Source: Olivibacter sp. XZL3
GTDB lineage: Bacteria > Bacteroidota > Bacteroidia > Sphingobacteriales > Sphingobacteriaceae
DNA length: 64,000 bases
Assembly (NCBI RefSeq): GCF_004368405.1
Contig: NZ_SBJH01000008.1
Coordinates: 62,001 to 126,000, forward strand
Reading direction: 5' to 3'
Part shown: positions 1 through 64,000 of the stretch, piece after piece
Layout: each line of letters starts with the position of its first letter
Numbering within the stretch: the first letter of the stretch is position 1
Translations under genes and position numbers: made by a program
The notes under the pieces: model-generated
Seen by the model: the letters and a program-made list of their open reading frames with translations, nothing else
What the model was told of the DNA's origin: nothing
The model's database searches: none

Positions 1-188
1 TTAAACACATGATTGTTGATGCGCTGCAACATATAATTAGGGCCGCCTTTCGATTCCGTGCGGACCTTATAAGTGTCATTGATATGGCCCGAGCCGAAGG
101 GCGCTATATCGACGGCTTTACCCTTAATCGCGAAAAAATCTACAATGGACAAGAGCTCCGTCGCCTTACTATTAGGTGTCTCAATCAT
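1..188 (-). CDS. N-acetylhexosamine kinase-like phosphotransferase (partial, N-terminus only)
   Basis: This minus-strand reading frame starts with ATG at 188 and runs off the left edge, so only 62 codons are visible. The residues FGSGHINDTY (31-40) and LQRIN (54-58) match the N-terminal nucleotide-binding lobe of the aminoglycoside phosphotransferase superfamily. They most resemble the Bacteroidota branch related to NahK and mucin-desulfating MdsC, which phosphorylates N-acetylhexosamines at C1. The gene is divergent from a GH109 alpha-N-acetylgalactosaminidase, so a role in GalNAc/GlcNAc salvage is inferred. The catalytic HxD and DFG-like motifs lie outside the window, so substrate specificity cannot be judged. 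Confidence 0.8.
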   Translation of the reverse strand, partial: MIETPNSKATELLSIVDFFAIKGKAVDIAPFGSGHINDTYKVRTESKGGPNYMLQRINNHVF

Positions 189-277
189 TAAATGTACTTA
201 ATTAGTATCGCCTTGAAAGCGACAATTTGCCGCAATATGCGAAAATGAAAAATAATTTCACACATAATTAAAAACAC

Positions 278-320
278 AACCGATTGCACAACATTTTTGA
301 AAATAGAGCAATCGGTTGCA
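278..320. promoter_or_regulatory. Paired LacI-type operator-like palindromes
   Basis: Two copies of the same 10-mer stand in inverted orientation: AACCGATTGC at 278-287 and GCAATCGGTT at 308-317. Extended by two bases, each copy is itself a near-perfect dyad around a central CpG (GCAAyCGrTTGC type), the usual form of LacI/GalR-family operators. The two centres are 30 bp apart, about three helical turns. They lie between the divergent kinase-like gene and the GH109 gene. A LacI-family repressor acting on both genes is inferred; no such regulator is encoded in the window. Confidence 0.55.
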
Positions 321-415
321 TACGATTTTATTAGAATTGTTTTTTTATGTTTGTTAACAAACGTGTTCTATAAGATGAACATTTGCATAGTATCCTAACA
401 CTCAAAAAACACCTA

Positions 416-1765
416 ATGGATAGAAGAAATTTCATAAAATCGGGTTCCATCGCTGCGGCTGCAACAAGCATACTGCCTAACACCAAGAGTTTTGCTCAAG
501 ATAAGAAAAAAATACGGCTGGCGTTTATAGGTGTAGGATTGCGTGGCAGAAACCACGTTGCATTGGCCCTAAGAAGAGACGATATCGATGTTACGGCCAT
601 ATGCGATATCCAGGAAGATTCTTTAGCAAACTGTCGGAAACAATTCCAAAAAGCAAATAAAAAATTACCGAAGGAATACACCGGAGGCTTAGATGCTTAT
701 AAAAAGCTATTAGAGAAAGAAAAGCTAGATGCCGTTGTCATCGCGACACCTTGGCAATTCCATAAAGAGCAGGCCGTGGACGCTATGAAGGCGGGTTTAT
801 ATGTGGGGTGTGAGGTAATTGCAGGTCTAACGGTTGATGATCATTGGGAGATCGTTAAAACGTCTGAACAAACGGGAAAACCGTACATGACGCTGGAAAA
901 TGTCTGCTACCGTCGGGATGTTATGGCCGTATTGAATATGGTCAGGAAAAATCTTTTTGGTGAATTGATCCATTTAGAAGGCGGTTATCAGCACGATCTG
1001 CGGGAGGTGCTCTTTAACAATGGCAAACAACCCTACGGGGGCGGTGTCGAGTACGGTCCAGAAGCAATGAGTGAAGCCCAATGGCGTACACAGTTCAACA
1101 TCGACCAAGATGGCGATCTGTATCCTACGCATGGCTTAGGTCCATTGATGCATTACGCTAATATCAACCATGGTAACCGGATGACGAATATGGTGTCTTT
1201 TTCCAGTAAGGCAAGAGGGTTGGCAGACTATGTCCAGCAGACCGCACCTGGGCATCCCAACGCAAAAATCGATTACAAAAATGGGGATGTTACAACCACA
1301 TTGATTAACTGTGCCAACGGCGAAACCCTGTTGTTATCGCATGATGTGCATTTACCAAGGCCGTATTCAATAGGCTTTCGGGTGCAAGGCACCGAAGGTC
1401 TGTGGATGGATTTAAACAACGGTATTTACATAGAAGGAAAATCGGCAAAAGGCCACGCTTGGGATGTTGCTGATGAGTGGTTGAAAAAATACGATCATCC
1501 ATTATGGGCAAAGTATGCAAATGATGCCGCCGGTGCCGGCCACGGTGGAATGGACTGGTTTGTTTTCAATGCCTTCATTGAATCGGTAAAACAAAATAGG
1601 CAAACGCCAATCGACGTTTACGATTCTGTGAGTATGAGCGTAATCACGCCTTTATCCACGCTTTCCTTGGCTGAAGGTAATAAGTCTGTTGAGATCCCGG
1701 ATTTTACGAATGGAAAATGGAAAGAACGCAAAGCTGTGTTCGCCCTCGATGATAGTGGCTTTTAG
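416..1765 (+). CDS. GH109 family alpha-N-acetylgalactosaminidase (Gfo/Idh/MocA fold)
   Basis: A 449-residue protein. The ATG at 416 is preferred over an upstream TTG at 383 because it begins with a twin-arginine signal (RRNFIK at 3-8), followed by an Ala-rich segment and a likely cleavage site after SFAQ (about residue 28). The mature part has a Rossmann NAD-binding glycine motif (GVGLRG, 39-44) and the GH109 hallmarks MTLENVCYRRDVM, GGYQHDLR, THGLGP and GHGGMDW. GH109 enzymes use NAD+ as a catalytic cofactor to remove terminal alpha-GalNAc, as in blood-group A antigen and mucin. Export through Tat with bound NAD fits a periplasmic enzyme. The neighbouring kinase-like gene suggests released GalNAc is then phosphorylated. 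A plain Gfo/Idh/MocA oxidoreductase is the alternative but less likely. Confidence 0.88.
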   Translation: MDRRNFIKSGSIAAAATSILPNTKSFAQDKKKIRLAFIGVGLRGRNHVALALRRDDIDVTAICDIQEDSLANCRKQFQKANKKLPKEYTGGLDAYKKLLEKEKLDAVVIATPWQFHKEQAVDAMKAGLYVGCEVIAGLTVDDHWEIVKTSEQTGKPYMTLENVCYRRDVMAVLNMVRKNLFGELIHLEGGYQHDLREVLFNNGKQPYGGGVEYGPEAMSEAQWRTQFNIDQDGDLYPTHGLGPLMHYANINHGNRMTNMVSFSSKARGLADYVQQTAPGHPNAKIDYKNGDVTTTLINCANGETLLLSHDVHLPRPYSIGFRVQGTEGLWMDLNNGIYIEGKSAKGHAWDVADEWLKKYDHPLWAKYANDAAGAGHGGMDWFVFNAFIESVKQNRQTPIDVYDSVSMSVITPLSTLSLAEGNKSVEIPDFTNGKWKERKAVFALDDSGF

Positions 1766-1786
1766 CCCGTGTTTGGATAATTGCTT

Positions 1787-1817
1787 GGCCGTAGGGAAAA
1801 CTCTACGGCCTTTTTTA
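1787..1817 (+). terminator. Intrinsic terminator after GH109 gene
   Basis: GGCCGTAGGG and CTCTACGGCC form an almost perfect 10-bp stem around an AAAA loop, followed directly by six T residues. It lies 22 bp past the GH109 stop codon and upstream of queE. Confidence 0.9.
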
Positions 1818-1875
1818 TGGAAATCCATGTCTATATAGATTACTGACGACTGACAAGCAGAAATGAAAAAATAAC

Positions 1876-1883
1876 TACCTTTG
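1876..1883 (+). promoter_or_regulatory. -7 box of queE promoter (TACCTTTG)
   Basis: A perfect match to the Bacteroidota -7 consensus TAnnTTTG ends only 7 nt before the queE ATG. Transcription would start at or within a few bases of the start codon, so the mRNA is probably leaderless or nearly so. Confidence 0.7.
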
Positions 1884-1890
1884 CAGCATT

Positions 1891-2514
1891 ATGTCAAAAA
1901 GGGTTCCAGAAGACGGTACGCTTCTTCCTCTTATGGAAGAATTCTATACTATTCAAGGCGAAGGGTATCATACCGGAAAGGCCGCCTATTTTATACGATT
2001 AGGGGGGTGCGATGTCGGCTGCCATTGGTGTGATGTCAAAGAAAGTTGGGATGCCGATTTACATCCTTTAACCAAAGCCGACGACATTATTAAAAACGCA
2101 TCACAATACCCGGCGAAAACCGTCGTGATTACCGGTGGTGAGCCTTTAATCTATAATCTAGATTATTTAACAAAGGGCTTACAGAATGCAGGCATCAAGA
2201 CCTTCATTGAAACTTCCGGTGCCTATCCTTTGAGTGGCCATTGGGATTGGGTTTGCCTATCTCCAAAGAAATTTAAGTCGCCCTTACCGGACGTGATTGA
2301 AGCCGCAGGCGAGTTGAAAGTCATCGTTTTTAACAAAAGTGATTTTGAATGGGCCGAGAAATACGCCCTTCAAGTTCCCGCCGGAAGAAAATTGTACTTA
2401 CAACCGGAATGGTCTAAAGCAGAGCAGATGACGCCGCTTATCATTGATTATGTAAAGGAAAACCCAAAATGGGAAATCTCGCTGCAAACACATAAATATC
2501 TCAATATTCCATAA
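1891..2514 (+). CDS. queE: 7-carboxy-7-deazaguanine synthase QueE
   Basis: A 207-residue radical-SAM enzyme that ring-contracts 6-carboxytetrahydropterin to 7-carboxy-7-deazaguanine, the committed step toward queuosine in tRNA. The cluster cysteines C40, C44 and C47 have CX3CX2C spacing (CDVGCHWC). FYTIQGEGYHTGK (19-31) is the QueE substrate-loop signature and TGGEPL is the SAM-binding GGE motif. The length is normal for the short QueE type found in Bacteroidota. No other queuosine gene is adjacent. Confidence 0.95.
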   Translation: MSKRVPEDGTLLPLMEEFYTIQGEGYHTGKAAYFIRLGGCDVGCHWCDVKESWDADLHPLTKADDIIKNASQYPAKTVVITGGEPLIYNLDYLTKGLQNAGIKTFIETSGAYPLSGHWDWVCLSPKKFKSPLPDVIEAAGELKVIVFNKSDFEWAEKYALQVPAGRKLYLQPEWSKAEQMTPLIIDYVKENPKWEISLQTHKYLNIP

Positions 2515-2573
2515 CATTTAAGCGTTTATTTTAGCTATTTTTTAGCCGATGTAAAAGAGGGTGTTTCTTCTGA

Positions 2574-2581
2574 TACCTTTG
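2574..2581 (+). promoter_or_regulatory. -7 box (TACCTTTG) of SMR transporter promoter
   Basis: A perfect TAnnTTTG match ending 22 nt upstream of the SMR transporter ATG, which gives a short normal leader. Confidence 0.65.
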
Positions 2582-2603
2582 CACGCACAGAAAAAAAACA
2601 ATT

Positions 2604-2921
2604 ATGGCTTGGGTTTATCTTATTATTGCCGGCTTGTTTGAAGTAGGCTTCACATCCTGCTTAAAACTGTCGAACAATTTTAGCAACGTTAAATGGTCTG
2701 TCGGATTTTTTATTTGTATTTCGCTCAGCTTTTTACTTCTCAATAAGGCGATACAACAGATTCCGATCGGCACAGGTTATGCAGTGTGGACAGGCATCGG
2801 AGCTGTAGGAACCGTGATTATGGGCATCATCCTATATAAGGAGCCCTCGGATTTTTGGCGACTGTTTTTTATATTCACCTTGATTGCTTCTATAGTTGGC
2901 CTGAAAGTCGTTTCAAAGTAA
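2604..2921 (+). CDS. SMR family transporter, SugE/Gdx-like
   Basis: A 105-residue protein with four predicted membrane helices, the canonical size of the small multidrug resistance family. It carries the essential membrane glutamate in helix 1 (E13, in AGLFEVGF) and the motif GTGYAVWTGIGAVG in helix 3. That motif and the short loops resemble the SugE/Gdx branch (guanidinium export) more than EmrE. The protein would work as an antiparallel dimer in the inner membrane, exchanging protons for a cation. No guanidine riboswitch is visible in the short upstream gap. The gene has its own promoter and is convergent with rnhA. Confidence 0.88.
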   Translation: MAWVYLIIAGLFEVGFTSCLKLSNNFSNVKWSVGFFICISLSFLLLNKAIQQIPIGTGYAVWTGIGAVGTVIMGIILYKEPSDFWRLFFIFTLIASIVGLKVVSK

Positions 2922-3013
2922 GCTTAGCAATAATTTTAACGCCGTGCTTCATTTCCTTTTGTTGATTTCTGTAGGCTCGGCAGAGAATACGACTCCCATT
3001 AACTACCGACTCA

Positions 3014-3478
3014 CTAAGCAGTGCTGTTTTCCATTTCGAAAACACGGTCGATTTTGTGGTTCTGTTTATCTTTACCTGCTTGGACGGCAAGTTGATCACA
3101 ACGTTCGTTTTCCGGATGCCCTGCATGTCCCTTTACCCATACGAATTTAACCTGATGCAGCTTGTAAACCTGTAAGAATCGCAACCATAAATCCATATTT
3201 TTCTTGCCGGCAAATCCCTTTTTTAGCCAGCCAAAAACCCATTTTTTCTCGACTGCGTCAATCACATATTTTGAATCTGAATAGATAACAACCTCGTTTC
3301 CCGGTTTCTTTAGCGCTTCCAGACCGACAATAACTGCTAATAACTCCATTCTGTTGTTCGTGGTTTTTCTAAATCCCTCCGATATCTCCTTGTAGTATTG
3401 TCCCGCTCGAAGAATCACGCCGTAGCCTCCAGGACCGGGGTTGCCGCTCGACGCTCCATCTGTATATATTTCAATCAT
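3014..3478 (-). CDS. rnhA: Ribonuclease HI
   Basis: A 154-residue RNase H that cuts the RNA strand of RNA-DNA hybrids. All four metal-binding carboxylates are present: D7 (YTDGASSGNPG), E45 (NRMELLA), D68 (YSDSKYV) and D128 (NERCDQLA). The catalytic-loop histidine is H118 in KGHAGHPEN. The length and the intact basic handle-like segment (WVFGWLKKGF) match the E. coli-type enzyme. Transcription probably starts from a TATCTTTG box only 5 nt before the ATG. Confidence 0.96.
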   Translation of the reverse strand: MIEIYTDGASSGNPGPGGYGVILRAGQYYKEISEGFRKTTNNRMELLAVIVGLEALKKPGNEVVIYSDSKYVIDAVEKKWVFGWLKKGFAGKKNMDLWLRFLQVYKLHQVKFVWVKGHAGHPENERCDQLAVQAGKDKQNHKIDRVFEMENSTA

Positions 3479-3483
3479 TGAGA

Positions 3484-3491
3484 CAAAGATA
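3484..3491 (-). promoter_or_regulatory. -7 box of rnhA promoter (TATCTTTG)
   Basis: A perfect TAnnTTTG on the minus strand whose last base is only 5 nt before the rnhA ATG at 3478. A leaderless transcript is expected. Confidence 0.65.
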
Positions 3492-3770
3492 AGGGATAGA
3501 ATCGAGTATGTTCAGTAAAAACGCCTAAAGACGGTAGGTGTCTCAGTGTCTGTTTTTTATGCATACATATGCAAAGTGGCGAGCCCTATACCTCTCTTTT
3601 AGGCTATTTACCAGGTGTGGTTCGAAATTTACGAGGCCAGGTTCTGGAAAATAGCAGTGAGTGGTTTTACACATAGCGCTTTTTTGTTATGGCAATAAGT
3701 TTCATCGAGCTACGCACTACAGGCCCGTTTTGTTTGGGCAACAACAAGAAAGCGTAAAATATCGCCTACA
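3492..3770. other. Intergenic region rnhA to ECF operon, nothing recognised
   Basis: About 280 bp between the rnhA promoter and the 3' end of the ECF-sigma operon. I see no ORF with coding character, no strong hairpin with a T-run, and no tRNA-like fold. Confidence 0.5.
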
Positions 3771-4367
3771 TTAATTCCTGAACTGGTCTTCCAATTTCTT
3801 GAGCTTGTTGATCATCTCCTCCAGTCGCTCGCTTTCCTTTTTTATATAAACCTTCATTAACACAAAATAACAGATCAAAAACCACACAACGGTTGCAACA
3901 ATAAATAAGGCCAATGCAAATGTAGAGACATAGAAGGACATTTCAATCAGGTATAAGCCCAATGCGATCGATAGGCAGATGGTATAAATGGTGTAGTTTC
4001 TGGTATTTAATCTATAGCGATGCTGTTTATACGCCTGCAAATAGGCTATATATGCTTCCGGCTTGTTCAGCAAGCGTTCGCTGTTGTTTATCGACCTATA
4101 GTCTTTTACTTGTATTAGCATATAATATACCAAGCAGGTGATTACGATAAACATTGATAACAAGGTGGTCCAAGTATGAAACCGGAAAGATATAAATATA
4201 TAAAGCGTTATCAAGACAATTACAGCAATGCTGATAACGTGACTTAGAAGTTTGGTTGTGTATTTGTTCTTTGTCTGTTTAACAGTAGTTAAGATAGCAT
4301 CATAGCTAACGCCTTCATGTTCCTGCTGCACGTGCCAAAGCTGTTTTAATTCATTAAAATCTTTCAT
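3771..4367 (-). CDS. Four-helix membrane protein coupled to ECF sigma factor (possible anti-sigma)
   Basis: A 198-residue protein of no family I can name. A cytoplasmic N-terminal segment of about 38 residues (starting MKDFNELKQLWHVQQE) is followed by four hydrophobic helices at about 39-60, 66-86, 123-143 and 150-172. The charged C-terminal tail is probably a short coiled coil (KKESERLEEMINKLKKLEDQF). Its start overlaps the end of the sigma-factor gene by 14 nt, so the two are translationally coupled. ECF factors are often followed by their membrane-bound inhibitor, so an anti-sigma role is inferred. It lacks a periplasmic FecR domain and a zinc-binding HxxxCxxC motif. Confidence 0.65.
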   Translation of the reverse strand: MKDFNELKQLWHVQQEHEGVSYDAILTTVKQTKNKYTTKLLSHVISIAVIVLITLYIFISFRFHTWTTLLSMFIVITCLVYYMLIQVKDYRSINNSERLLNKPEAYIAYLQAYKQHRYRLNTRNYTIYTICLSIALGLYLIEMSFYVSTFALALFIVATVVWFLICYFVLMKVYIKKESERLEEMINKLKKLEDQFRN

Positions 4368-4851
4368 GGCGATTATAAATTTCTGTTAGCTTACTTTTAA
4401 TGCGATGTATTTTGACGCGGAGATTTCCCTCCGATATGCCTGATATTTCTGCAATTTCCTGGTAGGGAATTTCGTCTAATACCATTGTTATGATAATTCT
4501 TTCATTTTCTTCGAGTTGTGCTATGCATTTGTATAATTGATTTACCTGTTCCTGTTTGTCTGAAGTTTCTTCAGCCTTTGTTTCAATAATTCTGTCGTTG
4601 ATTTCGTCGGTTGCCTTTCTCTTTTCAACCCGAAGAAAAGAAAGGCATGTATTGACGGCGATACGGTAAATCCAGGTTGAAATTTGGGATTGGTTTCTGA
4701 ATCGATCAAGGTTTTGCCAAACTTTGATAAAAGTTTCTTGCATAAGATCATTTGCAGCCTCACTATCTCCGGTATATCCATAACAGAGGTGGTATACCTT
4801 TCTGTTATTTTTATCAAAAATATCCTTAAACAGGGCCTCTTTTCGCTTCAT
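4354..4851 (-). CDS. ECF-type RNA polymerase sigma factor
   Basis: A 165-residue sigma-70-family protein with only regions 2 and 4. Region 2 includes the core-binding and -10-melting helix (NDLMQETFIKVWQNLDRF, about 34-51) and STWIYRIAVN. Region 4 is a helix-turn-helix (EIAEISGISEGNLRVKIHRI, about 131-150). It would redirect RNA polymerase to a small regulon in response to a signal, probably sensed through the membrane protein encoded just downstream. It is divergent from the glutamate symporter gene, with 175 bp between them. Confidence 0.92.
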   Translation of the reverse strand: MKRKEALFKDIFDKNNRKVYHLCYGYTGDSEAANDLMQETFIKVWQNLDRFRNQSQISTWIYRIAVNTCLSFLRVEKRKATDEINDRIIETKAEETSDKQEQVNQLYKCIAQLEENERIIITMVLDEIPYQEIAEISGISEGNLRVKIHRIKSKLTEIYNRHERF

Positions 4852-5026
4852 TTTCTTAGCAACTTAGGTTTAGACTAATGGAATTAGCTTGTGTTACATT
4901 TTTTAATATTTTTCGCTTCAGTTTAGAAGGCGAAATGGTTTTGTCTTTGGTAAAATTACATCTATTTGTTGGAAGCTTAGTCTAAATAGTTATTTTTGTG
5001 GAATTGCGAACCGCTTAAAATTTTAT

Positions 5027-6448
5027 ATGAAGTCAAAATCTGCTGTATTTTTCACCCTAATAACCGTAAGTATTGCCGCTTTGTTATATGCCGTTGATTT
5101 TATTTTTAATGCCGTCCCCTCACAGGTCCTTTTCGTGTTTAGGTGGTTGGCTGTAATCGGTTTAATACTTTATGGATTTAGGAAAAGGACGCTGACAACG
5201 TGGATCTTGATTTCACTGGTGATAGGAGCGAGTGTGGGGCATGATTGGCCTCAGGCCGGGATAAGTCTTCAAGTGGCAAGTAAAGCATTTCTTAAGCTAA
5301 TCAAAACGATCGTGTCTCCGCTTATCTTCGCAACCTTGGTTTACGGTATTGCAGGGCATTCCGATATCAAACAAGTAGGGAGGATGGGATGGAAGTCGCT
5401 GCTCTATTTCGAAGTAGTTACCACCATTGCGCTGTTTATTGGTTTAGCGGCAATTAATATCAGCAAGGCCGGCATGGGAATTATTCCTCCAGCTAATCAA
5501 CATGAAGAGCTACCGGATGTTAAACCACAAACAGTCAGTGATATAATCCTTCATATCTTTCCGGAAAACATCGCGAAATCGGTGGCTGAGGGCGAAGTTT
5601 TACAAGTCGTCATTTTCAGTGTAATATTCGGCTTAGCGTTGATTATGGTGCCTGAGAAAAAGCGTGCGCCCATGGTGAATTTCACGGAAAGCTTGTCGGA
5701 AGTGATGTTCAAATTCACCAATATTGTGATGTATTTCGCACCTATCGGTGTAGGTGCCGCAATGGCCTATACTGTCGGCCATATGGGGCTGGGCGTTTTG
5801 GTGAATCTCTTCCAGCTCTTGGCGACATTGTATGTTTCACTTCTCGCTTTTATTTTATTGGTGTTGCTGCCTATCGGCTTAATCATTGGTTTACCTATTA
5901 AACGTTTCGTGAAAGCGGTCGGTGAACCGGTATCCATCGCCTTCGCAACAACGAGTTCGGAAGCCGCTCTGCCCCGGGCAATGGAAGCGATGGAGAGTAT
6001 TGGCGTGCCACGGAAAATAGTGGCTTTTGTAATGCCTACTGGTTATAGTTTTAATCTGGATGGCACAACGCTTTACCTTTCCTTGGCTAGCGTATTCGTT
6101 GCGCAAGCGGCGGGTATCGACTTGTCGTTCGGTGAGCAGCTCTTAATGGTTTTTACCTTAATGATCACAAGTAAAGGGGTCGCAGGTATTCCACGCGCTT
6201 CCTTGGTCATTTTGATGGGTACCGCAGCTTCCTTTGGTTTACCGGTTTGGCCCATTTTTATTATTCTCGGTATTGACGAGCTAATGGACATGGCCAGAAC
6301 TTCAGTCAACGTGTTGGGGAACTGCTTGGCTGCGGTGGTGGTGGCGAAGTGGGAAAACGAATTTAACCCCCATGCGGTAAATGAAGAGATAATGGATACT
6401 GAAATCGAGCCTGCGCATACTGACCGCTCTAAAGCTGTCGAATCTTAA
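5027..6448 (+). CDS. Glutamate/aspartate:cation symporter, GltP/GltT-like (DAACS family)
   Basis: A 473-residue inner-membrane transporter. It has the two re-entrant hairpin signatures TTSSEAALPR (308-317) and ITSKGVAGIPR (380-390), the NLDGT motif in helix 7 (343-347) and the helix-8 motif DMARTSVNVLGN (421-432). By alignment with the GltPh family, D421 would bind the substrate amino group and R424 its side-chain carboxylate. This favours glutamate/aspartate over C4-dicarboxylates. The position equal to the GltPh sodium-site Asp is N432, as in proton-linked GltP/GltT. The N-terminus carries one or two extra hydrophobic segments. A small membrane-anchored protein follows in the same direction. 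Confidence 0.88.
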   Translation: MKSKSAVFFTLITVSIAALLYAVDFIFNAVPSQVLFVFRWLAVIGLILYGFRKRTLTTWILISLVIGASVGHDWPQAGISLQVASKAFLKLIKTIVSPLIFATLVYGIAGHSDIKQVGRMGWKSLLYFEVVTTIALFIGLAAINISKAGMGIIPPANQHEELPDVKPQTVSDIILHIFPENIAKSVAEGEVLQVVIFSVIFGLALIMVPEKKRAPMVNFTESLSEVMFKFTNIVMYFAPIGVGAAMAYTVGHMGLGVLVNLFQLLATLYVSLLAFILLVLLPIGLIIGLPIKRFVKAVGEPVSIAFATTSSEAALPRAMEAMESIGVPRKIVAFVMPTGYSFNLDGTTLYLSLASVFVAQAAGIDLSFGEQLLMVFTLMITSKGVAGIPRASLVILMGTAASFGLPVWPIFIILGIDELMDMARTSVNVLGNCLAAVVVAKWENEFNPHAVNEEIMDTEIEPAHTDRSKAVES

Positions 6449-6489
6449 TCTGCCTACAAAAAGAATACGCTTTTCAAAAACTATATATT

Positions 6490-6993
6490 ATGAGTGAACG
6501 CTCTAAAAAAATCTTTCTTTATATCTGTATTATTGTGCCTTTTTTAGGCTACTGCATCTTTTACTATAGTAATATGATAAAAAATGCGCCTTTTCGATTT
6601 TCCGATTTCGAATCGATAGAATTCAGCTACGGCTCCCCCGACAATATGCTGAATAGCTATAATTCTAAAACGCAAGCCTATCAATTTGTAAATAGGAGAG
6701 ACTCTATCATTAAAAGCACCTTAAAGTTACGGAAGGATGATCTGCTGTATCTTCATCGGAAGGCCACTGAATATGGTTTTTGGAATTTTCCGGAGGACAT
6801 GACCGGCAAAGTGGCGACTGCCGACACAGCGAAGCAAGTGGTACGTTTTTTCCTTAAACTAAACTACAAAGAAAAAAGTAAGCAGGTACTTTTTGATTCC
6901 AACTATCAAGGTGACCCTAAGCTTATCGATGCAGCGAAAACAATGGTCGGTGAAGTACAGCGCGTTTTAGACGATGCGGAAGATAGAAATTGA
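6490..6993 (+). CDS. Hypothetical membrane-anchored protein
   Basis: A 167-residue protein I do not recognise. One N-terminal hydrophobic helix (about residues 8-29) probably anchors it in the inner membrane with a soluble extracytoplasmic domain outside. The soluble part is charged, without cysteines or clear catalytic motifs. It lies 41 bp behind the glutamate symporter gene and may be cotranscribed. No function is assigned. Confidence 0.65.
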   Translation: MSERSKKIFLYICIIVPFLGYCIFYYSNMIKNAPFRFSDFESIEFSYGSPDNMLNSYNSKTQAYQFVNRRDSIIKSTLKLRKDDLLYLHRKATEYGFWNFPEDMTGKVATADTAKQVVRFFLKLNYKEKSKQVLFDSNYQGDPKLIDAAKTMVGEVQRVLDDAEDRN

Positions 6994-7086
6994 GCTTAGG
7001 CCGAAGGACGGGTGCAAATGTTATAGGGTTAGCAAACAATCAATCGCTAAAAACGAATAGTTCTTGCGAGTTTAAAATATAAAGTG

Positions 7087-7094
7087 TATCTTTG
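7087..7094 (+). promoter_or_regulatory. -7 box (TATCTTTG) of rplU-rpmA promoter
   Basis: A perfect TAnnTTTG match 47 nt upstream of rplU. A TTG triplet at 7064-7066 sits 20 nt upstream of the box, the expected -33 position. Confidence 0.75.
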
Positions 7095-7141
7095 CGCTTC
7101 GAATTTCAAAACAAATAAAATTATTATCTAAACAATTAACA

Positions 7142-7453
7142 ATGTACGCAATAGTAAATATAGCCGGACAGCAATTCAAGGTTGCAAAAGACCAGCATCT
7201 TTTTGTGCACCGTTTACAGGGAGATGAGGGCGCTAGTATTGAATTTGACAATGTATTGTTAGCAGAAGATGGTGGCAAGTTTACAGTTGGGACTCCAAGT
7301 GTAGCTGGTGCTAAAGTTTCGGCTAAAATTTTGTCACATTTAAAGGGAGATAAAGTGATTGTTTTCAAAAAGAAACGCCGTAAGGGTTACAAAAAGAAAA
7401 ACGGACATCGTCAACAATTCACTAAAATTCAGATTACAGATATTACTCTATAA
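7142..7453 (+). CDS. rplU: 50S ribosomal protein L21
   Basis: A 103-residue protein with the typical L21 opening ([14 protein letters not shown]) and the basic C-terminal signature [17 protein letters not shown] that contacts 23S rRNA. The length is normal. It is the first gene of the usual rplU-rpmA operon, with a 46-bp gap to rpmA. Confidence 0.98.
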
Positions 7454-7499
7454 TTGTTTTTTAAATAGACAGCTTAGCTGTCATAAATAAAAATAAGAT

Positions 7500-7772
7500 A
7501 TGGCTCATAAAAAAGGTGCGGGTAGTTCGAAGAACGGTCGCGAATCTCATAGCAAAAGATTAGGTGTTAAAATTTTTGGCGGTCAAGCTGCTATTGCAGG
7601 AAATATTATTGTACGTCAAAGAGGAACTAAACACCATCCAGATAAAAATGTAGGAATAGGTAAAGATCATACATTGTTTGCATTAGTTGATGGTAAAGTT
7701 GTGTTTACCAAGAAAGCAAATAATAAGTCTTACGTATCGGTTGTTCCAGCTGAAGCTAAAGCAGAAGCTTAA
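7500..7772 (+). CDS. rpmA: 50S ribosomal protein L27
   Basis: A 90-residue protein starting [16 protein letters not shown], with the signature [21 protein letters not shown]. The flexible N-terminus reaches the peptidyl-transferase centre. The mature-type N-terminus is encoded directly, so the cleaved leader found in Firmicutes L27 is absent. It is followed by a clear terminator. Confidence 0.98.
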
Positions 7773-7797
7773 GACCGAAAGAAATCATATTAGAAAG

Positions 7798-7825
7798 AAA
7801 CCGCAAGCATTTTGTTTGCGGTTTC
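7798..7825 (+). terminator. Terminator after rplU-rpmA
   Basis: AAACCGCAA (7798-7806) pairs with TTTGCGGTTT (7814-7823) around a short loop and is followed by CTTT. It lies 26 bp after the rpmA stop codon. Confidence 0.8.
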
Positions 7826-7826
7826 T

Positions 7827-8286
7827 TTAGTTTTAGACGGTAGACTCAGGCTTGGTTCTGAGGTTTAAGTTATACCTGCCCGAGACAGGCTGGCATATAG
7901 GCTGTAGGCGTTGCTTCGCCTTGAAGTATGTCTGTTCCGAGCTAGAAACTAAGCCCTATTGACAGCTCGCTGCCAATTATTAGCTGCTTTCCCTTGTAAA
8001 AATTTTGTTATTTACTGCGTGCTGAAAAATTTCGTGCTTTTTCCAGACCAATTCATGGCGGCCATGGACGGGAAAACGCCGGAAACCTCGTTTTGTTAGT
8101 TGTTGGTATACAGGGATTTATGTTTTTTCATTTCGATTTCTTATGATTGATTTGTGTTAATTTTCAATGAAATGTAAAATACGTTAATAAAATTATCAGA
8201 AAAGATCTAAAATGTTGCGAATATTGAATAGTTTTTCGTTAATTTGTATACATTTATAATAAATAAGCTAAGTAAAAAATAAATTT
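7827..8286. other. 460-bp intergenic region upstream of asnB
   Basis: No coding frame of convincing character. Two small hairpins are visible: CCTG/CAGG around position 7885, and AGGCG/CGCCT around 7908-7922. The last 130 bp are strongly AT-rich and must hold the asnB promoter. A degenerate TATACATTTA near 8250 is the best box I can see. No riboswitch fold is recognised. Confidence 0.4.
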
Positions 8287-9972
8287 ATGTGTGGAATTAT
8301 TGGTGCATTTGATCTAAAAGTTAAGTCGCAAGACTTGCGTGCCCAAGTGTTGGAAATGTCGAAGAAAATTCGCCATCGGGGGCCTGATTGGTCGGGAATA
8401 TTCAGCTCAGATAAGGCGATACTAGCGCATGAGCGATTAGCGATCGTAGACCCAAAATCAGGAACGCAACCTTTGTATAGTGAAGACGGAGCGATTGTTC
8501 TCGCCGTTAATGGTGAAATATATAATCACCGTTTACTGCGTGATCAGCTTCCAAATTACAATTTTTCCACAAATTCTGACTGCGAAGTTATCTTAGCGCT
8601 CTATAAAGAAAAAGGTGCTGACTTCTTGGAAGACCTGAATGGTATTTTTGCATTTGCTCTGTACGATACGGAGAAAGACGTTTATTTAATAGCAAGAGAC
8701 CATATGGGGATTATCCCATTTTATATGGGATGGGACAAAAGCGGTAATTTTTATGTGTCTTCTGAATTGAAAGCGCTGGAAGGCATTTGTAACCGTATTC
8801 AAGAGTTTAAGCCTGGTCATTATATCTACAGTGCGCAGGGACAGGAATTGCAGCGCTGGTACAGAAGAGATTGGGAAAGCTATGAGAACATAGCCGATAA
8901 TGAATCGGATATAGCGGTTTTACGGAAGGGATTAGAGGATGCTGTACATCGGCAGATGATGTCTGACGTACCTTACGGCGTCTTACTCTCAGGTGGTTTA
9001 GATTCGTCTATTATTGCTGCCATTACTAAAAAGTTTGCATCCAAACGGATTGAATCTGACGATACAGAAAACGCTTGGTATCCTTCGCTACATTCTTTTG
9101 CTGTAGGGTTAAAGGGATCTCCGGACCTGGTAGCAGCGCAGAAGGCCGCTGAACATATCGGTACCATCCATCACGAGATCCATTTTACCATTCAGGAAGG
9201 GCTGGATGCAGTGAGGGATGTAATCTATCATTTGGAGACCTATGACGTTACTACCATTCGTGCGTCTACACCTATGTATTTATTGGCGCGCGTTATTAAA
9301 TCTATGGGTATAAAAATGGTGTTAAGTGGCGAAGGATCTGACGAACTCTTTGGCGGTTACTTGTATTTCCACAAAGCGCCGAATCCGAAAGAGTTTCACG
9401 AAGAAACGGTCCGTAAATTAGGTAAACTTCATTTATACGACTGTCTTCGCGCTAATAAATCGCTAGCGGCCTGGGGAATTGAAGGACGTGTGCCGTTTTT
9501 GGATAAGGAATTTATGGATATCGCCATGCGCTTAAATCCTGCGGATAAAATGGCCGGCAATGGCAAAATGGAGAAATGGATTTTACGGAAGGCTTTTGAA
9601 GATTATTTGCCAGACAGTATTGCATGGAGACAGAAGGAGCAGTTCTCTGATGGAGTTGGTTATAACTGGATCGATACGCTAAAGGAACAGGCGATGAATG
9701 CTGTATCTGATGAAGAGCTTGCAAACGCAAAATACCGTTTCCCTATAAATCCGCCGATGTCGAAAGAAGAATACTTCTACAGAAGTATTTTCAGCGAGCA
9801 TTTCCCTTCGGATTCAGCTGCAGCCTGTGTGCCATCTGTTAAATCAGTAGCTTGCAGTACACCAGAAGCATTAGCTTGGGATGCTTCTTTTCAACATCTC
9901 AATGATCCTTCGGGCAGAGCAGTAGCAAGCGTCCATAACGAAAGTTACAGTAAAGAGAAAGCTGCAGTTTAG
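8287..9972 (+). CDS. asnB: Asparagine synthase B (glutamine-hydrolysing)
   Basis: A 561-residue enzyme that makes asparagine from aspartate, glutamine and ATP. The N-terminal nucleophile C2 (MCGIIGAF) heads the glutaminase domain, which includes RHRGPDWSG and LAHERLAIVD. The synthetase domain has the PP-loop SGGLDSS at about 235-241 and LSGEGSDELFGGY downstream. The length and the start directly at Met-Cys match E. coli AsnB, except for an Ala/Ser-rich extension of the last 40 or so residues. It is monocistronic, with a strong bidirectional terminator downstream. Confidence 0.96.
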   Translation: MCGIIGAFDLKVKSQDLRAQVLEMSKKIRHRGPDWSGIFSSDKAILAHERLAIVDPKSGTQPLYSEDGAIVLAVNGEIYNHRLLRDQLPNYNFSTNSDCEVILALYKEKGADFLEDLNGIFAFALYDTEKDVYLIARDHMGIIPFYMGWDKSGNFYVSSELKALEGICNRIQEFKPGHYIYSAQGQELQRWYRRDWESYENIADNESDIAVLRKGLEDAVHRQMMSDVPYGVLLSGGLDSSIIAAITKKFASKRIESDDTENAWYPSLHSFAVGLKGSPDLVAAQKAAEHIGTIHHEIHFTIQEGLDAVRDVIYHLETYDVTTIRASTPMYLLARVIKSMGIKMVLSGEGSDELFGGYLYFHKAPNPKEFHEETVRKLGKLHLYDCLRANKSLAAWGIEGRVPFLDKEFMDIAMRLNPADKMAGNGKMEKWILRKAFEDYLPDSIAWRQKEQFSDGVGYNWIDTLKEQAMNAVSDEELANAKYRFPINPPMSKEEYFYRSIFSEHFPSDSAAACVPSVKSVACSTPEALAWDASFQHLNDPSGRAVASVHNESYSKEKAAV

Positions 9973-9994
9973 TTATTGAGCGGTGGCTATCTTT

Positions 9995-10030
9995 AAAAAA
10001 GTAGTAATAGTCCTCTATTACTACTTTTTT
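9995..10030. terminator. Bidirectional terminator between asnB and acyl-CoA ligase gene
   Basis: A perfect 16-bp inverted repeat (9995-10010 and 10015-10030) with a TCCT loop. Each arm ends in six A or T residues, so the structure can stop transcription from both convergent genes. Confidence 0.93.
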
Positions 10031-10107
10031 AATTTTTATACGCATGCGTTAAAACGTGGTATGAATGTCAAAGGGCGAAAGTTGATGGAGTAATTTGCCT
10101 GTGCGGG

Positions 10108-12018
10108 CTAATCTGTTTGAGCTGTTTCGTATAGATCATCGATGCTTTTTGCATACATCTTTTCGATCACTTTACGTTTGGCTTTTAGCGTTGGCGTGAG
10201 CTCTCCCGCATCAATACTAAAAGGTTTCCTTTTTACTTTAAAAGCGCGGATACGCTCAAATTTAGCAAGCTCGTTCGACAAGCGCTTGATGTCCTGTTCT
10301 ATCCAGTCGATAATAGCAATATCCTGTATAAAGGGATCTTCTCGGTTAAAGAAACTTTCCCGCAGATTGAAGGTCTCTTTGAGCAACTCTTGGTTCGGGA
10401 CGATCAGCGCGGTAAGGTATTCCCTGTTGTCGCCCACAAGAAAAATCTGCTCAATACGCTTGCTTTTCAAATAGGTGTTTTCTACCGGCGTCGGATATAC
10501 GTTTTTCCCAAAGGCATTCACGATCATGTTTTTTAGCCTGTCGGTGATTTTTAAATTTCCCTTATAAAACTTGCCGATGTCTCCTGTGTGAAACCATCCG
10601 TCGCTATCTATAACCTGCTTAGTTTCCTCCGGTTTTTTCCAATATCCTTTCATAATGCAATGCCCGCGGATGATGATTTCCCCCTCGGCTGTTTCGAGTG
10701 TGGGGTCAAAGCTTTCGTGGCTTTGTATTGTATGTATATTGAGGGTTTCCAGATCCTGAATGGCTATTTCTATTCCTGGAAGTACGCGTCCAACTGTACC
10801 GTAAACCTGTCTGTAAAATTCGGTGACGGCAACAACCGGAGAAGTTTCGGTAAGGCCGTAACCTTCCAAAATTTTAATACCGATATTGCCGAAGAATTCG
10901 CCTACATTTTGGGGTAATGCCCCGCCTCCGGAAATCATAAATTTAAGGCGTCCACCGGTCTTTTCGTTTATTTTACTAAAGACCAGTTTTTCCGCGATCC
11001 TATGTTGTGCGGCTAACATTGACCCCGGCCTTTTGCCAGCTTCTTTTCGCTCCCGATATCGTTTACCAACGCGTATAGCCCAGTTAAAGATAGTGGCTTT
11101 AATGCCTCCGGCTTCCGTGCCGTTTTTGATGGCTTTGTCGTGTATCTTTTCCAACAGTCTGGGCACGGCACACATTACCGTCGGCTTCACTTGATACATG
11201 TTTTTTGCCAACAGCTCAATACTTTGGGCATAGGCAATTTTTGCGCCAAGTGCTAAGCAGACATGATAAGTCGCCGTGCGTTCGAAAACATGCGATAAAG
11301 GGAGAAATGAAAGGAAAAGCTCGTTTTGGTCTACCTCCAAAATTTGATCTAAGCAAGCTCTAACGTTATTAGTAAGATTCGCATGTGTTAGCATGACGCC
11401 TTTCGGTATACCGGTTGTACCGCTGGTATAGATCAGGGTGGAAATGTCGGACATCAGAATTCCCTTCCGGGCGCTTGCAATCTCGTTCTTGTAGTTGGCC
11501 TGTAAACGCGCGCCTTCCTTGAGTAGCTTTCCAAAGGGAATGACGCCTGCATGTAATGTTAAATGCTGGGTATACTTTTCATATCCGTCGAATGTTGGTA
11601 TAATCCGGATCAGGTCTTCACAGTGGTTAGCGATCTTAAGTACCTTTCGTAGAAGGAAAGGCGTATTGACGATGATGACGCGCGCTCCGGAATCATTCAA
11701 AATGTATTCGGTGTCTGACTCAGGGAGCGTAGGGTATATGGATACATTGACGACACCGATTTGTTGGATCCCCTGATCAAAATAGACGTAATCCGGGCCA
11801 TTTTCGAGTAACAGCGCCGCGCGATCGCCCTTGTTCAATCCGATAGACAATAAATAAGCCGACACGGCATGGATATTATCTAATGCCGTTCGGTAGGATA
11901 TCTCTTTCCACTGGTTGTCTTCATGGTGGATAAGGAATGTGTGCGTTTCAGGATGTATATTCTCAACTACGTTCCGAAGCAAATCCGGAACAGTCATATC
12001 TTTGGTAATGGGATTCAT
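10108..12018 (-). CDS. Long-chain fatty acid--CoA ligase (AMP-dependent synthetase)
   Basis: A 636-residue member of the FAA1/FadD15 branch of the adenylate-forming superfamily, which activates fatty acids to acyl-CoA through an acyl-adenylate. Motifs in order are the P-loop YTSGTTGIPKGVMLTH (about 197-212), LPLSHVFER, the A5-like EGYGLTETSP, the A7-like WFHTGDIG and the A8 hinge LKITDRLKNMIV. The C-terminal lid has the late lysine region TPTLKAKRK. The length is normal for this branch. It is transcribed alone and is convergent with asnB. Chain-length preference cannot be read from sequence. Confidence 0.93.
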   Translation of the reverse strand: MNPITKDMTVPDLLRNVVENIHPETHTFLIHHEDNQWKEISYRTALDNIHAVSAYLLSIGLNKGDRAALLLENGPDYVYFDQGIQQIGVVNVSIYPTLPESDTEYILNDSGARVIIVNTPFLLRKVLKIANHCEDLIRIIPTFDGYEKYTQHLTLHAGVIPFGKLLKEGARLQANYKNEIASARKGILMSDISTLIYTSGTTGIPKGVMLTHANLTNNVRACLDQILEVDQNELFLSFLPLSHVFERTATYHVCLALGAKIAYAQSIELLAKNMYQVKPTVMCAVPRLLEKIHDKAIKNGTEAGGIKATIFNWAIRVGKRYRERKEAGKRPGSMLAAQHRIAEKLVFSKINEKTGGRLKFMISGGGALPQNVGEFFGNIGIKILEGYGLTETSPVVAVTEFYRQVYGTVGRVLPGIEIAIQDLETLNIHTIQSHESFDPTLETAEGEIIIRGHCIMKGYWKKPEETKQVIDSDGWFHTGDIGKFYKGNLKITDRLKNMIVNAFGKNVYPTPVENTYLKSKRIEQIFLVGDNREYLTALIVPNQELLKETFNLRESFFNREDPFIQDIAIIDWIEQDIKRLSNELAKFERIRAFKVKRKPFSIDAGELTPTLKAKRKVIEKMYAKSIDDLYETAQTD

Positions 12019-12170
12019 TTATTCTCGTGAATAATGTTTTACTAAACAGCAAAAGTATAAGTTTATAATAAGACGCAAATGTAGCGAAACATTCATTTTT
12101 CAAAGAATAAATTACATGGCAACATCAAGTCATGGAACAATCAGTCATGGAAGAACGGAATTGCTAGCTC

Positions 12171-12689
12171 TTATAACGGCCTGGGTTCTGATTGACTTCG
12201 ACTGACCTCGCAGTCTATTTTTTTATAAGAAATGGAGAACGTAGATTCGTTATCTGTGAATTGTCGCCCGGTTTGCGCGTCAATACGAAAAGGCTTTTGC
12301 CTCAACTGATCGCCCTGTAAAAGAAACACGGTATGCAGCGTGTCTTGCATCCCCTCTTGGGTAAAGTGCCAAACAACATCTATGGTGTCGCCTCGTTTTA
12401 TACCGCTAAGGCGACCTGTTCTCCGATCTTTTTCAAAAGGTATCCAATTGTATTTTCCCGTTACCGTATCATTTACAATAGACAAGGTGACAAAGGTAGA
12501 ATCTTGGGACGACGGTCCTTCTAATCGTAGATAACAAGTTTCATGCGGGTTAGTCGGCGTGTCTTCGATTGCGTCGGCTTGAGAGCGACTTTCTGTAGAC
12601 TTTTTGTCCGGAGACCCCTGACGGCAAGCAGATAAAAAGCCAACCGCAATAAGAGAAAGCAGAGAGGTCTTTATAATTGATGCGTTCAT
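12171..12689 (-). CDS. Hypothetical lipoprotein
   Basis: A 172-residue protein counted from the ATG at 12689. That start is chosen over the upstream one at 12722 because it places a classical lipoprotein signal at the N-terminus (MNASIIKTSLLSLIAVGFLSAC, lipobox LSAC). The mature part is hydrophilic, with many short beta-like segments (TFVTLSIVNDTVTGKYNW, DTIDVVWHF), suggesting a small beta-barrel or sandwich domain in the periplasm. I do not recognise the family. It is divergent from an alpha/beta hydrolase gene. Confidence 0.72.
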   Translation of the reverse strand: MNASIIKTSLLSLIAVGFLSACRQGSPDKKSTESRSQADAIEDTPTNPHETCYLRLEGPSSQDSTFVTLSIVNDTVTGKYNWIPFEKDRRTGRLSGIKRGDTIDVVWHFTQEGMQDTLHTVFLLQGDQLRQKPFRIDAQTGRQFTDNESTFSISYKKIDCEVSRSQSEPRPL

Positions 12690-12771
12690 AAAATTGAAGA
12701 TGCTTTTGATAATTACACACATAAGGCTGTTTTGTTTGACATCCTGATTACACGGGCTAATAGGTAAAGCT

Positions 12772-12779
12772 TATCTTTG
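12772..12779 (+). promoter_or_regulatory. -7 box (TATCTTTG) of alpha/beta hydrolase promoter
   Basis: A perfect TAnnTTTG match ending 15 nt before the ATG at 12795. It also argues against the TTG start at 12777, which lies inside the box. Confidence 0.7.
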
Positions 12780-12794
12780 TTTGACAAACAAACT

Positions 12795-13658
12795 ATGAGG
12801 AAAATTAGACAGATAACCTTAGAAATACAAGGCTTGATAGAAAAACAAGCACTTGAGGAGCTTAGGCTACGCATATTTGATTACTTGTTCTACTCGCCAA
12901 AATTTCCACTGCGATCGAAGCAACAGGATTTATTGGCGCGCGCGGAGCGGGCGGAGTTTTCTGTTTTCGATCCGTATTTTACCAACAAAAACCTGTCCGT
13001 GAAGGGATTCTCTTGGGGGGCTGGCGAGGATCTTATACTACTTACCCATGGTTGGGCATCTAAAGCAGCCGACTTCGATTGCCTTATTGAACGGTTTTTA
13101 TTGAACCCACGCTATAGGGTAGTAGCATTTGACGCTCCAGGCAACGGTGCGTCAGAAGGCCGTTTGACCAATTTGGCGCTGTACGTGGAAAGCATCCACC
13201 AAATGGCAAAGCTTTTGGGCTCGCCAAAAGTGTTAATCGGTCATTCGTTGGGTGCTACGGCTAATGTGATGGCATATAAAGAATTGCCCAAGAAGCCGGC
13301 TGTGATGGTCAGCCTGTCTCCCCTGGTAGATCTTGAAAACTATTTTGTAAGCCAAATGACAGCCGTGGGCATTTCCGAAGCGCTACAGGAACGGTTTTTT
13401 CAAGATTTTAAGGAGGCTTTTAACATCGAAGTGAATTATTTCAATTTGCACAAACTGTACGATTACTCGGACGTCAATCATTTGCTGTTCTACGATCGCT
13501 ACGATGAGATTTCGCCGTTCCGCTTCATGAATGATTTTCTAGAAAAACACACAGACATTCAACAGCGCACCTATGACGGGATCGGTCACCACGATATAAT
13601 TAAGAATGGATCCGTTATCAGTGAGTTATTTACAGAGGTAGATCACAACGTGTTATAA
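12795..13658 (+). CDS. Alpha/beta hydrolase
   Basis: A 287-residue cytoplasmic hydrolase of unknown substrate. The nucleophile elbow is GHSLGA (Ser at about 152), the oxyanion region is THGWASKAADF, and the Asp and His of the triad are probably in YDRYDEISPF and GIGHHDI. I start at the ATG at 12795 because the -7 promoter box overlaps the earlier TTG. Its 3' end overlaps the convergent MocR-type regulator gene by 6 bp. Confidence 0.86.
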   Translation: MRKIRQITLEIQGLIEKQALEELRLRIFDYLFYSPKFPLRSKQQDLLARAERAEFSVFDPYFTNKNLSVKGFSWGAGEDLILLTHGWASKAADFDCLIERFLLNPRYRVVAFDAPGNGASEGRLTNLALYVESIHQMAKLLGSPKVLIGHSLGATANVMAYKELPKKPAVMVSLSPLVDLENYFVSQMTAVGISEALQERFFQDFKEAFNIEVNYFNLHKLYDYSDVNHLLFYDRYDEISPFRFMNDFLEKHTDIQQRTYDGIGHHDIIKNGSVISELFTEVDHNVL

Positions 13659-15140
13659 AGATTCATCCAGCGACTGTTTCAGTATTTGAACGGCTTCGGT
13701 GAGCTCTTCTGTATTCAGGTTGCCAAAGCCCAACCGCATGGCCGTCGTTAACTCATTTTGGTACAACAGCGTTTGTGGTAGATGCAGGCCATGCTTTAGA
13801 CAATTTTTGCTGATTCGCATTAAATTTAATTCCCTGTTCCATAAAGACCAAAGTGCCAACCCTCCGGGTGGTGACTTGAAAGAAGCATAACCGCTTAGGT
13901 TGCTTTGCAACAAATCGGAAAAATGGGCACATCGCTGCTGATAAACTTTGATGGCCTTTTTTAAATGTCTGTGGACTTCTCCTTCTGTTAGCAGTTCGCC
14001 TAAGGCTTGCTCCATCAACATATCACTTTGTCTATCTACAATGCGTCGAAAACGACCGATTTCCTGAATTAAGTCTCGGGGAGCGACGATGTAACCCGTT
14101 CTTAACCCTGGCGCAAGTGTTTTGCAGAAAGAACCGATGTATACGACCATACCATGACTATCAGCGCTGGCTAACGGTAAAACCGGACTGCTGTTATAGT
14201 GAAAATCGTAATCGTAATCGTCCTCCAAAATGATAAACCCGTATTTATTCGCTAGGTTGAGCAGCTCAATACGTCGCTCCGTACTCATGGTTACTGTGGT
14301 AGGGTAGTGGTGGTGGGGTGTAATATACACCATACGTATGCGGTCCTTTTCACAGAGCTCCCGAATGGCTTCTACCGATATACCGTGGCTATCCACCGGC
14401 ACTTTGTGCATGGCAGCTCCCATCTGCTGGAAAATCATATTGGCAATATAATAGCTGAGATCTCCGACCACAATCCGGTCACCAGGATTTATGAGGACAC
14501 TCGATGCTAAATAGATTCCCATTTGTATTCCGCGGGTGGTCAGTATATTTTCCTTGGTGATAGGCAAGCCACGCGAATTGTTCAGGTAAAATGCCAAGCT
14601 CTCGCGGTAATATTCGTTGCCTTCTACATGCGAATAGCCCAGGTGTCGCACGCTTGTCTTTCTTCTTAAGACACCACCATAGATTTTGGCCAAGCGATCC
14701 AAGGGAGCAATCCGCGTGTCGGGTAAGCCATCGCTAAAGGAAAGATGAGCGGGAGAAAGTGCCACCGGATGGTCTAGCAATATTTGTTGCTTGAAATGAA
14801 AACCCGTCGTTTTAGGATAGCTGACTAAATAATTACGATCGTACTTTATAGGATCGGGTTTATCATTGCCGAGGCGTTTGCTGATGTAGGTACCTTTATT
14901 AGGGACGGTGTGTGTCCACCCTTGCGTATATAGTTCGTCATAAGCGGCAATGATTGTTTTTCTATGTACGCCCAGATCCTCGCTGAGCGACCGGCTACCG
15001 GGTAGCCGTGTGTCCGTCACTAAAACGCCTCGCTGAATAGCGTTAATAAGTTGACGTGCAATTTGGAGATATAAGGGCGTACTGGCCTGCTTATTTAATG
15101 TGATTAAACTTTTGAAAGGAAGGTTAACCGGACTACTCAT
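13653..15140 (-). CDS. MocR/PdxR-family GntR-aminotransferase transcriptional regulator
   Basis: A 495-residue two-domain regulator. Residues about 17-90 form a GntR winged helix (PLYLQIARQLINAIQRG, then LPGSRSLSEDLGVHRKTI). From about 130 onward it is a fold-type I aminotransferase with the PLP aspartate region EDDYDYDF (306-313) and the Schiff-base lysine in GSFCKTLAPG (K340). Such proteins sense PLP or amino-acid derivatives and often control the divergent gene, here bioB 137 bp away. Known targets include pdxS/T and amino-acid metabolism genes. A link to biotin is only suggested by position. Confidence 0.93.
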   Translation of the reverse strand: MSSPVNLPFKSLITLNKQASTPLYLQIARQLINAIQRGVLVTDTRLPGSRSLSEDLGVHRKTIIAAYDELYTQGWTHTVPNKGTYISKRLGNDKPDPIKYDRNYLVSYPKTTGFHFKQQILLDHPVALSPAHLSFSDGLPDTRIAPLDRLAKIYGGVLRRKTSVRHLGYSHVEGNEYYRESLAFYLNNSRGLPITKENILTTRGIQMGIYLASSVLINPGDRIVVGDLSYYIANMIFQQMGAAMHKVPVDSHGISVEAIRELCEKDRIRMVYITPHHHYPTTVTMSTERRIELLNLANKYGFIILEDDYDYDFHYNSSPVLPLASADSHGMVVYIGSFCKTLAPGLRTGYIVAPRDLIQEIGRFRRIVDRQSDMLMEQALGELLTEGEVHRHLKKAIKVYQQRCAHFSDLLQSNLSGYASFKSPPGGLALWSLWNRELNLMRISKNCLKHGLHLPQTLLYQNELTTAMRLGFGNLNTEELTEAVQILKQSLDESL

Positions 15141-15212
15141 GAAGTTGAAACTGGACTATATGTATCGTCCGGCAAGATACTACTTTTGACGGAAATAACA
15201 GCGAAGAAGATT

Positions 15213-15233
15213 TTGTTCTCGTATAAGGAACAA
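15213..15233. promoter_or_regulatory. Inverted repeat in mocR-bioB intergenic region
   Basis: TTGTTC (15213-15218) and GAACAA (15228-15233) form a 6-bp dyad with a 9-nt spacer between the divergent mocR-like gene and bioB. It could be a regulator site. MocR proteins often prefer direct repeats, so the assignment is weak. Confidence 0.3.
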
Positions 15234-15277
15234 GCGGTAATAATTATCAACATTGAGAAATAATAAGATAAATTAAA

Positions 15278-16273
15278 ATGAGTCAAAAACACACGATTCG
15301 TAATGATTGGTCAATTGACGAAGTACGGAAAATTTATAATATGGGATTACTGGCACTAACCCATGAAGCTGCTGATGTTCATCGAACATGGCATGATCCA
15401 GCTGCCGTTCAATTGTGCACCTTATTGTCGATAAAAACAGGTGGTTGTCCCGAGGATTGCGCTTATTGCGGTCAAGCTGCAAGGTATCATACTGATATTG
15501 AAGTTAAATCGCTTATGCCCGTAGAGGAGGTTTTAGCTTGTGCAAAAAGGGCGAGAGAGGCTGGGTCTACGCGGTTTTGTATGGCAGCAGCATGGCGGGA
15601 AGTTAGAGATAACCGCGACTTTGAAAGGGTATTGGAAATGGTTAAAGGGGTAAATGACTTGGGTATGGAGGTTTGCTGCACTTTGGGGATGCTGAGCGCG
15701 GAGCAGGCAAAGCGTTTGCGAGAGGCGGGTTTGTCGGCTTATAACCATAATCTCGATTCTTCAAAAGACTATTATCAAAACGTCATAAGTACTCGGACTT
15801 TTGATGACCGGCTGCTTACGCTCCAACACGTTCGGCAAGCAGGTATCTCGGTTTGCTGTGGTGGAATTATTGGTCTCGGTGAATCAGAGGACGACCGAAT
15901 TGCGATGCTCCATAAACTGGCAACCCTGCCTAGTCACCCTGAGTCGGTACCAATCAATGCACTGGCCCGAGTGAATGGAACACCACTCGCAAATTTACCA
16001 AAGGTACAGGTATGGGAAATGATACGCATGATTGCTACCGCTCGTATTCTAATGCCGACAACAATGATACGATTGAGCGCAGGTCGGTCTGAGATGTCAA
16101 CAATAGAGCAGGCATGGTGTTTTATGGCAGGAGCCAATTCGATTTTCACAAGTGAGCAGAGGGAACTGCTCGTTACGCCTAATCCAGACTTGGTAGAAGA
16201 CAAAGCGATGTTTAGGTTGTTAGGCCTTCGTCCCTTGACCGCCTATTGCATAAAAGATGAGGATATTGATTAA
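15278..16273 (+). CDS. bioB: Biotin synthase
   Basis: A 331-residue radical-SAM enzyme that inserts sulfur into dethiobiotin. The 4Fe-4S ligands are C57, C61 and C64 (GGCPEDCAYCGQ). Downstream are the BioB motifs NHNLDSS, TFDDRL, CCGGIIGLGE and INALARVNGTPL, plus the conserved arginine of RLSAGR that ligates the 2Fe-2S cluster. The length is normal. bioA, bioD and bioF are not adjacent, and the gene is followed by its own terminator. Confidence 0.96.
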   Translation: MSQKHTIRNDWSIDEVRKIYNMGLLALTHEAADVHRTWHDPAAVQLCTLLSIKTGGCPEDCAYCGQAARYHTDIEVKSLMPVEEVLACAKRAREAGSTRFCMAAAWREVRDNRDFERVLEMVKGVNDLGMEVCCTLGMLSAEQAKRLREAGLSAYNHNLDSSKDYYQNVISTRTFDDRLLTLQHVRQAGISVCCGGIIGLGESEDDRIAMLHKLATLPSHPESVPINALARVNGTPLANLPKVQVWEMIRMIATARILMPTTMIRLSAGRSEMSTIEQAWCFMAGANSIFTSEQRELLVTPNPDLVEDKAMFRLLGLRPLTAYCIKDEDID

Positions 16274-16307
16274 TTCACGATGTGATAAGCAATTGTGCAC
16301 AGAGCTG

Positions 16308-16334
16308 CGCTATGGGATGCCATAGCGTTTTTTG
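16308..16334 (+). terminator. Terminator after bioB
   Basis: CGCTATGG and CCATAGCG form a perfect 8-bp stem with a GATG loop, followed by six T residues. Confidence 0.9.
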
Positions 16335-16437
16335 TTAAATAGTTCTATAAGATATTTAGGGAATTATATAAGGTTTCTTCCTCTTCTTTGTAGAGCTTTG
16401 TCTATCAAGATCGCTAAATAAAGAGATATTATTGGAC

Positions 16438-17001
16438 ATGATATTATTCGTAAAAAACATGGTATGCAACCGCTGCTTAATGGTAGTGAGGCAAATTCTG
16501 GAAGAGCTGAACATCCAGCCATTGTCTGTCTGTTTGGGCGAGGTGGAGCTTGATAAGGAGTTGGATAAGGTACAGTTCCAAAGCCTGAAAGACCGTTTGA
16601 TAGCCGTTGGCTTTGAACTGTTAGATGACAAAAAGCACAAATTGGTTGAGCGAGCCAAAACCTTATTGATTGAACGAATACACCATGTGGACGAAGTCAA
16701 TATGAAGGTGAACTTTTCGGTCTTTCTTCAACAAGAGCTTGCTATCGATTACAATTATCTCAGTACACTATTCTCGCAAACAGAAGGAGTTACGATTGAA
16801 CAATTCATTATTTTACAACGCATTGAGCGCGCTAAGGAGCTGCTCGTATACAACGAGCTTACTCTGAGTGAAATAGCTTATAAGTTGGGTTATAGCAGTG
16901 TACAGCATTTATCTATGCAGTTTAAGAAAATTACGGGGCTGACACCCTCTCATTTCAAACAGGTTAAAGAACGGAAACGAAAGCCCTTAGACAACTTGTA
17001 G
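16438..17001 (+). CDS. AraC-family regulator with N-terminal HMA-like metal domain
   Basis: A 187-residue protein from the ATG at 16438 (a TTG lies six bases upstream). The first 70 or so residues look like a heavy-metal-associated ferredoxin-like fold. They open MILFVKNMVCNRC, with the CXXC pair C10/C13, and show the HMA-like spacing of VVRQILEEL and GFELLDD. The C-terminal 100 residues are an AraC DNA-binding domain with two HTH units (FSVFLQQELAIDYNYLS and LTLSEIAYKLGYSSVQHLSMQFKKITGLTP). The next gene is a copper P-type ATPase. It is inferred to be a one-component copper or silver sensor that controls copA, with the HMA domain as the ligand-binding part. Confidence 0.85.
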   Translation: MILFVKNMVCNRCLMVVRQILEELNIQPLSVCLGEVELDKELDKVQFQSLKDRLIAVGFELLDDKKHKLVERAKTLLIERIHHVDEVNMKVNFSVFLQQELAIDYNYLSTLFSQTEGVTIEQFIILQRIERAKELLVYNELTLSEIAYKLGYSSVQHLSMQFKKITGLTPSHFKQVKERKRKPLDNL

Positions 17002-17013
17002 GACAGAAGATTA

Positions 17014-17038
17014 TATACAAGATGTCGACAATTGTATA
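17014..17038. promoter_or_regulatory. Dyad upstream of copA, candidate operator
   Basis: TATACAA (17014-17020) and TTGTATA (17032-17038) are perfect inverted copies separated by 11 bp that include GTCGAC. The dyad lies 24 bp upstream of the copA -7 box, near the -33 position. It is a good candidate site for the HMA-AraC regulator. Confidence 0.45.
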
Positions 17039-17060
17039 AGGAACCAAGGGGAGCGGTGGA

Positions 17061-17088
17061 GTACTTTTGTATTATAAAATGAAAGTAC
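17061..17088 (+). promoter_or_regulatory. copA promoter -7 box within a second dyad
   Basis: TACTTTTG at 17062-17069 matches TAnnTTTG. It lies inside a 7-bp inverted repeat, GTACTTT (17061-17067) and AAAGTAC (17082-17088), which ends one base before the ATG. The dyad could be an operator or an mRNA hairpin near the start codon. Confidence 0.5.
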
Positions 17089-17089
17089 C

Positions 17090-19348
17090 ATGGAGTCGAT
17101 CCCGTTAAACGCAGACTTTTCGCCAGAAGCTGCGAAAGATAGAAAAATTAAACGTTCTTTTCCCGTATTGGGCATGACCTGTACCGCTTGCTCGGCCAGT
17201 GTCGAATCCATATTGAAGCGCGTGAAAGGTGTACATGACGTATCGGTAAATTATGCAAATCAATCCGCCACCATAAGGTACGATGCAGTCCTGCCAGCGG
17301 AAGAACTACAGCAGACAGTTCGTTCCATTGGTTATGATTTGATTATAGAAGAGGAGCAAGCCTTTGAAGAACAGCACCTCGAGCAAAAAAAATACTATAA
17401 GGCCTTAAAAAACAGGGCTGTCGCGGCAGTGATTTTGTCAATTCCCGTCGTAATCATTGGCATGTTCTTTATGGATATGCCGTACGCCAATTGGATTATG
17501 TTGATCCTTTCAACACCCGTCGTATTTTTTATAGGTAAAGGTTTTTTTATCCAAGCCTTTAAACAAGCAATGCATAGAAAGGCCTCGATGGATACCTTGG
17601 TAGCTTTAAGTACGGGGGTTGCCTTTTTATTTAGTTTGTTCAACACGGCCTTTCCTTTTTTCTGGCATAGGCAGGGTTTGCCTGCACATGTATACTATGA
17701 AGCTGCAACAGTTATTATCGCGTTTATTCTCTTAGGTAAGTTGTTGGAAGAACGAGCTAAATCCAGCACCTCCTTCGCTCTTAAAAAATTGATAGGAATG
17801 CAACCCAGGATTGTGCGGGTTTTGAAGGAGGGCATTGAGCAGAATATTCCTGTGGGGAACTTGGTGACCGGTGATGTGGTTGTCGTGAGACCAGGTGAAC
17901 GTATACCGGTTGATGGGACCTTGCTTAGTGGCAGCTCCTTCGTTGACGAAAGCACGATAAGTGGAGAGCCCGTTCCACTGGAAAAGCGCGAAGGCGACGC
18001 CTTATTTGCCGGTACGATTAATCAAAAAGGGAGCTTCCATTTTTTGGCTGAAAAGGTAGGTGATGATACGGTGCTTGCGCATATTATACGAGTCGTAAAA
18101 GAAGCGCAGGAAAGTAAGGCGCCCGTGCAAAAGTTAGTCGATAAAATCGCGGGCGTATTCGTTCCCATCGTCTTAGTCATTGCTTTGTTAACATTTGTTA
18201 GCTGGCTGGTATTGGATGGGCGGAACGCTTTAACACACGCGTTACTGACAACGATAACCGTACTGGTTATTGCCTGTCCCTGCGCGCTGGGTCTGGCTAT
18301 ACCAACCGCTGTTGTGGTGAGCGTAGGAAAAGGGGCCGAAAATAATATATTAATCAAGGATGCAGACAGCTTGGAGTGCCTCGCAAAGGTGGATGTTATG
18401 GTGCTTGATAAAACAGGAACGATTACAAAAGGACAAGCCATTGTAATGGACTTTGAATGGTTCGTGCCTGAAGAGGATATGTCTTATCTCGCCACTATAT
18501 TGAACCAAATGGAGAGTCAATCAGAACATCCCTTGGCAGCCGCCGTACAGGATGCGCTGCAAAAATATGCTCACCCCATTCATTTAGATTCCTTTAAAAG
18601 TATTCCAGGTAGAGGTGTTGTGGCGACCTTTGAAGATAGAACCTACCTAATAGGCAATGAGCGTTTACTTGAAGAATACGATACACCCTTAACCGGAAAG
18701 GCTTTGAGCATTGCCGATCAATTACACGAAAAGGCTAAAACGTGGGTGTTTTTTGCGCGGCCTGGCGAAATACTGGCAAGGATCGCTATTGTGGACGAAG
18801 TAAGGAATCAGGCAGCAAATGCAATCGAAGCAATAAAAAAGCGGGGGATAATAACTTATATGCTTACGGGCGACAACGAACCTACGGCTGCTGCCGTGGC
18901 GAATCAGGTCGGACTGCATGCATTTAAAGCCTCGATGTTACCTGCGGATAAGGCCGCATTTGTAAAGAACTTACAAGAGCATGGACATGTGGTCGCCATG
19001 GTAGGCGACGGTGTGAATGATAGCGAAGCCTTGGCGCTTGCGGACGTCGGTATTGCGATGGGCAAAGGCGCTGATATTACTATGGACGTAGCAAAAATAG
19101 TCTTAACAACATCTGAGTTAGACGCGTTACCTAAGGCTGTTAAGCTAGCTAAACATGCTGCAGGTATCATTAGGCAGAACCTCTTTTGGGCTTTTTTTTA
19201 CAACTTGATTGGTATACCGGTCGCTGCCGGGCTCTTGTATCCCTTGAACGGCTTCTTATTAGATCCGATGATCGCAGGCGCGGCGATGGCATTAAGCTCT
19301 GTTTCGGTTGTATCAAACAGCCTGCGATTGAAATGGACGAGACTTTGA
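17090..19348 (+). CDS. copA: Copper-translocating P1B-type ATPase
   Basis: A 752-residue heavy-metal ATPase exporting Cu(I) (or Ag(I)) across the inner membrane. One N-terminal HMA domain carries GMTCTAC (C31/C34). Then come the membrane helices with the CPC ion-binding motif (C396-P397-C398), the phosphorylation site DKTGT (D440), the SEHPLA nucleotide-binding loop, MLTGDN and the hinge [13 protein letters not shown] with MxxSS-type residues in the last helices fits the P1B-1 (Cu+) group. The HMA-AraC regulator lies upstream and a free HMA protein downstream, forming a compact copper-export locus. Confidence 0.95.
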
Positions 19349-19382
19349 TGAGCGAAGATGACAATGTATTCTTAATAAATTT

Positions 19383-19730
19383 ATGAAAACTTTAACATTC
19401 AAAACAAACATTAAATGTGCTGGCTGTATAGAAAAGATAAAACCTGCGTTGGATCAACTAATAGGCGTTACCCATTGGGATGTAGATTTAGAGAAAGCAG
19501 ATAAAGTGCTCACTGTTCGTGAAACACAACAAATCGTCGGTGCACAGCAAATAATAGACGTCTTGGAAAAGTTGGGCTATAACGCAGACGATAAGTCTTC
19601 ATCCGGCAATACAACAATTCCCTCGAGCGTAAATTCGTCTTCATGCAATAGCAATTCCTCTATTGCCAAAACGTTGTCCTCGTGTAAAGGGGCCTCTTGT
19701 GCATTGCCTTTTAATTCCTCTATGGGGTAG
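19383..19730 (+). CDS. Heavy-metal-associated (CopZ-like) protein with unusual C-terminal tail
   Basis: The first 71 of 115 residues are a complete HMA domain with the metal pair C12/C15 (IKCAGC) and the closing LEKLGYNAD. It probably acts as the copper chaperone for CopA, whose gene ends 34 bp upstream. The last 44 residues are Ser/Asn-rich with four cysteines and look unlike any HMA tail. They are encoded opposite the end of a convergent ORF (19577-19840). The normal family length is about 70, so either the tail is a read-through product of a lost stop codon or it is a real cysteine-bearing extension. Confidence 0.82.
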   Translation: MKTLTFKTNIKCAGCIEKIKPALDQLIGVTHWDVDLEKADKVLTVRETQQIVGAQQIIDVLEKLGYNADDKSSSGNTTIPSSVNSSSCNSNSSIAKTLSSCKGASCALPFNSSMG

Positions 19731-19840
19731 TTTGAAATAGCAAAAACCGGGATGTTATTCCGCTTAGCCTTTGGAATTAACGCGGTATACCCATTGAGCT
19801 TGAGCCTCCTGAGCAAGTCTATGCTAAGTGATTGTTCCAT
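19577..19840 (-). CDS. Hypothetical acidic protein overlapping the HMA gene
   Basis: An 87-residue frame from the ATG at 19840 (a longer start exists at 19882). The N-terminus (MEQSLSIDLLRRLKLNGYTA) looks like a coherent amphipathic helix. The C-terminal half is acidic and Leu-rich. It shows no recognised domain. It shares 154 bp with the convergent HMA gene, and its composition is more protein-like than the Ser/Asn-rich tail read on the other strand. It may be the genuine gene in the overlap. Confidence 0.5.
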   Translation of the reverse strand: MEQSLSIDLLRRLKLNGYTALIPKAKRNNIPVFAISNYPIEELKGNAQEAPLHEDNVLAIEELLLHEDEFTLEGIVVLPDEDLSSAL

Positions 19841-19959
19841 ATGTGGTTTTTTCTGAAAACGTCTATATTCAATGACCATCAAAAACTTTCATGGGTCTTT
19901 ATTGCTCTTGCCAAAAGATTCATGAAGGTTTTTACTATATTAACCGTGGAAAAAGTAAA

Positions 19960-20721
19960 ATGTTTGGTTCAATACGCGAAGAGATGAATGCTTATGAGGA
20001 AAAGGCCCATGGCGAGATGGACGCCTGGAAGCGCAGTATGATGAAGAATCCTTCTATTGGCGGCTCGCTGGCAAAGGGAGTACAAACGAAGTTGAATGGG
20101 TTCATTCCCGAGAAAGTCCACCGTGTAATCACTTTAACCATAGAGAAGATGGTGAAAGCGGTGCTGTTCGGATCTACATATGTAAGCAGTGCCCAAAAGA
20201 GAGAAGGCTCATTACAGCTACGGGAGGCCTATGTAAAGCGAGTGAGCAGGCATTATCAGCAGGTGGCAACGCTAGAGGGAGCGGTAACGGGAGCTGGAGG
20301 TATATTGATGGGCTTCGCCGATTTCCCGGCCTTTTTAGCCATAAAGATAAAGCTGTTATTTGAGATAGCTGCGATTTACGGCTACGATGTACGAGACTAT
20401 AAAGAACGACTTTTTATTTTATATGTTTTTAAAATAGCTTTCTGTAGTCAGCAAAAACGGAAAGACGTTTTAGCCCATATGGAAAACTGGTCGCAATTTA
20501 TTCAAACGCTCCCTGAAGATGTAGATCATTTTGATTGGCGGGACTTTCAGCAAGAGTACCGCGATTATATCGATTTGGCAAAGATGGCGCAATTGCTTCC
20601 CGTTATCGGTGCAGTCGTCGGAGCGGTTGCGAACCATAAACTCACTGCTCAGCTAAGACTAATGGCAATGAATAGTTATCGTTTACGCTATTTTAACCAT
20701 AAGATGGATGCAAAGCGTTAG
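19960..20721 (+). CDS. EcsC family protein
   Basis: A 253-residue protein if started at the ATG at 19960. An ATG at 19891 would add 23 residues that look less conserved, and MNAYEEKAH, seven residues later, is another possible start. The core EGAVTGAGGILMGFADFPAFLAIKIKLLFEIAAIYGYD and the C-terminal glycine-rich LLPVIGAVVGAVANHKL are typical of the EcsC family, named after a gene of the Bacillus ecs operon. The biochemical role is unknown. Two amphipathic or hydrophobic glycine-rich segments suggest membrane association. Its stop overlaps the convergent small membrane gene by 4 bp. Confidence 0.82.
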   Translation: MFGSIREEMNAYEEKAHGEMDAWKRSMMKNPSIGGSLAKGVQTKLNGFIPEKVHRVITLTIEKMVKAVLFGSTYVSSAQKREGSLQLREAYVKRVSRHYQQVATLEGAVTGAGGILMGFADFPAFLAIKIKLLFEIAAIYGYDVRDYKERLFILYVFKIAFCSQQKRKDVLAHMENWSQFIQTLPEDVDHFDWRDFQQEYRDYIDLAKMAQLLPVIGAVVGAVANHKLTAQLRLMAMNSYRLRYFNHKMDAKR

Positions 20722-20924
20722 CGTTTGCTGCTTACTAAATAGGTGAGCAGCCCAATGATTACAACACCCAAAGCCGATTCAGCCGAATGGAAGAACATCA
20801 GATATAACAAAAGGGTAATTACAAGGAGGAAGCACATAAAAAGCGTCCCCCGCTTTAAGCCCATACCTATCGCCACAATAAAAGCCAAGAAATAAATGGG
20901 TAAAGCAATCCAAAAAACAATCAT
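20718..20924 (-). CDS. Small membrane protein
   Basis: A 68-residue hydrophobic protein with two or three helices (IVFWIALPIYFLAFIVAIGMG, LFMCFLLVITLLLYLMFF, ALGVVIIGLLTYLV) and a basic C-terminus (SSKR). Hydrophobicity throughout and an intact frame support a real gene. No family is recognised. It lies 56 bp downstream of surE on the same strand. Confidence 0.55.
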   Translation of the reverse strand: MIVFWIALPIYFLAFIVAIGMGLKRGTLFMCFLLVITLLLYLMFFHSAESALGVVIIGLLTYLVSSKR

Positions 20925-20980
20925 GAACTAAAAATAAATAGTCAATGTAACGACTACATTAACTACGTATTAAGAGATAT

Positions 20981-21733
20981 TCAGGACGGCGTTGGTACTT
21001 CCCATGGGCACGTTTCTTGCATCTGCGTTAGCTTGGCTTCGTCCGTTAAATCAAGTCGCAAAGGCGTAACGGAAGTATAGTCGTTTTCCACCGCCCAACG
21101 ATCCGTTCCTTTTTCAGCAGGTTCTAAAGGCGTGACAGTGAACCAATAGTGTTTCCTTCCCATTGGGTCGGTGCCCGGAATAATCGTCCCGTCGTAAAGT
21201 CGCACCGATTGTTTTGTCCATGCGATGCCCCGAGGATTGCTCGGGAAGTTTACATTATAAAGACTTAAGCTAGTCTGTTTTAGTAACTGCTCGAGCACTT
21301 GATGTACATGCGGCGCTAATAGCTCAAAGTCTGGCTCAGATTTCCCTACAGGAGTACTCAGCGCAATTCCTTTGACTCCCAATAAAACAGCTTGTTTAGC
21401 AGCTGCTAAGGTGCCGGAATGCCACATAGAGTTCCCCAAGTTAGGCCCCATATTGATTCCAGATAAAACGACGTCAATATGGTGGTATAGGTGAGTTCCG
21501 AGGGCAACGCAGTCCGCTGGGGTACCATTAACTCGATACGCGTTCATGCCTGGAAATTCAATAGGCGATTTCCTATAAGATAGTGGTCTTGAATGTGTCA
21601 CGGCGTGTCCCATAGATGATTGTTCTACATCCGGTGCTACTACTGTTACTTCTCCAAAGTCTGACGCGATTTTGGCTAATGCTGCAATACCTGGGCTATA
21701 GATCCCATCGTCGTTCGTTACTAAAATTCTCAT
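20981..21733 (-). CDS. surE: 5'/3'-nucleotidase SurE
   Basis: A 250-residue survival protein from the ATG at 21733. The earlier start at 21853 adds 40 non-family residues and would overlap the divergent lipid kinase gene. The family begins exactly at MRILVTNDDGIYSPGI, where the paired aspartates (D8, D9) bind the metal. Further motifs are APDVEQSSMGHAVT, NGTPADCV and LSGINMGPNLGNSMWHSGTLAA. It dephosphorylates nucleoside monophosphates and short polyphosphates. The start codon lies 85 bp from that of the divergent kinase gene. Confidence 0.94.
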   Translation of the reverse strand: MRILVTNDDGIYSPGIAALAKIASDFGEVTVVAPDVEQSSMGHAVTHSRPLSYRKSPIEFPGMNAYRVNGTPADCVALGTHLYHHIDVVLSGINMGPNLGNSMWHSGTLAAAKQAVLLGVKGIALSTPVGKSEPDFELLAPHVHQVLEQLLKQTSLSLYNVNFPSNPRGIAWTKQSVRLYDGTIIPGTDPMGRKHYWFTVTPLEPAEKGTDRWAVENDYTSVTPLRLDLTDEAKLTQMQETCPWEVPTPS

Positions 21734-21818
21734 AGTTAAATTCTCTTGTGTTCTTATTAGCAAACATCTAACGCTCTTTAATGTTTTCAGAATGTGCGCT
21801 TGATGCACTTGCGACTGT

Positions 21819-22712
21819 ATGAAGGAAACGATATTGATTCTGCATAATCCCAAAGCGGGAGATAAAGACCATCAGAAAAACGAGTTAGTTAATACTGTAA
21901 AGAAAGCCGGATATTCGTGTATTTACAGTTCGATCAGACAAAGAAAGTGGCAAATTGATCCGTCGGTTGATATGATCCTAATTGCAGGAGGAGATGGCAC
22001 AGTGCGAAAGGTAGTGAACGTATTGCTAAAAAGAACCCTATTGGATAAAAAGCTATTGGTAAGCGTTCTGCCAATGGGGACTGCCAACAACATAGCGTTA
22101 ACCCTAAGAAGTCCGGATAACTTAAAAGATTTGCTGAGCCGTTTGAAGCGTAAAAAGGTAAAAAAGGTAGACGTCGGATCCGTGCGCATCGGGTCGGATG
22201 GTAATTTCTTTTTGGAGAGTTTGGGTGTGGGATTGCTGCCTAAACTTATGAAGGAAATGGGGAAGATAAAAACAGACAACCTGCAGGGCAGGGGCGAGGA
22301 AATCCGTTTAGCTTTACATACGCTATTGGCGGTCAGCCTTAATTACGACGCGAGGCAGGCCTGCATTATAGTCGATAATAAGAAAATAGAAGGCAAGTTT
22401 CTTTTTATCGAAGTGCTCAATATCTGTTCAATAGGGCCCAATTTGAAGCTTGCTCCTGACGCAGACATAACTGACGGGATTTTCGAAGTAGCATTGTTGA
22501 GAGAAGACCAAAGAGAGCTGTTTATCGAATATGTGAAGAATCTCGCCTTTGGAAAAGAGGGGGAGGGGCCTTGGCAAATACTGCAAGGGAGGGAGATTCA
22601 GATACAATGGGATGGCAGTGCGGTGCATGTAGATGATGAAACGATCCTTTTGAAAGACAAAACGAACCTCTCCATAGAGGTTCGTTCCCAGACCATAGAT
22701 TTTGTGGTGTGA
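21819..22712 (+). CDS. Diacylglycerol kinase-family lipid kinase (YegS/BmrU-like)
   Basis: A 297-residue protein with the DAGK catalytic fold: the N-terminal HNPKAGDKD, the ATP-binding GGDGT (57-61) and MGTANNIA, followed by the beta-rich C-terminal domain with LAPDADITDGIFEV. Members phosphorylate diacylglycerol, sphingoid bases or phosphatidylglycerol. Sphingobacteriaceae contain sphingolipids, so a sphingosine-type substrate is possible but not shown. A perfect 11-bp hairpin lies within the 3' coding end (22661-22686). Confidence 0.88.
   Translation: MKETILILHNPKAGDKDHQKNELVNTVKKAGYSCIYSSIRQRKWQIDPSVDMILIAGGDGTVRKVVNVLLKRTLLDKKLLVSVLPMGTANNIALTLRSPDNLKDLLSRLKRKKVKKVDVGSVRIGSDGNFFLESLGVGLLPKLMKEMGKIKTDNLQGRGEEIRLALHTLLAVSLNYDARQACIIVDNKKIEGKFLFIEVLNICSIGPNLKLAPDADITDGIFEVALLREDQRELFIEYVKNLAFGKEGEGPWQILQGREIQIQWDGSAVHVDDETILLKDKTNLSIEVRSQTIDFVV
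22661..22686. repeat. Perfect 11-bp inverted repeat inside the lipid kinase gene
   Basis: AACGAACCTCT and AGAGGTTCGTT pair exactly around CCAT, 26 bp before the stop codon. There is no T-run, so it is not a standard terminator. It could stabilise the mRNA 3' end or be chance. Confidence 0.5.
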
Positions 22713-22751
22713 AGGCTATGTAGCGGATCGATGCGGCCTAAGACACTTGCC

Positions 22752-23879
22752 TTAGAGATGATAACCTTGGCTGTTCATTTCTGAAGCTTTGAACAAGGTG
22801 TATCTTTCTTGCTCCAGGGGGTAGTCCCAGCAGCCCATACGATGGTGCAATTCACCGCCGAAACCGGATTTAAACTTAAATAAGCCGTACATCGGGTGCG
22901 AGTGGTCCGGACGCGGTGATACACCAAAAAAGTCGTATTCTTCGCAACCTCTATTTCGTGCAATTTGCATTGCTTTCCATTGTAAAGAATAAGTGGCCAT
23001 GTAATTGCGTTTTACCGAGGAGGAGGCGCCGTATAAATAGGTGCCCCGCTTATTGCTTATTACTAAAAACATCGCCGCTAAAGGGGTGTTATCGGCTTCA
23101 GCAATGAGCAATTTTACTTCGGCCGGCGATGCGCTGTCTTCAGCTTTTGCTCTTAATACCGAACGGAAATATTCAATGCTATTTAAATGGATATTATTTC
23201 TAACAGCCGTTTCGCAATAGAGCATATACCAAATATGCAGTTCTTCGAGCCCTACCTCACGTACGCGAACCCCTTTTCTCATTGATAAGTTAATGTTGTA
23301 ACGCGTTTTAGGTTTCATTGCGCTCAATAATGAGCTCGGTTCCTTTCGGAGATTAAGAAAGATTGTATTCGAAGGCAAAATGTCGGAGTTAGCCTTTTTG
23401 AGGTTCCAATGTTTTGTACTTATATTCAGCCTAAATTCCTGATATTTCTTTTCCGGAGGGCCATTCCAGTTACCCAGCTTGTCAAAACGCGTCGGATCGG
23501 TAGCCCATTGTGATTCCCAAGCGAGATCATAACGAATCATAATACATTTTTTCGGTAGAAGAGGCCGTAATGACTCGGAAAATTCTTCCAAAAATTTACC
23601 TTGATTTTCTTCATCTGGTTCTATTTCCGGTCCATACGGAATATAGGCGATTGTATGTTCTCGGTCTATTGGCTGTAGTAAAATAAGAACATCGCTTTCT
23701 ATGTAACTTGACTTCCCAAGGGTTGAATTATTAAAAACGGAAGGCTTCCTTACTTTGAAGTTAATCGCTAGACTATCTATTCCTTGTTGTTGTTTGACTT
23801 CCGACCAAAAAGCTGTTTGTTGAACGATAGAGGTTTTAAATACGTGTTTGATGTCTTTCTTTTCCAGTTCAAATACCAT
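22752..23879 (-). CDS. FemAB-like aminoacyltransferase (GNAT fold)
   Basis: A 375-residue protein of the FemABX/peptidoglycan-bridge group. It has tandem GNAT-like halves and the family landmarks WNLKKANSDILPSNTIFLNLR, MKPKTRYNINLSMRKGVRV, GTYLYGASS and the late YDFFGVSPRP...LFKFKSGFGGE. FemX-type enzymes use aminoacyl-tRNA to add residues to the stem peptide of lipid II or peptidoglycan. Bacteroidota normally have directly cross-linked peptidoglycan, so the acceptor could be something else. Its start codon overlaps the stop of the upstream cvfB-like gene by one base (TAATG), implying translational coupling. Confidence 0.85.
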   Translation of the reverse strand: MVFELEKKDIKHVFKTSIVQQTAFWSEVKQQQGIDSLAINFKVRKPSVFNNSTLGKSSYIESDVLILLQPIDREHTIAYIPYGPEIEPDEENQGKFLEEFSESLRPLLPKKCIMIRYDLAWESQWATDPTRFDKLGNWNGPPEKKYQEFRLNISTKHWNLKKANSDILPSNTIFLNLRKEPSSLLSAMKPKTRYNINLSMRKGVRVREVGLEELHIWYMLYCETAVRNNIHLNSIEYFRSVLRAKAEDSASPAEVKLLIAEADNTPLAAMFLVISNKRGTYLYGASSSVKRNYMATYSLQWKAMQIARNRGCEEYDFFGVSPRPDHSHPMYGLFKFKSGFGGELHHRMGCWDYPLEQERYTLFKASEMNSQGYHL

Positions 23880-24718
23880 TACTTTTTAATTTCTTTTATC
23901 TCATGATCGCCAATTTCGACAAGCCTTTCTTTATAAAGGGCACCTATTGCTTTCTTAAAAGCCTTTTTGCTCATCTTCAGCGCTTTATAAACTTCGTCCG
24001 GAGAGCTTTTGTCCCCCAACTTAAGTTTGCCATTTTGCTTTTTCAGTAAATCGAGAATTACCTCTTTGCTATCAAGGATATGGCTATATCCGGCCGGCTG
24101 TAAGGACAAATCTATTTTTCCGTCGGGATATACTTTTTTAACCCAGCCTTTCTGCTTATTTCCAATGCGCAAATTTTCGAATATCTCATTGGTGTATAGT
24201 AGCCCTATGTGGCGATTATTGATAATGGCGTTGTATCCTAGATCGGTCTCTTCGGCAATAATCAAATCGACTTCATCACCTGCCTCCACGCTTATTTCTT
24301 CCCGGTCCACGTGTTTATTAAGTTTTGAGGAGCCCACCATATGGTTGTTTACAGGATCCAGATAAATGTAAACAAGGTAACTCTTTCCCTTAACCATTGG
24401 CCATCTTTGCTCTTTTTTCGGAACAAAAAGATCCTTTTCAATTCCTAAATCCATAAAAACGCCGTTACCCGCCTCTGCTACCACTTTTAATAAAGCATAG
24501 TCGCCAACCGTGGCATAGGGCTTCTTCGTGGTTGCGGTTAATACTCCCTGCTTATTGGTATAGACGAATACGGTTACTTCTTCTGCATCTTTGGGAAGGG
24601 GCGATGAAATGTTCGTATGCGGCAAAGCGACAGTGGTCGACTCGTTATCCGAAAGGGTATATTGTAAATGATCAGAATGTATAATCTTAAGGGTATTTAG
24701 TTTTCCAACGTTTATCAT
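23879..24718 (-). CDS. S1-like RNA-binding protein, CvfB family
   Basis: A 279-residue protein with several S1-like OB folds (DYALLKVVAEAGNGVFMDLGIEKDLFVPKKEQ near 72-103; GDEVDLIIAEETDLGYNAII) and a C-terminal winged helix (SPDEVYKALKMSKKAFKKAIGALYKERLVEI). This layout is that of CvfB, an RNA-binding regulator of virulence and metabolism genes first described in Staphylococcus. Its role here is unknown. It is the first gene of a two-gene operon with the FemAB-like gene. Confidence 0.85.
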   Translation of the reverse strand: MINVGKLNTLKIIHSDHLQYTLSDNESTTVALPHTNISSPLPKDAEEVTVFVYTNKQGVLTATTKKPYATVGDYALLKVVAEAGNGVFMDLGIEKDLFVPKKEQRWPMVKGKSYLVYIYLDPVNNHMVGSSKLNKHVDREEISVEAGDEVDLIIAEETDLGYNAIINNRHIGLLYTNEIFENLRIGNKQKGWVKKVYPDGKIDLSLQPAGYSHILDSKEVILDLLKKQNGKLKLGDKSSPDEVYKALKMSKKAFKKAIGALYKERLVEIGDHEIKEIKK

Positions 24719-24843
24719 AGTGACGAAATTTTAAGTCTGGATCGGCAAAGGTACTAATTTTAGATTTAGGACTGTCGTTTACTATCTCCATACCCTTAAG
24801 CCATTTATTCGTCGGAACAGGTGGCCCTTACTATATACCCGAT

Positions 24844-25668
24844 TTATTGAAGCTTGTAGGCTATTATTTGATTCTTAAAAAACGTGGGAAGATATAGCAA
24901 GCGAGATTCGCTGTCGAAAGCGAAGTCTGCCGTATTCATTTTTTCGGCTTTACTATCAAGAAGTGTAGTAACCTTTCCATCCTTCGTAACATAATAGAGG
25001 ACGCCGCCCCAGGCGCTCACTATAAAATTGTCGCCGTCTTTTTGTAGCCCGTCTGTCGACTTGTCCATGTCCTCCGCAATTTTGCTGACCTTTTTTTTGT
25101 TATCGAGAAGGAAAAGTGAGCCGCTGTCTAAAAAATATAAACCGTTTTTTTCGGCCAATAGCCCGTTTGGATTTATTAAATCGCCTAGGAAGACAGTTAA
25201 ATTTCCGTTTATATAGCTATAGATCTTTCCTCCTTTGGAATCGGATACGTAGACGTTTCCCTTATGGTCGATAGTTACATCGTTTAGCATGCCTACCGCG
25301 GGAACCGAGATTTTTTTTAGTATTTTTTTGTTCGGTACATCGATGATTACCAATTCTTTTAGGTCGGCAACATAAAGTGTGTCTTTATATATTCCGATAC
25401 CTTTCGGTGCGTTTAATCCGCTTATCCATTGCTTATCAAGGATCTTGCCTTGCTTATTAAGCAACGCGATAGATCCGTTGCCATCAATACTTGTATGGTC
25501 GCCCGGGCCGATCAAACTCGTATATAATATACCGCTTCCCTTTGTTATCAAGACAGACTCAGGGACATCTAAATGTTCCGTGCGCCATTGCTCCGTTAAA
25601 CGAGGTTGGGCAAATAAGTAGGGACTGACGAGCAAAAAACAGATAAGGCTAAAGGACGTTTTTATCAT
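24844..25668 (-). CDS. Secreted SMP-30/gluconolactonase-like beta-propeller protein
   Basis: A 274-residue protein from the ATG at 25668. That start is chosen because it gives a signal peptide (MIKTSFSLICFLLVSPYLFAQ), whereas the longer start at 25728 does not. The mature protein is built of repeated beta-propeller blades with NDVTIDHKGNVYVSDS, GLLAEKNGLYFLDSG and TADFAFDSESRLLYLPT, the pattern of the SMP-30/gluconolaconase/LRE family. It probably acts in the periplasm. Whether it is a lactonase or a binding protein cannot be told. It is monocistronic. Confidence 0.8.
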   Translation of the reverse strand: MIKTSFSLICFLLVSPYLFAQPRLTEQWRTEHLDVPESVLITKGSGILYTSLIGPGDHTSIDGNGSIALLNKQGKILDKQWISGLNAPKGIGIYKDTLYVADLKELVIIDVPNKKILKKISVPAVGMLNDVTIDHKGNVYVSDSKGGKIYSYINGNLTVFLGDLINPNGLLAEKNGLYFLDSGSLFLLDNKKKVSKIAEDMDKSTDGLQKDGDNFIVSAWGGVLYYVTKDGKVTTLLDSKAEKMNTADFAFDSESRLLYLPTFFKNQIIAYKLQ

Positions 25669-25773
25669 AACAATTGTCTCTATTGGTAAGCGCTTAACAA
25701 ACTTAATGATTTTTTGTAATAGATGCAATCAGCATCCTGTTTCAGCAATTGGTTAGCCGCTTAGTTGATAAAT

Positions 25774-26049
25774 TTAACGATCCGAATGACCGAGATCTTT
25801 TTCTGGGTTTACATGGTCTCTGATGATTTGCTTCAGCGTTTTTATCTCTGGAAACCCACCGGCGCGTTTCCTGTCGAAAATCTCTTTATCGTTAATTCGT
25901 ATTGTATATCTTCCGTTAGTCTCGCTCGGCTGAAGCAGCACACCAGCCACCTCTCCGGTAAAAGTTGTAAGGATTTCCTGCGCCATATAAGCGGCTCTCA
26001 ACAGCCATCCGCATTTGGGGCAATATTCAATGGTTATCGTGGGTTTCAT
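25774..26049 (-). CDS. SelT/SelW/SelH (Rdx) family thioredoxin-like protein
   Basis: A 91-residue protein starting MKPTITIEYCPKCGWLLRA. The CPKC motif (C10-C13) replaces the CxxU of selenoprotein W, so this is the cysteine-only bacterial form. The second half has RINDKEIFDRKRAGGFPEIKTLKQIIRD, the conserved Rdx segment. A redox function through the CXXC pair is likely, with unknown partners. It is transcribed alone. Confidence 0.88.
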   Translation of the reverse strand: MKPTITIEYCPKCGWLLRAAYMAQEILTTFTGEVAGVLLQPSETNGRYTIRINDKEIFDRKRAGGFPEIKTLKQIIRDHVNPEKDLGHSDR

Positions 26050-26390
26050 GTCGTCCGTTTTTCAGGCAATTTACGTAAACGCCAGGAGCGCGGTTTTAAC
26101 CTTCGACGCTCAGGTTTAACAAAAAAATTGGACGAATATACTAAAATCAGAAAAAAAGAGTTAAATCTATATGAATATTTAATAGGCGGATTTTGTTTTT
26201 TTATGAGCTTATAGTCAGCCTGTTAGTTGTTTGGTGTTTTAAAAGAAAAATTAAACACCTATTTTCGCACAATCTCTGAGAAAGGTAACTGAATTTGGAG
26301 TGGAATGTTCTTACTAGCGGGGGAGAATGCTGTGCTAAATAGTCGCATTGTAACTGTAAAGAACGATTGTGTATTCTTATAAATAGAAAT
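26050..26390. other. Intergenic region with hairpin and variant promoter box
   Basis: A 341-bp gap between the divergent SelW-like and glucosaminidase genes. GGTGTTT (26233-26239) and AAACACC (26253-26259) form a hairpin directly followed by TATTTTCG at 26260-26267. This variant -7 box also precedes gyrA. If used, it would give the cell-wall operon a leader of about 120 nt. I see nothing else. Confidence 0.4.
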
Positions 26391-26882
26391 ATGATAGGAA
26401 AAAACATTCGAACAATACGTTCAGTCGGATCTAGCGTTTTATTTCTGACACTTTTGTACTTAGGTTGTGTAAATACAGGTTTTGCGCAAACGAAATATAT
26501 AAACAATCATAAATCAATAGCAGATTCCCTTTCAAAGGCTTACGGAATACCGTCGTCAGTAATTTTAGGTATAGCTATTTTAGAGTCGGGAAACGGACAA
26601 AGTAGAAATTCAAAGTTATTGCATAATCATTTTGGAATCGTTGGCTCAAACAAGTTAAAGCAGACCCACGGTATCAAAAGTCGATATAAGCAATATAATT
26701 CAACGATGGGATCGTTTGCACATTTCTGCAAACTGATTTCCAGTAAGTACTTTTACGCGCGTTTGAAGGGAACGGACGATGCCGGCAAATGGGTTGACGC
26801 TATAAGTAAATCGGGGTATTCCACTCATCCAGAAACTTGGAAATCACGCATTTTAAAGACCATCTCAAGATATAATTTATGA
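26391..26882 (+). CDS. GH73-type N-acetylglucosaminidase (peptidoglycan hydrolase)
   Basis: A 163-residue secreted protein from the ATG at 26391, with a signal peptide ending near NTGFAQ. The catalytic domain has SIADSLSKAYGIPSSVILGIAILESGNGQS, whose glutamate (ILESG) is the general acid of GH73 glucosaminidases, followed by LLHNHFGIVG and the aromatic YKQYNSTMGSFAHFC. It would cleave the GlcNAc-MurNAc backbone. It is the first gene of an operon with an SGNH and an MBOAT gene, suggesting a linked role in wall remodelling. It carries no SH3 or LysM binding domain. Confidence 0.86.
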   Translation: MIGKNIRTIRSVGSSVLFLTLLYLGCVNTGFAQTKYINNHKSIADSLSKAYGIPSSVILGIAILESGNGQSRNSKLLHNHFGIVGSNKLKQTHGIKSRYKQYNSTMGSFAHFCKLISSKYFYARLKGTDDAGKWVDAISKSGYSTHPETWKSRILKTISRYNL

Positions 26883-26898
26883 TATATTAGATGTCTTT

Positions 26899-28362
26899 AT
26901 GAACGCTAATAAACGTGTATTTCTGTTTATTTTTTTCAGCTTACTTCTTTATCTCGCATTTTCATATCTAAATATAGCCTATCGGAAGAGCTGGGAGCCA
27001 TTTGACCGCATTAACTTAATTTCGGACGTGGTGATCACGCCGCAAGAGGAGAAACCGATTGATACAAATGGAGTTGGGCAGCTAGAAGAAGGCGTTGCAC
27101 AGGAAGATGAGGAGCACTCTACAGGCGATTCGTTTGCTGCAAGTTCGGCACCTGAGAAATTGCCTACGCCCGCGGGTGATAGTTCCAACACAAAAACACC
27201 CGTTTCAAAGACAGCACTTCCGCTGCATATTGGCCAATCGGACATCGTTCTGTTTGATGCAGACTCGGAACGTGTGGCCTTATCGAAATTTATAAAAAAG
27301 CTGATTGCCCTAAAGAGTGGTAAAAAAGTCAAAGTCAGGGTCGCTTATTTGGGTGACAGCATGATTGAAGGCGATCTCTTATCTCAAACGTTGAGGAGCT
27401 TGTTACAACAAGTTTATGGCGGAAACGGTGTGGGCTTCGTACCCATCGCATCGCAGGTTGCTCAATTTAGACGGACCGCCTTGGCTTCAGCGTCGCCCGA
27501 CTGGAAAGATTTTAACTTTAAAAATACAAAAAATCGGGATCTCTTTATTTCGGGTCATGTGTTCTTTTCGTCGGGAAGCGACTGGGTAAAAATTAAGGAT
27601 AATACAAGTAAGGATACCTCTATTGTCTTAGGTAAATATCTTTTGCACGGACCGGCAACAGACAGCTCATCGGTAATTGTAAATAAAAAAGCGGTCGTGC
27701 TGGAAGACAAGTTGCCTTTCAACAGAAGGTTAGTTAGCCGTAATAATGCCAAATCAATTTCCATTTTGACCGAAGACAAGGCTTTGCCGTTATTCGGCTT
27801 GAGCTTTGAGTCGGATTATGGCGTGATGGTCGACAATTTTTCATTCAGAGGGATTTCTGGACTCGAGCTGGGTCGGATAAATGCAGATTTGCTCAAAGAA
27901 ATAAACGAGCAAAACACCTATGACCTGATTATTTTTCAGTATGGCGTAAACGTTTTGTACAAGCCGGATGATACCGATTTTAGGTGGTATAAGCGCGCGG
28001 CAATTCCGGTAATCAATAAAATCAAAGCATGTTTTTCGAAAGCAGACGTACTTATTGTCGGAACCGGAGATCGCGCGTTTAGATATCCGGAGGGCTACCA
28101 GTCGGCAATTGGCATTGAAGCGCTTATCCGGGAGCAGGCCGCTATGGCGGCGCAGACGGACTGTGCGTTTTTCAGTCTTTACGCCGCTATGGGCGGCAAA
28201 AATTCGATGGTACATTGGGCGCAACAAAATCCGAGCTTGGCGAATAAAGATTATGTTCATCCCAACGCGTTAGGAGCAAAGTTATTGGCAAAGCACCTTT
28301 TTGAAGCGATTAATAAGCAAGTGGAAAAATCGGAAAGCACAAACCTAGTTGAAAAAGAGTAG
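26899..28362 (+). CDS. Membrane-anchored SGNH hydrolase/acetyltransferase (PatB-like candidate)
   Basis: A 487-residue protein. An N-terminal helix (about 6-25) anchors it in the inner membrane, followed by an acidic, Pro/Ser/Thr-rich linker to about residue 115. The SGNH domain has block I YLGDSM with the nucleophile Ser154, an inserted beta-rich region of about 120 residues, FQYGVNVLY (block III position), and the Asp/His pair in DYVHP (D451, H454). Anchored SGNH proteins paired with MBOAT proteins act as O-acetyltransferases (PatB) or esterases (Ape). The gene ends one base before the MBOAT start codon. Confidence 0.82.
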   Translation: MNANKRVFLFIFFSLLLYLAFSYLNIAYRKSWEPFDRINLISDVVITPQEEKPIDTNGVGQLEEGVAQEDEEHSTGDSFAASSAPEKLPTPAGDSSNTKTPVSKTALPLHIGQSDIVLFDADSERVALSKFIKKLIALKSGKKVKVRVAYLGDSMIEGDLLSQTLRSLLQQVYGGNGVGFVPIASQVAQFRRTALASASPDWKDFNFKNTKNRDLFISGHVFFSSGSDWVKIKDNTSKDTSIVLGKYLLHGPATDSSSVIVNKKAVVLEDKLPFNRRLVSRNNAKSISILTEDKALPLFGLSFESDYGVMVDNFSFRGISGLELGRINADLLKEINEQNTYDLIIFQYGVNVLYKPDDTDFRWYKRAAIPVINKIKACFSKADVLIVGTGDRAFRYPEGYQSAIGIEALIREQAAMAAQTDCAFFSLYAAMGGKNSMVHWAQQNPSLANKDYVHPNALGAKLLAKHLFEAINKQVEKSESTNLVEKE

Positions 28363-28363
28363 T

Positions 28364-30022
28364 ATGGATTGGAAATTACCCGCTATTAAAATCGATTTTA
28401 CGGCACTCGCTAAGTCATTTCTCTATGACCCTAACCATCCATTGCTGTTTAACAATGGATTCTTTGTTTTCTTTTTTGCGCTGTTCATTATACTTTACTA
28501 CATTTTTCGAAATCACTATGCAGCTCGCCGATATATCTTTTGTGGCTTCTCGCTTTATTTTTTTTATAAAGCGAGTGGTTACTTTGTTAGCCTCGTCATC
28601 GTTTCGGCTGTTGTGAATTATTGGATATCGCATGCGATTTACAAGCGCGGAACGCGCCAACATCGCATTGGCCTACTTATTGGTTGCGTTGTTTTCAACT
28701 TGGGTCTGCTCTTTTACTTTAAATATACCAATTTCTTTTTATCAATTAGTAATCAGTTCCTACACACCGATTTTAACGCGTTGAACATCTTATTACCCAT
28801 TGGCATTTCTTTTTATACTTTTGAAAACCTCAGCTATAACATTGACGTATATCGACGGGACTTTAAACCGGCAAAGAAGTTTAGTGAGTATTTACTATTT
28901 TTATCCTTTTTCCCGAAGCTGATGATGGGCCCTATTGTAAGGGCACACGATTTTGTTCCACAGATAAATAGGCCTTACTTCTTGCGTGATGAAGATTTTG
29001 CCAAGGGCTTTTACCTTATTATTTCCGGATTAATAAAGAAGCTGATCATTTCGGACTATATCACGCTGAATTTTGTTGATTATGTTTTTGATGATCCCTC
29101 GCGTTATACCGGTATAGAAAACCTTTTCGCCGTTTATGGATATGCGATTGTTATCTATTGCGACTTTAGTGGATACAGTGATATAGCAATCGGGATAGCT
29201 AAATGGTTGGGATTTAGTATTCCGCCCAATTTTTTATCACCTTATCAAAGTAAAGATATAACGGAATTTTGGAGGAGGTGGCATATTTCCCTTTCCTCTT
29301 GGTTGCGCGATTATCTGTACATTCCATTAGGCGGTAATCGAAACAGTACGCTAGGTTCTGTTCTGTTTTGTTTGCTGTTTTTTACAGCCGTTTTCTTTGG
29401 TAGTAAACATTTGTTGGGCTTGGATAGCCAGTATGCTGCCGGGCTGTGTGCCGGTATATTGGTTGTTTTGGTGGTTCCCGGATTAATCAAAGGGAAAATG
29501 GCTGGCGTGGCGGCTAATATGAATCTATTGACGACCATGCTCCTGGGCGGCTTTTGGCATGGCGCTAGCTTTAACTTCCTAATTTGGGGAGGCTTACACG
29601 GATTGGCGCTCGCCTTACACAAAATTTGGATGTTGCTGACCGGTAGATGGATGGACGGATTAAAAAATACTTGGTTTTATCAAGCAATGGCCGTCTTAAT
29701 TACTTTTCATCTGGTTTGCTTTTGTTGGATTTTCTTTAAGGCGCCTGATTATGAAACGGCTGTAGTTATGATCTCGAAAATTACCAATGAGCTTAGTTTA
29801 GACGTATGGCAAGGGTTCTATTCGAACTACAAGACCGTTTTGGGAATGATGATCCTCGGCTTAAGCATCCATTTTATTCCCGATACTTTTGCTGACGAGG
29901 TAATAGAGGGGATTGGTCCCATATCGCTTGTAACCTATATCATTGTGTTCTTCTGCTTTTTGATCTTGTATGGTGTTTTCAAATCAGCAGAACCGGTCAT
30001 GCCTATTTACCTGCAGTTTTAG
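28364..30022 (+). CDS. MBOAT family O-acyltransferase (AlgI/PatA-like)
   Basis: A 552-residue integral membrane protein with about a dozen hydrophobic helices. It starts at the ATG at 28364, one base after the upstream stop. An alternative TTG at 28349 lies inside the previous gene. It has the family landmarks PIGISFYTFENLSYNIDVYR, WRRWHISLSSWLRDYLYIPLGGNR and GGFWHGASFNFLIWGGLHG, with the catalytic His399. MBOAT proteins of this group move acetyl groups from the cytoplasm across the membrane to a periplasmic partner. The SGNH and glucosaminidase neighbours point to peptidoglycan; an exopolysaccharide acceptor is the alternative. Confidence 0.92.
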   Translation: MDWKLPAIKIDFTALAKSFLYDPNHPLLFNNGFFVFFFALFIILYYIFRNHYAARRYIFCGFSLYFFYKASGYFVSLVIVSAVVNYWISHAIYKRGTRQHRIGLLIGCVVFNLGLLFYFKYTNFFLSISNQFLHTDFNALNILLPIGISFYTFENLSYNIDVYRRDFKPAKKFSEYLLFLSFFPKLMMGPIVRAHDFVPQINRPYFLRDEDFAKGFYLIISGLIKKLIISDYITLNFVDYVFDDPSRYTGIENLFAVYGYAIVIYCDFSGYSDIAIGIAKWLGFSIPPNFLSPYQSKDITEFWRRWHISLSSWLRDYLYIPLGGNRNSTLGSVLFCLLFFTAVFFGSKHLLGLDSQYAAGLCAGILVVLVVPGLIKGKMAGVAANMNLLTTMLLGGFWHGASFNFLIWGGLHGLALALHKIWMLLTGRWMDGLKNTWFYQAMAVLITFHLVCFCWIFFKAPDYETAVVMISKITNELSLDVWQGFYSNYKTVLGMMILGLSIHFIPDTFADEVIEGIGPISLVTYIIVFFCFLILYGVFKSAEPVMPIYLQF

Positions 30023-31310
30023 TCTCCAAGGCAAGTGAAAGCGTATTGTTGGCAAGGTACGTATTATAACCTTTTGCCAATGCATCGTATAACAAAGCCC
30101 CTTGCATGCTGTAGGCCCGTTGCTGATAGTGCACCTTGTCGGCCTGCAGCAAATTGTTTTTAAGCCAAGCCGCTGATGAGCCTGAGCCGCCTGTAATATC
30201 AAAAAGGTCCCAAATAGGGATTCCCATCTTGTTACAGTAGAACTTCAAAGCCAAGTTCAGTCGTTCAATCATCGGATTTCGGCGGCCGTTCTTAAACGAT
30301 TCGGCTGTCGTCGTGATAAGGATGGAAGCGCTTGCATCAATAGTCTGTATTTTCGCAACGGTTTCCGCAACCTGGTTAATATAAATTTCTTCTGTCATTC
30401 CATTATAAAAGGCTTCATTGGTTCCCATCGACAAAATATATAGATCGGCCTGTAGCGCTGGGAGCTGCTGCCAAAACTGGGGCTGGCGATTATATTGCTC
30501 ATAACGCGCGCCGTTTACACCAATTGTATGGAATAGTACGCCCGGACTGTTGTGTTTCTCGAGAGAGGCGCCAAAGAACAGAGGCGTTGCTGCTAAAGGC
30601 GTTATATTGAATCCAGTGGCAAAATCGTTGAGCAAGATCTCCTTTGTTTCAAAATTCTGGATGCTGGACTGGTTTATTCTATAGGTCTTCAAATCATTGC
30701 CAATAGCACTTACGCTCCATGCTCCGGGGCCAACGAACAATTTAATGACGTCAAACGACTGCTGTTTAGCGGAAATATCGGGTTTTAACGATAGCTTGAT
30801 CTTACCCTGTCCGTTTACTTTGCTTAGTCCAAAACCCGATACCCCACTTGCAACGCGACTTCGTTGCTGACTTATTCTACTGTGCGCCCACGGGGTAGAC
30901 GTTGAACTGCTAATGTCGAGAGGGCCATTGGTTCGCGCTACCTGATAAGGGAATACCAAGCCGCGTCCGGCGTCACCAAAGAAATCCTGTAGCCCTAAAC
31001 GGACTTCCCTAGATATTAAATCAGGTTGGATATGCGAATCACCAATTTGTACAATGCTAACGCGCTGCCTTTTTCCCGCTTTTAGTTCTATCAGCTTTTG
31101 ATAAAATGCTGATAAGCCGTGTACATTGCCGATGGTGTCTTTCGAGGGATTAATAAAGTCAAAAGATTCATTGTATCGCTGTGTTGGTATCCTCCTTAAA
31201 AGTAAATCAGGAGTTGAGGCCGTTGATGCTTTACTTGTTTTGGGCTTGTTTACTGTTTCTATTGCTCCTGCCGAAATGGATAGAAGATATAAAAGTAATA
31301 TATAGTTCAT
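30003..31310 (-). CDS. Secreted SGNH/GDSL hydrolase (second copy, Ape-like candidate)
   Basis: A 435-residue protein with a short signal peptide. Block I is VQIGDSHIQPDLI (Ser92), the block III region is SMGTNEAF, and the late Asp/His are in ADKVHYQQ (about 388-394). Between them lies a beta-rich insert with FGLSKVNGQGKIKLSL and LFFGASLEKHNSPGVLFHTIGVNGARY, a layout shared with the upstream SGNH protein. It has no anchor helix, so it may be a free periplasmic esterase. It is convergent with the MBOAT gene and overlaps its 3' end by 20 bp. Confidence 0.82.
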   Translation of the reverse strand: MNYILLLYLLSISAGAIETVNKPKTSKASTASTPDLLLRRIPTQRYNESFDFINPSKDTIGNVHGLSAFYQKLIELKAGKRQRVSIVQIGDSHIQPDLISREVRLGLQDFFGDAGRGLVFPYQVARTNGPLDISSSTSTPWAHSRISQQRSRVASGVSGFGLSKVNGQGKIKLSLKPDISAKQQSFDVIKLFVGPGAWSVSAIGNDLKTYRINQSSIQNFETKEILLNDFATGFNITPLAATPLFFGASLEKHNSPGVLFHTIGVNGARYEQYNRQPQFWQQLPALQADLYILSMGTNEAFYNGMTEEIYINQVAETVAKIQTIDASASILITTTAESFKNGRRNPMIERLNLALKFYCNKMGIPIWDLFDITGGSGSSAAWLKNNLLQADKVHYQQRAYSMQGALLYDALAKGYNTYLANNTLSLALETKTAGK

Positions 31311-31544
31311 TATGCTACTTTTTGCCTTTCGTTATACCATAAACGTTGTTATAGTTCTTTTGGTATGTAGGCTAAGCAAACGTGAAAGACTTGTGTAAAT
31401 TTTTGATAAAGATACAAAAAAAGAGCTATATAATAGATTGATAGTCAGTGAAGAATGCTTTTGTCGATTGCGGGCTTTATGGAAAATAGCCGCTATCGCA
31501 ATCATAGCTATAAATCAATATGGTTGAATTTAACACACCAAACT

Positions 31545-32375
31545 ATGCTAAATCCTAAATTAAGTATCCTGACAACTTCTTGGTTAAATATTGTTTTCGA
31601 AGGAAGAAACAAGCTTTATGGCGCTTATGTGATCCGCCAACAAGCTAATCGCGACCTATCAAAGGCCTTGTTATTTGGTGCCCTTTGTTTTCTGCTACCA
31701 ATCGGCATCATAATGACAGCCGTTCGTATTGAGAAGGCTACGCGTACTGAACTGGTTTTTGAAGATCGCGAGATAACCTTACAGGAGTTAGCTCTCGAAA
31801 AGTATGTGGCGCCAATTCCCATGCTATCGAAGGAATCGCAACAGCGGTCACGCCTGGATCAGGTAAAAATGTTGGCGCCCAAAGTGGTACCACATACACA
31901 AGCTACTGAAGAGCCTCCGACGGCAGACGTGCTGAAGAAAGCGAATCCAGGGCCCGCGACAATTGCTGGCGATCCTACAGCGCCCATAGCAATTGATATG
32001 AAAGTTGGTGCTGTTGACGAACTTACCGCTATTACGGAAGGAGGGGAGGCGCAGGAGGTTTTTGCGAATGTGGAGGTAAATCCAACTTTTCCGGGTGGAT
32101 TAAAGGCGTTTATGGAATTTGTTGCAAAGAACTATAAGTTTCCTGAACAGGCAAAGGCACATGGCATCAGGGGAAAGTTGTTCATTAGTTTCATTGTTGA
32201 GAAAGATGGATCATTAACCGAGATTGAAGTAGGTAAGGACCTTGGCTTCGGCACTGGACAGGAGGCAGTTAGACTTTTGCAGCGAGCGCCAAAATGGAAG
32301 CCCGGGATACAGAACGGTCGTCCCGTACGCGTTCGTTTCCAATTGCCTATTGCTTTATACTTGCAGGAGCAGTAA
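31545..32375 (+). CDS. TonB family energy transducer
   Basis: A 276-residue protein from the ATG at 31545. The longer ORF start at 31455 adds 30 residues that do not fit. A single membrane helix (about 38-60) follows a cytoplasmic N-terminus that has the Bacteroidota TonB opening LVFEGRNKLYGAY-like. A Pro/Ala-rich spacer then leads to a C-terminal TonB domain with NPTFPGGLKAFMEFVAKNYKFPEQA, GKLFISFIVEKDGS and APKWKPGIQNGRPV. It couples the proton-motive force to outer-membrane receptors. ExbB/ExbD and receptor genes are not adjacent. Confidence 0.88.
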   Translation: MLNPKLSILTTSWLNIVFEGRNKLYGAYVIRQQANRDLSKALLFGALCFLLPIGIIMTAVRIEKATRTELVFEDREITLQELALEKYVAPIPMLSKESQQRSRLDQVKMLAPKVVPHTQATEEPPTADVLKKANPGPATIAGDPTAPIAIDMKVGAVDELTAITEGGEAQEVFANVEVNPTFPGGLKAFMEFVAKNYKFPEQAKAHGIRGKLFISFIVEKDGSLTEIEVGKDLGFGTGQEAVRLLQRAPKWKPGIQNGRPVRVRFQLPIALYLQEQ

Positions 32376-32551
32376 AAATAGTAATAGCAGGGAGCAAAAA
32401 TGATTGTTTAACATCAATACTAGTTTGCAAACAACAAGGTGGATTGCTGGTTAATAAAAAGATTTTGACTAGGTTTGTGATATCAAGGTAAGCAAGCCTT
32501 ATCAATGATGATCAGTCTTTTTTTGTATGCCAAAATAAAAAATTAGGTAAA

Positions 32552-33568
32552 ATGACGGTTAAGCATGTCTTTCGTATTACGTTTCTTTTTCTAATGATAG
32601 GTACCCTTTCTGTCTTTGCCCAAAATAAACAGGATGGGGTGGGAATTAATTTAGAAGGTGTTCACTATCCTTTTACCGAGCACTATATTTCACTAACCAA
32701 TCAGGGTGAGCAGCTACGCATGGAGTATATGGATGTCCAAGCCGCTCAACCCAATGGTAAGGTGGTCGTGTTACTACACGGTAAGAACTTTAATGGCGCA
32801 TATTGGGAACGAACTGCTAAACAGCTTTCACACGAAGGCTACCGCGTGGTAATCCCCGATCAGATTGGCTTTGGCAAGTCCTCAAAACCTCAGCAGATAC
32901 AATATAGCTTTCAACTTTTAGCGAGAAACACCAAGGCTGTTTTAGACAGTCTTGGTATCGATAAAATTTATTTATTGGGACATTCTATGGGAGGCATGCT
33001 TGCAAGTAGGTTTACCTTAATGTACCCTGATGTCGTCGAAAAGCTCGTCTTAGAAAATCCGATTGGTCTAGAAGACTGGAAGACAGTTGTTCCCTATATC
33101 AGCATAGAAGAATGGCATCAAGAGGAGTTGAAACAAAATTACCAAAGTATTAAAGCGTACCAGTTACAATTTTATTACGATAATAAATGGAAAAAGGAAT
33201 ATGAACCGTGGGTTAACATGCTTGCCGGTGTTACGTCAAATATCGATTACCCCCGTTTAGCATGGAATTCGGCTTTGCTGTACGATATGATTTTCACACA
33301 GCCGGTGTGTTATGAGTTTAACAATATACAGGCGCCGACCCTTTTGATTATTGGGCAGCGCGATCGTACCGCGTTAGGCAAGGCAAGAGCGCCAAAAGAA
33401 GTGCAGCAAAGCTTGGGAAATTATCCTGAATTAGGTAAAAAAACGCAAAAAGCCATTAAAAACGCAAACTTAGTTGAACTGGACGGAATAGGACATTTGC
33501 CCCATATCGAAGCGTATGACCAGTTTATTGGTCCACTGATCGATTTCTTGGCGGCCAGCGGCTTATAG
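32552..33568 (+). CDS. Secreted alpha/beta hydrolase
   Basis: A 338-residue protein with an N-terminal signal peptide ending at VFAQ. The triad can be placed: Ser in LGHSMGG, Asp in GQRDRTA and His in GIGHLPH. HGKNFNGAYWE forms the oxyanion region. The cap region between the nucleophile and the acid is of moderate size. Periplasmic alpha/beta hydrolases of this type include esterases and haloalkane-dehalogenase-like enzymes. The substrate is unknown. It is monocistronic. Confidence 0.87.
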   Translation: MTVKHVFRITFLFLMIGTLSVFAQNKQDGVGINLEGVHYPFTEHYISLTNQGEQLRMEYMDVQAAQPNGKVVVLLHGKNFNGAYWERTAKQLSHEGYRVVIPDQIGFGKSSKPQQIQYSFQLLARNTKAVLDSLGIDKIYLLGHSMGGMLASRFTLMYPDVVEKLVLENPIGLEDWKTVVPYISIEEWHQEELKQNYQSIKAYQLQFYYDNKWKKEYEPWVNMLAGVTSNIDYPRLAWNSALLYDMIFTQPVCYEFNNIQAPTLLIIGQRDRTALGKARAPKEVQQSLGNYPELGKKTQKAIKNANLVELDGIGHLPHIEAYDQFIGPLIDFLAASGL

Positions 33569-33589
33569 CGTATTCTCTATAGCTCAACG

Positions 33590-34210
33590 TTATAAATAAA
33601 GACTCAAGTCGCCTTTCCCTTGCCGTAGAACTTCAAACTCGCCGGAAGTACAATCTACAACCGTTGAAGCTTCGTTACCTCCATAGCCGCCGTCAATTAC
33701 GAGATCCACCAAGTTTTCGAATTTTTCATGTATAAGCTCGGGGTCGGTTGAATATTCCAAAATTTCATCTTCATCATGTATGGATGCGGAAACGATTGGA
33801 TTACCGAGTAGCTTTACGATCTCCCTCGCAATGTTGTTATCGGGAACCCGTATACCGACGGTCTTTTTGTTTGAGCTCATCAATTTAGGCACCTGATTAC
33901 TGGCGTTGAAGATATAGGTGAAGGGGCCGGGCAATGATTTTTTAAGTAACCTGAAAGTCGCCGTGTCAATAGGCTTGGTATATTGAGCAATATCTGTTAA
34001 ATCATAACACACAAAAGAAAGGTTCGCCTTTTCGGGTTTCAGTCCTCTAATTCGGCAGACCTTTTCAATTGCTTTCTGATTCGTAATATCGCATCCGATT
34101 CCGTAGACGGTGTCGGTTGGATAAATAATGACGCCGCCCTTTTTTAATACATTAACGACTTGTTCTACGGCACGTTCATTAGGATTCTCCGGGTATATTT
34201 TTAAAAGCAT
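33590..34210 (-). CDS. Sua5/YciO/YrdC family protein (YciO-like)
   Basis: A 206-residue protein, the same length as E. coli YciO. The YrdC fold is clear from GGVIIYPTDTVYGIGCD, RIRGLKPEKANLSFVC and LPGPFTYIF. The threonylcarbamoyl-AMP synthases (YrdC/TsaC) use a KRxxxxPL motif, whereas the RGLKPEKANLS form here resembles the YciO paralogue group, whose cellular role is less clear. A threonylcarbamoyladenosine role is therefore possible but not the safest call. Sua5-specific C-terminal domains are absent. Confidence 0.85.
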   Translation of the reverse strand: MLLKIYPENPNERAVEQVVNVLKKGGVIIYPTDTVYGIGCDITNQKAIEKVCRIRGLKPEKANLSFVCYDLTDIAQYTKPIDTATFRLLKKSLPGPFTYIFNASNQVPKLMSSNKKTVGIRVPDNNIAREIVKLLGNPIVSASIHDEDEILEYSTDPELIHEKFENLVDLVIDGGYGGNEASTVVDCTSGEFEVLRQGKGDLSLYL

Positions 34211-34495
34211 AGCAGAAAACAGTATTATTGTACGAATATATTGTCAGTTCAGCTGAGGTAATATACTCTTATAACCTTAATGTTGTGAAAAAAGTTTTTA
34301 ACGTTAGCTATTGCAAGAGTTCAGGGATTGTTCAAAAGGTCTGCTTCATCATTTGACCCTGCGTCCTCGGGAAGAAACTATGCAAAGGAAATCCATTATA
34401 GACATATCGACCTTACCCCGAAGTCTCGGGGTAAGATCGATATGACAAGGAAACAAACTTAATTCTCCTTAGAAGTCTCAACGCCTAGACGTTAA
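34211..34495. other. Intergenic region asnS to yciO
   Basis: About 285 bp. The left part, next to yciO, shows no signal I can name. The right part holds the long palindrome at 34403-34444. No ORF is credible. Confidence 0.5.
34403..34444. repeat. 19-bp palindrome (REP-like or mRNA hairpin)
   Basis: CATATCGA-C-CTTACCCCGA (34403-34421) pairs with its inverted copy at 34426-34444 around an AGTC loop, with one C/A mismatch. No T-run follows on either strand, so a classical terminator is unlikely. It may be a repetitive extragenic palindrome or a 3'-end stabiliser for asnS, whose stop codon lies 51 bp away. Confidence 0.65.
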
Positions 34496-35941
34496 TTAAA
34501 ACGCAGCATTTTTTGGCGTTCTCGGGAAGGGGATGACATCGCGGATATTGGTCATCCCTGTTACAAACAGTACGAGTCTTTCGAAGCCTAAACCAAAGCC
34601 GGAATGGGGTACCGAACCGAAGCGGCGAGTATCCAGAAACCAACTCATTTCTTCGGACGGAATGTGCATTTCTTCCATTCTGTTGACCAACAAATCATAT
34701 CGCTCTTCGCGTTGCGACCCGCCCACAATTTCACCAATTCCAGGGAACAGGATGTCCATAGCCCTCACGGTCTTCCGTCCGTGCTCATCGGGTTCATTCA
34801 TGCGCATATAAAAAGCTTTGATAGCTGCCGGGTAATCTGTAAGAATCACCGGCTTTTTGAAGTGTTTCTCCACTAAATAACGTTCATGCTCAGACTGAAG
34901 ATCCGCGCCCCATTCTTCGATTAAATATTTAAACTGCTTTTTCTGATTGGGTTTCGATCGCTTCAATATATCGATTGCTTCCGTATAGGTGAGCCGTTCG
35001 AAATCATTCTCTAAGCAAAAGTTCAACTTGGCGAGCAAGTCTAGCTCCGAACGCTCCGCCTGAGGTTTTGATTTTTCTTCTTCCAGTAAACGGTTTTTTA
35101 AAAATTCGAGCTCCTCACTGCAGTTGTCCAAAGCATAGCGAATTACGTATTTCAACAACTCCTCTGCTAAATCCATATTATCGGCGAGTTCGTAGAAAGC
35201 CATCTCCGGCTCGATCATCCAAAACTCAGCTAAATGTCTTGTTGTATTGGAGTTTTCCGCCCGGAAAGTCGGACCGAACGTATAGATATTTCCGAAAGCC
35301 AGTGCTGCGAGCTCTCCTTCCAATTGACCTGAAACGGTAAGATTGGTGGATTTACCGAAAAAATCCTCCTTGTAATTAATCGATCCATCCTCGTTACGCG
35401 GTGGATTATCGAGGTCTAAAGTCGTCACTTTGAACATTTCTCCCGCGCCCTCTGCATCTGAGCCCGTAATGATAGGGGTATGGATATAGACGAAGCCTCT
35501 TTCGTAAAAAAAGCGATGTACCGCAAAGGACAGTGCATTTCTCACCTTAAAAACAGCATTAAATGTATTGGTTCTGAAACGGAGGTGAGCAATTTCCCGG
35601 AGGAATTCCAAGCTGTGTTTTTTAGGCTGCAAAGGAAACTTTTCCGGATCGCTATCGCCCAAGATGACTACTTGGTTCGCCTTCACTTCTACGCGTTGCC
35701 CTTTGCCGAGAGATTCAACTAAGGTGCCTTCTACGGATACAGCTGCTCCTGTCGTCAATCGTTTTAAGGTAGGCTCATCGACGTTTTCGTAGTCGACGAC
35801 TACCTGTATATTACCCAAACAAGATCCGTCATTAATAGCCAAGAACTGATTGTTTCTGAAAGTTTTAATCCAGCCTTTTACGGTAACCGCTTTACCAAAC
35901 TCTGTGCTGTTTAAAAGTTCTTTTATCCTGGTGTGTGTCAT
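34496..35941 (-). CDS. asnS: Asparaginyl-tRNA synthetase
   Basis: A 481-residue class IIb synthetase charging tRNA-Asn. The N-terminal OB-fold anticodon-binding domain ([22 protein letters not shown]) is followed by the catalytic core: motif 1 around [26 protein letters not shown], motif 2 [25 protein letters not shown], and motif 3 [27 protein letters not shown] distinguishes AsnRS from AspRS. An insert of about 70 residues between motifs 2 and 3 ([14 protein letters not shown]) is usual in Bacteroidota. Confidence 0.97.
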
Positions 35942-35985
35942 TTTTTTATTTTCAAAATAATATTACTTCAACCTACTTTAACAAT

Positions 35986-36013
35986 AAACCTCCGAAATCA
36001 CTTCCGGAGGTTT
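35986..36013 (-). terminator. Terminator after sucC
   Basis: AAACCTCCG (35986-35994) pairs with CGGAGGTTT (36005-36013). On the minus strand it follows sucC by 30 bp, and the next bases are ATTGTT. The T-run is weak. Confidence 0.65.
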
Positions 36014-36042
36014 ACTATATGAAATACGTTGGTAATAAAGTG

Positions 36043-37233
36043 CTAAGAAAGTACTTTAGTTACTAGATCGGCTGCTTCTTTTAACTGAATAGCCGAAAAC
36101 ACTTCCAGCCCTGATTCGTCGATAAGTTTTTTCGCTTCTTCTGCGTTGGTACCTTGCAAACGAACAATAATTGGAACAGGAATGTTGCCAATTTCCTGGT
36201 AGGCGTCGATAACCCCTTGCGCTACACGGTCGCAACGCACGATACCACCAAAAATATTGATTAAAATAGCTTTTACGTTCGGATCTTTCAAAATAATGTT
36301 GAATCCAGCTTTCACTGTTTCTGCATTAGCAGTACCGCCAACGTCTAAGAAATTGGCAGGTTCTCCACCGGCTATTTTGATGATGTCCATAGTAGCCATC
36401 GCCAAACCAGCACCGTTTACCATACAACCCACATTTCCGTCTAGCTTTACGTAATTTAAGTTAGAGCGTCCGGCTTCCACCTCTGTAGGATCTTCTTCCG
36501 ATAAATCGCGAAGCTCTGCGTAATCAAGATGACGGTATAATGCATTATCATCCAAATTGACTTTGGCGTCAACAGCTAAAATTTTGTCATCAGAAGTCTT
36601 TAATACCGGATTGATCTCAAACTGTGAGGAATCGGTTGCTTCGTAAGCCTTGTAAAGAGCCGTTACAAATTTGGTCATGTCTTTAAAGGCAGCTCCACTT
36701 AACCCTAAATTAAAAGCAATTTTTCTTGCTTGAAATCCTTGAAGTCCTATTGATGGGTCAATTTCTTCTTTTTGTATGAGATGAGGCGTTTTCTCAGCTA
36801 CTTCTTCGATGTCCATACCACCTTCTGTAGAATACATAATGATATTACGACCGCGTGATCTATCCAATAAAACACTCATGTAAAATTCCTTGGTTTCGCT
36901 AGCTCCTGGATAGTAAACGTCTTGTGCGATGAGTACCTTGTTTACTTTTTTTCCAGCAGGACCGGTCTGAGGAGTTACTAACTGCATACCAATGATTTCT
37001 TTAGATTTCTCTCTAACCTCATCAATATTCTTTGCAAGTTTTACACCGCCGCCTTTTCCACGGCCTCCTGCATGGATTTGCGCTTTTACCACAACCCAGT
37101 CGGAGTTATAATCTTGTTTTAATTTTTTCGCAGCTTCTACCGCTTGTTCAGGATTATCGGCAACAATACCTTCCTGAATGCGAACTCCGAAACTCTTCAG
37201 TATAGCTTTACCTTGATATTCGTGAATGTTCAT
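36043..37233 (-). CDS. sucC: Succinyl-CoA synthetase beta subunit (ADP-forming)
   Basis: A 396-residue ATP-grasp protein that pairs with SucD to convert succinyl-CoA to succinate with ATP formation in the TCA cycle. It has the typical N-terminus MNIHEYQGKAILKSFGV, the ATP-grasp loop HAGGRGKGGGVKLAK, INPVLKTSDDKILAVDAKV, the beta-subunit signature NGAGLAMATMDIIKIAGGEPANFLDVGG and LINIFGGIVRCD. The alpha-subunit gene is not next to it. It is separated from the upstream nuoD by 79 bp and has its own downstream hairpin. Confidence 0.97.
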   Translation of the reverse strand: MNIHEYQGKAILKSFGVRIQEGIVADNPEQAVEAAKKLKQDYNSDWVVVKAQIHAGGRGKGGGVKLAKNIDEVREKSKEIIGMQLVTPQTGPAGKKVNKVLIAQDVYYPGASETKEFYMSVLLDRSRGRNIIMYSTEGGMDIEEVAEKTPHLIQKEEIDPSIGLQGFQARKIAFNLGLSGAAFKDMTKFVTALYKAYEATDSSQFEINPVLKTSDDKILAVDAKVNLDDNALYRHLDYAELRDLSEEDPTEVEAGRSNLNYVKLDGNVGCMVNGAGLAMATMDIIKIAGGEPANFLDVGGTANAETVKAGFNIILKDPNVKAILINIFGGIVRCDRVAQGVIDAYQEIGNIPVPIIVRLQGTNAEEAKKLIDESGLEVFSAIQLKEAADLVTKVLS

Positions 37234-37312
37234 TTTTAAAGAATTTTGGCGTAAAAATAGTATTTTATATTGTATATCACAATGGAATAAAGGGCTAAAA
37301 TTGAATTGGCTT

Positions 37313-38509
37313 TTACCGGTCCACTTCGCCTAGCACAATATCGATAGAGCCCAATATAGCAATTAGGTCGGCGATAAGAATGTTTTTAGACAGCTCCGGT
37401 AAAACGGAAAGATTATTAAAGCTCGGGCCTCTTGCCTTTACGCGTCGAGGAATGTCTGATCGACCGTCGGTTATAAAATAGAAGCCCAGTTCTCCTTTGG
37501 GGTTTTCGGCCCTTATATAATAATCTTGTGCTTTCGGCGATACTTTTTTTGGTACTAAACCACGCGGATCAAAGTCGGGCGTCCGTTTTAGGTCTTTTTG
37601 TAGCCTTTCCAAACATTGCTCGATAATCTTAACCGATTCGACGATCTCGTCAACCCGTACTTTGTAGCGATCCCAGCAATCTCCTTTTTTTCCCATTTCT
37701 CCCTTGCCGATGGGAATCTCAAAGTCTATTTCCGGATATACAGAATATTCGTCTACTCGTCTCAGATCCCATTTTAGGCCCGAGGCGCGTAACATGGGGC
37801 CCGAACACCCATAGTTGATGGCTACTTCTAACGGCAGCTCGCCGACGTTGGCCGTACGCGAAATGAAAATCTGATTGTTGGTTAAGAGCTCGTCCAGTTC
37901 AACCAATTTTGGTTTGAAATATGCCACGAATTCTTCACATCTGTCTTCGAAACCAACCGGTAAATCGTAAAACAAACCGCCGACCCAGATATAATTGTAA
38001 AGCATCCGGGAGCCAGAGGCCCATTCCAACATATTCATGATGTGTTCCCGGTCTCTAAAACACCACATAAAAGGCGTGAATGCGCCGATATCGATGCCGT
38101 AGGTGCCAATAGCTATCAAATGTGAGGCGATCCTGTTTAACTCACAGACTAAGACTCTTATATATTCTATTCTTTTGGGAATCTCTTTCTCAAGGCCGAG
38201 CATACGTTCAACTCCCATTACAAAGGCGTGGCTGTTGTTCATGGAAGCGAGGTAGTCCATGCGATCGGTAAAGGGGATCGTTTTTCCGTAACTCAGAGAT
38301 TCGGCATGCTTCTCAAAACAGCGATGCAAATATCCCATATGAGGAATGACTTCTTTGACAATCTCTCCGTCAGAAATAACTTCCAAACGAAGAACGCCAT
38401 GTGTCGAAGGGTGCTGAGGACCGATGTTGATTATCATTTCCTCGGGAGCTAGTTCCGACATCCTCTTTTCATATGCTTTTAAAGCAGCTTGTGTATCCGT
38501 AGTAGTCAC
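37313..38509 (-). CDS. nuoD: NADH-quinone oxidoreductase subunit D
   Basis: A 398-residue 49-kDa-type subunit of complex I, in the peripheral arm near the quinone site. Signatures are [44 protein letters not shown] and the C-terminal DIVLGEVDR. No ATG precedes the conserved start. GTG at 38509 or TTG at 38512 are the candidates, and I use GTG. It follows nuoC by about 30 bp. Unlike the usual order, the next gene is sucC rather than nuoE. Confidence 0.95.
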
Positions 38510-38542
38510 CAATATTATCTTTTCCTAAGGTGGTGTGTTGAA

Positions 38543-39037
38543 TTAGTTTATTGGAATGCCATGATAGCTTTCAGCGTCTTGATAGTCCCTTCTTAAAGGA
38601 TACCCTTTCCAGTCATCAGGCAGCAAAATGCGTCTTAGATCAGGGTGACCATTAAAGAAAACACCCACTAAATCGTAGGCTTCGCGCTCGTGCCAATCCG
38701 CAGTGCGCCATACCGAGCTGACGCTATCAATAGACGGCAGGATCGATTCATCGCGTAGGTCGTCAAGTTTTACCTTTAGCGTTAGTTGCGTTTTATGTGG
38801 AATAGACGCCAAATGATAAACGACCCCAAAACCTTCGTTAGGACCGTAATCAATCGCTGAAATACACGATAGAAAGTCGAACCAGGTTTCCTTATTTTGC
38901 CGTAGCTCCTTGCAGATGTCTAACAGGAAATCAGCATGGACGATTAAAGCAGGCTGTAGTCCTTGAAGCTCTTCATCCACTATGCAAGTGTCGCCGAAGC
39001 GCTTCGTTAGTATATTTTTTATTTTTGTAAGGTCCAT
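38543..39037 (-). CDS. nuoC: NADH-quinone oxidoreductase subunit C
   Basis: A 164-residue 30-kDa-type subunit. The family signature WHEREAYDLVGVFFNGHPDLRRILLPDDW-like block is intact, followed by GYPLRRDYQ. NuoC docks next to NuoD, and the two are encoded together here (separate genes, not fused as NuoCD). The gene starts 2 nt after the stop of pdxH, so it is in the same transcript. nuoA and nuoB are not upstream. Confidence 0.96.
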   Translation of the reverse strand: MDLTKIKNILTKRFGDTCIVDEELQGLQPALIVHADFLLDICKELRQNKETWFDFLSCISAIDYGPNEGFGVVYHLASIPHKTQLTLKVKLDDLRDESILPSIDSVSSVWRTADWHEREAYDLVGVFFNGHPDLRRILLPDDWKGYPLRRDYQDAESYHGIPIN

Positions 39038-39039
39038 CT

Positions 39040-39693
39040 TTAAGGTGCTAAGCGATCAATTGTCCACACATTATTTGTTACATCCCTCGTATACAGAATC
39101 CGGTCATGCAACCTATTTTGCCTGCCCTGCCAAAATTCGATAGCAGAAGGCACGACTTTATAACCGCCCCAATGTGGAGGTTTGGGTACATTTTGGTCCT
39201 TGTATTTTTCGAAAACCCGTTTGAGGTTTTCTTCCAGTACCGTTCGGTTAGCTATAACATCACTCTGTGGAGATGCCCAGGCTCCGAGTTGACTTCCGAT
39301 CGGTCTGCTATGGAAATAAGCTTCTGAACTATATTCATCCACTTTTTCTATCGCTCCCCGAACACGAATCTGCCTTTGTAAAGCCGGCCAAAAAAACACG
39401 AGACAAGCTCGATGATTGGCCTCGATCTCCCGCGCTTTTTGACTGTTGTAATTCGTATAGAACACGAAGGCGCCGTTTTCGATATCTTTCAGTAACACAA
39501 TACGCGCATCTGGCGAACCGTCAGCGTCGGTGGTAGCCAAGGTCATCGCGTTAACTTCCACCACCCCTGCATCGATAGCTTCTGCAAACCATCGCTCGAA
39601 TTGACTAATCGGATCGCTCTCCAGTTGGTTTTCGTTCAATTCTCCCAATCTATAATCTGTTCTAATATCTTCAATATGTAATTCCTTGTTCAT
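39040..39693 (-). CDS. pdxH: Pyridoxamine 5'-phosphate oxidase
   Basis: A 217-residue FMN flavoprotein that oxidises pyridoxamine or pyridoxine 5'-phosphate to PLP. Motifs are NAMTLATTDADGSPDARIVLLK (FMN binding), FYTNYNSQKAREIE, FFWPALQRQIRVRGAIEK and the C-terminal family signature EFWQGRQNRLHDRILY. The length is as in E. coli PdxH. It heads an operon with nuoC-nuoD and is divergent from yqgE. Confidence 0.96.
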   Translation of the reverse strand: MNKELHIEDIRTDYRLGELNENQLESDPISQFERWFAEAIDAGVVEVNAMTLATTDADGSPDARIVLLKDIENGAFVFYTNYNSQKAREIEANHRACLVFFWPALQRQIRVRGAIEKVDEYSSEAYFHSRPIGSQLGAWASPQSDVIANRTVLEENLKRVFEKYKDQNVPKPPHWGGYKVVPSAIEFWQGRQNRLHDRILYTRDVTNNVWTIDRLAP

Positions 39694-39710
39694 AGCTAGC
39701 TCTTCTTCTA

Positions 39711-39718
39711 CAAACTTA
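39711..39718 (-). promoter_or_regulatory. -7 box (TAAGTTTG) of pdxH-nuoC-nuoD promoter
   Basis: A perfect TAnnTTTG on the minus strand, 17 nt upstream of the pdxH ATG. Confidence 0.6.
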
Positions 39719-39796
39719 AAAAAACGTAGCCATTTATTCGTTTAAATATTGTAAATTGAGGGTAAATTCACGTACTACCAACAAAAATTTCGGCCC

Positions 39797-39804
39797 TATA
39801 TTTG
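39797..39804 (+). promoter_or_regulatory. -7 box (TATATTTG) of yqgE promoter
   Basis: A perfect TAnnTTTG match 38 nt upstream of the yqgE ATG. Together with the pdxH box it makes a compact divergent promoter region of 149 bp. Confidence 0.6.
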
Positions 39805-39842
39805 TTAGACTTATAGCGTTTTACGAATAGAAATTTATTCTC

Positions 39843-40409
39843 ATGCTTAGTAATTTTAACCCGCAACAAGGCAGTTTATTACTTTCGGAACCTTTCATGC
39901 TCGACCCTAATTTCCAACGTTCGGTTGTACTTTTATGTGAACATAACGAAGAGGAAGGCTCTGTGGGGCTCGTGCTAAACCAGCCCAGTTCTCTTCTGCT
40001 AAAGGATGTTATGTCGGATATGCCCAATGCTGAATACCAGTTGTTTGTAGGAGGACCGGTAGGGCAGGACAGCGTACAATTTGTTCACAAATGCTATGAT
40101 CGTTTGAATAGTGGAATCGAAATAAGAGAGAACTTGTTTTGGGGCGGCAATTTCGAGGCATTAAAACTACTGATAAACGACCAAGCGATAGGGCTTGACG
40201 AGATTAAGTTTTTTATTGGCTACTCCGGTTGGTCCGGCGGTCAGCTAACCAAAGAAATCAAGGAGAATACCTGGATGATAGGCAACAGCTTTAATCCAGA
40301 CATCGTGTTTGTTAATGACGAAGAGAACTTGTGGAAGGAAGCTGTGGTGAGCTTAGGCCCAAGGTACGCGCACGTGGCAGGGTTTCCGCAGAATCCGATG
40401 TGGAATTGA
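39843..40409 (+). CDS. YqgE/AlgH family protein
   Basis: A 188-residue protein of the UPF0301 family. It has the typical opening GSLLLSEPFMLDPNFQRSVVLLCEH, then GLVLNQPS, FVGGPVGQDSVQFVH, FIGYSGWSGGQLTKEI and the end PRYAHVAGFPQNP. The family is widespread and has been linked to alginate regulation in Pseudomonas (AlgH). The molecular function is not settled. Position next to pdxH is common in Bacteroidota. Confidence 0.92.
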   Translation: MLSNFNPQQGSLLLSEPFMLDPNFQRSVVLLCEHNEEEGSVGLVLNQPSSLLLKDVMSDMPNAEYQLFVGGPVGQDSVQFVHKCYDRLNSGIEIRENLFWGGNFEALKLLINDQAIGLDEIKFFIGYSGWSGGQLTKEIKENTWMIGNSFNPDIVFVNDEENLWKEAVVSLGPRYAHVAGFPQNPMWN

Positions 40410-40529
40410 TTTTATTAGACATAAAGACACAGGTAGCAGGACATATGACCAGTTTGCAAGACCATCAAGCATAAGCTGCTGAGACGATCCCTGATATTTG
40501 ATGCCTTAGTCCTGATACCTTTGTTGCTA

Positions 40530-41975
40530 TTAGTTTTCCCGCTTCAGCCCGTATTTTTCTATCTTGCTATAGAGGTGGCTTCGTTGAATTTCGATATCAT
40601 CAGCCGTTTTTGATACGTTCCAAGCGTTATTTTCCAACTTGTATTTTATATATTCTCTTTCAGCGAAATCCTTGTACTCTTGGAAAGAAGAGAACTGATC
40701 AAAGTGGTTCAATCCATTGATACTACCATGATGAGCAGGTTCTGACGCTGAGAAAGAGGTGCCGTTTGCGCCGCCGCCTATGCTTGTTGCACTTTCAGTC
40801 ATTTCGGTTACTGGCCCGCCCGGATTAGCATACGCGTATACATCCTTATCGGTGATGGACTTATCACTTAAAATGATGAGACGTTCTACCATGTTTCTCA
40901 ACTCGCGAATATTACCCGTCCAAGGAAGCGATTTTAGTGCTTCAATGGCGCTGCTGGTTATTTTTTTGATGGGCATTCCATAGTCTGTGCAAATTTCTTC
41001 ACAAAACTGCTCCGCTATAATAGGGATATCGGATCTTCTTTCGGAAAGAGGCGGCACGTGTATAAGGATCACGCTCAGGCGATGATAAAGGTCCATCCGG
41101 AAATTGCCTAGTTCGATCTCCTTCAACAGATCTTTGTTGGTTGCCGCTATGACGCGAACGTTTACTTCAATTTCCTTATCGCCTCCTACACGGGTTATCT
41201 TATTTTCCTGCAATGCCCGGAGTACTTTTGCCTGGGCAGAAAGACTCATGTCACCTATTTCGTCTAAAAACAAGGTGCCTCGATCGGCCTGCTCAAATTT
41301 ACCTATGCGTTGTTTGACTGCCGATGTAAAGGATCCTTTTTCATGGCCGAACAACTCACTTTCAATCAGCTCCGAGGGTATCGCGGCACAATTCACTTCA
41401 ATCAACGGTGAGTTAGCCCGATTTGATTTCTCGTGGAGCCACCTAGCTACCAATTCTTTACCACTACCGTTCGCTCCGGTTATCAAAACGCGGGCGTCGG
41501 TGGGTGCTACGCGATCTATTGTTTCCTTAATTTTAGATATAGCCTCGGATTCGCCGAGTATTTCTCTCGTTTTGCTGACGCGACGTTTTAAAACTTTTGT
41601 TTCCGTAACTAATGTGCCGCGTTCAAGCGCATTTCTTACCGTAATAAGTAATCGATTTAAATCCGGCGGTTTAGAGATAAAGTCGTATGCTCCTTTTTTG
41701 CTTGCTTCAACGGCCGTTTCAACCGTACCGTGCCCAGATATCATTATGAAAGGAAGATCCGGTTTAATGGCCTGCGCTTCGGTAAGCACTTCCATCCCGT
41801 CCATTCTGCCCATCTTTATATCGCACAATACCAAGTTGATGTTATCTCTTTTGATAATTTCAAGCCCCTCCAAACCATTATCAACGTCAACAACCTGATA
41901 ATCCTCGTATTCCAGAATTTCCCTTAACGTGCTTCTAATCGCCCGTTCATCATCAATGATTAATATTTTAGTCAT
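40530..41975 (-). CDS. NtrC-family sigma-54-dependent response regulator
   Basis: A 481-residue protein with three domains. The N-terminal receiver has acidic D8/D9, the phospho-acceptor D52 (LCDIKMGRMDG) and the switch lysine in FISKPPD. The central AAA+ domain has a Walker A variant TGANGSGKE and Walker B TLFLDEIGDMS. The sigma-54-contact loop reads GSFTSA instead of GAFTGA. A Ser/Gly-rich linker follows, then a Fis-type HTH (NNAWNVSKTADDIEIQRSHLYSKIEKYGL). It should activate RpoN promoters when phosphorylated. No partner histidine kinase is adjacent. Confidence 0.93.
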   Translation of the reverse strand: MTKILIIDDERAIRSTLREILEYEDYQVVDVDNGLEGLEIIKRDNINLVLCDIKMGRMDGMEVLTEAQAIKPDLPFIMISGHGTVETAVEASKKGAYDFISKPPDLNRLLITVRNALERGTLVTETKVLKRRVSKTREILGESEAISKIKETIDRVAPTDARVLITGANGSGKELVARWLHEKSNRANSPLIEVNCAAIPSELIESELFGHEKGSFTSAVKQRIGKFEQADRGTLFLDEIGDMSLSAQAKVLRALQENKITRVGGDKEIEVNVRVIAATNKDLLKEIELGNFRMDLYHRLSVILIHVPPLSERRSDIPIIAEQFCEEICTDYGMPIKKITSSAIEALKSLPWTGNIRELRNMVERLIILSDKSITDKDVYAYANPGGPVTEMTESATSIGGGANGTSFSASEPAHHGSINGLNHFDQFSSFQEYKDFAEREYIKYKLENNAWNVSKTADDIEIQRSHLYSKIEKYGLKREN

Positions 41976-42021
41976 AATTGTTTATTGCGTTAAAAACCGC
42001 AATCTTTATGCTGTTTAAGTT

Positions 42022-42027
42022 AAAAAA
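42022..42027 (-). terminator. U-run ending rnpB
   Basis: Six consecutive T residues on the minus strand directly after the P1 3' strand of rnpB. The P1 helix itself may act as the terminator stem. Confidence 0.5.
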
Positions 42028-42393
42028 GCAAGCCTATAAGCCGGGTTCTGTCCCCACCCAAAGGTGAGCTTCTATCATTTATCTAGCCTTACAATCACTT
42101 GTAAGGTCTAACGACCTACCCATTCTGAATCCGCCAAAGGCGGAGAGAGCGAGCAACCCTACATTCAGAACCTATTTGGTCTTTCAATTCCCGGGGTTTA
42201 CCGCAATGTATGTCACCATACAAGGCCGTGAGCTCTTACCTCACGTTTTCACCCTTATCTCATTTTATTGAGACGGTTTGTTTTCTGTGGCACTTTCCGT
42301 TCCCGGTTAACCGGGACCTTCCCGTTAGGAAGCGAGATGCTCTGTATTGCCCGGACTTTCCTCCTCACAACGTGCGGCGATAGAACGGCTTGC
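42028..42393 (-). ncRNA. rnpB: RNase P RNA, bacterial type A
   Basis: A 366-nt catalytic RNA of RNase P, which removes 5' leaders from pre-tRNA. The minus strand contains the universal core GAGGAAAGTCCGGGCA near the 5' end and ACAGAACCCGGCTTAT near the 3' end. The ends are defined by the P1 helix: GCAAGCC at the 5' end pairs exactly with GGCTTGC at the 3' end. Internal hairpins such as CCCGGTTAACCGGG and AAAACGTGAGG-type segments fit P3/P12 and J regions of type A. A -7 box lies 6 nt upstream of the 5' end. Confidence 0.95.
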
Positions 42394-42399
42394 ATCATG

Positions 42400-42407
42400 C
42401 AAACCTA
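42400..42407 (-). promoter_or_regulatory. -7 box (TAGGTTTG) of rnpB promoter
   Basis: A perfect TAnnTTTG. Its last base lies 7 nt upstream of the first P1 base, which fixes the box-to-start spacing for this genome to within a few bases. Confidence 0.75.
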
Positions 42408-42500
42408 CTACAAAAATATCAAAATAAGAAATGGATTGACTAGTATTTAGTACAAATTAGCTAGGTGACGCGCTATGGAATCCATTTAACCTAATCTGCT

Positions 42501-42959
42501 CTATCTATCAATAGAGCGGGCGCTATTCTTTGCGGCACAATTCTTTAAGTGGACTGAAACCTCCTCCGTATCGATCAGCCCGAGTTCGTTTCCGAAGGCA
42601 TTCCCGACATAGGTCAGGATATAAGCAATTTCCTGGTCTGTTAATGCCGGGTTAGCCGGCATTTCGGTATCGAAGGTGCGGTTGTCTACGATTAATTCCT
42701 TATGTAAGCCATGCTTTACAATACAAGCTAGCTCATGCCGTATAGAGCGCACAAAGGCCGTATCCGTTAGCGGAGGATAGAGGTTGCCTAGGCCTTCGCC
42801 TTTGGCGCCGTGACAATTTTCGCATTTAGCGCTATACAATGATTGCCCATTCGTGAAAAATTGCGCCTTTTTTATTTCTTGTTGACCCTGACATCCATTG
42901 ATAACACAGGTAATAACCGCTAGAAAGAAACAGACCAATATCAGACTATTTTTTGTCAT
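42501..42959 (-). CDS. Cytochrome c lipoprotein (class I)
   Basis: A 152-residue protein with a lipoprotein-like signal (VITCVINGC). A single c-type haem domain has the haem-binding CENCHG, preceded by NGQSLYSAKC and followed by the axial-ligand region DTEMPANPALTDQEIAYILTYV. It is probably membrane-tethered in the periplasm, shuttling electrons to an oxidase. Its start overlaps the end of the SCO gene by 14 nt, so it is the last gene of a three-gene operon. Confidence 0.9.
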   Translation of the reverse strand: MTKNSLILVCFFLAVITCVINGCQGQQEIKKAQFFTNGQSLYSAKCENCHGAKGEGLGNLYPPLTDTAFVRSIRHELACIVKHGLHKELIVDNRTFDTEMPANPALTDQEIAYILTYVGNAFGNELGLIDTEEVSVHLKNCAAKNSARSIDR

Positions 42960-43590
42960 TGCTATATTCGCTCAACAGTATATCCATATCACGCATGAGT
43001 TGCGCCACTTGATCGTCATTTGTTCCGTCATACGCACCGCGGATTCGCTTCTCTTTGTCTATTAAAATAAACCAACCCTGATGCTCAAAACCTCCTGGAG
43101 CCTCTGCATCTTCTTTAGCGTAGACCATATATTTGTCGGCCATCGTATAGATATCTTGTTGGGAGCCATGGACAAATTGCCATTGATTGCCCTCCACGCC
43201 TAACTTGTCTGCATATCTTTTTAGTACCCAAGGGGTGTCGTACTTCGAGTCGATACTATGCGAAAGGATTTTCACTTCACTGTTTCCCTGATATTTGTTC
43301 AGAACCTTTAATAAATTTTTGCTCATAGTCGGGCAAATGCTTGGGCAGGAGGTAAAAAAGAAATCCGCTACGTATATACTGTTGTCAAAATCCTTACTTG
43401 TTACCGCCATACTATCCTGATTAATAAAAGTGAAGGAGGGAATGGTCTGGTATATGGTATCTGTAATTGATTTACCGTTTACTTCCTTGGTTACCGCTTC
43501 ACGTTCACCAAGTATGGGCAGTCTTTTTTGTTCTTCTTGTGCACATGCCCACAGCATTAAGCTTATGGCAAAGCTAACATATTTCTTCAT
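42946..43590 (-). CDS. SCO1/SenC family copper/thiol protein
   Basis: A 214-residue lipoprotein from the ATG at 43590, chosen because it gives a signal with lipobox LWAC; the ORF extends further upstream. The thioredoxin-like SCO domain has the copper-binding FFFTSCPSICPTM (CxxxC) and the distal histidine in GGFEHQGWFILIDK. SCO proteins deliver copper to CuA of cytochrome c oxidase or reduce its cysteines. Clustering with a cytochrome c supports a respiratory role. No oxidase genes are in the window. Confidence 0.93.
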   Translation of the reverse strand: MKKYVSFAISLMLWACAQEEQKRLPILGEREAVTKEVNGKSITDTIYQTIPSFTFINQDSMAVTSKDFDNSIYVADFFFTSCPSICPTMSKNLLKVLNKYQGNSEVKILSHSIDSKYDTPWVLKRYADKLGVEGNQWQFVHGSQQDIYTMADKYMVYAKEDAEAPGGFEHQGWFILIDKEKRIRGAYDGTNDDQVAQLMRDMDILLSEYSNDKK

Positions 43591-43612
43591 TTGCGGTTTT
43601 TTGTTTAATAAA

Positions 43613-44050
43613 CTATTTGTATTTTGAAAGAACCCGTTGGCTTTCCTCCTCGGCTTCATTAAATTTCTCTTTAAGTGCCTTGATTTTCGTCAGCTCGTTT
43701 TTGAAATAGGCCTCAATTTCTTCTGGCTTTTTGTCTTCCTGCGCGGGTTCAAAGTTATGCATCCAGTCAGTCATTTCCTCATTGACCTCGGTAAGTTTTG
43801 ATTGCAGTTTAGTTAACTGCGCTTTCTCTTGCGCGGTGTCGAGTGAGGGATTTGCCTGTTTCAGGCTATCCATCTTTGTAAGTAGAATACCCACTTTCAG
43901 ATTGTCACGTACGAATGTGCCCATTTTTGGCATAATAGAATCATGAACAGCAATGACTTCCTGCTGCAACACTACATGATGATTTGCAGTATTGTCGCAG
44001 GCGGCGATACTCAGAGCCATGGCTAGGGACAAGAAAATGTATTTCTTCAT
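43613..44050 (-). CDS. Coiled-coil lipoprotein upstream of SCO
   Basis: A 145-residue protein with a lipoprotein signal (MKKYIFLSLAMALSIAAC) and a mature part that is almost all helical and charged (KLQSKLTEVNEEM, KNELTKIKALKEKFNEAEEESQRVL). No catalytic motif is visible. It lies 22 bp before the SCO gene in the same operon, so a structural or assembly role in the periplasm is possible. I do not recognise a defined family. Confidence 0.72.
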   Translation of the reverse strand: MKKYIFLSLAMALSIAACDNTANHHVVLQQEVIAVHDSIMPKMGTFVRDNLKVGILLTKMDSLKQANPSLDTAQEKAQLTKLQSKLTEVNEEMTDWMHNFEPAQEDKKPEEIEAYFKNELTKIKALKEKFNEAEEESQRVLSKYK

Positions 44051-44118
44051 TGTTATGTATTGTTGTTTAATTGAAATATTCTTATTTATATAGGATGTAT
44101 GGTTCGTTTACCAGTCGA

Positions 44119-44748
44119 CTAGATGGCGGCTGGCATATAAAACTCGGCTTCCTTCGTTGTGCTAACTTTTACAATTCCAGCGAGTATCATGTTCACTAAC
44201 AAACGCTGTGTTTTCCTTCTCGATAGCTTTAAATGCTTGCAGATGTCGATCAATAAAGCTCTATCGTTTTCGTGTAAAAAGGTAAGCAATTGCTTTTCCT
44301 TATCTGTATAGGTGATCAGTACGCCTTCGGTATCGGTATGCCGTTTAAGCACATCAACCACCACCTTGCCTGCTAAAATACTTTTGTCTTTCACTCGTAT
44401 ATAAACCCACCACTTACCGTCTTCGCCCAAAGCGTAATGCGGTTTTAAGTCGCTCTCTGGTATTTCTGCAATAAGCACCAGTTTGTCGTCCACAAAAGTC
44501 TCGTCAAATCTGATCTCAATCGCCGGTTTGCAATACCGATAAGCCGCACGCTCAAGAATATATCGTTCTTCATCTTCATTTTTTACTCCGATAATATGGC
44601 CATCATCGGCAACTCCGATAAGGAGTTTCCCGCCTTTGTTGTTAGCAAAGGCAACCAATGTTTTCGCGATCTTATTTTCATTGCTGATTTTATTTTTAAA
44701 ATCGATTTGTTCGCCTTCGCCCTGTAGTATCGTTGCTTTTAACCTCAT
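44119..44748 (-). CDS. AlbA_2 domain (Schlafen-like) helix-turn-helix protein
   Basis: A 209-residue protein. The N-terminal AlbA_2 domain is recognised by EGEQIDFKNKISNENKIAKTLVAFANNKGGKLLIGVADDG and the late WWVYIRVKDKS. The C-terminal 70 residues are a winged helix (LLIDICKHLKLSRRKTQRLLVNMILAGIVKV). Such proteins are presumed transcriptional regulators or nucleic-acid-binding proteins, and some belong to defence loci, but no defence genes are nearby. The ligand and targets are unknown. Confidence 0.85.
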   Translation of the reverse strand: MRLKATILQGEGEQIDFKNKISNENKIAKTLVAFANNKGGKLLIGVADDGHIIGVKNEDEERYILERAAYRYCKPAIEIRFDETFVDDKLVLIAEIPESDLKPHYALGEDGKWWVYIRVKDKSILAGKVVVDVLKRHTDTEGVLITYTDKEKQLLTFLHENDRALLIDICKHLKLSRRKTQRLLVNMILAGIVKVSTTKEAEFYMPAAI

Positions 44749-44824
44749 CTTGTTAGCGTATTGTTTTAAGAAAACAGAAGGAGATGCTTCTGCTGATTTA
44801 TCCTAAAATAAAGGTTCCGTTCCG

Positions 44825-45316
44825 TTATCGATGAACAACGGTGGCTTGATCCTTATTATGTTTTAGGTTCCTCACGTACACCTCATTAATTACTTTCGCG
44901 CATACCTCTCCATTTTTATCCACAATATCCATCATGAACTTTTGTACAAATTTACCGGTTGTATCTAAGAGACGCTGTGCCTCTTCGATGTCCACATCAC
45001 TTAAGCCGATGTGGAAATAAAGGGTACTCCGACCGGGTTTGATGTAATCAATCGAAGCGCTCTTTAGCCAAATCCGCATTTTATAGCCTTTTCTTCGAAA
45101 GATCTGATCAAACAGCAAAGCATAAAAAGGATCTGCCGCAGCATAAATCGTACCTCCAAATGTAGAGGAATTATAATTTCTGTTCAATAAGCTATATATA
45201 ATCTTTACATCAACGCCCTTAAAGCCCTTATGAAATCGCTGAACCCAAATTCGTTGAAAAAGTAGGGGAGGATATAAACGCATTACCCATTTTAGTGTAC
45301 GCTCTGAAACCTTCAT
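44825..45316 (-). CDS. DUF4442 (hotdog-fold thioesterase-like) protein
   Basis: A 163-residue protein with a hotdog-like pattern: RNYNSSTFGGTIYAAADPFYALLF, then MRIWLKSASIDYIKPGRSTLYFHIGLSD and EVCAKVINEVYVRN. DUF4442 proteins are related to acyl-CoA thioesterases. The catalytic residues of characterised thioesterases cannot be assigned here. It is monocistronic and divergent from an MFS gene. Confidence 0.85.
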   Translation of the reverse strand: MKVSERTLKWVMRLYPPLLFQRIWVQRFHKGFKGVDVKIIYSLLNRNYNSSTFGGTIYAAADPFYALLFDQIFRRKGYKMRIWLKSASIDYIKPGRSTLYFHIGLSDVDIEEAQRLLDTTGKFVQKFMMDIVDKNGEVCAKVINEVYVRNLKHNKDQATVVHR

Positions 45317-45540
45317 GTATTTGTTAAATGCGTGTTCAACAATGTTTGCGGAAATTGCTCTAGCTAAGGTAGCAAGAATTTTATATTAGCCATAATTTTA
45401 AATGAACTATCTAAGGCGCGCTGCCATTACAAAAGTATAGGTTCAACGGGTAATCTTAAATCCTGGTGCAATAAAGTATAAACCGATTTAAATTCGATAA
45501 AATTTATATTTTAGCCGCCAGATTTCAATGGGCCTTTTTC

Positions 45541-46773
45541 ATGACAGAACAGAATAGGAAGCAGCAGGCGGCTAAAGTTTGGCTGTTGGTTTTGGTAGCA
45601 TCTTTAGGCTACTTTGTGGACATTTATGATTTGGTGATCTTTTCGATTGTCCGTGTGCAAAGCTTTAAAGATATTGGCGTGTCGCCGGAAAGCATGCGGA
45701 CCGACGGCGAATATGTCTTAAATATGCAGATGATCGGTTTGCTGTTGGGTGGCTTGCTGTGGGGGATAATCGGTGATAAGTTTGGAAGGGTACGGGTCTT
45801 GTTCGGCTCCATTTTACTTTACTCGCTCGCTAACATGGCGAATAGTTTTGTACACGACGTGGATAGTTATGCCTGGATTCGCTTTATTGCCGGTATTGGT
45901 TTGGCCGGCGAGTTAGGTGCAGGGGTAACGTTGGTAAGCGAAAGCATGCCGCGCGAAAAACGTGGCTATGGAACCATGCTCATTGCAGGTATAGGCGTTA
46001 TAGGCGCCATTGCTGCCTTTTATACGGCCGAACACTTCGCCTGGAGAAATGCCTATTTGGTGGGTGGTGGGATGGGATTATTACTGCTATTTATGCGTCT
46101 GGGAACGTTTGAATCGGGGCTTTTTACCGATACCGCTCAAAAAGACGTTTTGAAAGGCCGGTTTTTTATGCTATTTCAAACAAAAGAGCGGTTTTTGAGA
46201 TACCTCTACTGTATGCTAATTGGACTGCCGATTTGGTTTATCGTGGGTATTTTGATCACACAAGCTCCTGAATTCGGCATAGCTTTAGGTGCTGCGGAAG
46301 CGCTCAGTGCCGGGAAGGGAATTATGTACGCGTACATCGGTATATCCCTGGGCGATATTTTTGCAGGCCTGTATGCCCAAGTAACGAAGTCGCGCAAGAA
46401 GGCCGTATTTTTCTTTCAATTACTTATTATCGTTAGCTCTTTATGGTATTTAGGGAGCGATGGTATTACCGCCGAAAAGTTTAGCTGGTTAGCGTTTTTT
46501 ATGGGCTTTTCGGTCGGGTATTGGGCTACATTCGTGACTATCGCTTCTGAGCAGTTCGGCACCAATTTGAGAGCTACGGTCGCAACCACGGCACCTAATT
46601 TTGTCCGTGGTGCGCTTGTTCCGAGCACCTTTTTATTTGAGTGGCTCGTTGATCGATTCGATATTATTCATGCGGCTATGATGATGGTCATTTTTCTAAG
46701 TGCCGTAGCGATGTTTGCGCTCAGTCAGCTAAAAGAAAGTTTTGATAAGGATTTGAATTACATCGAAGAATAG
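45541..46773 (+). CDS. MFS transporter (sugar/metabolite:H+ symporter type)
   Basis: A 410-residue protein with 12 predicted helices. The first-half MFS motif between helices 2 and 3 is GDKFGRVRVLFG, and helix 1 begins with GYFVDIYDLVIFS, with acidic residues (D28, D31) like those of the metabolite:H+ symporter subgroup (SP/AAHS-like). AGIGLAGELGAGVTLVSESMPREKRG in helix 4-5 also fits sugar- or aromatic-acid-type carriers. The substrate is unknown. It is monocistronic. Confidence 0.88.
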   Translation: MTEQNRKQQAAKVWLLVLVASLGYFVDIYDLVIFSIVRVQSFKDIGVSPESMRTDGEYVLNMQMIGLLLGGLLWGIIGDKFGRVRVLFGSILLYSLANMANSFVHDVDSYAWIRFIAGIGLAGELGAGVTLVSESMPREKRGYGTMLIAGIGVIGAIAAFYTAEHFAWRNAYLVGGGMGLLLLFMRLGTFESGLFTDTAQKDVLKGRFFMLFQTKERFLRYLYCMLIGLPIWFIVGILITQAPEFGIALGAAEALSAGKGIMYAYIGISLGDIFAGLYAQVTKSRKKAVFFFQLLIIVSSLWYLGSDGITAEKFSWLAFFMGFSVGYWATFVTIASEQFGTNLRATVATTAPNFVRGALVPSTFLFEWLVDRFDIIHAAMMMVIFLSAVAMFALSQLKESFDKDLNYIEE

Positions 46774-46844
46774 CTGTAAATCAGGCGTAGGCTTTATGCA
46801 GGCTTTAGGGCTGCATCCGCTATATATCGCATTGCCTGGTTCAC

Positions 46845-49800
46845 TTACTTCTCTGTTATTTGACTGTTTCCTGCTTCCGGCTCCGACTTCCTGCGACTTG
46901 TCCACCAAAATAAGGGGGGGATCAAGATTGGCGCAAACAATAAAGTACTTGTTAAGCCGCCAATGATCACTGTCGCCAAAGGGCGCTGTACGTCCGACCC
47001 GATGCCACTGGAGGTAGCCGCAGGGAACAAGCCAATAATCGCTACCACCAAAATAGTCAACACGGCGCGCAATTGGCCTTTTGAGGTGGCAAGTATGACG
47101 GCTTTCTGTTCTTCATCTTGTAAAGTGTGAACAGAAAGCTTGCTGAAGTTTCTGTTGAGTGCCGATACGATGAGTACACCGGCCATTACCGAAATTCCAA
47201 AAATACTAACAAATCCAACCCCTGCCGATACATTAAAGTAGTATCCTCTTATTAATAAGGCCAAGATGCCCCCAGCTAAAGCAAATAAAATGCAGCTCAT
47301 TGTCAGGAGCGTATCCTTGAAATTGCGGTACAGCAGATATAAGAAAGCGAACACCAAGCCGATGGTTAAGGGAATAGTGAACAGCAGTTGGTTACCGGCT
47401 CTTTCGAGGTTCTCATATTGTCCACCGTAAATAATGTCATATCCTTTTGGGATATGTACCTCCGCATCTATTTTTCGCTGTAATTCTTTGACGAAGCTTA
47501 CTTGATCGCGCCCTTCTATGTTGGTTCGGACGGTGATCATGCGTTTGCTGGCATAATGATAAATGTTGGTTTGTCCTTCAATGAATTCGATATCCGCCAG
47601 TTGATTCATCGGAATGAGGTTGCCTGTTGCGGAGCTTACCAGCAGACTCTTAAGCGCATTGATGTCATTTCTGTATTCGGGCAGGTAACGAAGGACTATA
47701 TCATATCGTTTTGTGCCATCATATATTTCCGAAATTATTTTCCCGCCAATAGCACTTTCAATCATATTTTGAATGTCGGAGATATTTATACCGAACCGGG
47801 CGGCGTTCTCGCGGTTTATATTGACCGCGATTTGTTCTTGCGGACCTTCCTGCTCGATGTTAACGGATTCGCTTCCTTGCATATTGCCAACAATATGGGT
47901 GATACTATCTGCTTTTTGACGCATGAGGTGTAAATCTTCACCAATGATTGATACCGCCAGATCGGCGGCTGAACCGGTCACAATCTCCATCACCTGATCG
48001 ATAATAGGCTGGCCACTGGAGAAGCTAACGCTTGGTAGCGCTTTTGACAAGTCGGTCTTCAGGTTATTAACTAAAGTCGATTTAGCGATGGTGTCGCTCC
48101 AGAGTTTATAATCCTTAAGTCCCACCAAAATTTCATTTCTATTGGCCGGAAATGGATCGGTGCCGTCGTCGTTCCGCCCGGTTTGCGTAATGACAAAAGC
48201 AACCTGAGGGTATTTAGCAATTACTTTTCTGATAAGGGGAGCATATTTTGCATTTTCCTGGATGGTGATTCCCGAGGGAAAGTTGCCTCGTAAAAAGATA
48301 GAGCCTTCATCCAAGGAGGGCAAAAATTCCGATCCTAATTTAACACCTGCAAGTATACCGATGGCAACCACGAAAAAGCCAATGATAACCGTGCGTTTAT
48401 GTTGTGCAATAAATCTTTTGAGGAGCTTGCCATATAAGTTTTCCAGAAAATCCAATACTTTGTTACGCTGCTCTTTCAAAGGTGCTCCCTGTTTGTCAAG
48501 TGCCTTGCGGTAGACGAAGGAGATCAACACCGGTATGATGGTGAGCGCTGCCAACATGGAGCCTATTACTGCAAACGCTAAGGTTAAAGCCATCGGCGAA
48601 AACAATTTTCCTTCAACTCGGGTCATCAATAGAATAGGCATGTAGGCCAAGATGATAATGGTAACCGAAAAGAAGATCTCTCTACCGACCTCCTGTGCCG
48701 ATAAAAGAGTAATCTTGATGATACCCTGTTTCTTTTCCTCTGTGGTAGCTGTTCGGTACTTTCGGATCAGGTGTTCTACCATTACACAGGCTCCATCTAC
48801 GATGATGCCAAAGTCAATCGCTCCGAGCGAAAGTAAGTTCGCAGGGATGCCGGTGAGGCGCATGAGGATGAAAGCAAAAAGAAGTGAAAATGGAATTGTT
48901 AATGATACGACCAGCGCACTGCGTACACTTCCAAGAAAAAATATAAGGAGAATCACTACTATGCTGATTCCTTCAAAAAGCGTATGGGCGACCGCTTCTA
49001 ATGAGTGGTCTATGAGAAAGCTACGGTCGTAAAGCGGCCTGATGCGTATGCCCTCGGGCAGGTCATGCACCTCTATATCGGCTATTTTTTGTTTCAGTAA
49101 GGCCAATGCGTCGCTCGGATTTTCATAGCGGCGTAAGAGCACAATGCCTTCTACGCCATTAGCTACATCTAAACTGTCGGCTGTAACGGTATAGCCTAAA
49201 ACGCCATTAGGCGGAGGAGGGCCCACTTCGACATTGCCAACATCACGTACAAATATAGGCATGCCGTTTTCCGACTTCAACACGATATTCAAAATGTCAT
49301 TTTCCGATTTGATTGCCCCTAGACCTCTGACAGCGAAACCCTGGCCGCCTCGGTTTATAATATTACCACCAGTGTTTTGATTGTTGTTATCGACAGCTGT
49401 TTCGATCTCGCCTATGCTCAGGCCGTATTTACGTAACTTTTCGGGTGATAAAAAGATATGGAACTGCTTCATCGGTCCACCAAAGGTCGTTACATCGGCA
49501 ATGCCGGGCACTTGTAGCAGGGCTGGTTTGATAACCCAGTCCTGCAGATCGCGCAGTTGTGTAGGCGTAAAGCTTGCTGGTGCTTCGACGACATAACGCA
49601 TGATTTCGCCAACAGCGGTTGAAAGCGGTGCTAATTCCGGATTTACGCCGTCAGGCAGTTCCGCTGCAGCTAAACGCTCCATTACCTGTTGGCGCGCAAA
49701 ATAATCGTCTGTGCCATCTTTAAATGTAAGCTGGACCACCGCTAAGCCAAATATGGTACGGCTCCTTCGATCCAGCACATTTGGTGTGTTTTGTAAAGCC

Positions 49801-50012
49801 CGTTCGATCGGAACGGTGACTTGCTGTTCTACTTCCTCTGCTGCTCTTCCCGGAAATGGCGCGACTACAATCACATTGGTATCCGCGATATCGGGATATG
49901 CTTCTATTTTAAGCTGAGTAAAGCAATAGTATCCCGCCGCCATGAGTACAATGCCGGTAGCAACGACGGTCCAACGGTTTTTTAATGAGAATATCAATAA
50001 ATTCCTAATCAT
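46845..50012 (-). CDS. czcA: CusA/CzcA family heavy-metal efflux RND pump
   Basis: A 1055-residue inner-membrane RND transporter with 12 helices and two large periplasmic loops. The helix-4 motif GAIDFGIIVDGACVMVEH (near residue 400) has the DFGxxxDGA pattern of divalent-cation pumps (CzcA-like, Zn/Co/Cd/Ni). Cu/Ag pumps (CusA) lack the first aspartate. Other landmarks are EAYPDIADTNVIVVAPFPGRAAEEVE and ATVIIGGLTSTLLFAPILIPPLFWW. Its start overlaps the DUF190 gene by 8 nt. It forms the proton-driven core of a trans-envelope pump with the adaptor and TolC-like protein. Confidence 0.94.
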   Translation of the reverse strand: MIRNLLIFSLKNRWTVVATGIVLMAAGYYCFTQLKIEAYPDIADTNVIVVAPFPGRAAEEVEQQVTVPIERALQNTPNVLDRRSRTIFGLAVVQLTFKDGTDDYFARQQVMERLAAAELPDGVNPELAPLSTAVGEIMRYVVEAPASFTPTQLRDLQDWVIKPALLQVPGIADVTTFGGPMKQFHIFLSPEKLRKYGLSIGEIETAVDNNNQNTGGNIINRGGQGFAVRGLGAIKSENDILNIVLKSENGMPIFVRDVGNVEVGPPPPNGVLGYTVTADSLDVANGVEGIVLLRRYENPSDALALLKQKIADIEVHDLPEGIRIRPLYDRSFLIDHSLEAVAHTLFEGISIVVILLIFFLGSVRSALVVSLTIPFSLLFAFILMRLTGIPANLLSLGAIDFGIIVDGACVMVEHLIRKYRTATTEEKKQGIIKITLLSAQEVGREIFFSVTIIILAYMPILLMTRVEGKLFSPMALTLAFAVIGSMLAALTIIPVLISFVYRKALDKQGAPLKEQRNKVLDFLENLYGKLLKRFIAQHKRTVIIGFFVVAIGILAGVKLGSEFLPSLDEGSIFLRGNFPSGITIQENAKYAPLIRKVIAKYPQVAFVITQTGRNDDGTDPFPANRNEILVGLKDYKLWSDTIAKSTLVNNLKTDLSKALPSVSFSSGQPIIDQVMEIVTGSAADLAVSIIGEDLHLMRQKADSITHIVGNMQGSESVNIEQEGPQEQIAVNINRENAARFGINISDIQNMIESAIGGKIISEIYDGTKRYDIVLRYLPEYRNDINALKSLLVSSATGNLIPMNQLADIEFIEGQTNIYHYASKRMITVRTNIEGRDQVSFVKELQRKIDAEVHIPKGYDIIYGGQYENLERAGNQLLFTIPLTIGLVFAFLYLLYRNFKDTLLTMSCILFALAGGILALLIRGYYFNVSAGVGFVSIFGISVMAGVLIVSALNRNFSKLSVHTLQDEEQKAVILATSKGQLRAVLTILVVAIIGLFPAATSSGIGSDVQRPLATVIIGGLTSTLLFAPILIPPLFWWTSRRKSEPEAGNSQITEK

Positions 50013-50328
50013 TTTCTTTCTTTTTTCCGGGCCATTCTTTCACTTCGTGAATTACTATGTATCCTGCCTTTGTTATGTTCCGTAGCGATTTCAGTACTGC
50101 GTTAACCTTGTCGTCTTCATCAATAAAGGTGATCAGTAAAGGAACTTCGTCAAAGCTGAAGAGATCGTTCGGGCGGTTTAGGTGACTGCCTCCTAAATAG
50201 CCGAGATCTCCATTAAAAGCCGTCGCGCTTTTCACTTGTTGTTCAATCAAAAATTGTATGATAAATTCATATAGTGGTTGACTTCCGAGGAACTCGTTTT
50301 TATTGATAAAAATCTGTACTTGTAACAT
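50005..50328 (-). CDS. DUF190 PII-like protein
   Basis: A 107-residue protein of the DUF190 family (PII-like ferredoxin fold). It has QPLYEFIIQFLIEQQVKSATAFNGDLGYLGG and VPLLITFIDEDDKVNAVLKSLRNITKAGYIVIHEV, the family's two-half pattern. PII-like proteins form trimers that bind small ligands or metals and regulate a partner. The gene sits between the adaptor and the pump genes and overlaps the pump start, so a regulatory or metal-sensing role in the efflux complex is inferred. Confidence 0.82.
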   Translation of the reverse strand: MLQVQIFINKNEFLGSQPLYEFIIQFLIEQQVKSATAFNGDLGYLGGSHLNRPNDLFSFDEVPLLITFIDEDDKVNAVLKSLRNITKAGYIVIHEVKEWPGKKKEND

Positions 50329-50336
50329 GAGGTTCG

Positions 50337-50369
50337 TTGTTTGTTATTTGTTACTTGTTGTTTGTTATT
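50337..50369. repeat. Short direct repeats upstream of DUF190 gene
   Basis: TTGTTTGTTATT occurs at 50337-50348 and again at 50358-50369 (21-bp period), with a degenerate TTGTTA unit between. The repeats lie directly upstream of the DUF190 start on the minus strand. The complementary AACAAATAACAAAT also occurs upstream of the TPR gene at 60556. Confidence 0.5.
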
Positions 50370-50475
50370 CGAAGCCATCGCATACCTAACGAATATTCTC
50401 CGTTGCTTTTCTGGTGATCCCTGAGGTTACGAAGGCAGGTGCTGCTTCTTTTGCTATCAATTCAGGATTCAATTA

Positions 50476-51483
50476 CTAATAGCCAAAAGAGAGTCCCTTA
50501 AGCTGAATAGCTCCTTTGGTAATTACTTCGTCGTCCTTTTTTAATCCTTCCAGCACGATGAGATGATCGCCTATTTGCTGTCCCGTTTTTATCGCCTTTC
50601 GCTCAAAGACACCGTTTCCCTTGTTTATAAAGACGTAGTCCTTACCATCCACGGTTACTAAAGATTTTTTGTTGATGGTTAGGCGGTCGCCTACGCTTTT
50701 TAAGTCGAATGTCACCTGGGCAAACATACCGGCCTTCAGGGAACTGCTATGATCCAATACGCTGACACGGAGTTTTACCATGCGTGTTACGTTATCGATA
50801 ACATCGGCAATGTCTTCGACTTCTCCCTTAAAGGTTTTTTCGGGGAATGCCGAAAACAGCAGTTCGCAGGAAGCGCCTTCTTGTATCGCATTAATTTGAT
50901 TTTCGGGTATATCACAAATCACGTAAGCTTTACCTACAGGTGCTTTTCTGAGCGCAGTGGGATCAAAGCCTCCCTGCTTTAGACTGGCTTCGTACTGTAT
51001 AAGTGCTGCTTTTTCATTTGCAAGGTTACTTTTCTCAAGTGAAAGGGCGGTTTGCGCTTCCAGTACATCGCGTCCGGTGGCCGCCCCATGACTTAATAAA
51101 TCGGAAGCGCGCTCCAACTCAATTTCCTTTTGCTTAATATTAATCTGCTGAATTTGATGGATATTGGTTTGATGCTGTGCCAAGGCGGTGTAACTGGCGG
51201 CTAAATCCGGATTGTCGAAAAGTACTACATTCTGCGAAGCGCCTGCAGCGGAGACAACCACTGTAGCAGCAATTTTACCCGGCGCTGTATAAGAAGCGGT
51301 CATCGAGCTGTCAAAGATTGGTGCCGACTCGAAGAAGTTCCTCATTGTGCTGTCTGTGAAGCTGACGTATTGGCCGTTATCGCTCACGGAAGGCGCTATT
51401 ATGCGCTCAACCGGACTGTCTTGGCCGCGAGAGCAGGCTGTCCATAAAAGAACGGACGTTAACAAATATAAAATCGGTTTCAT
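50476..51483 (-). CDS. RND efflux periplasmic adaptor subunit (CzcB/CusB-like)
   Basis: A 335-residue membrane-fusion lipoprotein (lipobox WTAC). The order is a barrel-sandwich half (SYTAPGKIAATVVVSA), an alpha-hairpin (LAQHQTNIHQIQQINIKQKEIELERASDLLSHGAATGRDVLEAQTALSLEKS), the second lipoyl half, a beta-barrel (KAYVICDIPENQINAIQEG) and a membrane-proximal domain (GQQIGDHLIVLEGLKKDDEVI). It bridges the RND pump and the outer-membrane channel. It lies 147 bp upstream of the DUF190 gene and 42 bp after the TolC-like gene. Confidence 0.92.
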   Translation of the reverse strand: MKPILYLLTSVLLWTACSRGQDSPVERIIAPSVSDNGQYVSFTDSTMRNFFESAPIFDSSMTASYTAPGKIAATVVVSAAGASQNVVLFDNPDLAASYTALAQHQTNIHQIQQINIKQKEIELERASDLLSHGAATGRDVLEAQTALSLEKSNLANEKAALIQYEASLKQGGFDPTALRKAPVGKAYVICDIPENQINAIQEGASCELLFSAFPEKTFKGEVEDIADVIDNVTRMVKLRVSVLDHSSSLKAGMFAQVTFDLKSVGDRLTINKKSLVTVDGKDYVFINKGNGVFERKAIKTGQQIGDHLIVLEGLKKDDEVITKGAIQLKGLSFGY

Positions 51484-51525
51484 TTTAGTATGTGTATCTT
51501 TTTAATTGTTATTTCAATAACGCGT

Positions 51526-52776
51526 TCAATCGGCCAGTTGGCAAATTAAGCCGCTGGCATAAAGCAGTTGAATATAGCTTTGCTGGTAAAGTTGGAAGGC
51601 GTCGTAGTATTGCTGTTGCGTTTCGAGCCAACTACGCTGTGCCTCTAAAAAATCGATCAAGGTGGTTCCTCCGCGGAGATAGGCATATTTAACGTTTGCC
51701 AGTATGTGTTCCGACTGTCTAAGTAGGCTGTCGGTAAATTGATGTGTGTTCTGCCTTTGGGTTTGATAACTGGCGTAGGCGGTCGTTAGCTCTGCTTCAG
51801 CCTTATTCTTAACAGCCTCGTATTGTTGTTCGGATTGATCTTTTAAGATAAGTGCCTTTCTAATCTCGCCTTGGTTCCTTGAGAATACCGGCAGATCAAA
51901 AGTTAAGGTAAATCCAGCATAATTAATACGGTTTTGTGGGTTCCACATGACACCGAACTCCGGAACAGGCACTGCTAAGCTTTTTTGTAAAGCGATGTTT
52001 TGGTTGGAAACGTTCATGAGCGACTGCGCCGCTTTGATGTCCGATCGATTTAACAGCGCTTTTTGTAATAGAGAGTCGACTGCCAGGTTTCCCATTAGTG
52101 CAAACTGATCAGAGAGATCTATATCCCGAACGGGAGAACCTATTAAATATCCGAGCTCCACCAGTAGGTTGCTTAACTCGCGTGCTGCACTCTTTACCTT
52201 TAGCTCGTATTCTTTCGACAATAGTTGTGTACGCATAAAATCAGTTTGTGTTATTACTTGATTTTTAAGTCGCACCTCATTGATATCACGGAGCGAGTCG
52301 ATGTTGTTTTTGGCAATTTTGAGAATATCCAGCTGTTTATGTGCCGTGTATATATCCATCCACTTTGAAGCAACTTCGGCAAATATTTCCCGCTCTAGTT
52401 CCTGATAATTCTTTATAGACCAATCGATCTGCTGCTGGGCCAGGTTTATTTTTTTTTGCCGTTGACCGGCTAACTGAAAAGGCTTGGTCAGTGTAAACAA
52501 AGTTTGGCGGTTTAGCGGATCGGACCATGCCGTATTGGCGGCGAAATGTCTATTTTGGGTCAACTGAATCGTTTCGTTATGAAATGAGGGATTGGGCCGC
52601 AGTGCAGCCGTTATACTGTCGGCCTGCGCGGCGCTGATTTGATGGGACTCGGTTTTTAAATTTGGATTTTGCGTTTTGGCAAACCGTAATGCATCCCGTA
52701 AGCTCAGGTGCTGAGCACTCACGGTAGCCAACTTACAAAAGCATAATAGCGCTATTATCCAAAAAGCTCTTTGCAT
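51526..52776 (-). CDS. TolC family outer-membrane efflux protein (CzcC-like)
   Basis: A 416-residue protein with a signal peptide ending near VSAQH and two repeats of the outer-membrane efflux pattern: LSLRDALRFAKTQNPNLKTESHQISAAQADSITAALRPNPSF in the first half, and ALLNRSDIKAAQSLMNVSNQNIALQKSLAVPVPEFG in the second. The last segment, GGTTLIDFLEAQRSWLETQQQYYDAFQLY, is typical. It provides the outer-membrane exit duct for the CzcA/adaptor pair. It is the first structural gene after the regulator pair on this strand. Confidence 0.92.
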   Translation of the reverse strand: MQRAFWIIALLCFCKLATVSAQHLSLRDALRFAKTQNPNLKTESHQISAAQADSITAALRPNPSFHNETIQLTQNRHFAANTAWSDPLNRQTLFTLTKPFQLAGQRQKKINLAQQQIDWSIKNYQELEREIFAEVASKWMDIYTAHKQLDILKIAKNNIDSLRDINEVRLKNQVITQTDFMRTQLLSKEYELKVKSAARELSNLLVELGYLIGSPVRDIDLSDQFALMGNLAVDSLLQKALLNRSDIKAAQSLMNVSNQNIALQKSLAVPVPEFGVMWNPQNRINYAGFTLTFDLPVFSRNQGEIRKALILKDQSEQQYEAVKNKAEAELTTAYASYQTQRQNTHQFTDSLLRQSEHILANVKYAYLRGGTTLIDFLEAQRSWLETQQQYYDAFQLYQQSYIQLLYASGLICQLAD

Positions 52777-52944
52777 GATGTGGTGTCGTTTTTCGGTGCA
52801 AAGGTGGAGAATAGGTGCTCCCCAAGCCGTTAGAAAGGCTTTATATTTTTATTAGAAAAATATTAGAGAAAGGGTAGTTCTTTATTGGTTATTCGTTGTT
52901 GTTGCCGATATCATTGGATATAGGTGTCAAGACGATATCAATAA

Positions 52945-54327
52945 TCACATAGCTCCATGTTTTAAATGTGGTAGCTTGATCTGGAACTTGGTGCCAATTC
53001 CACGTGTTGACGAAACGCTAATCTCACCATGATGAAGGGCTATAATCCGTTGACAGAGGGTCATACCGATACCATGGCCGCTAGAGCGATTTTTGTTTTG
53101 GCCCCGATAGAATGGAATAAAAATCTTTGCTAAGTCGGCCTCAGGAATGCCTTTGCCATTATCAATGAAGTCGACAACCGCGTAGCCGTACTGATAAGAA
53201 ATTTTTACTTCACACGACTGGTCGTCAGAAAATTTACAAGCATTCTCCATCACATTAGCGAAAGCCACTTGCAACAGGTAATTATTTCCGCTGACGGTAA
53301 TCTCGTCATCGGCGTCGGGCACTTCCGTAAAGTCAATGGCAATATGGCAAGAAGGCGTCTGCTTTTGCAATTGATGTTTAGCGTCCAACAGAGTTTCATC
53401 GATGCGCACGGGCTTGAACGATATTTGTGTGGGGTCGTAGCTTGCTTTTGCTAAATCCAGTAAACTTGTGGTTAACTTAGCAAGTGCCTGTGCATCCTTC
53501 AGCGTTAATTCGATGGTTTGTTGATATTGTTCGACGCTTCGGGGTTTATTCGAAGAAAGCTCCAATTCTGTAATAATGGTCGACAAAGGTGTTCTAACTT
53601 CATGCGCGATATTAGACACGAATTCCTTCTGTGCGTTAAAAGATTTTTCGAGGCGATTAAGCATTTCGTTGAATGTGATCGCCAGTTCAGCCAGTTCATC
53701 TTTACCGCTACCGACGTTAATTCGCGAATCCAAGTTACTGGCTGTAATTTCCTCTACGTTATTAACCATATTTGAAACCGGTTTCAGCGCCTGTTCTGCG
53801 GAAAAGCGACCGGCAATGACAATCAATAAGAGCGACAAACAAAATGCAATCGCTAAATACTCTAAGATGGTATCGAGTTTTTCCTGTCCATAACGATCAA
53901 TAGCTGCAGCGGTGATGATGTAGGATTTATTACCGTGTTGAAGTGTGAAAGCGGTGACATGGTATTTATTGTATTTGTATCGGATTTCTTTGTTTTTAAC
54001 AATTGCATCCAATAGTTGAGGAGTCTCTTTTACGATGTCTTTATTTTCTGCATCGTGATAGATGAGTCGGTGCCACTCATCGTAAATTGCGACTTCTTCA
54101 TTAATGACGCGCAGCGTATTATTAGCATATATTGTTTGGAGTACTTCGGGCTTGATGTTGAGGTCGAACAGAAAGTATACTTTTGTGATGGCATGTTGTT
54201 TAATCTGGTTGTAAAATTCATCTTTCTGATCATTAGCCAATGAAAGGTAAAAGATCAAAGCAAAAACCAGCAGAACCCCTGCTGAAAGCAGCGAATATAA
54301 AAGGGTTAGTTTATTCCTAATCTTCAT
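52945..54327 (-). CDS. Sensor histidine kinase of heavy-metal two-component system
   Basis: A 460-residue membrane kinase. TM1 is at about 8-31 and TM2 at about 155-173, with a periplasmic sensor region of about 120 residues between them. A HAMP domain follows (about 177-228), then the phospho-acceptor H242 in VSNIAHEVRTPLSTI and a HATPase domain with N-box NVMENACKF, DNGKGIPE, and SSGHGIGMTL. The periplasmic domain is short and lacks the His-rich stretches of CusS. It would phosphorylate the response regulator encoded 9 bp upstream and so control the efflux genes. Confidence 0.92.
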   Translation of the reverse strand: MKIRNKLTLLYSLLSAGVLLVFALIFYLSLANDQKDEFYNQIKQHAITKVYFLFDLNIKPEVLQTIYANNTLRVINEEVAIYDEWHRLIYHDAENKDIVKETPQLLDAIVKNKEIRYKYNKYHVTAFTLQHGNKSYIITAAAIDRYGQEKLDTILEYLAIAFCLSLLLIVIAGRFSAEQALKPVSNMVNNVEEITASNLDSRINVGSGKDELAELAITFNEMLNRLEKSFNAQKEFVSNIAHEVRTPLSTIITELELSSNKPRSVEQYQQTIELTLKDAQALAKLTTSLLDLAKASYDPTQISFKPVRIDETLLDAKHQLQKQTPSCHIAIDFTEVPDADDEITVSGNNYLLQVAFANVMENACKFSDDQSCEVKISYQYGYAVVDFIDNGKGIPEADLAKIFIPFYRGQNKNRSSGHGIGMTLCQRIIALHHGEISVSSTRGIGTKFQIKLPHLKHGAM

Positions 54328-54336
54328 GAAAAGTAG

Positions 54337-55020
54337 CTAATCAGTCTTGAAAATAAATCCCATACCGGGCTTGGTGTGAATATATTTTTCGTCATAGGCT
54401 TTATCAATCTTGTTGCGCAGATAATTAATATATACATCGATAAAGTTCGTTCCCGTGTCGAAGGTGGTGTCCCATACTTTTTCTGCGATTTCGACTCTCG
54501 GAAGAACCCTTCCTTTGTTGCGGATCATATATTCAAGCAACTTAAATTCTTTCGGCGTCAAACTGATTTCGTTTTCGCCCCGTTTAACAATCCTCGTATG
54601 GAGATTCATTTCCAATTCGCCCGCTTTCAATACGGCAGCACCGCTTCCCGGGCTATTGGTCGTACCCCGTTTGAGCAGTACACGGATTCTGGCCTCAAGT
54701 TCTCTAAAGTCAAAGGGCTTTACAAGGTAATCATCGGCGCCGGCGTCAAAACCCTCCAGCTTGTCATCGGTAGTTCCTAAAGCCGTTAACATAATGATCG
54801 GTAGATCAGGGTAAATCCCTTTTATTTCCCTGCATAAGTCAATTCCGTTAATCTTCGGAAGGATGATGTCCATGATAACCAAATCGTAGCCGTGTTGCAT
54901 GACCAGTTTTTTACCCAACATACCGTCATAAGCCACAGCGGTTTTATAGCCATGTTCTTCCAGTCCGCGTTGTAGCAGTTGGGCGATACGCAATTCGTCT
55001 TCGATAATAAGAATATTCAT
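54337..55020 (-). CDS. OmpR-family response regulator
   Basis: A 227-residue protein with a receiver domain (acidic E7/D8, phospho-acceptor D51 in LVIMDIILPKING, K in LVKPFDFRELEARI) and an OmpR/PhoB winged helix (EISLTPKEFKLLEYMIRNKGRVLPRVEIAEKVW, TNFIDVYINYLRNKID). The closest functional types are CusR/CopR/CzcR. The kinase gene follows 9 bp later and the pump genes lie further downstream on the same strand. Confidence 0.94.
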   Translation of the reverse strand: MNILIIEDELRIAQLLQRGLEEHGYKTAVAYDGMLGKKLVMQHGYDLVIMDIILPKINGIDLCREIKGIYPDLPIIMLTALGTTDDKLEGFDAGADDYLVKPFDFRELEARIRVLLKRGTTNSPGSGAAVLKAGELEMNLHTRIVKRGENEISLTPKEFKLLEYMIRNKGRVLPRVEIAEKVWDTTFDTGTNFIDVYINYLRNKIDKAYDEKYIHTKPGMGFIFKTD

Positions 55021-55147
55021 TATTCTGTATTTAGCAGTACAAACTTAGGCAAAATTTAAGTTCTTCAGTAGCCGAAGCCTTGCCCTTGTTAAACAGAAGA
55101 GATGATCGTTGCATACTAGATCCATGATCTTGGTGGCATCCTTAAAA

Positions 55148-55183
55148 AAAAGCCCTCAACCGGGGAGATTGAGGGACTTTACT
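55148..55183 (-). terminator. Minus-strand terminator-like hairpin upstream of the two-component operon
   Basis: CCCTCAA (55153-55159) pairs with TTGAGGG (55169-55175); the stem extends to AAAG/CTTT with one bulge. On the minus strand the stem is followed by eight T residues. It sits 130 bp upstream of the response regulator gene with no gene before it, so it could be an attenuator or the remnant of a lost gene. Confidence 0.6.
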
Positions 55184-55600
55184 AACCAATTATAAACCTA
55201 AATTATGATACGACAAAGTTACATCGATTTGTGTTGAATTACAATCGGGATAGCATTGTGGTTTTGTGTTATTGGATTTTGTATACTGATATATAGTATG
55301 TTGTGACTTTATTTAAATAAATATTGACCGATTTTGATAATTTTTGGCAATTATAAAAAACGGTGTAAACAATTCCTTTTTGGCAAGATGGGAAGCGTTA
55401 TTGATTATGATGGAGGAATTCCAGTTATGCAGGCTTTGCCGGAAAAAACGAACAACTCCACCCTCGACGAAAGAGTGAGCTAATCGGGAACGTATACGCA
55501 ACTACTTGTTTCAAAAGGATCATTATCACTTATTAGGACGTTTTAAATGTTATGCAGGACGCAATTATCCAACAGCATTTACTGTGGCGTAATAGAAACC
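55184..55600. other. Intergenic region before hemF
   Basis: About 400 bp without a supported gene. It contains a leader-like stretch (AACCAATTATAAACC, near 55184-55199) running into an 11-codon ORF (55205-55237), and a 31-codon ORF (55388-55483) of uncertain meaning. The rest is AT-rich and unstructured. Confidence 0.4.
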
Positions 55601-55608
55601 TAATTCCT

Positions 55609-55616
55609 TATCTTTG
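55609..55616 (+). promoter_or_regulatory. -7 box of hemF promoter (TATCTTTG)
   Basis: A perfect TAnnTTTG ending only 4 nt before the ATG at 55621. It supports that start over 55552, which would lie upstream of the promoter, and implies a leaderless mRNA. Confidence 0.75.
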
Positions 55617-55620
55617 CCGC

Positions 55621-56526
55621 ATGTTTAATAAAGAAGAAATTGCTGCTTCTTACCAGCAGATTCAGGACGGTATCTGCAGGGGTTTGGAAGAAGCGGATGG
55701 AAAAGCTTTTTTTGAGGAAGAGCGCTGGACGCGGGAAGGCGGCGGTGGCGGACGTACCCGTATTATGCAGAATGGAAATGTAATCGAAAGAGGAGGGGTG
55801 AATTTCTCTGCTGTTCATGGGAAGCTGCCGGAAAAAATAAAGGCCGCCTTTGGAGTAGAGGAAGACGATTTTTTTGCGACCGGTGTATCGATTGTCATTC
55901 ATCCTAAAAATCCATGGGTGCCTATCATACATATGAACATCCGCTATTTTGAGCTTAATGAACAGACCAAGTGGTTTGGAGGAGGAATTGATTTAACGCC
56001 TCATTATGTCATTCCGACAGACGCTTCATTTTTTCATAAAAAGCTGAAGGAAGTTTGTGATCAGTTTCATCCCGATTTTTATGTCCGATTCAAAAAATGG
56101 GCAGACGACTATTTTTTTATCAAGCACCGGAATGAAACGCGCGGCATTGGGGGGATTTTCTATGATCGACTGCATACCGAAAATACGTCTCTTAGCTACG
56201 AACAGCTGTTTGAGTTCTCTAAGATGATTGGAGAAAGCTTCGTGTCTATTTACGCTGAATTGATAAAGCGGAACAAAGATCGCGCTTTTGCGCCTCATCA
56301 AAAGGAATGGCAATTGATCCGAAGAAGCCGGTATGTGGAGTTCAATCTGGTGTATGATTCAGGTACTAAATTTGGATTGGAAACAAATGGGCGGATCGAA
56401 TCGATTTTAATGAGCTTGCCCCCTCAGGCTAATTGGGTGTATAACTATCAACCCTCGCCAGGTTCGGAAGAAGACAAAACACTACGATTACTGAAAAAAG
56501 GAATTGACTGGGTGGAAAAGGAATAG
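55621..56526 (+). CDS. hemF: Oxygen-dependent coproporphyrinogen III oxidase
   Basis: A 301-residue enzyme that converts coproporphyrinogen III to protoporphyrinogen IX with O2 during haem synthesis. The start at 55621 (MFNKEEIAASY) matches the family length. The earlier ATG at 55552 would add 23 residues and sits upstream of the promoter. Signatures are RTRIMQNGNVIERGGVNFSAVHG, FATGVSIVIHPKNPWVPIIHMNIRYFE, WFGGGIDLTPHY, RGIGGIFYD and LVYDSGTKFGL. Dependence on oxygen implies aerobic growth. Confidence 0.96.
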   Translation: MFNKEEIAASYQQIQDGICRGLEEADGKAFFEEERWTREGGGGGRTRIMQNGNVIERGGVNFSAVHGKLPEKIKAAFGVEEDDFFATGVSIVIHPKNPWVPIIHMNIRYFELNEQTKWFGGGIDLTPHYVIPTDASFFHKKLKEVCDQFHPDFYVRFKKWADDYFFIKHRNETRGIGGIFYDRLHTENTSLSYEQLFEFSKMIGESFVSIYAELIKRNKDRAFAPHQKEWQLIRRSRYVEFNLVYDSGTKFGLETNGRIESILMSLPPQANWVYNYQPSPGSEEDKTLRLLKKGIDWVEKE

Positions 56527-56643
56527 CTGCGGGGTTAAATAGTGACCTCATCGACTGCCTTGAGGTGGATGGTTAATTCTCAAAGATTTTTATTATTTTC
56601 GCAAGCACTAAAGCGAAATAGTTTTTTAATGGACTAAACAAGT

Positions 56644-59235
56644 ATGGCTGACGAAACAGAAAATGACGATAATTTGGTGCCGGCTAACGACCGGATCATA
56701 CCTATTAGTATAGAAGAGGAAATGAAAGCTGCCTACATCGACTATTCGATGTCGGTTATTGTTTCAAGAGCCTTACCAGATGTTCGGGACGGCTTGAAGC
56801 CCGTTCATAGGAGGGTGTTATATGGGATGTTGGACTTAGGGGTAACGAGCGGAAAGCCCTATAAAAAATCGGCCCGTATAGTTGGTGATGTGTTAGGGAA
56901 ATACCATCCGCATGGTGATTCGTCGGTTTATGATACCATGGTGCGTATGGCGCAGGAATGGAGCCTTCGCTATCCTTTAGTAGATGGGCAAGGGAATTTC
57001 GGTTCCATTGATGGCGATAGTCCTGCGGCAATGCGTTATACGGAGGCAAGGTTGAAAAGGATTGCAGAGGAAATGCTTGCCGACATCAATAAAGATACAA
57101 TTGATTACCAATTAAACTTCGACGATTCGCTTCAAGAACCGACAGTTCTTCCTACAAAGATTCCGAACCTGTTAGTGAATGGGGCGTCAGGAATTGCGGT
57201 CGGTATGGCAACCAATATGGCGCCTCACAACTTAAGCGAAGTGATTGATGGTACCGTTGCCTATATCGATAATCGCGATATCACCGTGGCAGAGTTGATG
57301 CAATACATCAAAGCGCCGGATTTCCCTACGGGCGGGGTGATATACGGTTATTCAGGTGTACAGGACGCTTTTGAGACCGGAAGAGGCCGCGTTGTAATGC
57401 GCGCCAAAGCGGAAATAGAAGTTGCAAAGAACGATAAGGAAACGATCATTATAACGGAGATCCCGTATCAGGTAAACAAAGCGGAAATGATCAAACGGAC
57501 GGCAGATTTGGTGAACGAGAAGAAAATTGAGGGTATTTCTGCTATTCGGGACGAATCAGACCGGGAAGGCTTACGGATCGTATACGATATAAAAAGAGAT
57601 GCAAATGCTTCGATCGTACTGAATAATCTTTTCAAGTACACGGCTTTACAGACCTCCTTCAGCGTAAACAATATTGCATTAGTGCATGGACGTCCCATGC
57701 TATTGAACCTGAAGGATATGATTCATCACTTTGTGGAGCATCGGCATGAAGTGATTATTCGCAGAACCAAATTTGAGCTTGCCGAAGCAGAGAAAAGGGC
57801 TCATATTCTGGAAGGCTTGCTGATTGCGCTTGACCATCTGGACGAAGTGATTCAGTTAATACGCTCTTCCGATACGCCCGAGGATGCTCGCGTTGGCTTG
57901 ATGGAGAAATTCGGTTTGTCAGACATTCAGGCAAGGGCCATCCTTGATATGACGCTCCGACGGTTGACCGGTCTGGAGCGCGATAAGATCAAGGAAGAAT
58001 ATGAGGAGTTAATGAAAACCATCGAATACTTAAAGTCGGTGTTAGCCGATGAAGGCTTACGGATGCAGATCATCAAAGACGAGCTTTTGGAAGTTAAGGA
58101 AAAGTATGGAGATGAGCGTCGTTCCCAGATTGTGCATTCAGCGGAAGATATGCGCATGGAAGACTTTATCGATGACGAGGAAATTGTTATCACCATATCG
58201 CATGAAGGATATGTAAAGCGTACACCATTGACGGAGTACCGTTTACAGGCAAGAGGTGGAAAGGGAGCGTTAGGGTCGACGACGAAAGACGAAGACTTTA
58301 CAGCCCATATTATTACTGCTTCTGCACATAATTATATGTTGTTCTTTACCGAGGCAGGCCGTTGCTTCTGGCTACGCGCCTTTGAAATTCCGGAAGGTAC
58401 CCGAACGTCCAGAGGAAGAGCCATCCAGAACATTATCAATATTCCAAAAGAAGAAAAAATCAAAGCCTATATAAAGGTGAAGAATTTGAAAGATCAGGAG
58501 TACCTGGAGAACAACTTCATCATTATGTGTACAAAAAGGGGCACAATTAAAAAGACCTCGCTGGAAGCATATTCGCGACCAAGAGCAAACGGTATTAACG
58601 CCATCAATATAAACGAAGGTGACCAGCTACTGGAAGCCTGCTTAACGAACGGCAACAGCGAGATTGTAATGGCTTTAAAATCAGGACGAGCTATTCGTTT
58701 TAATGAGTCGACGGTTCGCCCTATGGGAAGAACTGCCACAGGTGTACGCGGTGTTACCTTAGCGGGGCCGGAGGATGAAGTGATTGGCATGATTAGTGTT
58801 AATACAAAAGATGCGACCGTATTGGTAGTTTCGGAAAAAGGTTATGGAAAACGTACCGATCTGGAAGACTACCGGGTGACCAATAGGGGCGGTAAGGGAG
58901 TTAAAACCCTAAATGTAACGGATAAAACCGGTTTGCTGGTTGCCATTAAAGACGTAACGGACGATGACGATTTGATGATTATTAATCGCTCGGGAATTGT
59001 AATCCGAATAGCCGTCAGTAAGTTGCGCGTGATGGGGAGGGCTACACAGGGCGTTCGCTTAATTAACTTAAAGGAGAATGACCAAATAGCATCCATTACC
59101 AAAGTTGATCACGATGAAGAGGAGAGTAGCGAAGATGCAGAAAACATTGTTGTTAACGACGTTATTCCAGATGACACAAACGGTAATGATGCCGACGAAT
59201 CAGATGATGTTGAAGAGGATGAAACAGAGGAATAA
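56644..59235 (+). CDS. gyrA: DNA gyrase subunit A
   Basis: An 863-residue subunit of the type II topoisomerase that introduces negative supercoils. The catalytic tyrosine is Y132 ([10 protein letters not shown]). The quinolone-determining region reads [11 protein letters not shown], with S93 and D97 at the positions of E. coli S83 and D87, the susceptible type. The GyrA-box is [10 protein letters not shown]. The C-terminus ends in a long Asp/Glu-rich tail. A TATTTTCG box at 56594-56601 may be its promoter. A strong hairpin and two TPR genes follow. Confidence 0.97.
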
Positions 59236-59285
59236 TCAACTGTTTATGTGCGCAGGAGCGAGACACAAAATTAACAAGTATTGAT

Positions 59286-59321
59286 GGCAAGTCACCCGAT
59301 TTAAGGATCGGGTGACCTGCC
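59286..59321 (+). repeat. Strong hairpin between gyrA and TPR gene
   Basis: GGCAAGTCACCCGAT (59286-59300) pairs with ATCGGGTGACCTGCC (59307-59321) except for one A/C mismatch. No T-run follows, so it is not a standard intrinsic terminator. It may stabilise the gyrA mRNA 3' end or attenuate transcription into the TPR gene that begins 18 bp later. Confidence 0.6.
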
Positions 59322-59339
59322 TTAAAAAAGAAGAGGCTA

Positions 59340-60461
59340 ATGAAAAGTGATCTGTATAAACATATCATCACTAGTACTGCTGTAATTATTTTCTTTTGTA
59401 CGCAGTTGGGCTGGGCTCAGTCTAATATCAAGGAGGGAAATAACAATTTCGCTCGCTACACAAAATCAGGTGATATCAAAGATCTGTTGGAAGCCCGCAA
59501 ATTTGCGGATCTCGCCTATAAAGAACGCAGAGATTCAAGCTCATATAGCAACACCTTATTGCGGGGACTCGTATACAGTAGTCTGGCTGTAGCCGACTCT
59601 AACCGGACACAAAAGTATGTGAAGGATCCCATTGATGAAGCGGAGTTTATGTTAAGTCGACTGAATGATGAGCAGCTAAATTTTGAGAATGAAGCGCAGA
59701 TCAATTACCTGAAAAAACGTTTGGCGGCAGCTTATTTGATTCGCGCAAACCGTGCGCTCACTAATAACAACTACGATGAGGCCTATCGCCTATTCGGAAA
59801 GGTGAATGAGTATAACAGCACAGCGAATACAAAGCACAATTTGGCTTTACTGAGTGAGCGTTTGGACAGACCGGACGATGCTATCAAGTTGTATAACGAA
59901 TTCATCCAAAATAAATCATCAGCCAAACCGAGCTACATTCTTACACTGGCTAAAATTTACCTCAATAAGCGCGACAATAACGCTGCGAAAAATGTATTGC
60001 TGAAAGGACGGGAATATTTCCCTACCAACAAGGATATCCTTTTTGCTCTGTTGAATCTGTATGCAAGTAGTGGCGCTTATGACGCAATCGTAGCCCTGGC
60101 AGAAGAAGCCACCGCTATGGAACCTGAAAGTATAAATCTCAACTATCTGATTGGTTATGCTTACGAGGTCACTGGTGATCGTGAAAAGGCTGAAAGCTAT
60201 TATCAACGAACGCTGGAACTCAATCCGGACGACTACAATAGTAATTACGAATTGGGGCTATTGTACTTAAGGGATTTTGTAAAAGATCCGACGGATCTGG
60301 AGAAGCAGTACGAAGCACAAAAATATTTATTAAAAGCAAACGAAATAGATCCAAATGCTGTTAAAGCTCTAAAGTCGTTAGCTGTTTTATTTGACAAATC
60401 CGGAAATGGCGTGCAGCTTGAACGTGTGAACAGTCAACTAAGTCAGATGAATATGAACTAG
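59340..60461 (+). CDS. Secreted tetratricopeptide repeat protein
   Basis: A 373-residue protein with a signal peptide ending near LGWAQ. The mature part is alpha-helical, with at least five TPR units, for example AYRLFGKVNEYNSTANTKHNLALLSERLDRPDDAIKLYNEF and NYLIGYAYEVTGDREKAESYYQRTLELNPDDYNSNYELG. TPR proteins mediate protein-protein contacts; the partner is unknown. The next gene encodes another TPR protein 94 bp away. Confidence 0.85.
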   Translation: MKSDLYKHIITSTAVIIFFCTQLGWAQSNIKEGNNNFARYTKSGDIKDLLEARKFADLAYKERRDSSSYSNTLLRGLVYSSLAVADSNRTQKYVKDPIDEAEFMLSRLNDEQLNFENEAQINYLKKRLAAAYLIRANRALTNNNYDEAYRLFGKVNEYNSTANTKHNLALLSERLDRPDDAIKLYNEFIQNKSSAKPSYILTLAKIYLNKRDNNAAKNVLLKGREYFPTNKDILFALLNLYASSGAYDAIVALAEEATAMEPESINLNYLIGYAYEVTGDREKAESYYQRTLELNPDDYNSNYELGLLYLRDFVKDPTDLEKQYEAQKYLLKANEIDPNAVKALKSLAVLFDKSGNGVQLERVNSQLSQMNMN

Positions 60462-60555
60462 GGCGGTGTGAGTTTTTCCTACTAACGTTGAGCGAAAGGC
60501 AACATTGGTAGGTACTAACAAATAACAAATCACTAAGAACACAAATTATAGAGAA

Positions 60556-61743
60556 ATGAAAATTAAATCGATTTTATTAGCTACACTTTTACTAGGTTCG
60601 ACAGCTGCATTTGCACAGAAGGGAGAGCTTAGTAAAGCAAAAAGTAAATACAGTTCATTTGCAACCCTTACGGGTGGAGGCGTTGAAAACGTGCCAGAAC
60701 TTGCAATGAAAGAACTGGGTGAAGCTAAGGAAGCTATTGATAAGGCCGCTGCCCATGACAAGACGAAAGATTTGCCTGAAACATGGACTTACTTAACTTT
60801 GATCAATGCGGAATATGCAATGATTAACCAGAAGGCCGGTAAAGCGGCAGAGGGGGAGGCTTCCTATAAAGCGGCCGGTGAAGCGTTCGCAAAAGCTAAA
60901 AGTTTAAATGAGGGAAAAGATGATGAGGAACTTAAAGGTAATATGGAAAGAGCGGGAAGCTTATTAGCCAATTATGAAATCGGGAATGGTGTGAAAGCCT
61001 TCGAAACCAACGATTTTGCTTCCGCTTATACCGCTTTCAATAATGGCTTGAAGTATATGCCCGGTGATTCGATATTGACCTTGTACGCAGGGATTGCTGC
61101 GCAAAATAATCAGCAATATGACGAAGCAATCAGTAAATTCAAAGAATTGATTCCTAAAAGCTCAGATGCTTACCTAAATTTATCAGATGCTTATTTAAAG
61201 AAGGGCGATACTGTATCGGCCATTAAGTATATCGATGAGGCTGCAACGAACTTTCCAGATAGCGCTAAAATTATCAATCAAAAGATCGTGTTGAATATTA
61301 CGAGTGGAAACAGTGAGAAAGTAATTAAAGACATTGAATCACAAATGGCAGCTGACCCTTCTAATGGCGACTTACCGTTCTTTTTAGGTTATGCATACGA
61401 GTCGACTAAAGAACCAGATAAAGCTCTGGAAGCGTATAAAAAAGGTATCGAAGCGAAACCGGATGATGCCCGCAACTATGGCGCTGCCGCTGCGATCATT
61501 CTGAACAAGGCAAGAGATATCTATAACGCTGCTAGCGGAATCCCTACCAATAAAGAGGCGGAATACAAAGCTAAATTGGAGGAGGCTTATAAAATAGCCG
61601 ATACAGCAGTACCTTATTTAGAAAAGGCTACTACGCTGGATCCGCAAACGAAAGGGTATTGGGAAAATATGCGTTTCTATTACCAGTTGAAAGGAGATGA
61701 GGCGAAAACCAAAGAAATTACAGATAAAATAAACGCGCTTTAA
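60556..61743 (+). CDS. Secreted tetratricopeptide repeat protein (second)
   Basis: A 395-residue protein with a signal peptide (cleavage near AAFAQ) and TPR-like repeats, including GDSILTLYAGIAAQNNQQYDEAISKFKELIPKSSDAYLNLSDAYLKKGDTVSAIKYI and LPFFLGYAYESTKEPDKALEAYKKGIEAKPDD. It is highly charged and Lys/Ala/Glu-rich. It follows the first TPR gene, ends with a strong terminator, and probably forms a transcription unit with that gene. The function is unknown. Confidence 0.85.
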   Translation: MKIKSILLATLLLGSTAAFAQKGELSKAKSKYSSFATLTGGGVENVPELAMKELGEAKEAIDKAAAHDKTKDLPETWTYLTLINAEYAMINQKAGKAAEGEASYKAAGEAFAKAKSLNEGKDDEELKGNMERAGSLLANYEIGNGVKAFETNDFASAYTAFNNGLKYMPGDSILTLYAGIAAQNNQQYDEAISKFKELIPKSSDAYLNLSDAYLKKGDTVSAIKYIDEAATNFPDSAKIINQKIVLNITSGNSEKVIKDIESQMAADPSNGDLPFFLGYAYESTKEPDKALEAYKKGIEAKPDDARNYGAAAAIILNKARDIYNAASGIPTNKEAEYKAKLEEAYKIADTAVPYLEKATTLDPQTKGYWENMRFYYQLKGDEAKTKEITDKINAL

Positions 61744-61760
61744 GCAAGTGCTTTAATCAT

Positions 61761-61797
61761 AAAAAAAGCTGTTCTCATAAGGGAACAGCTTTTTTTA
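61761..61797 (+). terminator. Bidirectional terminator after TPR genes
   Basis: AAAAAAAGCTGTTCTC and GGGAACAGCTTTTTTT form a 15-bp stem with an ATAA loop. The T-run on both strands lets it serve the TPR gene and the convergent KdsD-type gene. Confidence 0.93.
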
Positions 61798-61872
61798 TGA
61801 TCGGATATGAGATATAAGGGTTAGGATATAAAGTATTTAGGCTTATGCCATATGTCTTATGTCCTGCCACAA

Positions 61873-62838
61873 CTAAATAATACCCTCATTCAGCAGATCG
61901 TGTAGATGAATAATACCGTCGTACTGATCGCTGCGAACCACCAAAAGCTGGGTAATATGGTTATTTCGCATCATGTTCAGTGCATGGACGGCCAATTCGT
62001 CGTGTTGGATAACTTTGGGGTTTCTTCCCATAATATCTTCGGCTTTTAACTGTCCGATATCTTGATTTGATTCAAGCATCCTTCTTATATCGCCGTCGGT
62101 AATCACGCCGATGATTTTTCTGTCGTCAACTACGGCTACCGCACCCATTCGATTTTTAGTTATTTCCACCAATACTGCTTTAATAGGCGTGTCACTTTCT
62201 ACCGCTGGCTTAGTGTGCTGACGAGCCAAATCGCCCACCTTTAGGTAAAGCTGTTTTCCAAGCGCACCGCCTGGGTGATATTTGGCAAAATCATCATTGG
62301 TGAAAGACCGGCATTCCAGGAGGCAGATGGCCAATGCGTCGCCCATAGCAAGTTGCGCCGTAGTACTCGTGGTGGGCGCCAAATTTAACGGGCATGCTTC
62401 TCTGGAGACCGTTGTATCCAGTAGGAAATCTGCCTGTTCGGCCAAATAGGATTTTGTATTTCCAACCATTGCGATTATCTTTGCGTTGGAATTTTTAAGC
62501 AGTGGTACAAGCACTTTGATTTCCGGGGTATTTCCGCTCCTAGAGATGGCTATTACAATGTCCTCTTGTTGTAGCATCCCTAAATCTCCGTGAATGGCGT
62601 CTGCCGCGTGCATGAAAATTGCCGGTGTTCCTGTAGAGTTCATGGTGGCAACAATTTTCTGTGCAATGATAGCACTTTTACCTATTCCTGTAATAATTAC
62701 ACGGCCCTTTATACTCAGTATGGCATATACGGTGTTGATGAAATCGTCGTTGATATTTTTGGTCAAATTACTAATCGCTTCGGCTTCTAATGATAGTGCG
62801 GTAATGGCAATATTTTCAATGTCAGATTTGGTTTTCAC
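61873..62838 (-). CDS. kdsD: KpsF/KdsD-type arabinose-5-phosphate isomerase
   Basis: A 321-residue protein starting with GTG at 62838. The N-terminal SIS domain binds the sugar phosphate (GRVIITGIGKSAIIAQKIVATMNSTGTPAIFMHAADAIHGDLGM, SRSGNTPEI), and two CBS domains follow (about 200-320; VGDLARQHTKPAVESDTPIKAVLVEI; ITDGDIRRML). The enzyme makes arabinose 5-phosphate, the precursor of Kdo in lipopolysaccharide. The length and domain order match E. coli KdsD. A -7 box lies upstream. Confidence 0.94.
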   Translation of the reverse strand: MKTKSDIENIAITALSLEAEAISNLTKNINDDFINTVYAILSIKGRVIITGIGKSAIIAQKIVATMNSTGTPAIFMHAADAIHGDLGMLQQEDIVIAISRSGNTPEIKVLVPLLKNSNAKIIAMVGNTKSYLAEQADFLLDTTVSREACPLNLAPTTSTTAQLAMGDALAICLLECRSFTNDDFAKYHPGGALGKQLYLKVGDLARQHTKPAVESDTPIKAVLVEITKNRMGAVAVVDDRKIIGVITDGDIRRMLESNQDIGQLKAEDIMGRNPKVIQHDELAVHALNMMRNNHITQLLVVRSDQYDGIIHLHDLLNEGII

Positions 62839-62872
62839 GGATATTTTTTATTAATTTTAGTAAGAATTAAGG

Positions 62873-62880
62873 CAAATTTA
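62873..62880 (-). promoter_or_regulatory. -7 box (TAAATTTG) of kdsD promoter
   Basis: A perfect TAnnTTTG on the minus strand, 34 nt upstream of the GTG start. Confidence 0.6.
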
Positions 62881-62934
62881 TGTTATTTTAAATATTAATG
62901 GACATAAGCCTTTCTTTAATTTTTCGGAAGGACA

Positions 62935-64000
62935 ATGGAGATAGAAAAAACATTATTTGACAATTTGCAGAATTTTTTTGGTTTTGATACTTTTAAGGGA
63001 GATCAAGAGGCGATAATAACCAATATTCTGCAAAAAAAGGACACGTTTGTGATAATGCCAACCGGTGGCGGAAAATCAATATGTTATCAGTTACCGGCAT
63101 TAATGAGTGAGGGAACCGCTGTTGTTATATCACCGTTGATAGCACTGATGAAGAATCAGGTTGACCAATTAAGGGCTTTTGGAGGAACGGACAGTATTGC
63201 CCACTTTCTAAACTCGTCACTCAATAAAAGCGAAATTACCCGAGTGAAACAGGATGTGTTGGACGGCAAAACGAAACTGCTGTACGTAGCTCCTGAATCG
63301 CTTTCAAAAGCTGATAACATCGAATTCCTTAAACTGATAACGGTGTCATTCGTGGCGGTGGATGAGGCTCATTGTATTTCAGAATGGGGGCATGACTTCC
63401 GACCTGAATATCGAAAAATCAGGCAGGTAATCAATGGGATAGGAGAGAACATACCCATCATTGCGTTAACTGCTACAGCCACGCCGAAGGTCCAGTCAGA
63501 TATACGCAAAAATTTGCAAATGACGGATGCCACCTTATTTAAGTCTTCCTTTAATCGGCCGAATCTATACTATGAGGTACGACCGAAGAAGAACGTGGTT
63601 AAGGAAATTGTAAAATTTATAAAAAATAACACGGGCAAATCGGGTATTATTTATTGTTTAAGTCGCAAGAAAGTAGAGGAAATTGCCGAAGTACTTAATA
63701 TCAACGGCATTCCGGCGCTGCCTTACCATGCCGGTCTGGACGCAAAAACAAGAGCCGAGACGCAAGATAAATTCTTGATGGAAGATGTGGAGGTTATAGT
63801 GGCAACGATTGCTTTTGGGATGGGCATCGATAAACCGGACGTTCGGTATGTAATCCATCATGATATACCCAAAAGTATGGAAGGCTACTATCAGGAAACC
63901 GGCAGAGCAGGACGTGATGGTGGTGAGGGCGTTTGTGTCGCCTTTTACTCGGAGAAAGATATAGAGAAGCTAACCAAGTTCATGAAGGATAAGCCTGTTT
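62935..64000 (+). CDS. recQ: ATP-dependent DNA helicase RecQ (partial, 3' end missing)
   Basis: A reading frame from the ATG at 62935 that is open to the right edge of the window (355 codons). The first helicase lobe has PTGGGKSICYQLPAL (Walker A, 42-48), SPLIALMKNQV, VDEAHCISEWGHDFRPEY (DEAH, about 143-146) and ALTATATPKV. The second lobe has SGIIYCLSRKKVEE, YHAGLD, VATIAFGMGIDKPDVRYVIHHD and QETGRAGRDG. This is the RecQ 3'-5' helicase used in recombination and repair. The RQC and HRDC domains would lie beyond the edge. It is divergent from kdsD. Confidence 0.95.
   Translation, partial: MEIEKTLFDNLQNFFGFDTFKGDQEAIITNILQKKDTFVIMPTGGGKSICYQLPALMSEGTAVVISPLIALMKNQVDQLRAFGGTDSIAHFLNSSLNKSEITRVKQDVLDGKTKLLYVAPESLSKADNIEFLKLITVSFVAVDEAHCISEWGHDFRPEYRKIRQVINGIGENIPIIALTATATPKVQSDIRKNLQMTDATLFKSSFNRPNLYYEVRPKKNVVKEIVKFIKNNTGKSGIIYCLSRKKVEEIAEVLNINGIPALPYHAGLDAKTRAETQDKFLMEDVEVIVATIAFGMGIDKPDVRYVIHHDIPKSMEGYYQETGRAGRDGGEGVCVAFYSEKDIEKLTKFMKDKPV

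Follow-up and report, generated by a model that had tools for sequence, protein, structure and literature searches.

A metallochaperone-like domain fused to an AraC-type DNA-binding domain: a candidate copper switch for copA in Bacteroidota

Introduction

How does a bacterium of the phylum Bacteroidota sense copper in its cytosol and pass the signal on to copA, the gene for its Cu(I) P1B-type ATPase? The question is raised by a locus within a window of 64,000 nucleotides, which is the whole stretch of DNA analysed here and part of contig C93 in a 5.36-Mb host genome. For the flavobacterium Bizionia argentinensis, a genome study from 2024 describes MerR- and CopY-type proteins in which the copper sites known from CueR and CopY are missing; as candidates for copper regulation it names ArsR-type proteins and a two-component pair (PMC11213822). 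At the locus presented below, the gene directly before copA encodes a different kind of protein. It belongs to a widespread group, called HMA-AraC here, of AraC-family one-component regulators with a metallochaperone-type sensor. No AraC-type copper regulator with an HMA domain is described in the titles and abstract openings that a search of the open-licence literature listed.

The answer that we favor, with moderate confidence, is that the HMA-AraC regulator senses Cu(I) as a one-component system, activates copA and regulates its own gene; that it binds the metal and the DNA, and that it acts positively, is read from sequences and structural models.

The locus and its regulator

The three genes of the locus lie on the forward strand. 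The regulator gene occupies positions 16438-17001 (+) as an open frame of 187 residues counted from its ATG, with an alternative TTG start possible two codons earlier, and a gap of 88 bp separates its stop codon from the start of copA. The product of copA (17090-19348, +) is a P1B-type ATPase of 752 residues with one N-terminal HMA domain and the CPC and DKTGT motifs; it passes TIGR01511, a model of the copper subfamily, with 574.4 bits against a cut-off of 397. Next comes the gene for a small free HMA protein of 115 residues (19383-19730, +). Residues 9-66 of this protein form an HMA domain (PF00403, 30.2 bits, above the cut-off of 24.8) and are followed by a Ser/Cys-rich tail; against the NCBIfam CopZ models it stays below cut-off, its best score being 32.4 bits where 95 are required. 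As a side observation, the Ser/Cys-rich tail overlaps a neighbouring antisense frame. The order of regulator, copA and free HMA gene is that of the original prediction.

The same prediction had joined a CXXC domain to an AraC domain within only 187 residues, and both domains are recovered. The C-terminus is an AraC-type double helix-turn-helix (PF12833, 72.2 bits against a cut-off of 33.6, residues 101-176), and the NCBIfam matches listed for the regulator (25 of 31) are to AraC-type regulators. A MerR-type helix-turn-helix of the CueR kind was not found in the DNA-binding domain, which is matched by AraC models in Pfam.

The N-terminal sensor domain (residues 1-65, encoded at 16438-16632, +) contains the loop MVCNRC. 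Its CxxC is CNRC at residues 10-13, with Cys10 and Cys13 as the two cysteines, and the form MVCxRC is invariant across 21 aligned relatives. The Pfam HMA model (PF00403) gave no match to the window regulator at E ≤ 1, and the protein is therefore termed HMA-like; at the same threshold the model matched 15 of 21 relatives, with a best value of 3.8e-4. AlphaFold2 predicts the HMA-type order of elements, b-a-b-b-a-b, with a pLDDT of 87.1 for the full protein and 93.8 for the domain alone, in agreement with the fold that had been anticipated. When a profile of the domain built from 21 sequences was compared with the PDB, it matched a six-domain ATPase chain taken as a whole (1.4e-10), the two-domain structure 2ew9 (4e-6) and CopZ (4.4e-4). 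In a Foldseek search with the domain alone, ranks 1-13 were all HMA-type metal-binding structures with CopZ at the top, at E values of 0.018 and above.

An ACT domain was also considered, as a second structural aligner placed ACT domains level with HMA domains at Z scores of about 7 to 8. Since the fold alone is indecisive in that comparison, it is the CxxC loop and the sequence profile that decide for HMA, and the ACT reading was rejected on the loop, the profile matches and the Foldseek ranking. We describe the regulator as an AraC DNA-binding domain that is preceded, in the same polypeptide, by a domain predicted to be of the HMA type and CopZ/Atx1-like.

A direct repeat between the regulator and copA

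Related loci were first collected as a named-genome set, which is the best 80 of at least 593 candidate loci. Between regulator and copA, 44 of these named loci share a block that often stands straight after the regulator stop codon. Its consensus in the copA promoters, AAATnnTAtAA-N10-AAATnnTrTAA, is a direct repeat with 21-bp spacing, and the refined block reads AAATnTTATAA followed 21 bp on by AAATTnTATAACA. The direct agreement between the two 12-mers peaks at an offset of 21 with 7.8/12, the runner-up among offsets 14-22 being 4.9 at an offset of 19.

The original prediction had proposed two dyads in the copA promoter as operators. Imperfect inverted repeats do exist there, for instance with arms at 17014/17031 and 17061/17081, and a perfect 7-bp inverted repeat is found near the -7 box in 5 of 40 promoters. 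Across the 40 promoters, however, the inverted agreement of the 12-mers amounts to 4.6/12 at the best of five offsets and is beaten by the direct agreement. The dyads were given up as operators in favor of the direct repeat, which is the conserved element.

Of the 44 named loci with a pair of regulator and copA, 40 were used to build a matrix of the repeat, with the window excluded. No convincing site could be picked out in the sequence taken from three loci (L038, L057 and L066), which were left out, as was L111, a duplicate of L110. The matrix was seeded with 34 bases of the L086 promoter, which means that the 21-bp register was picked by eye before refinement. In leave-one-out runs the site ranked first in 38 of the 40 loci. 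Over both strands of the 64 kb, this matrix gives its top score of 9.1 to positions 17008-17041 (+), the predicted copA operator, an exact match to the pattern with half-sites at 17008-17018 and 17029-17039 (AGATTATATACAAGATGTCGACAATTGTATAAGG). As controls, sequences were resampled with a first-order Markov model: a score of 9.1 was reached by 1 of 5000 resamples of the window's intergenic sequence and by 8 of 2000 resamples of the copA upstream regions of other loci.

Promoter geometry and the direction of control

The Bacteroidota -7 box is given as TAnnTTTG, at -12 to -5, in one study (PMC9723704), and the same consensus appears in another, where a -33 motif is described as not generally findable in Flavobacterium johnsoniae (PMC7366714). 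In the copA promoter of the window, the box TACTTTTG lies at 17062-17069 (+), and its TTTG starts 24 bp past the operator. This distance is widely kept: counted from the end of the 34-base operator to the start of TTTG, it is 24 bp in 34 of 40 copA promoters, 23 bp in 3 and either 12 or 15 bp in 3, and shuffled tails carry a TTTG at offsets 19-27 in 3.9% of cases. The full TAnnTTTG stands at the 24-bp position in 11 of the 40 promoters, and a TTG occurs in the -33 zone of only 2. By -7-box numbering, the downstream half-site would cover about -45 to -35. The placement of the operator wholly upstream of the -7 box, combined with the rarity of a -33 TTG, points to an activator that supplies what the -33 contact would otherwise provide, although the lack of a general -33 motif in F. 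johnsoniae tempers this reading.

The same geometry has to be weighed for a copper-sensing repressor, whose apo-form would sit on the direct repeat and block copA until it was released by Cu(I) or by touching a chaperone that carries copper. Some AraC proteins do repress, and the site is close to the -7 box. Nevertheless, the site lies wholly upstream of that box at the would-be -33 element, which is the usual place of an AraC activator, and we consider repression unlikely.

The preferred reading also includes control of the regulator's own promoter. Rank 4 of the matrix in the 64 kb, with ranks 2 and 3 lying elsewhere, falls before the regulator gene at 16340-16373 (+) and reads as a direct repeat, TAGTTCTATAA-N10-GAATTATATAA, with the same 21-bp spacing. 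By score this predicted operator is weak, as its 4.0 is exceeded by at least one box-bearing non-copper site of the host (5.9). The TTTG of a putative regulator -7 box is found 23 bp past it (16397-16400, +), a second TTTG standing at 13, and the block upstream of the regulator is conserved in three congeneric relatives. A weaker copy of the site before the regulator gene suggests that the regulator controls its own expression.

Family spread and gene neighbourhood

Matches to the regulator (E ≤ 1e-15) are present in 124 of the 151 genomes of the host's family, and 142 of 296 Bacteroidota genomes hold a member when E ≤ 1e-25 with alignment is applied and paralogs are included. The host itself carries three copies and one relative, G052, carries five. 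By sequence, the relatives fall in Bacteroidota, apart from two Ignavibacteria in the set of the best 80 of at least 593 loci. In a search of plasmids, many of the Bacteroidota matches listed align over the greater part of the query at 41-52% identity, and the usual annotation is AraC family or helix-turn-helix protein.

Every locus of the named-genome set (best 80 of at least 593) has the CxxC, and in 46 of the 80 a CPC-type P-ATPase follows within 1.1 kb downstream; contig ends lie less than 2.5 kb away in 4 of the 80. Because these loci are the best of so many candidates, a more even sample of 75 was drawn by taking about every second row among the phylum matches listed, which are the stronger matches. 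In this sample 64 members have the CxxC and 11 have Ser for the first Cys. Among the 64 CxxC members, 44 are accompanied by a CopA of the CPC type that is encoded on their strand, no more than 1.1 kb downstream and among the first three genes; for the Ser members the count is 0 of 11 (Fisher 1.7e-5). The proximity of HMA-AraC genes to copA is a feature of both samples. The operator follows the same division, since a downstream site within 400 bp is the top site of its locus for 34 of the 44 CopA-linked members, 5 of the 20 other CxxC members and 1 of the 11 Ser members. The Ser members sit in one tree clade of 13 rows, two of which (L222 and L243) have the CxxC, so the change of the first Cys counts as roughly one loss. 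By eye, PAS-like proteins were seen near the Ser members L209, L237 and L248, and response-regulator-like proteins near L209, L213 and L248.

The original prediction had presented the locus as a distinct one-component copper design. What endures is the design itself: the fusion recurs beside copA throughout the phylum, and the host genome has neither a CsoR/RcnR-family match (the control was positive in 6 of 14 genomes) nor a CueR match above cut-off (best 79.2 against 147.4 bits). The window locus, for its part, is not special, since its arrangement is one that many members of this large family share.

The neighbours also bear on which signal is sensed. CxxC HMA folds bind several soft metals, and the same regulator and operator could serve another thiol-loving metal (Ag, Zn or Cd) or the redox state. 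Within the family, the gene for an SO_0444-type Cu/Zn exporter (NF033936, 361 bits against a cut-off of 300) follows L043 and that for a P-ATPase without CPC follows L212; two further CxxC members, L202 and L232, precede an HMA-MauE fusion. With CPC-type CopA by far the commonest recognised neighbour of the CxxC members, a signal other than copper is distinctly unlikely.

A different possibility is that the HMA domain of the regulator serves for docking: either the small HMA protein or CopA, through its own HMA domain, would hand copper to it or touch it, and the regulator would then read the chaperone pool and not free Cu(I). The small HMA gene after CopA in the window has counterparts in 22 of the 46 CopA-linked named loci by motif search. 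Against docking, the same motif search found no small HMA gene within 1.3 kb in the other 24, and we regard this possibility as very unlikely. Direct sensing of Cu(I) by the HMA-AraC regulator is the reading carried forward.

Sites elsewhere in the host and the phylum

Turning to the host genome as a whole, five exact matches to the operator pattern were found, and the reversed-pattern control gave one. Four of the five stand before copper genes, namely the window copA, the C76 copA, the C73 copA and the small HMA gene of C73; the fifth is inside an unrelated gene. The three copA genes with a site are the three closest of nine host P-ATPase matches. Allowing one mismatch gave 47 sites in the host genome against 60 for the reversed pattern, which is no excess over the control. 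Ten of the 47 have a TTTG at 23 or 24, five of them being copper or regulator sites and five not. A loose regulon at one mismatch was dropped on the comparison with the control, from which only the exact matches stand out.

A stricter pattern returned 84 sites in the 296 phylum genomes, compared with 15 for its reverse. These sites occur in 45 of the 296 genomes, 42 of which have a member of the family (Fisher 3.5e-12, uncorrected for kinship), and the pattern is absent from 100 of the 142 genomes with a regulator. When 30 of the strict-pattern loci were inspected, six lay before copper-type genes (L166, L179, L189, L190, L192 and L193), one (L181) before a Ser paralog, and the remainder inside genes or upstream of genes of other kinds. 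Neither the strict pattern nor, across the phylum, the looser motif is specific to copper. Since strict sites often precede non-copper genes, other AraC proteins may share a similar operator code.

In four relatives (G052, G063, G037 and G015), 9 of 19 sites are box-bearing. Three of these nine precede copA (two in G052 and one in G015), one precedes a small HMA gene (G052), two precede similar proteins of about 140 residues, presumably of the HYC type (G015 and G063), and three precede other genes or none. By this pattern, G037 gave no copper site. In G052, one copA (L270) has a site and no regulator just before it, and some member of the family in that genome probably acts on it in trans.

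That the regulator acts on unrelated genes and stands before copA by accident is barely credible: in the close relatives G052, G063 and G037 a regulator does follow biotin genes with no copA beside it, and similar sites do precede many non-copper genes, but CopA linkage recurs across many families and the operator is found both before the L270 copA and before the regulator itself.

Proposed mechanism

In the chain of events that we infer for the HMA-AraC regulator, Cu(I) would be bound by the CopZ/Atx1-like HMA domain through Cys10 and Cys13, and a helical linker would couple this domain to the AraC domain. The AraC domain would then occupy both half-sites of the direct repeat with its 21-bp spacing, just ahead of the -7 box, and in this position it would replace the -33 element and turn on copA and the small HMA gene. 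Through the second copy of its site, the regulator would also control its own promoter.

Taken beyond the window, the HMA-AraC switch is probably a copper alarm of many Bacteroidota. A broader and more tentative proposal is that cytosolic copper sensing across the phylum generally falls to these proteins: a chaperone fold would have become the sensor of an AraC activator with an operator code of its own, and the Ser side branch, having lost the first metal Cys, would have taken on non-copper control. For cytosolic copper sensing in Bacteroidota, the family offers a concrete candidate with a predicted operator and predicted targets.

Comparison with known systems

With CueR, of the MerR family, the regulator would share its role as a one-component regulator of copA, yet the DNA-binding domains are unrelated. 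CsoR and CopY likewise exert cytosolic control over copA, the role predicted for the window regulator, but they have other folds and are repressors. RclR is closer in its DNA-binding family, being an AraC-family sensor of HOCl with sensing cysteines and a link to copper stress, and it is not known to have an HMA domain. The sensor half of the window regulator resembles the CopZ/Atx1 chaperones and the HMA domains of CopA (PF00403) in its predicted fold, in the CxxC of its first loop and in its profile and Foldseek matches; it differs from them in being fused to a DNA-binding domain and in being too divergent for a Pfam call. The other half has the C-terminal double helix-turn-helix of the AraC/XylS family (AraC, SoxS, MarA and Rns; PF12833), members of which are its top structural matches, and the predicted operator, with its tandem direct half-sites 21 bp apart, resembles the araI1-I2 arrangement. 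Whereas the usual partner of an AraC domain is a cupin or other domain, the regulator of the window, at a total length of only 187 residues, has an HMA-like metal domain as its predicted sensor.

Antisense frame at the end of the small HMA gene

An open-frame reading of the minus strand yields a frame of 87 amino acids (19577-19840, beginning MEQSLSIDLLRRLKLNGYTALIPKAKRN) that overlaps, in antisense, the stretch where the small HMA gene encodes its C-terminal tail. Counterparts of this frame are present in three relatives. A Pfam search with the frame from the window returned no match, and the counterpart from one relative gave a single weak, chance-like match. From position 19578 at the latest, the window DNA matches that of relatives without the copA-HMA pair at that place and, for this reason, the Ser/Cys-rich tail of the small HMA protein looks, from sequence, like a read-through across an insertion or deletion junction.

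Divergent family members and operator-like sites

Within the HMA-AraC family, CopA adjoins seven of the nine members of a divergent clade with the motif MVCSHC (L251, L253, L255, L258-L260, L264, L267 and L268). The operator site of this clade may differ from the matrix site, since the downstream stretch reaches a matrix score of 5.1 at best despite the neighboring CopA. Paralogs with MVSxRC instead of MVCxRC (L209, L213, L220, L225, L228, L230, L234, L237, L245, L248 and L263) have CopA beside them in 0 of 11 cases; L209 carries a strong operator-like site (score 22.6) upstream of its own gene. Elsewhere (L175, L183 and L188), an operator-like site with a TTTG box precedes similar small lipoprotein-like genes, none a known copper gene; the L175 gene has glycine-zipper matches.

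Probable or possible mobility of copper loci

The HMA-AraC proteins of host contig G000:C73 (L152) and of G397:C8 (L195) are near-identical, and both loci contain two identical operator sequences approximately 3.67 kb apart. The genomes represent different families of one class, and the copper island is probably common to both by horizontal transfer. On another host contig, G000:C76 (L151), the HMA-AraC-copA pair has neighbors that look, by eye, TraG-like and relaxase-like and so similar to conjugation genes, which suggests that the pair lies in a mobile element.
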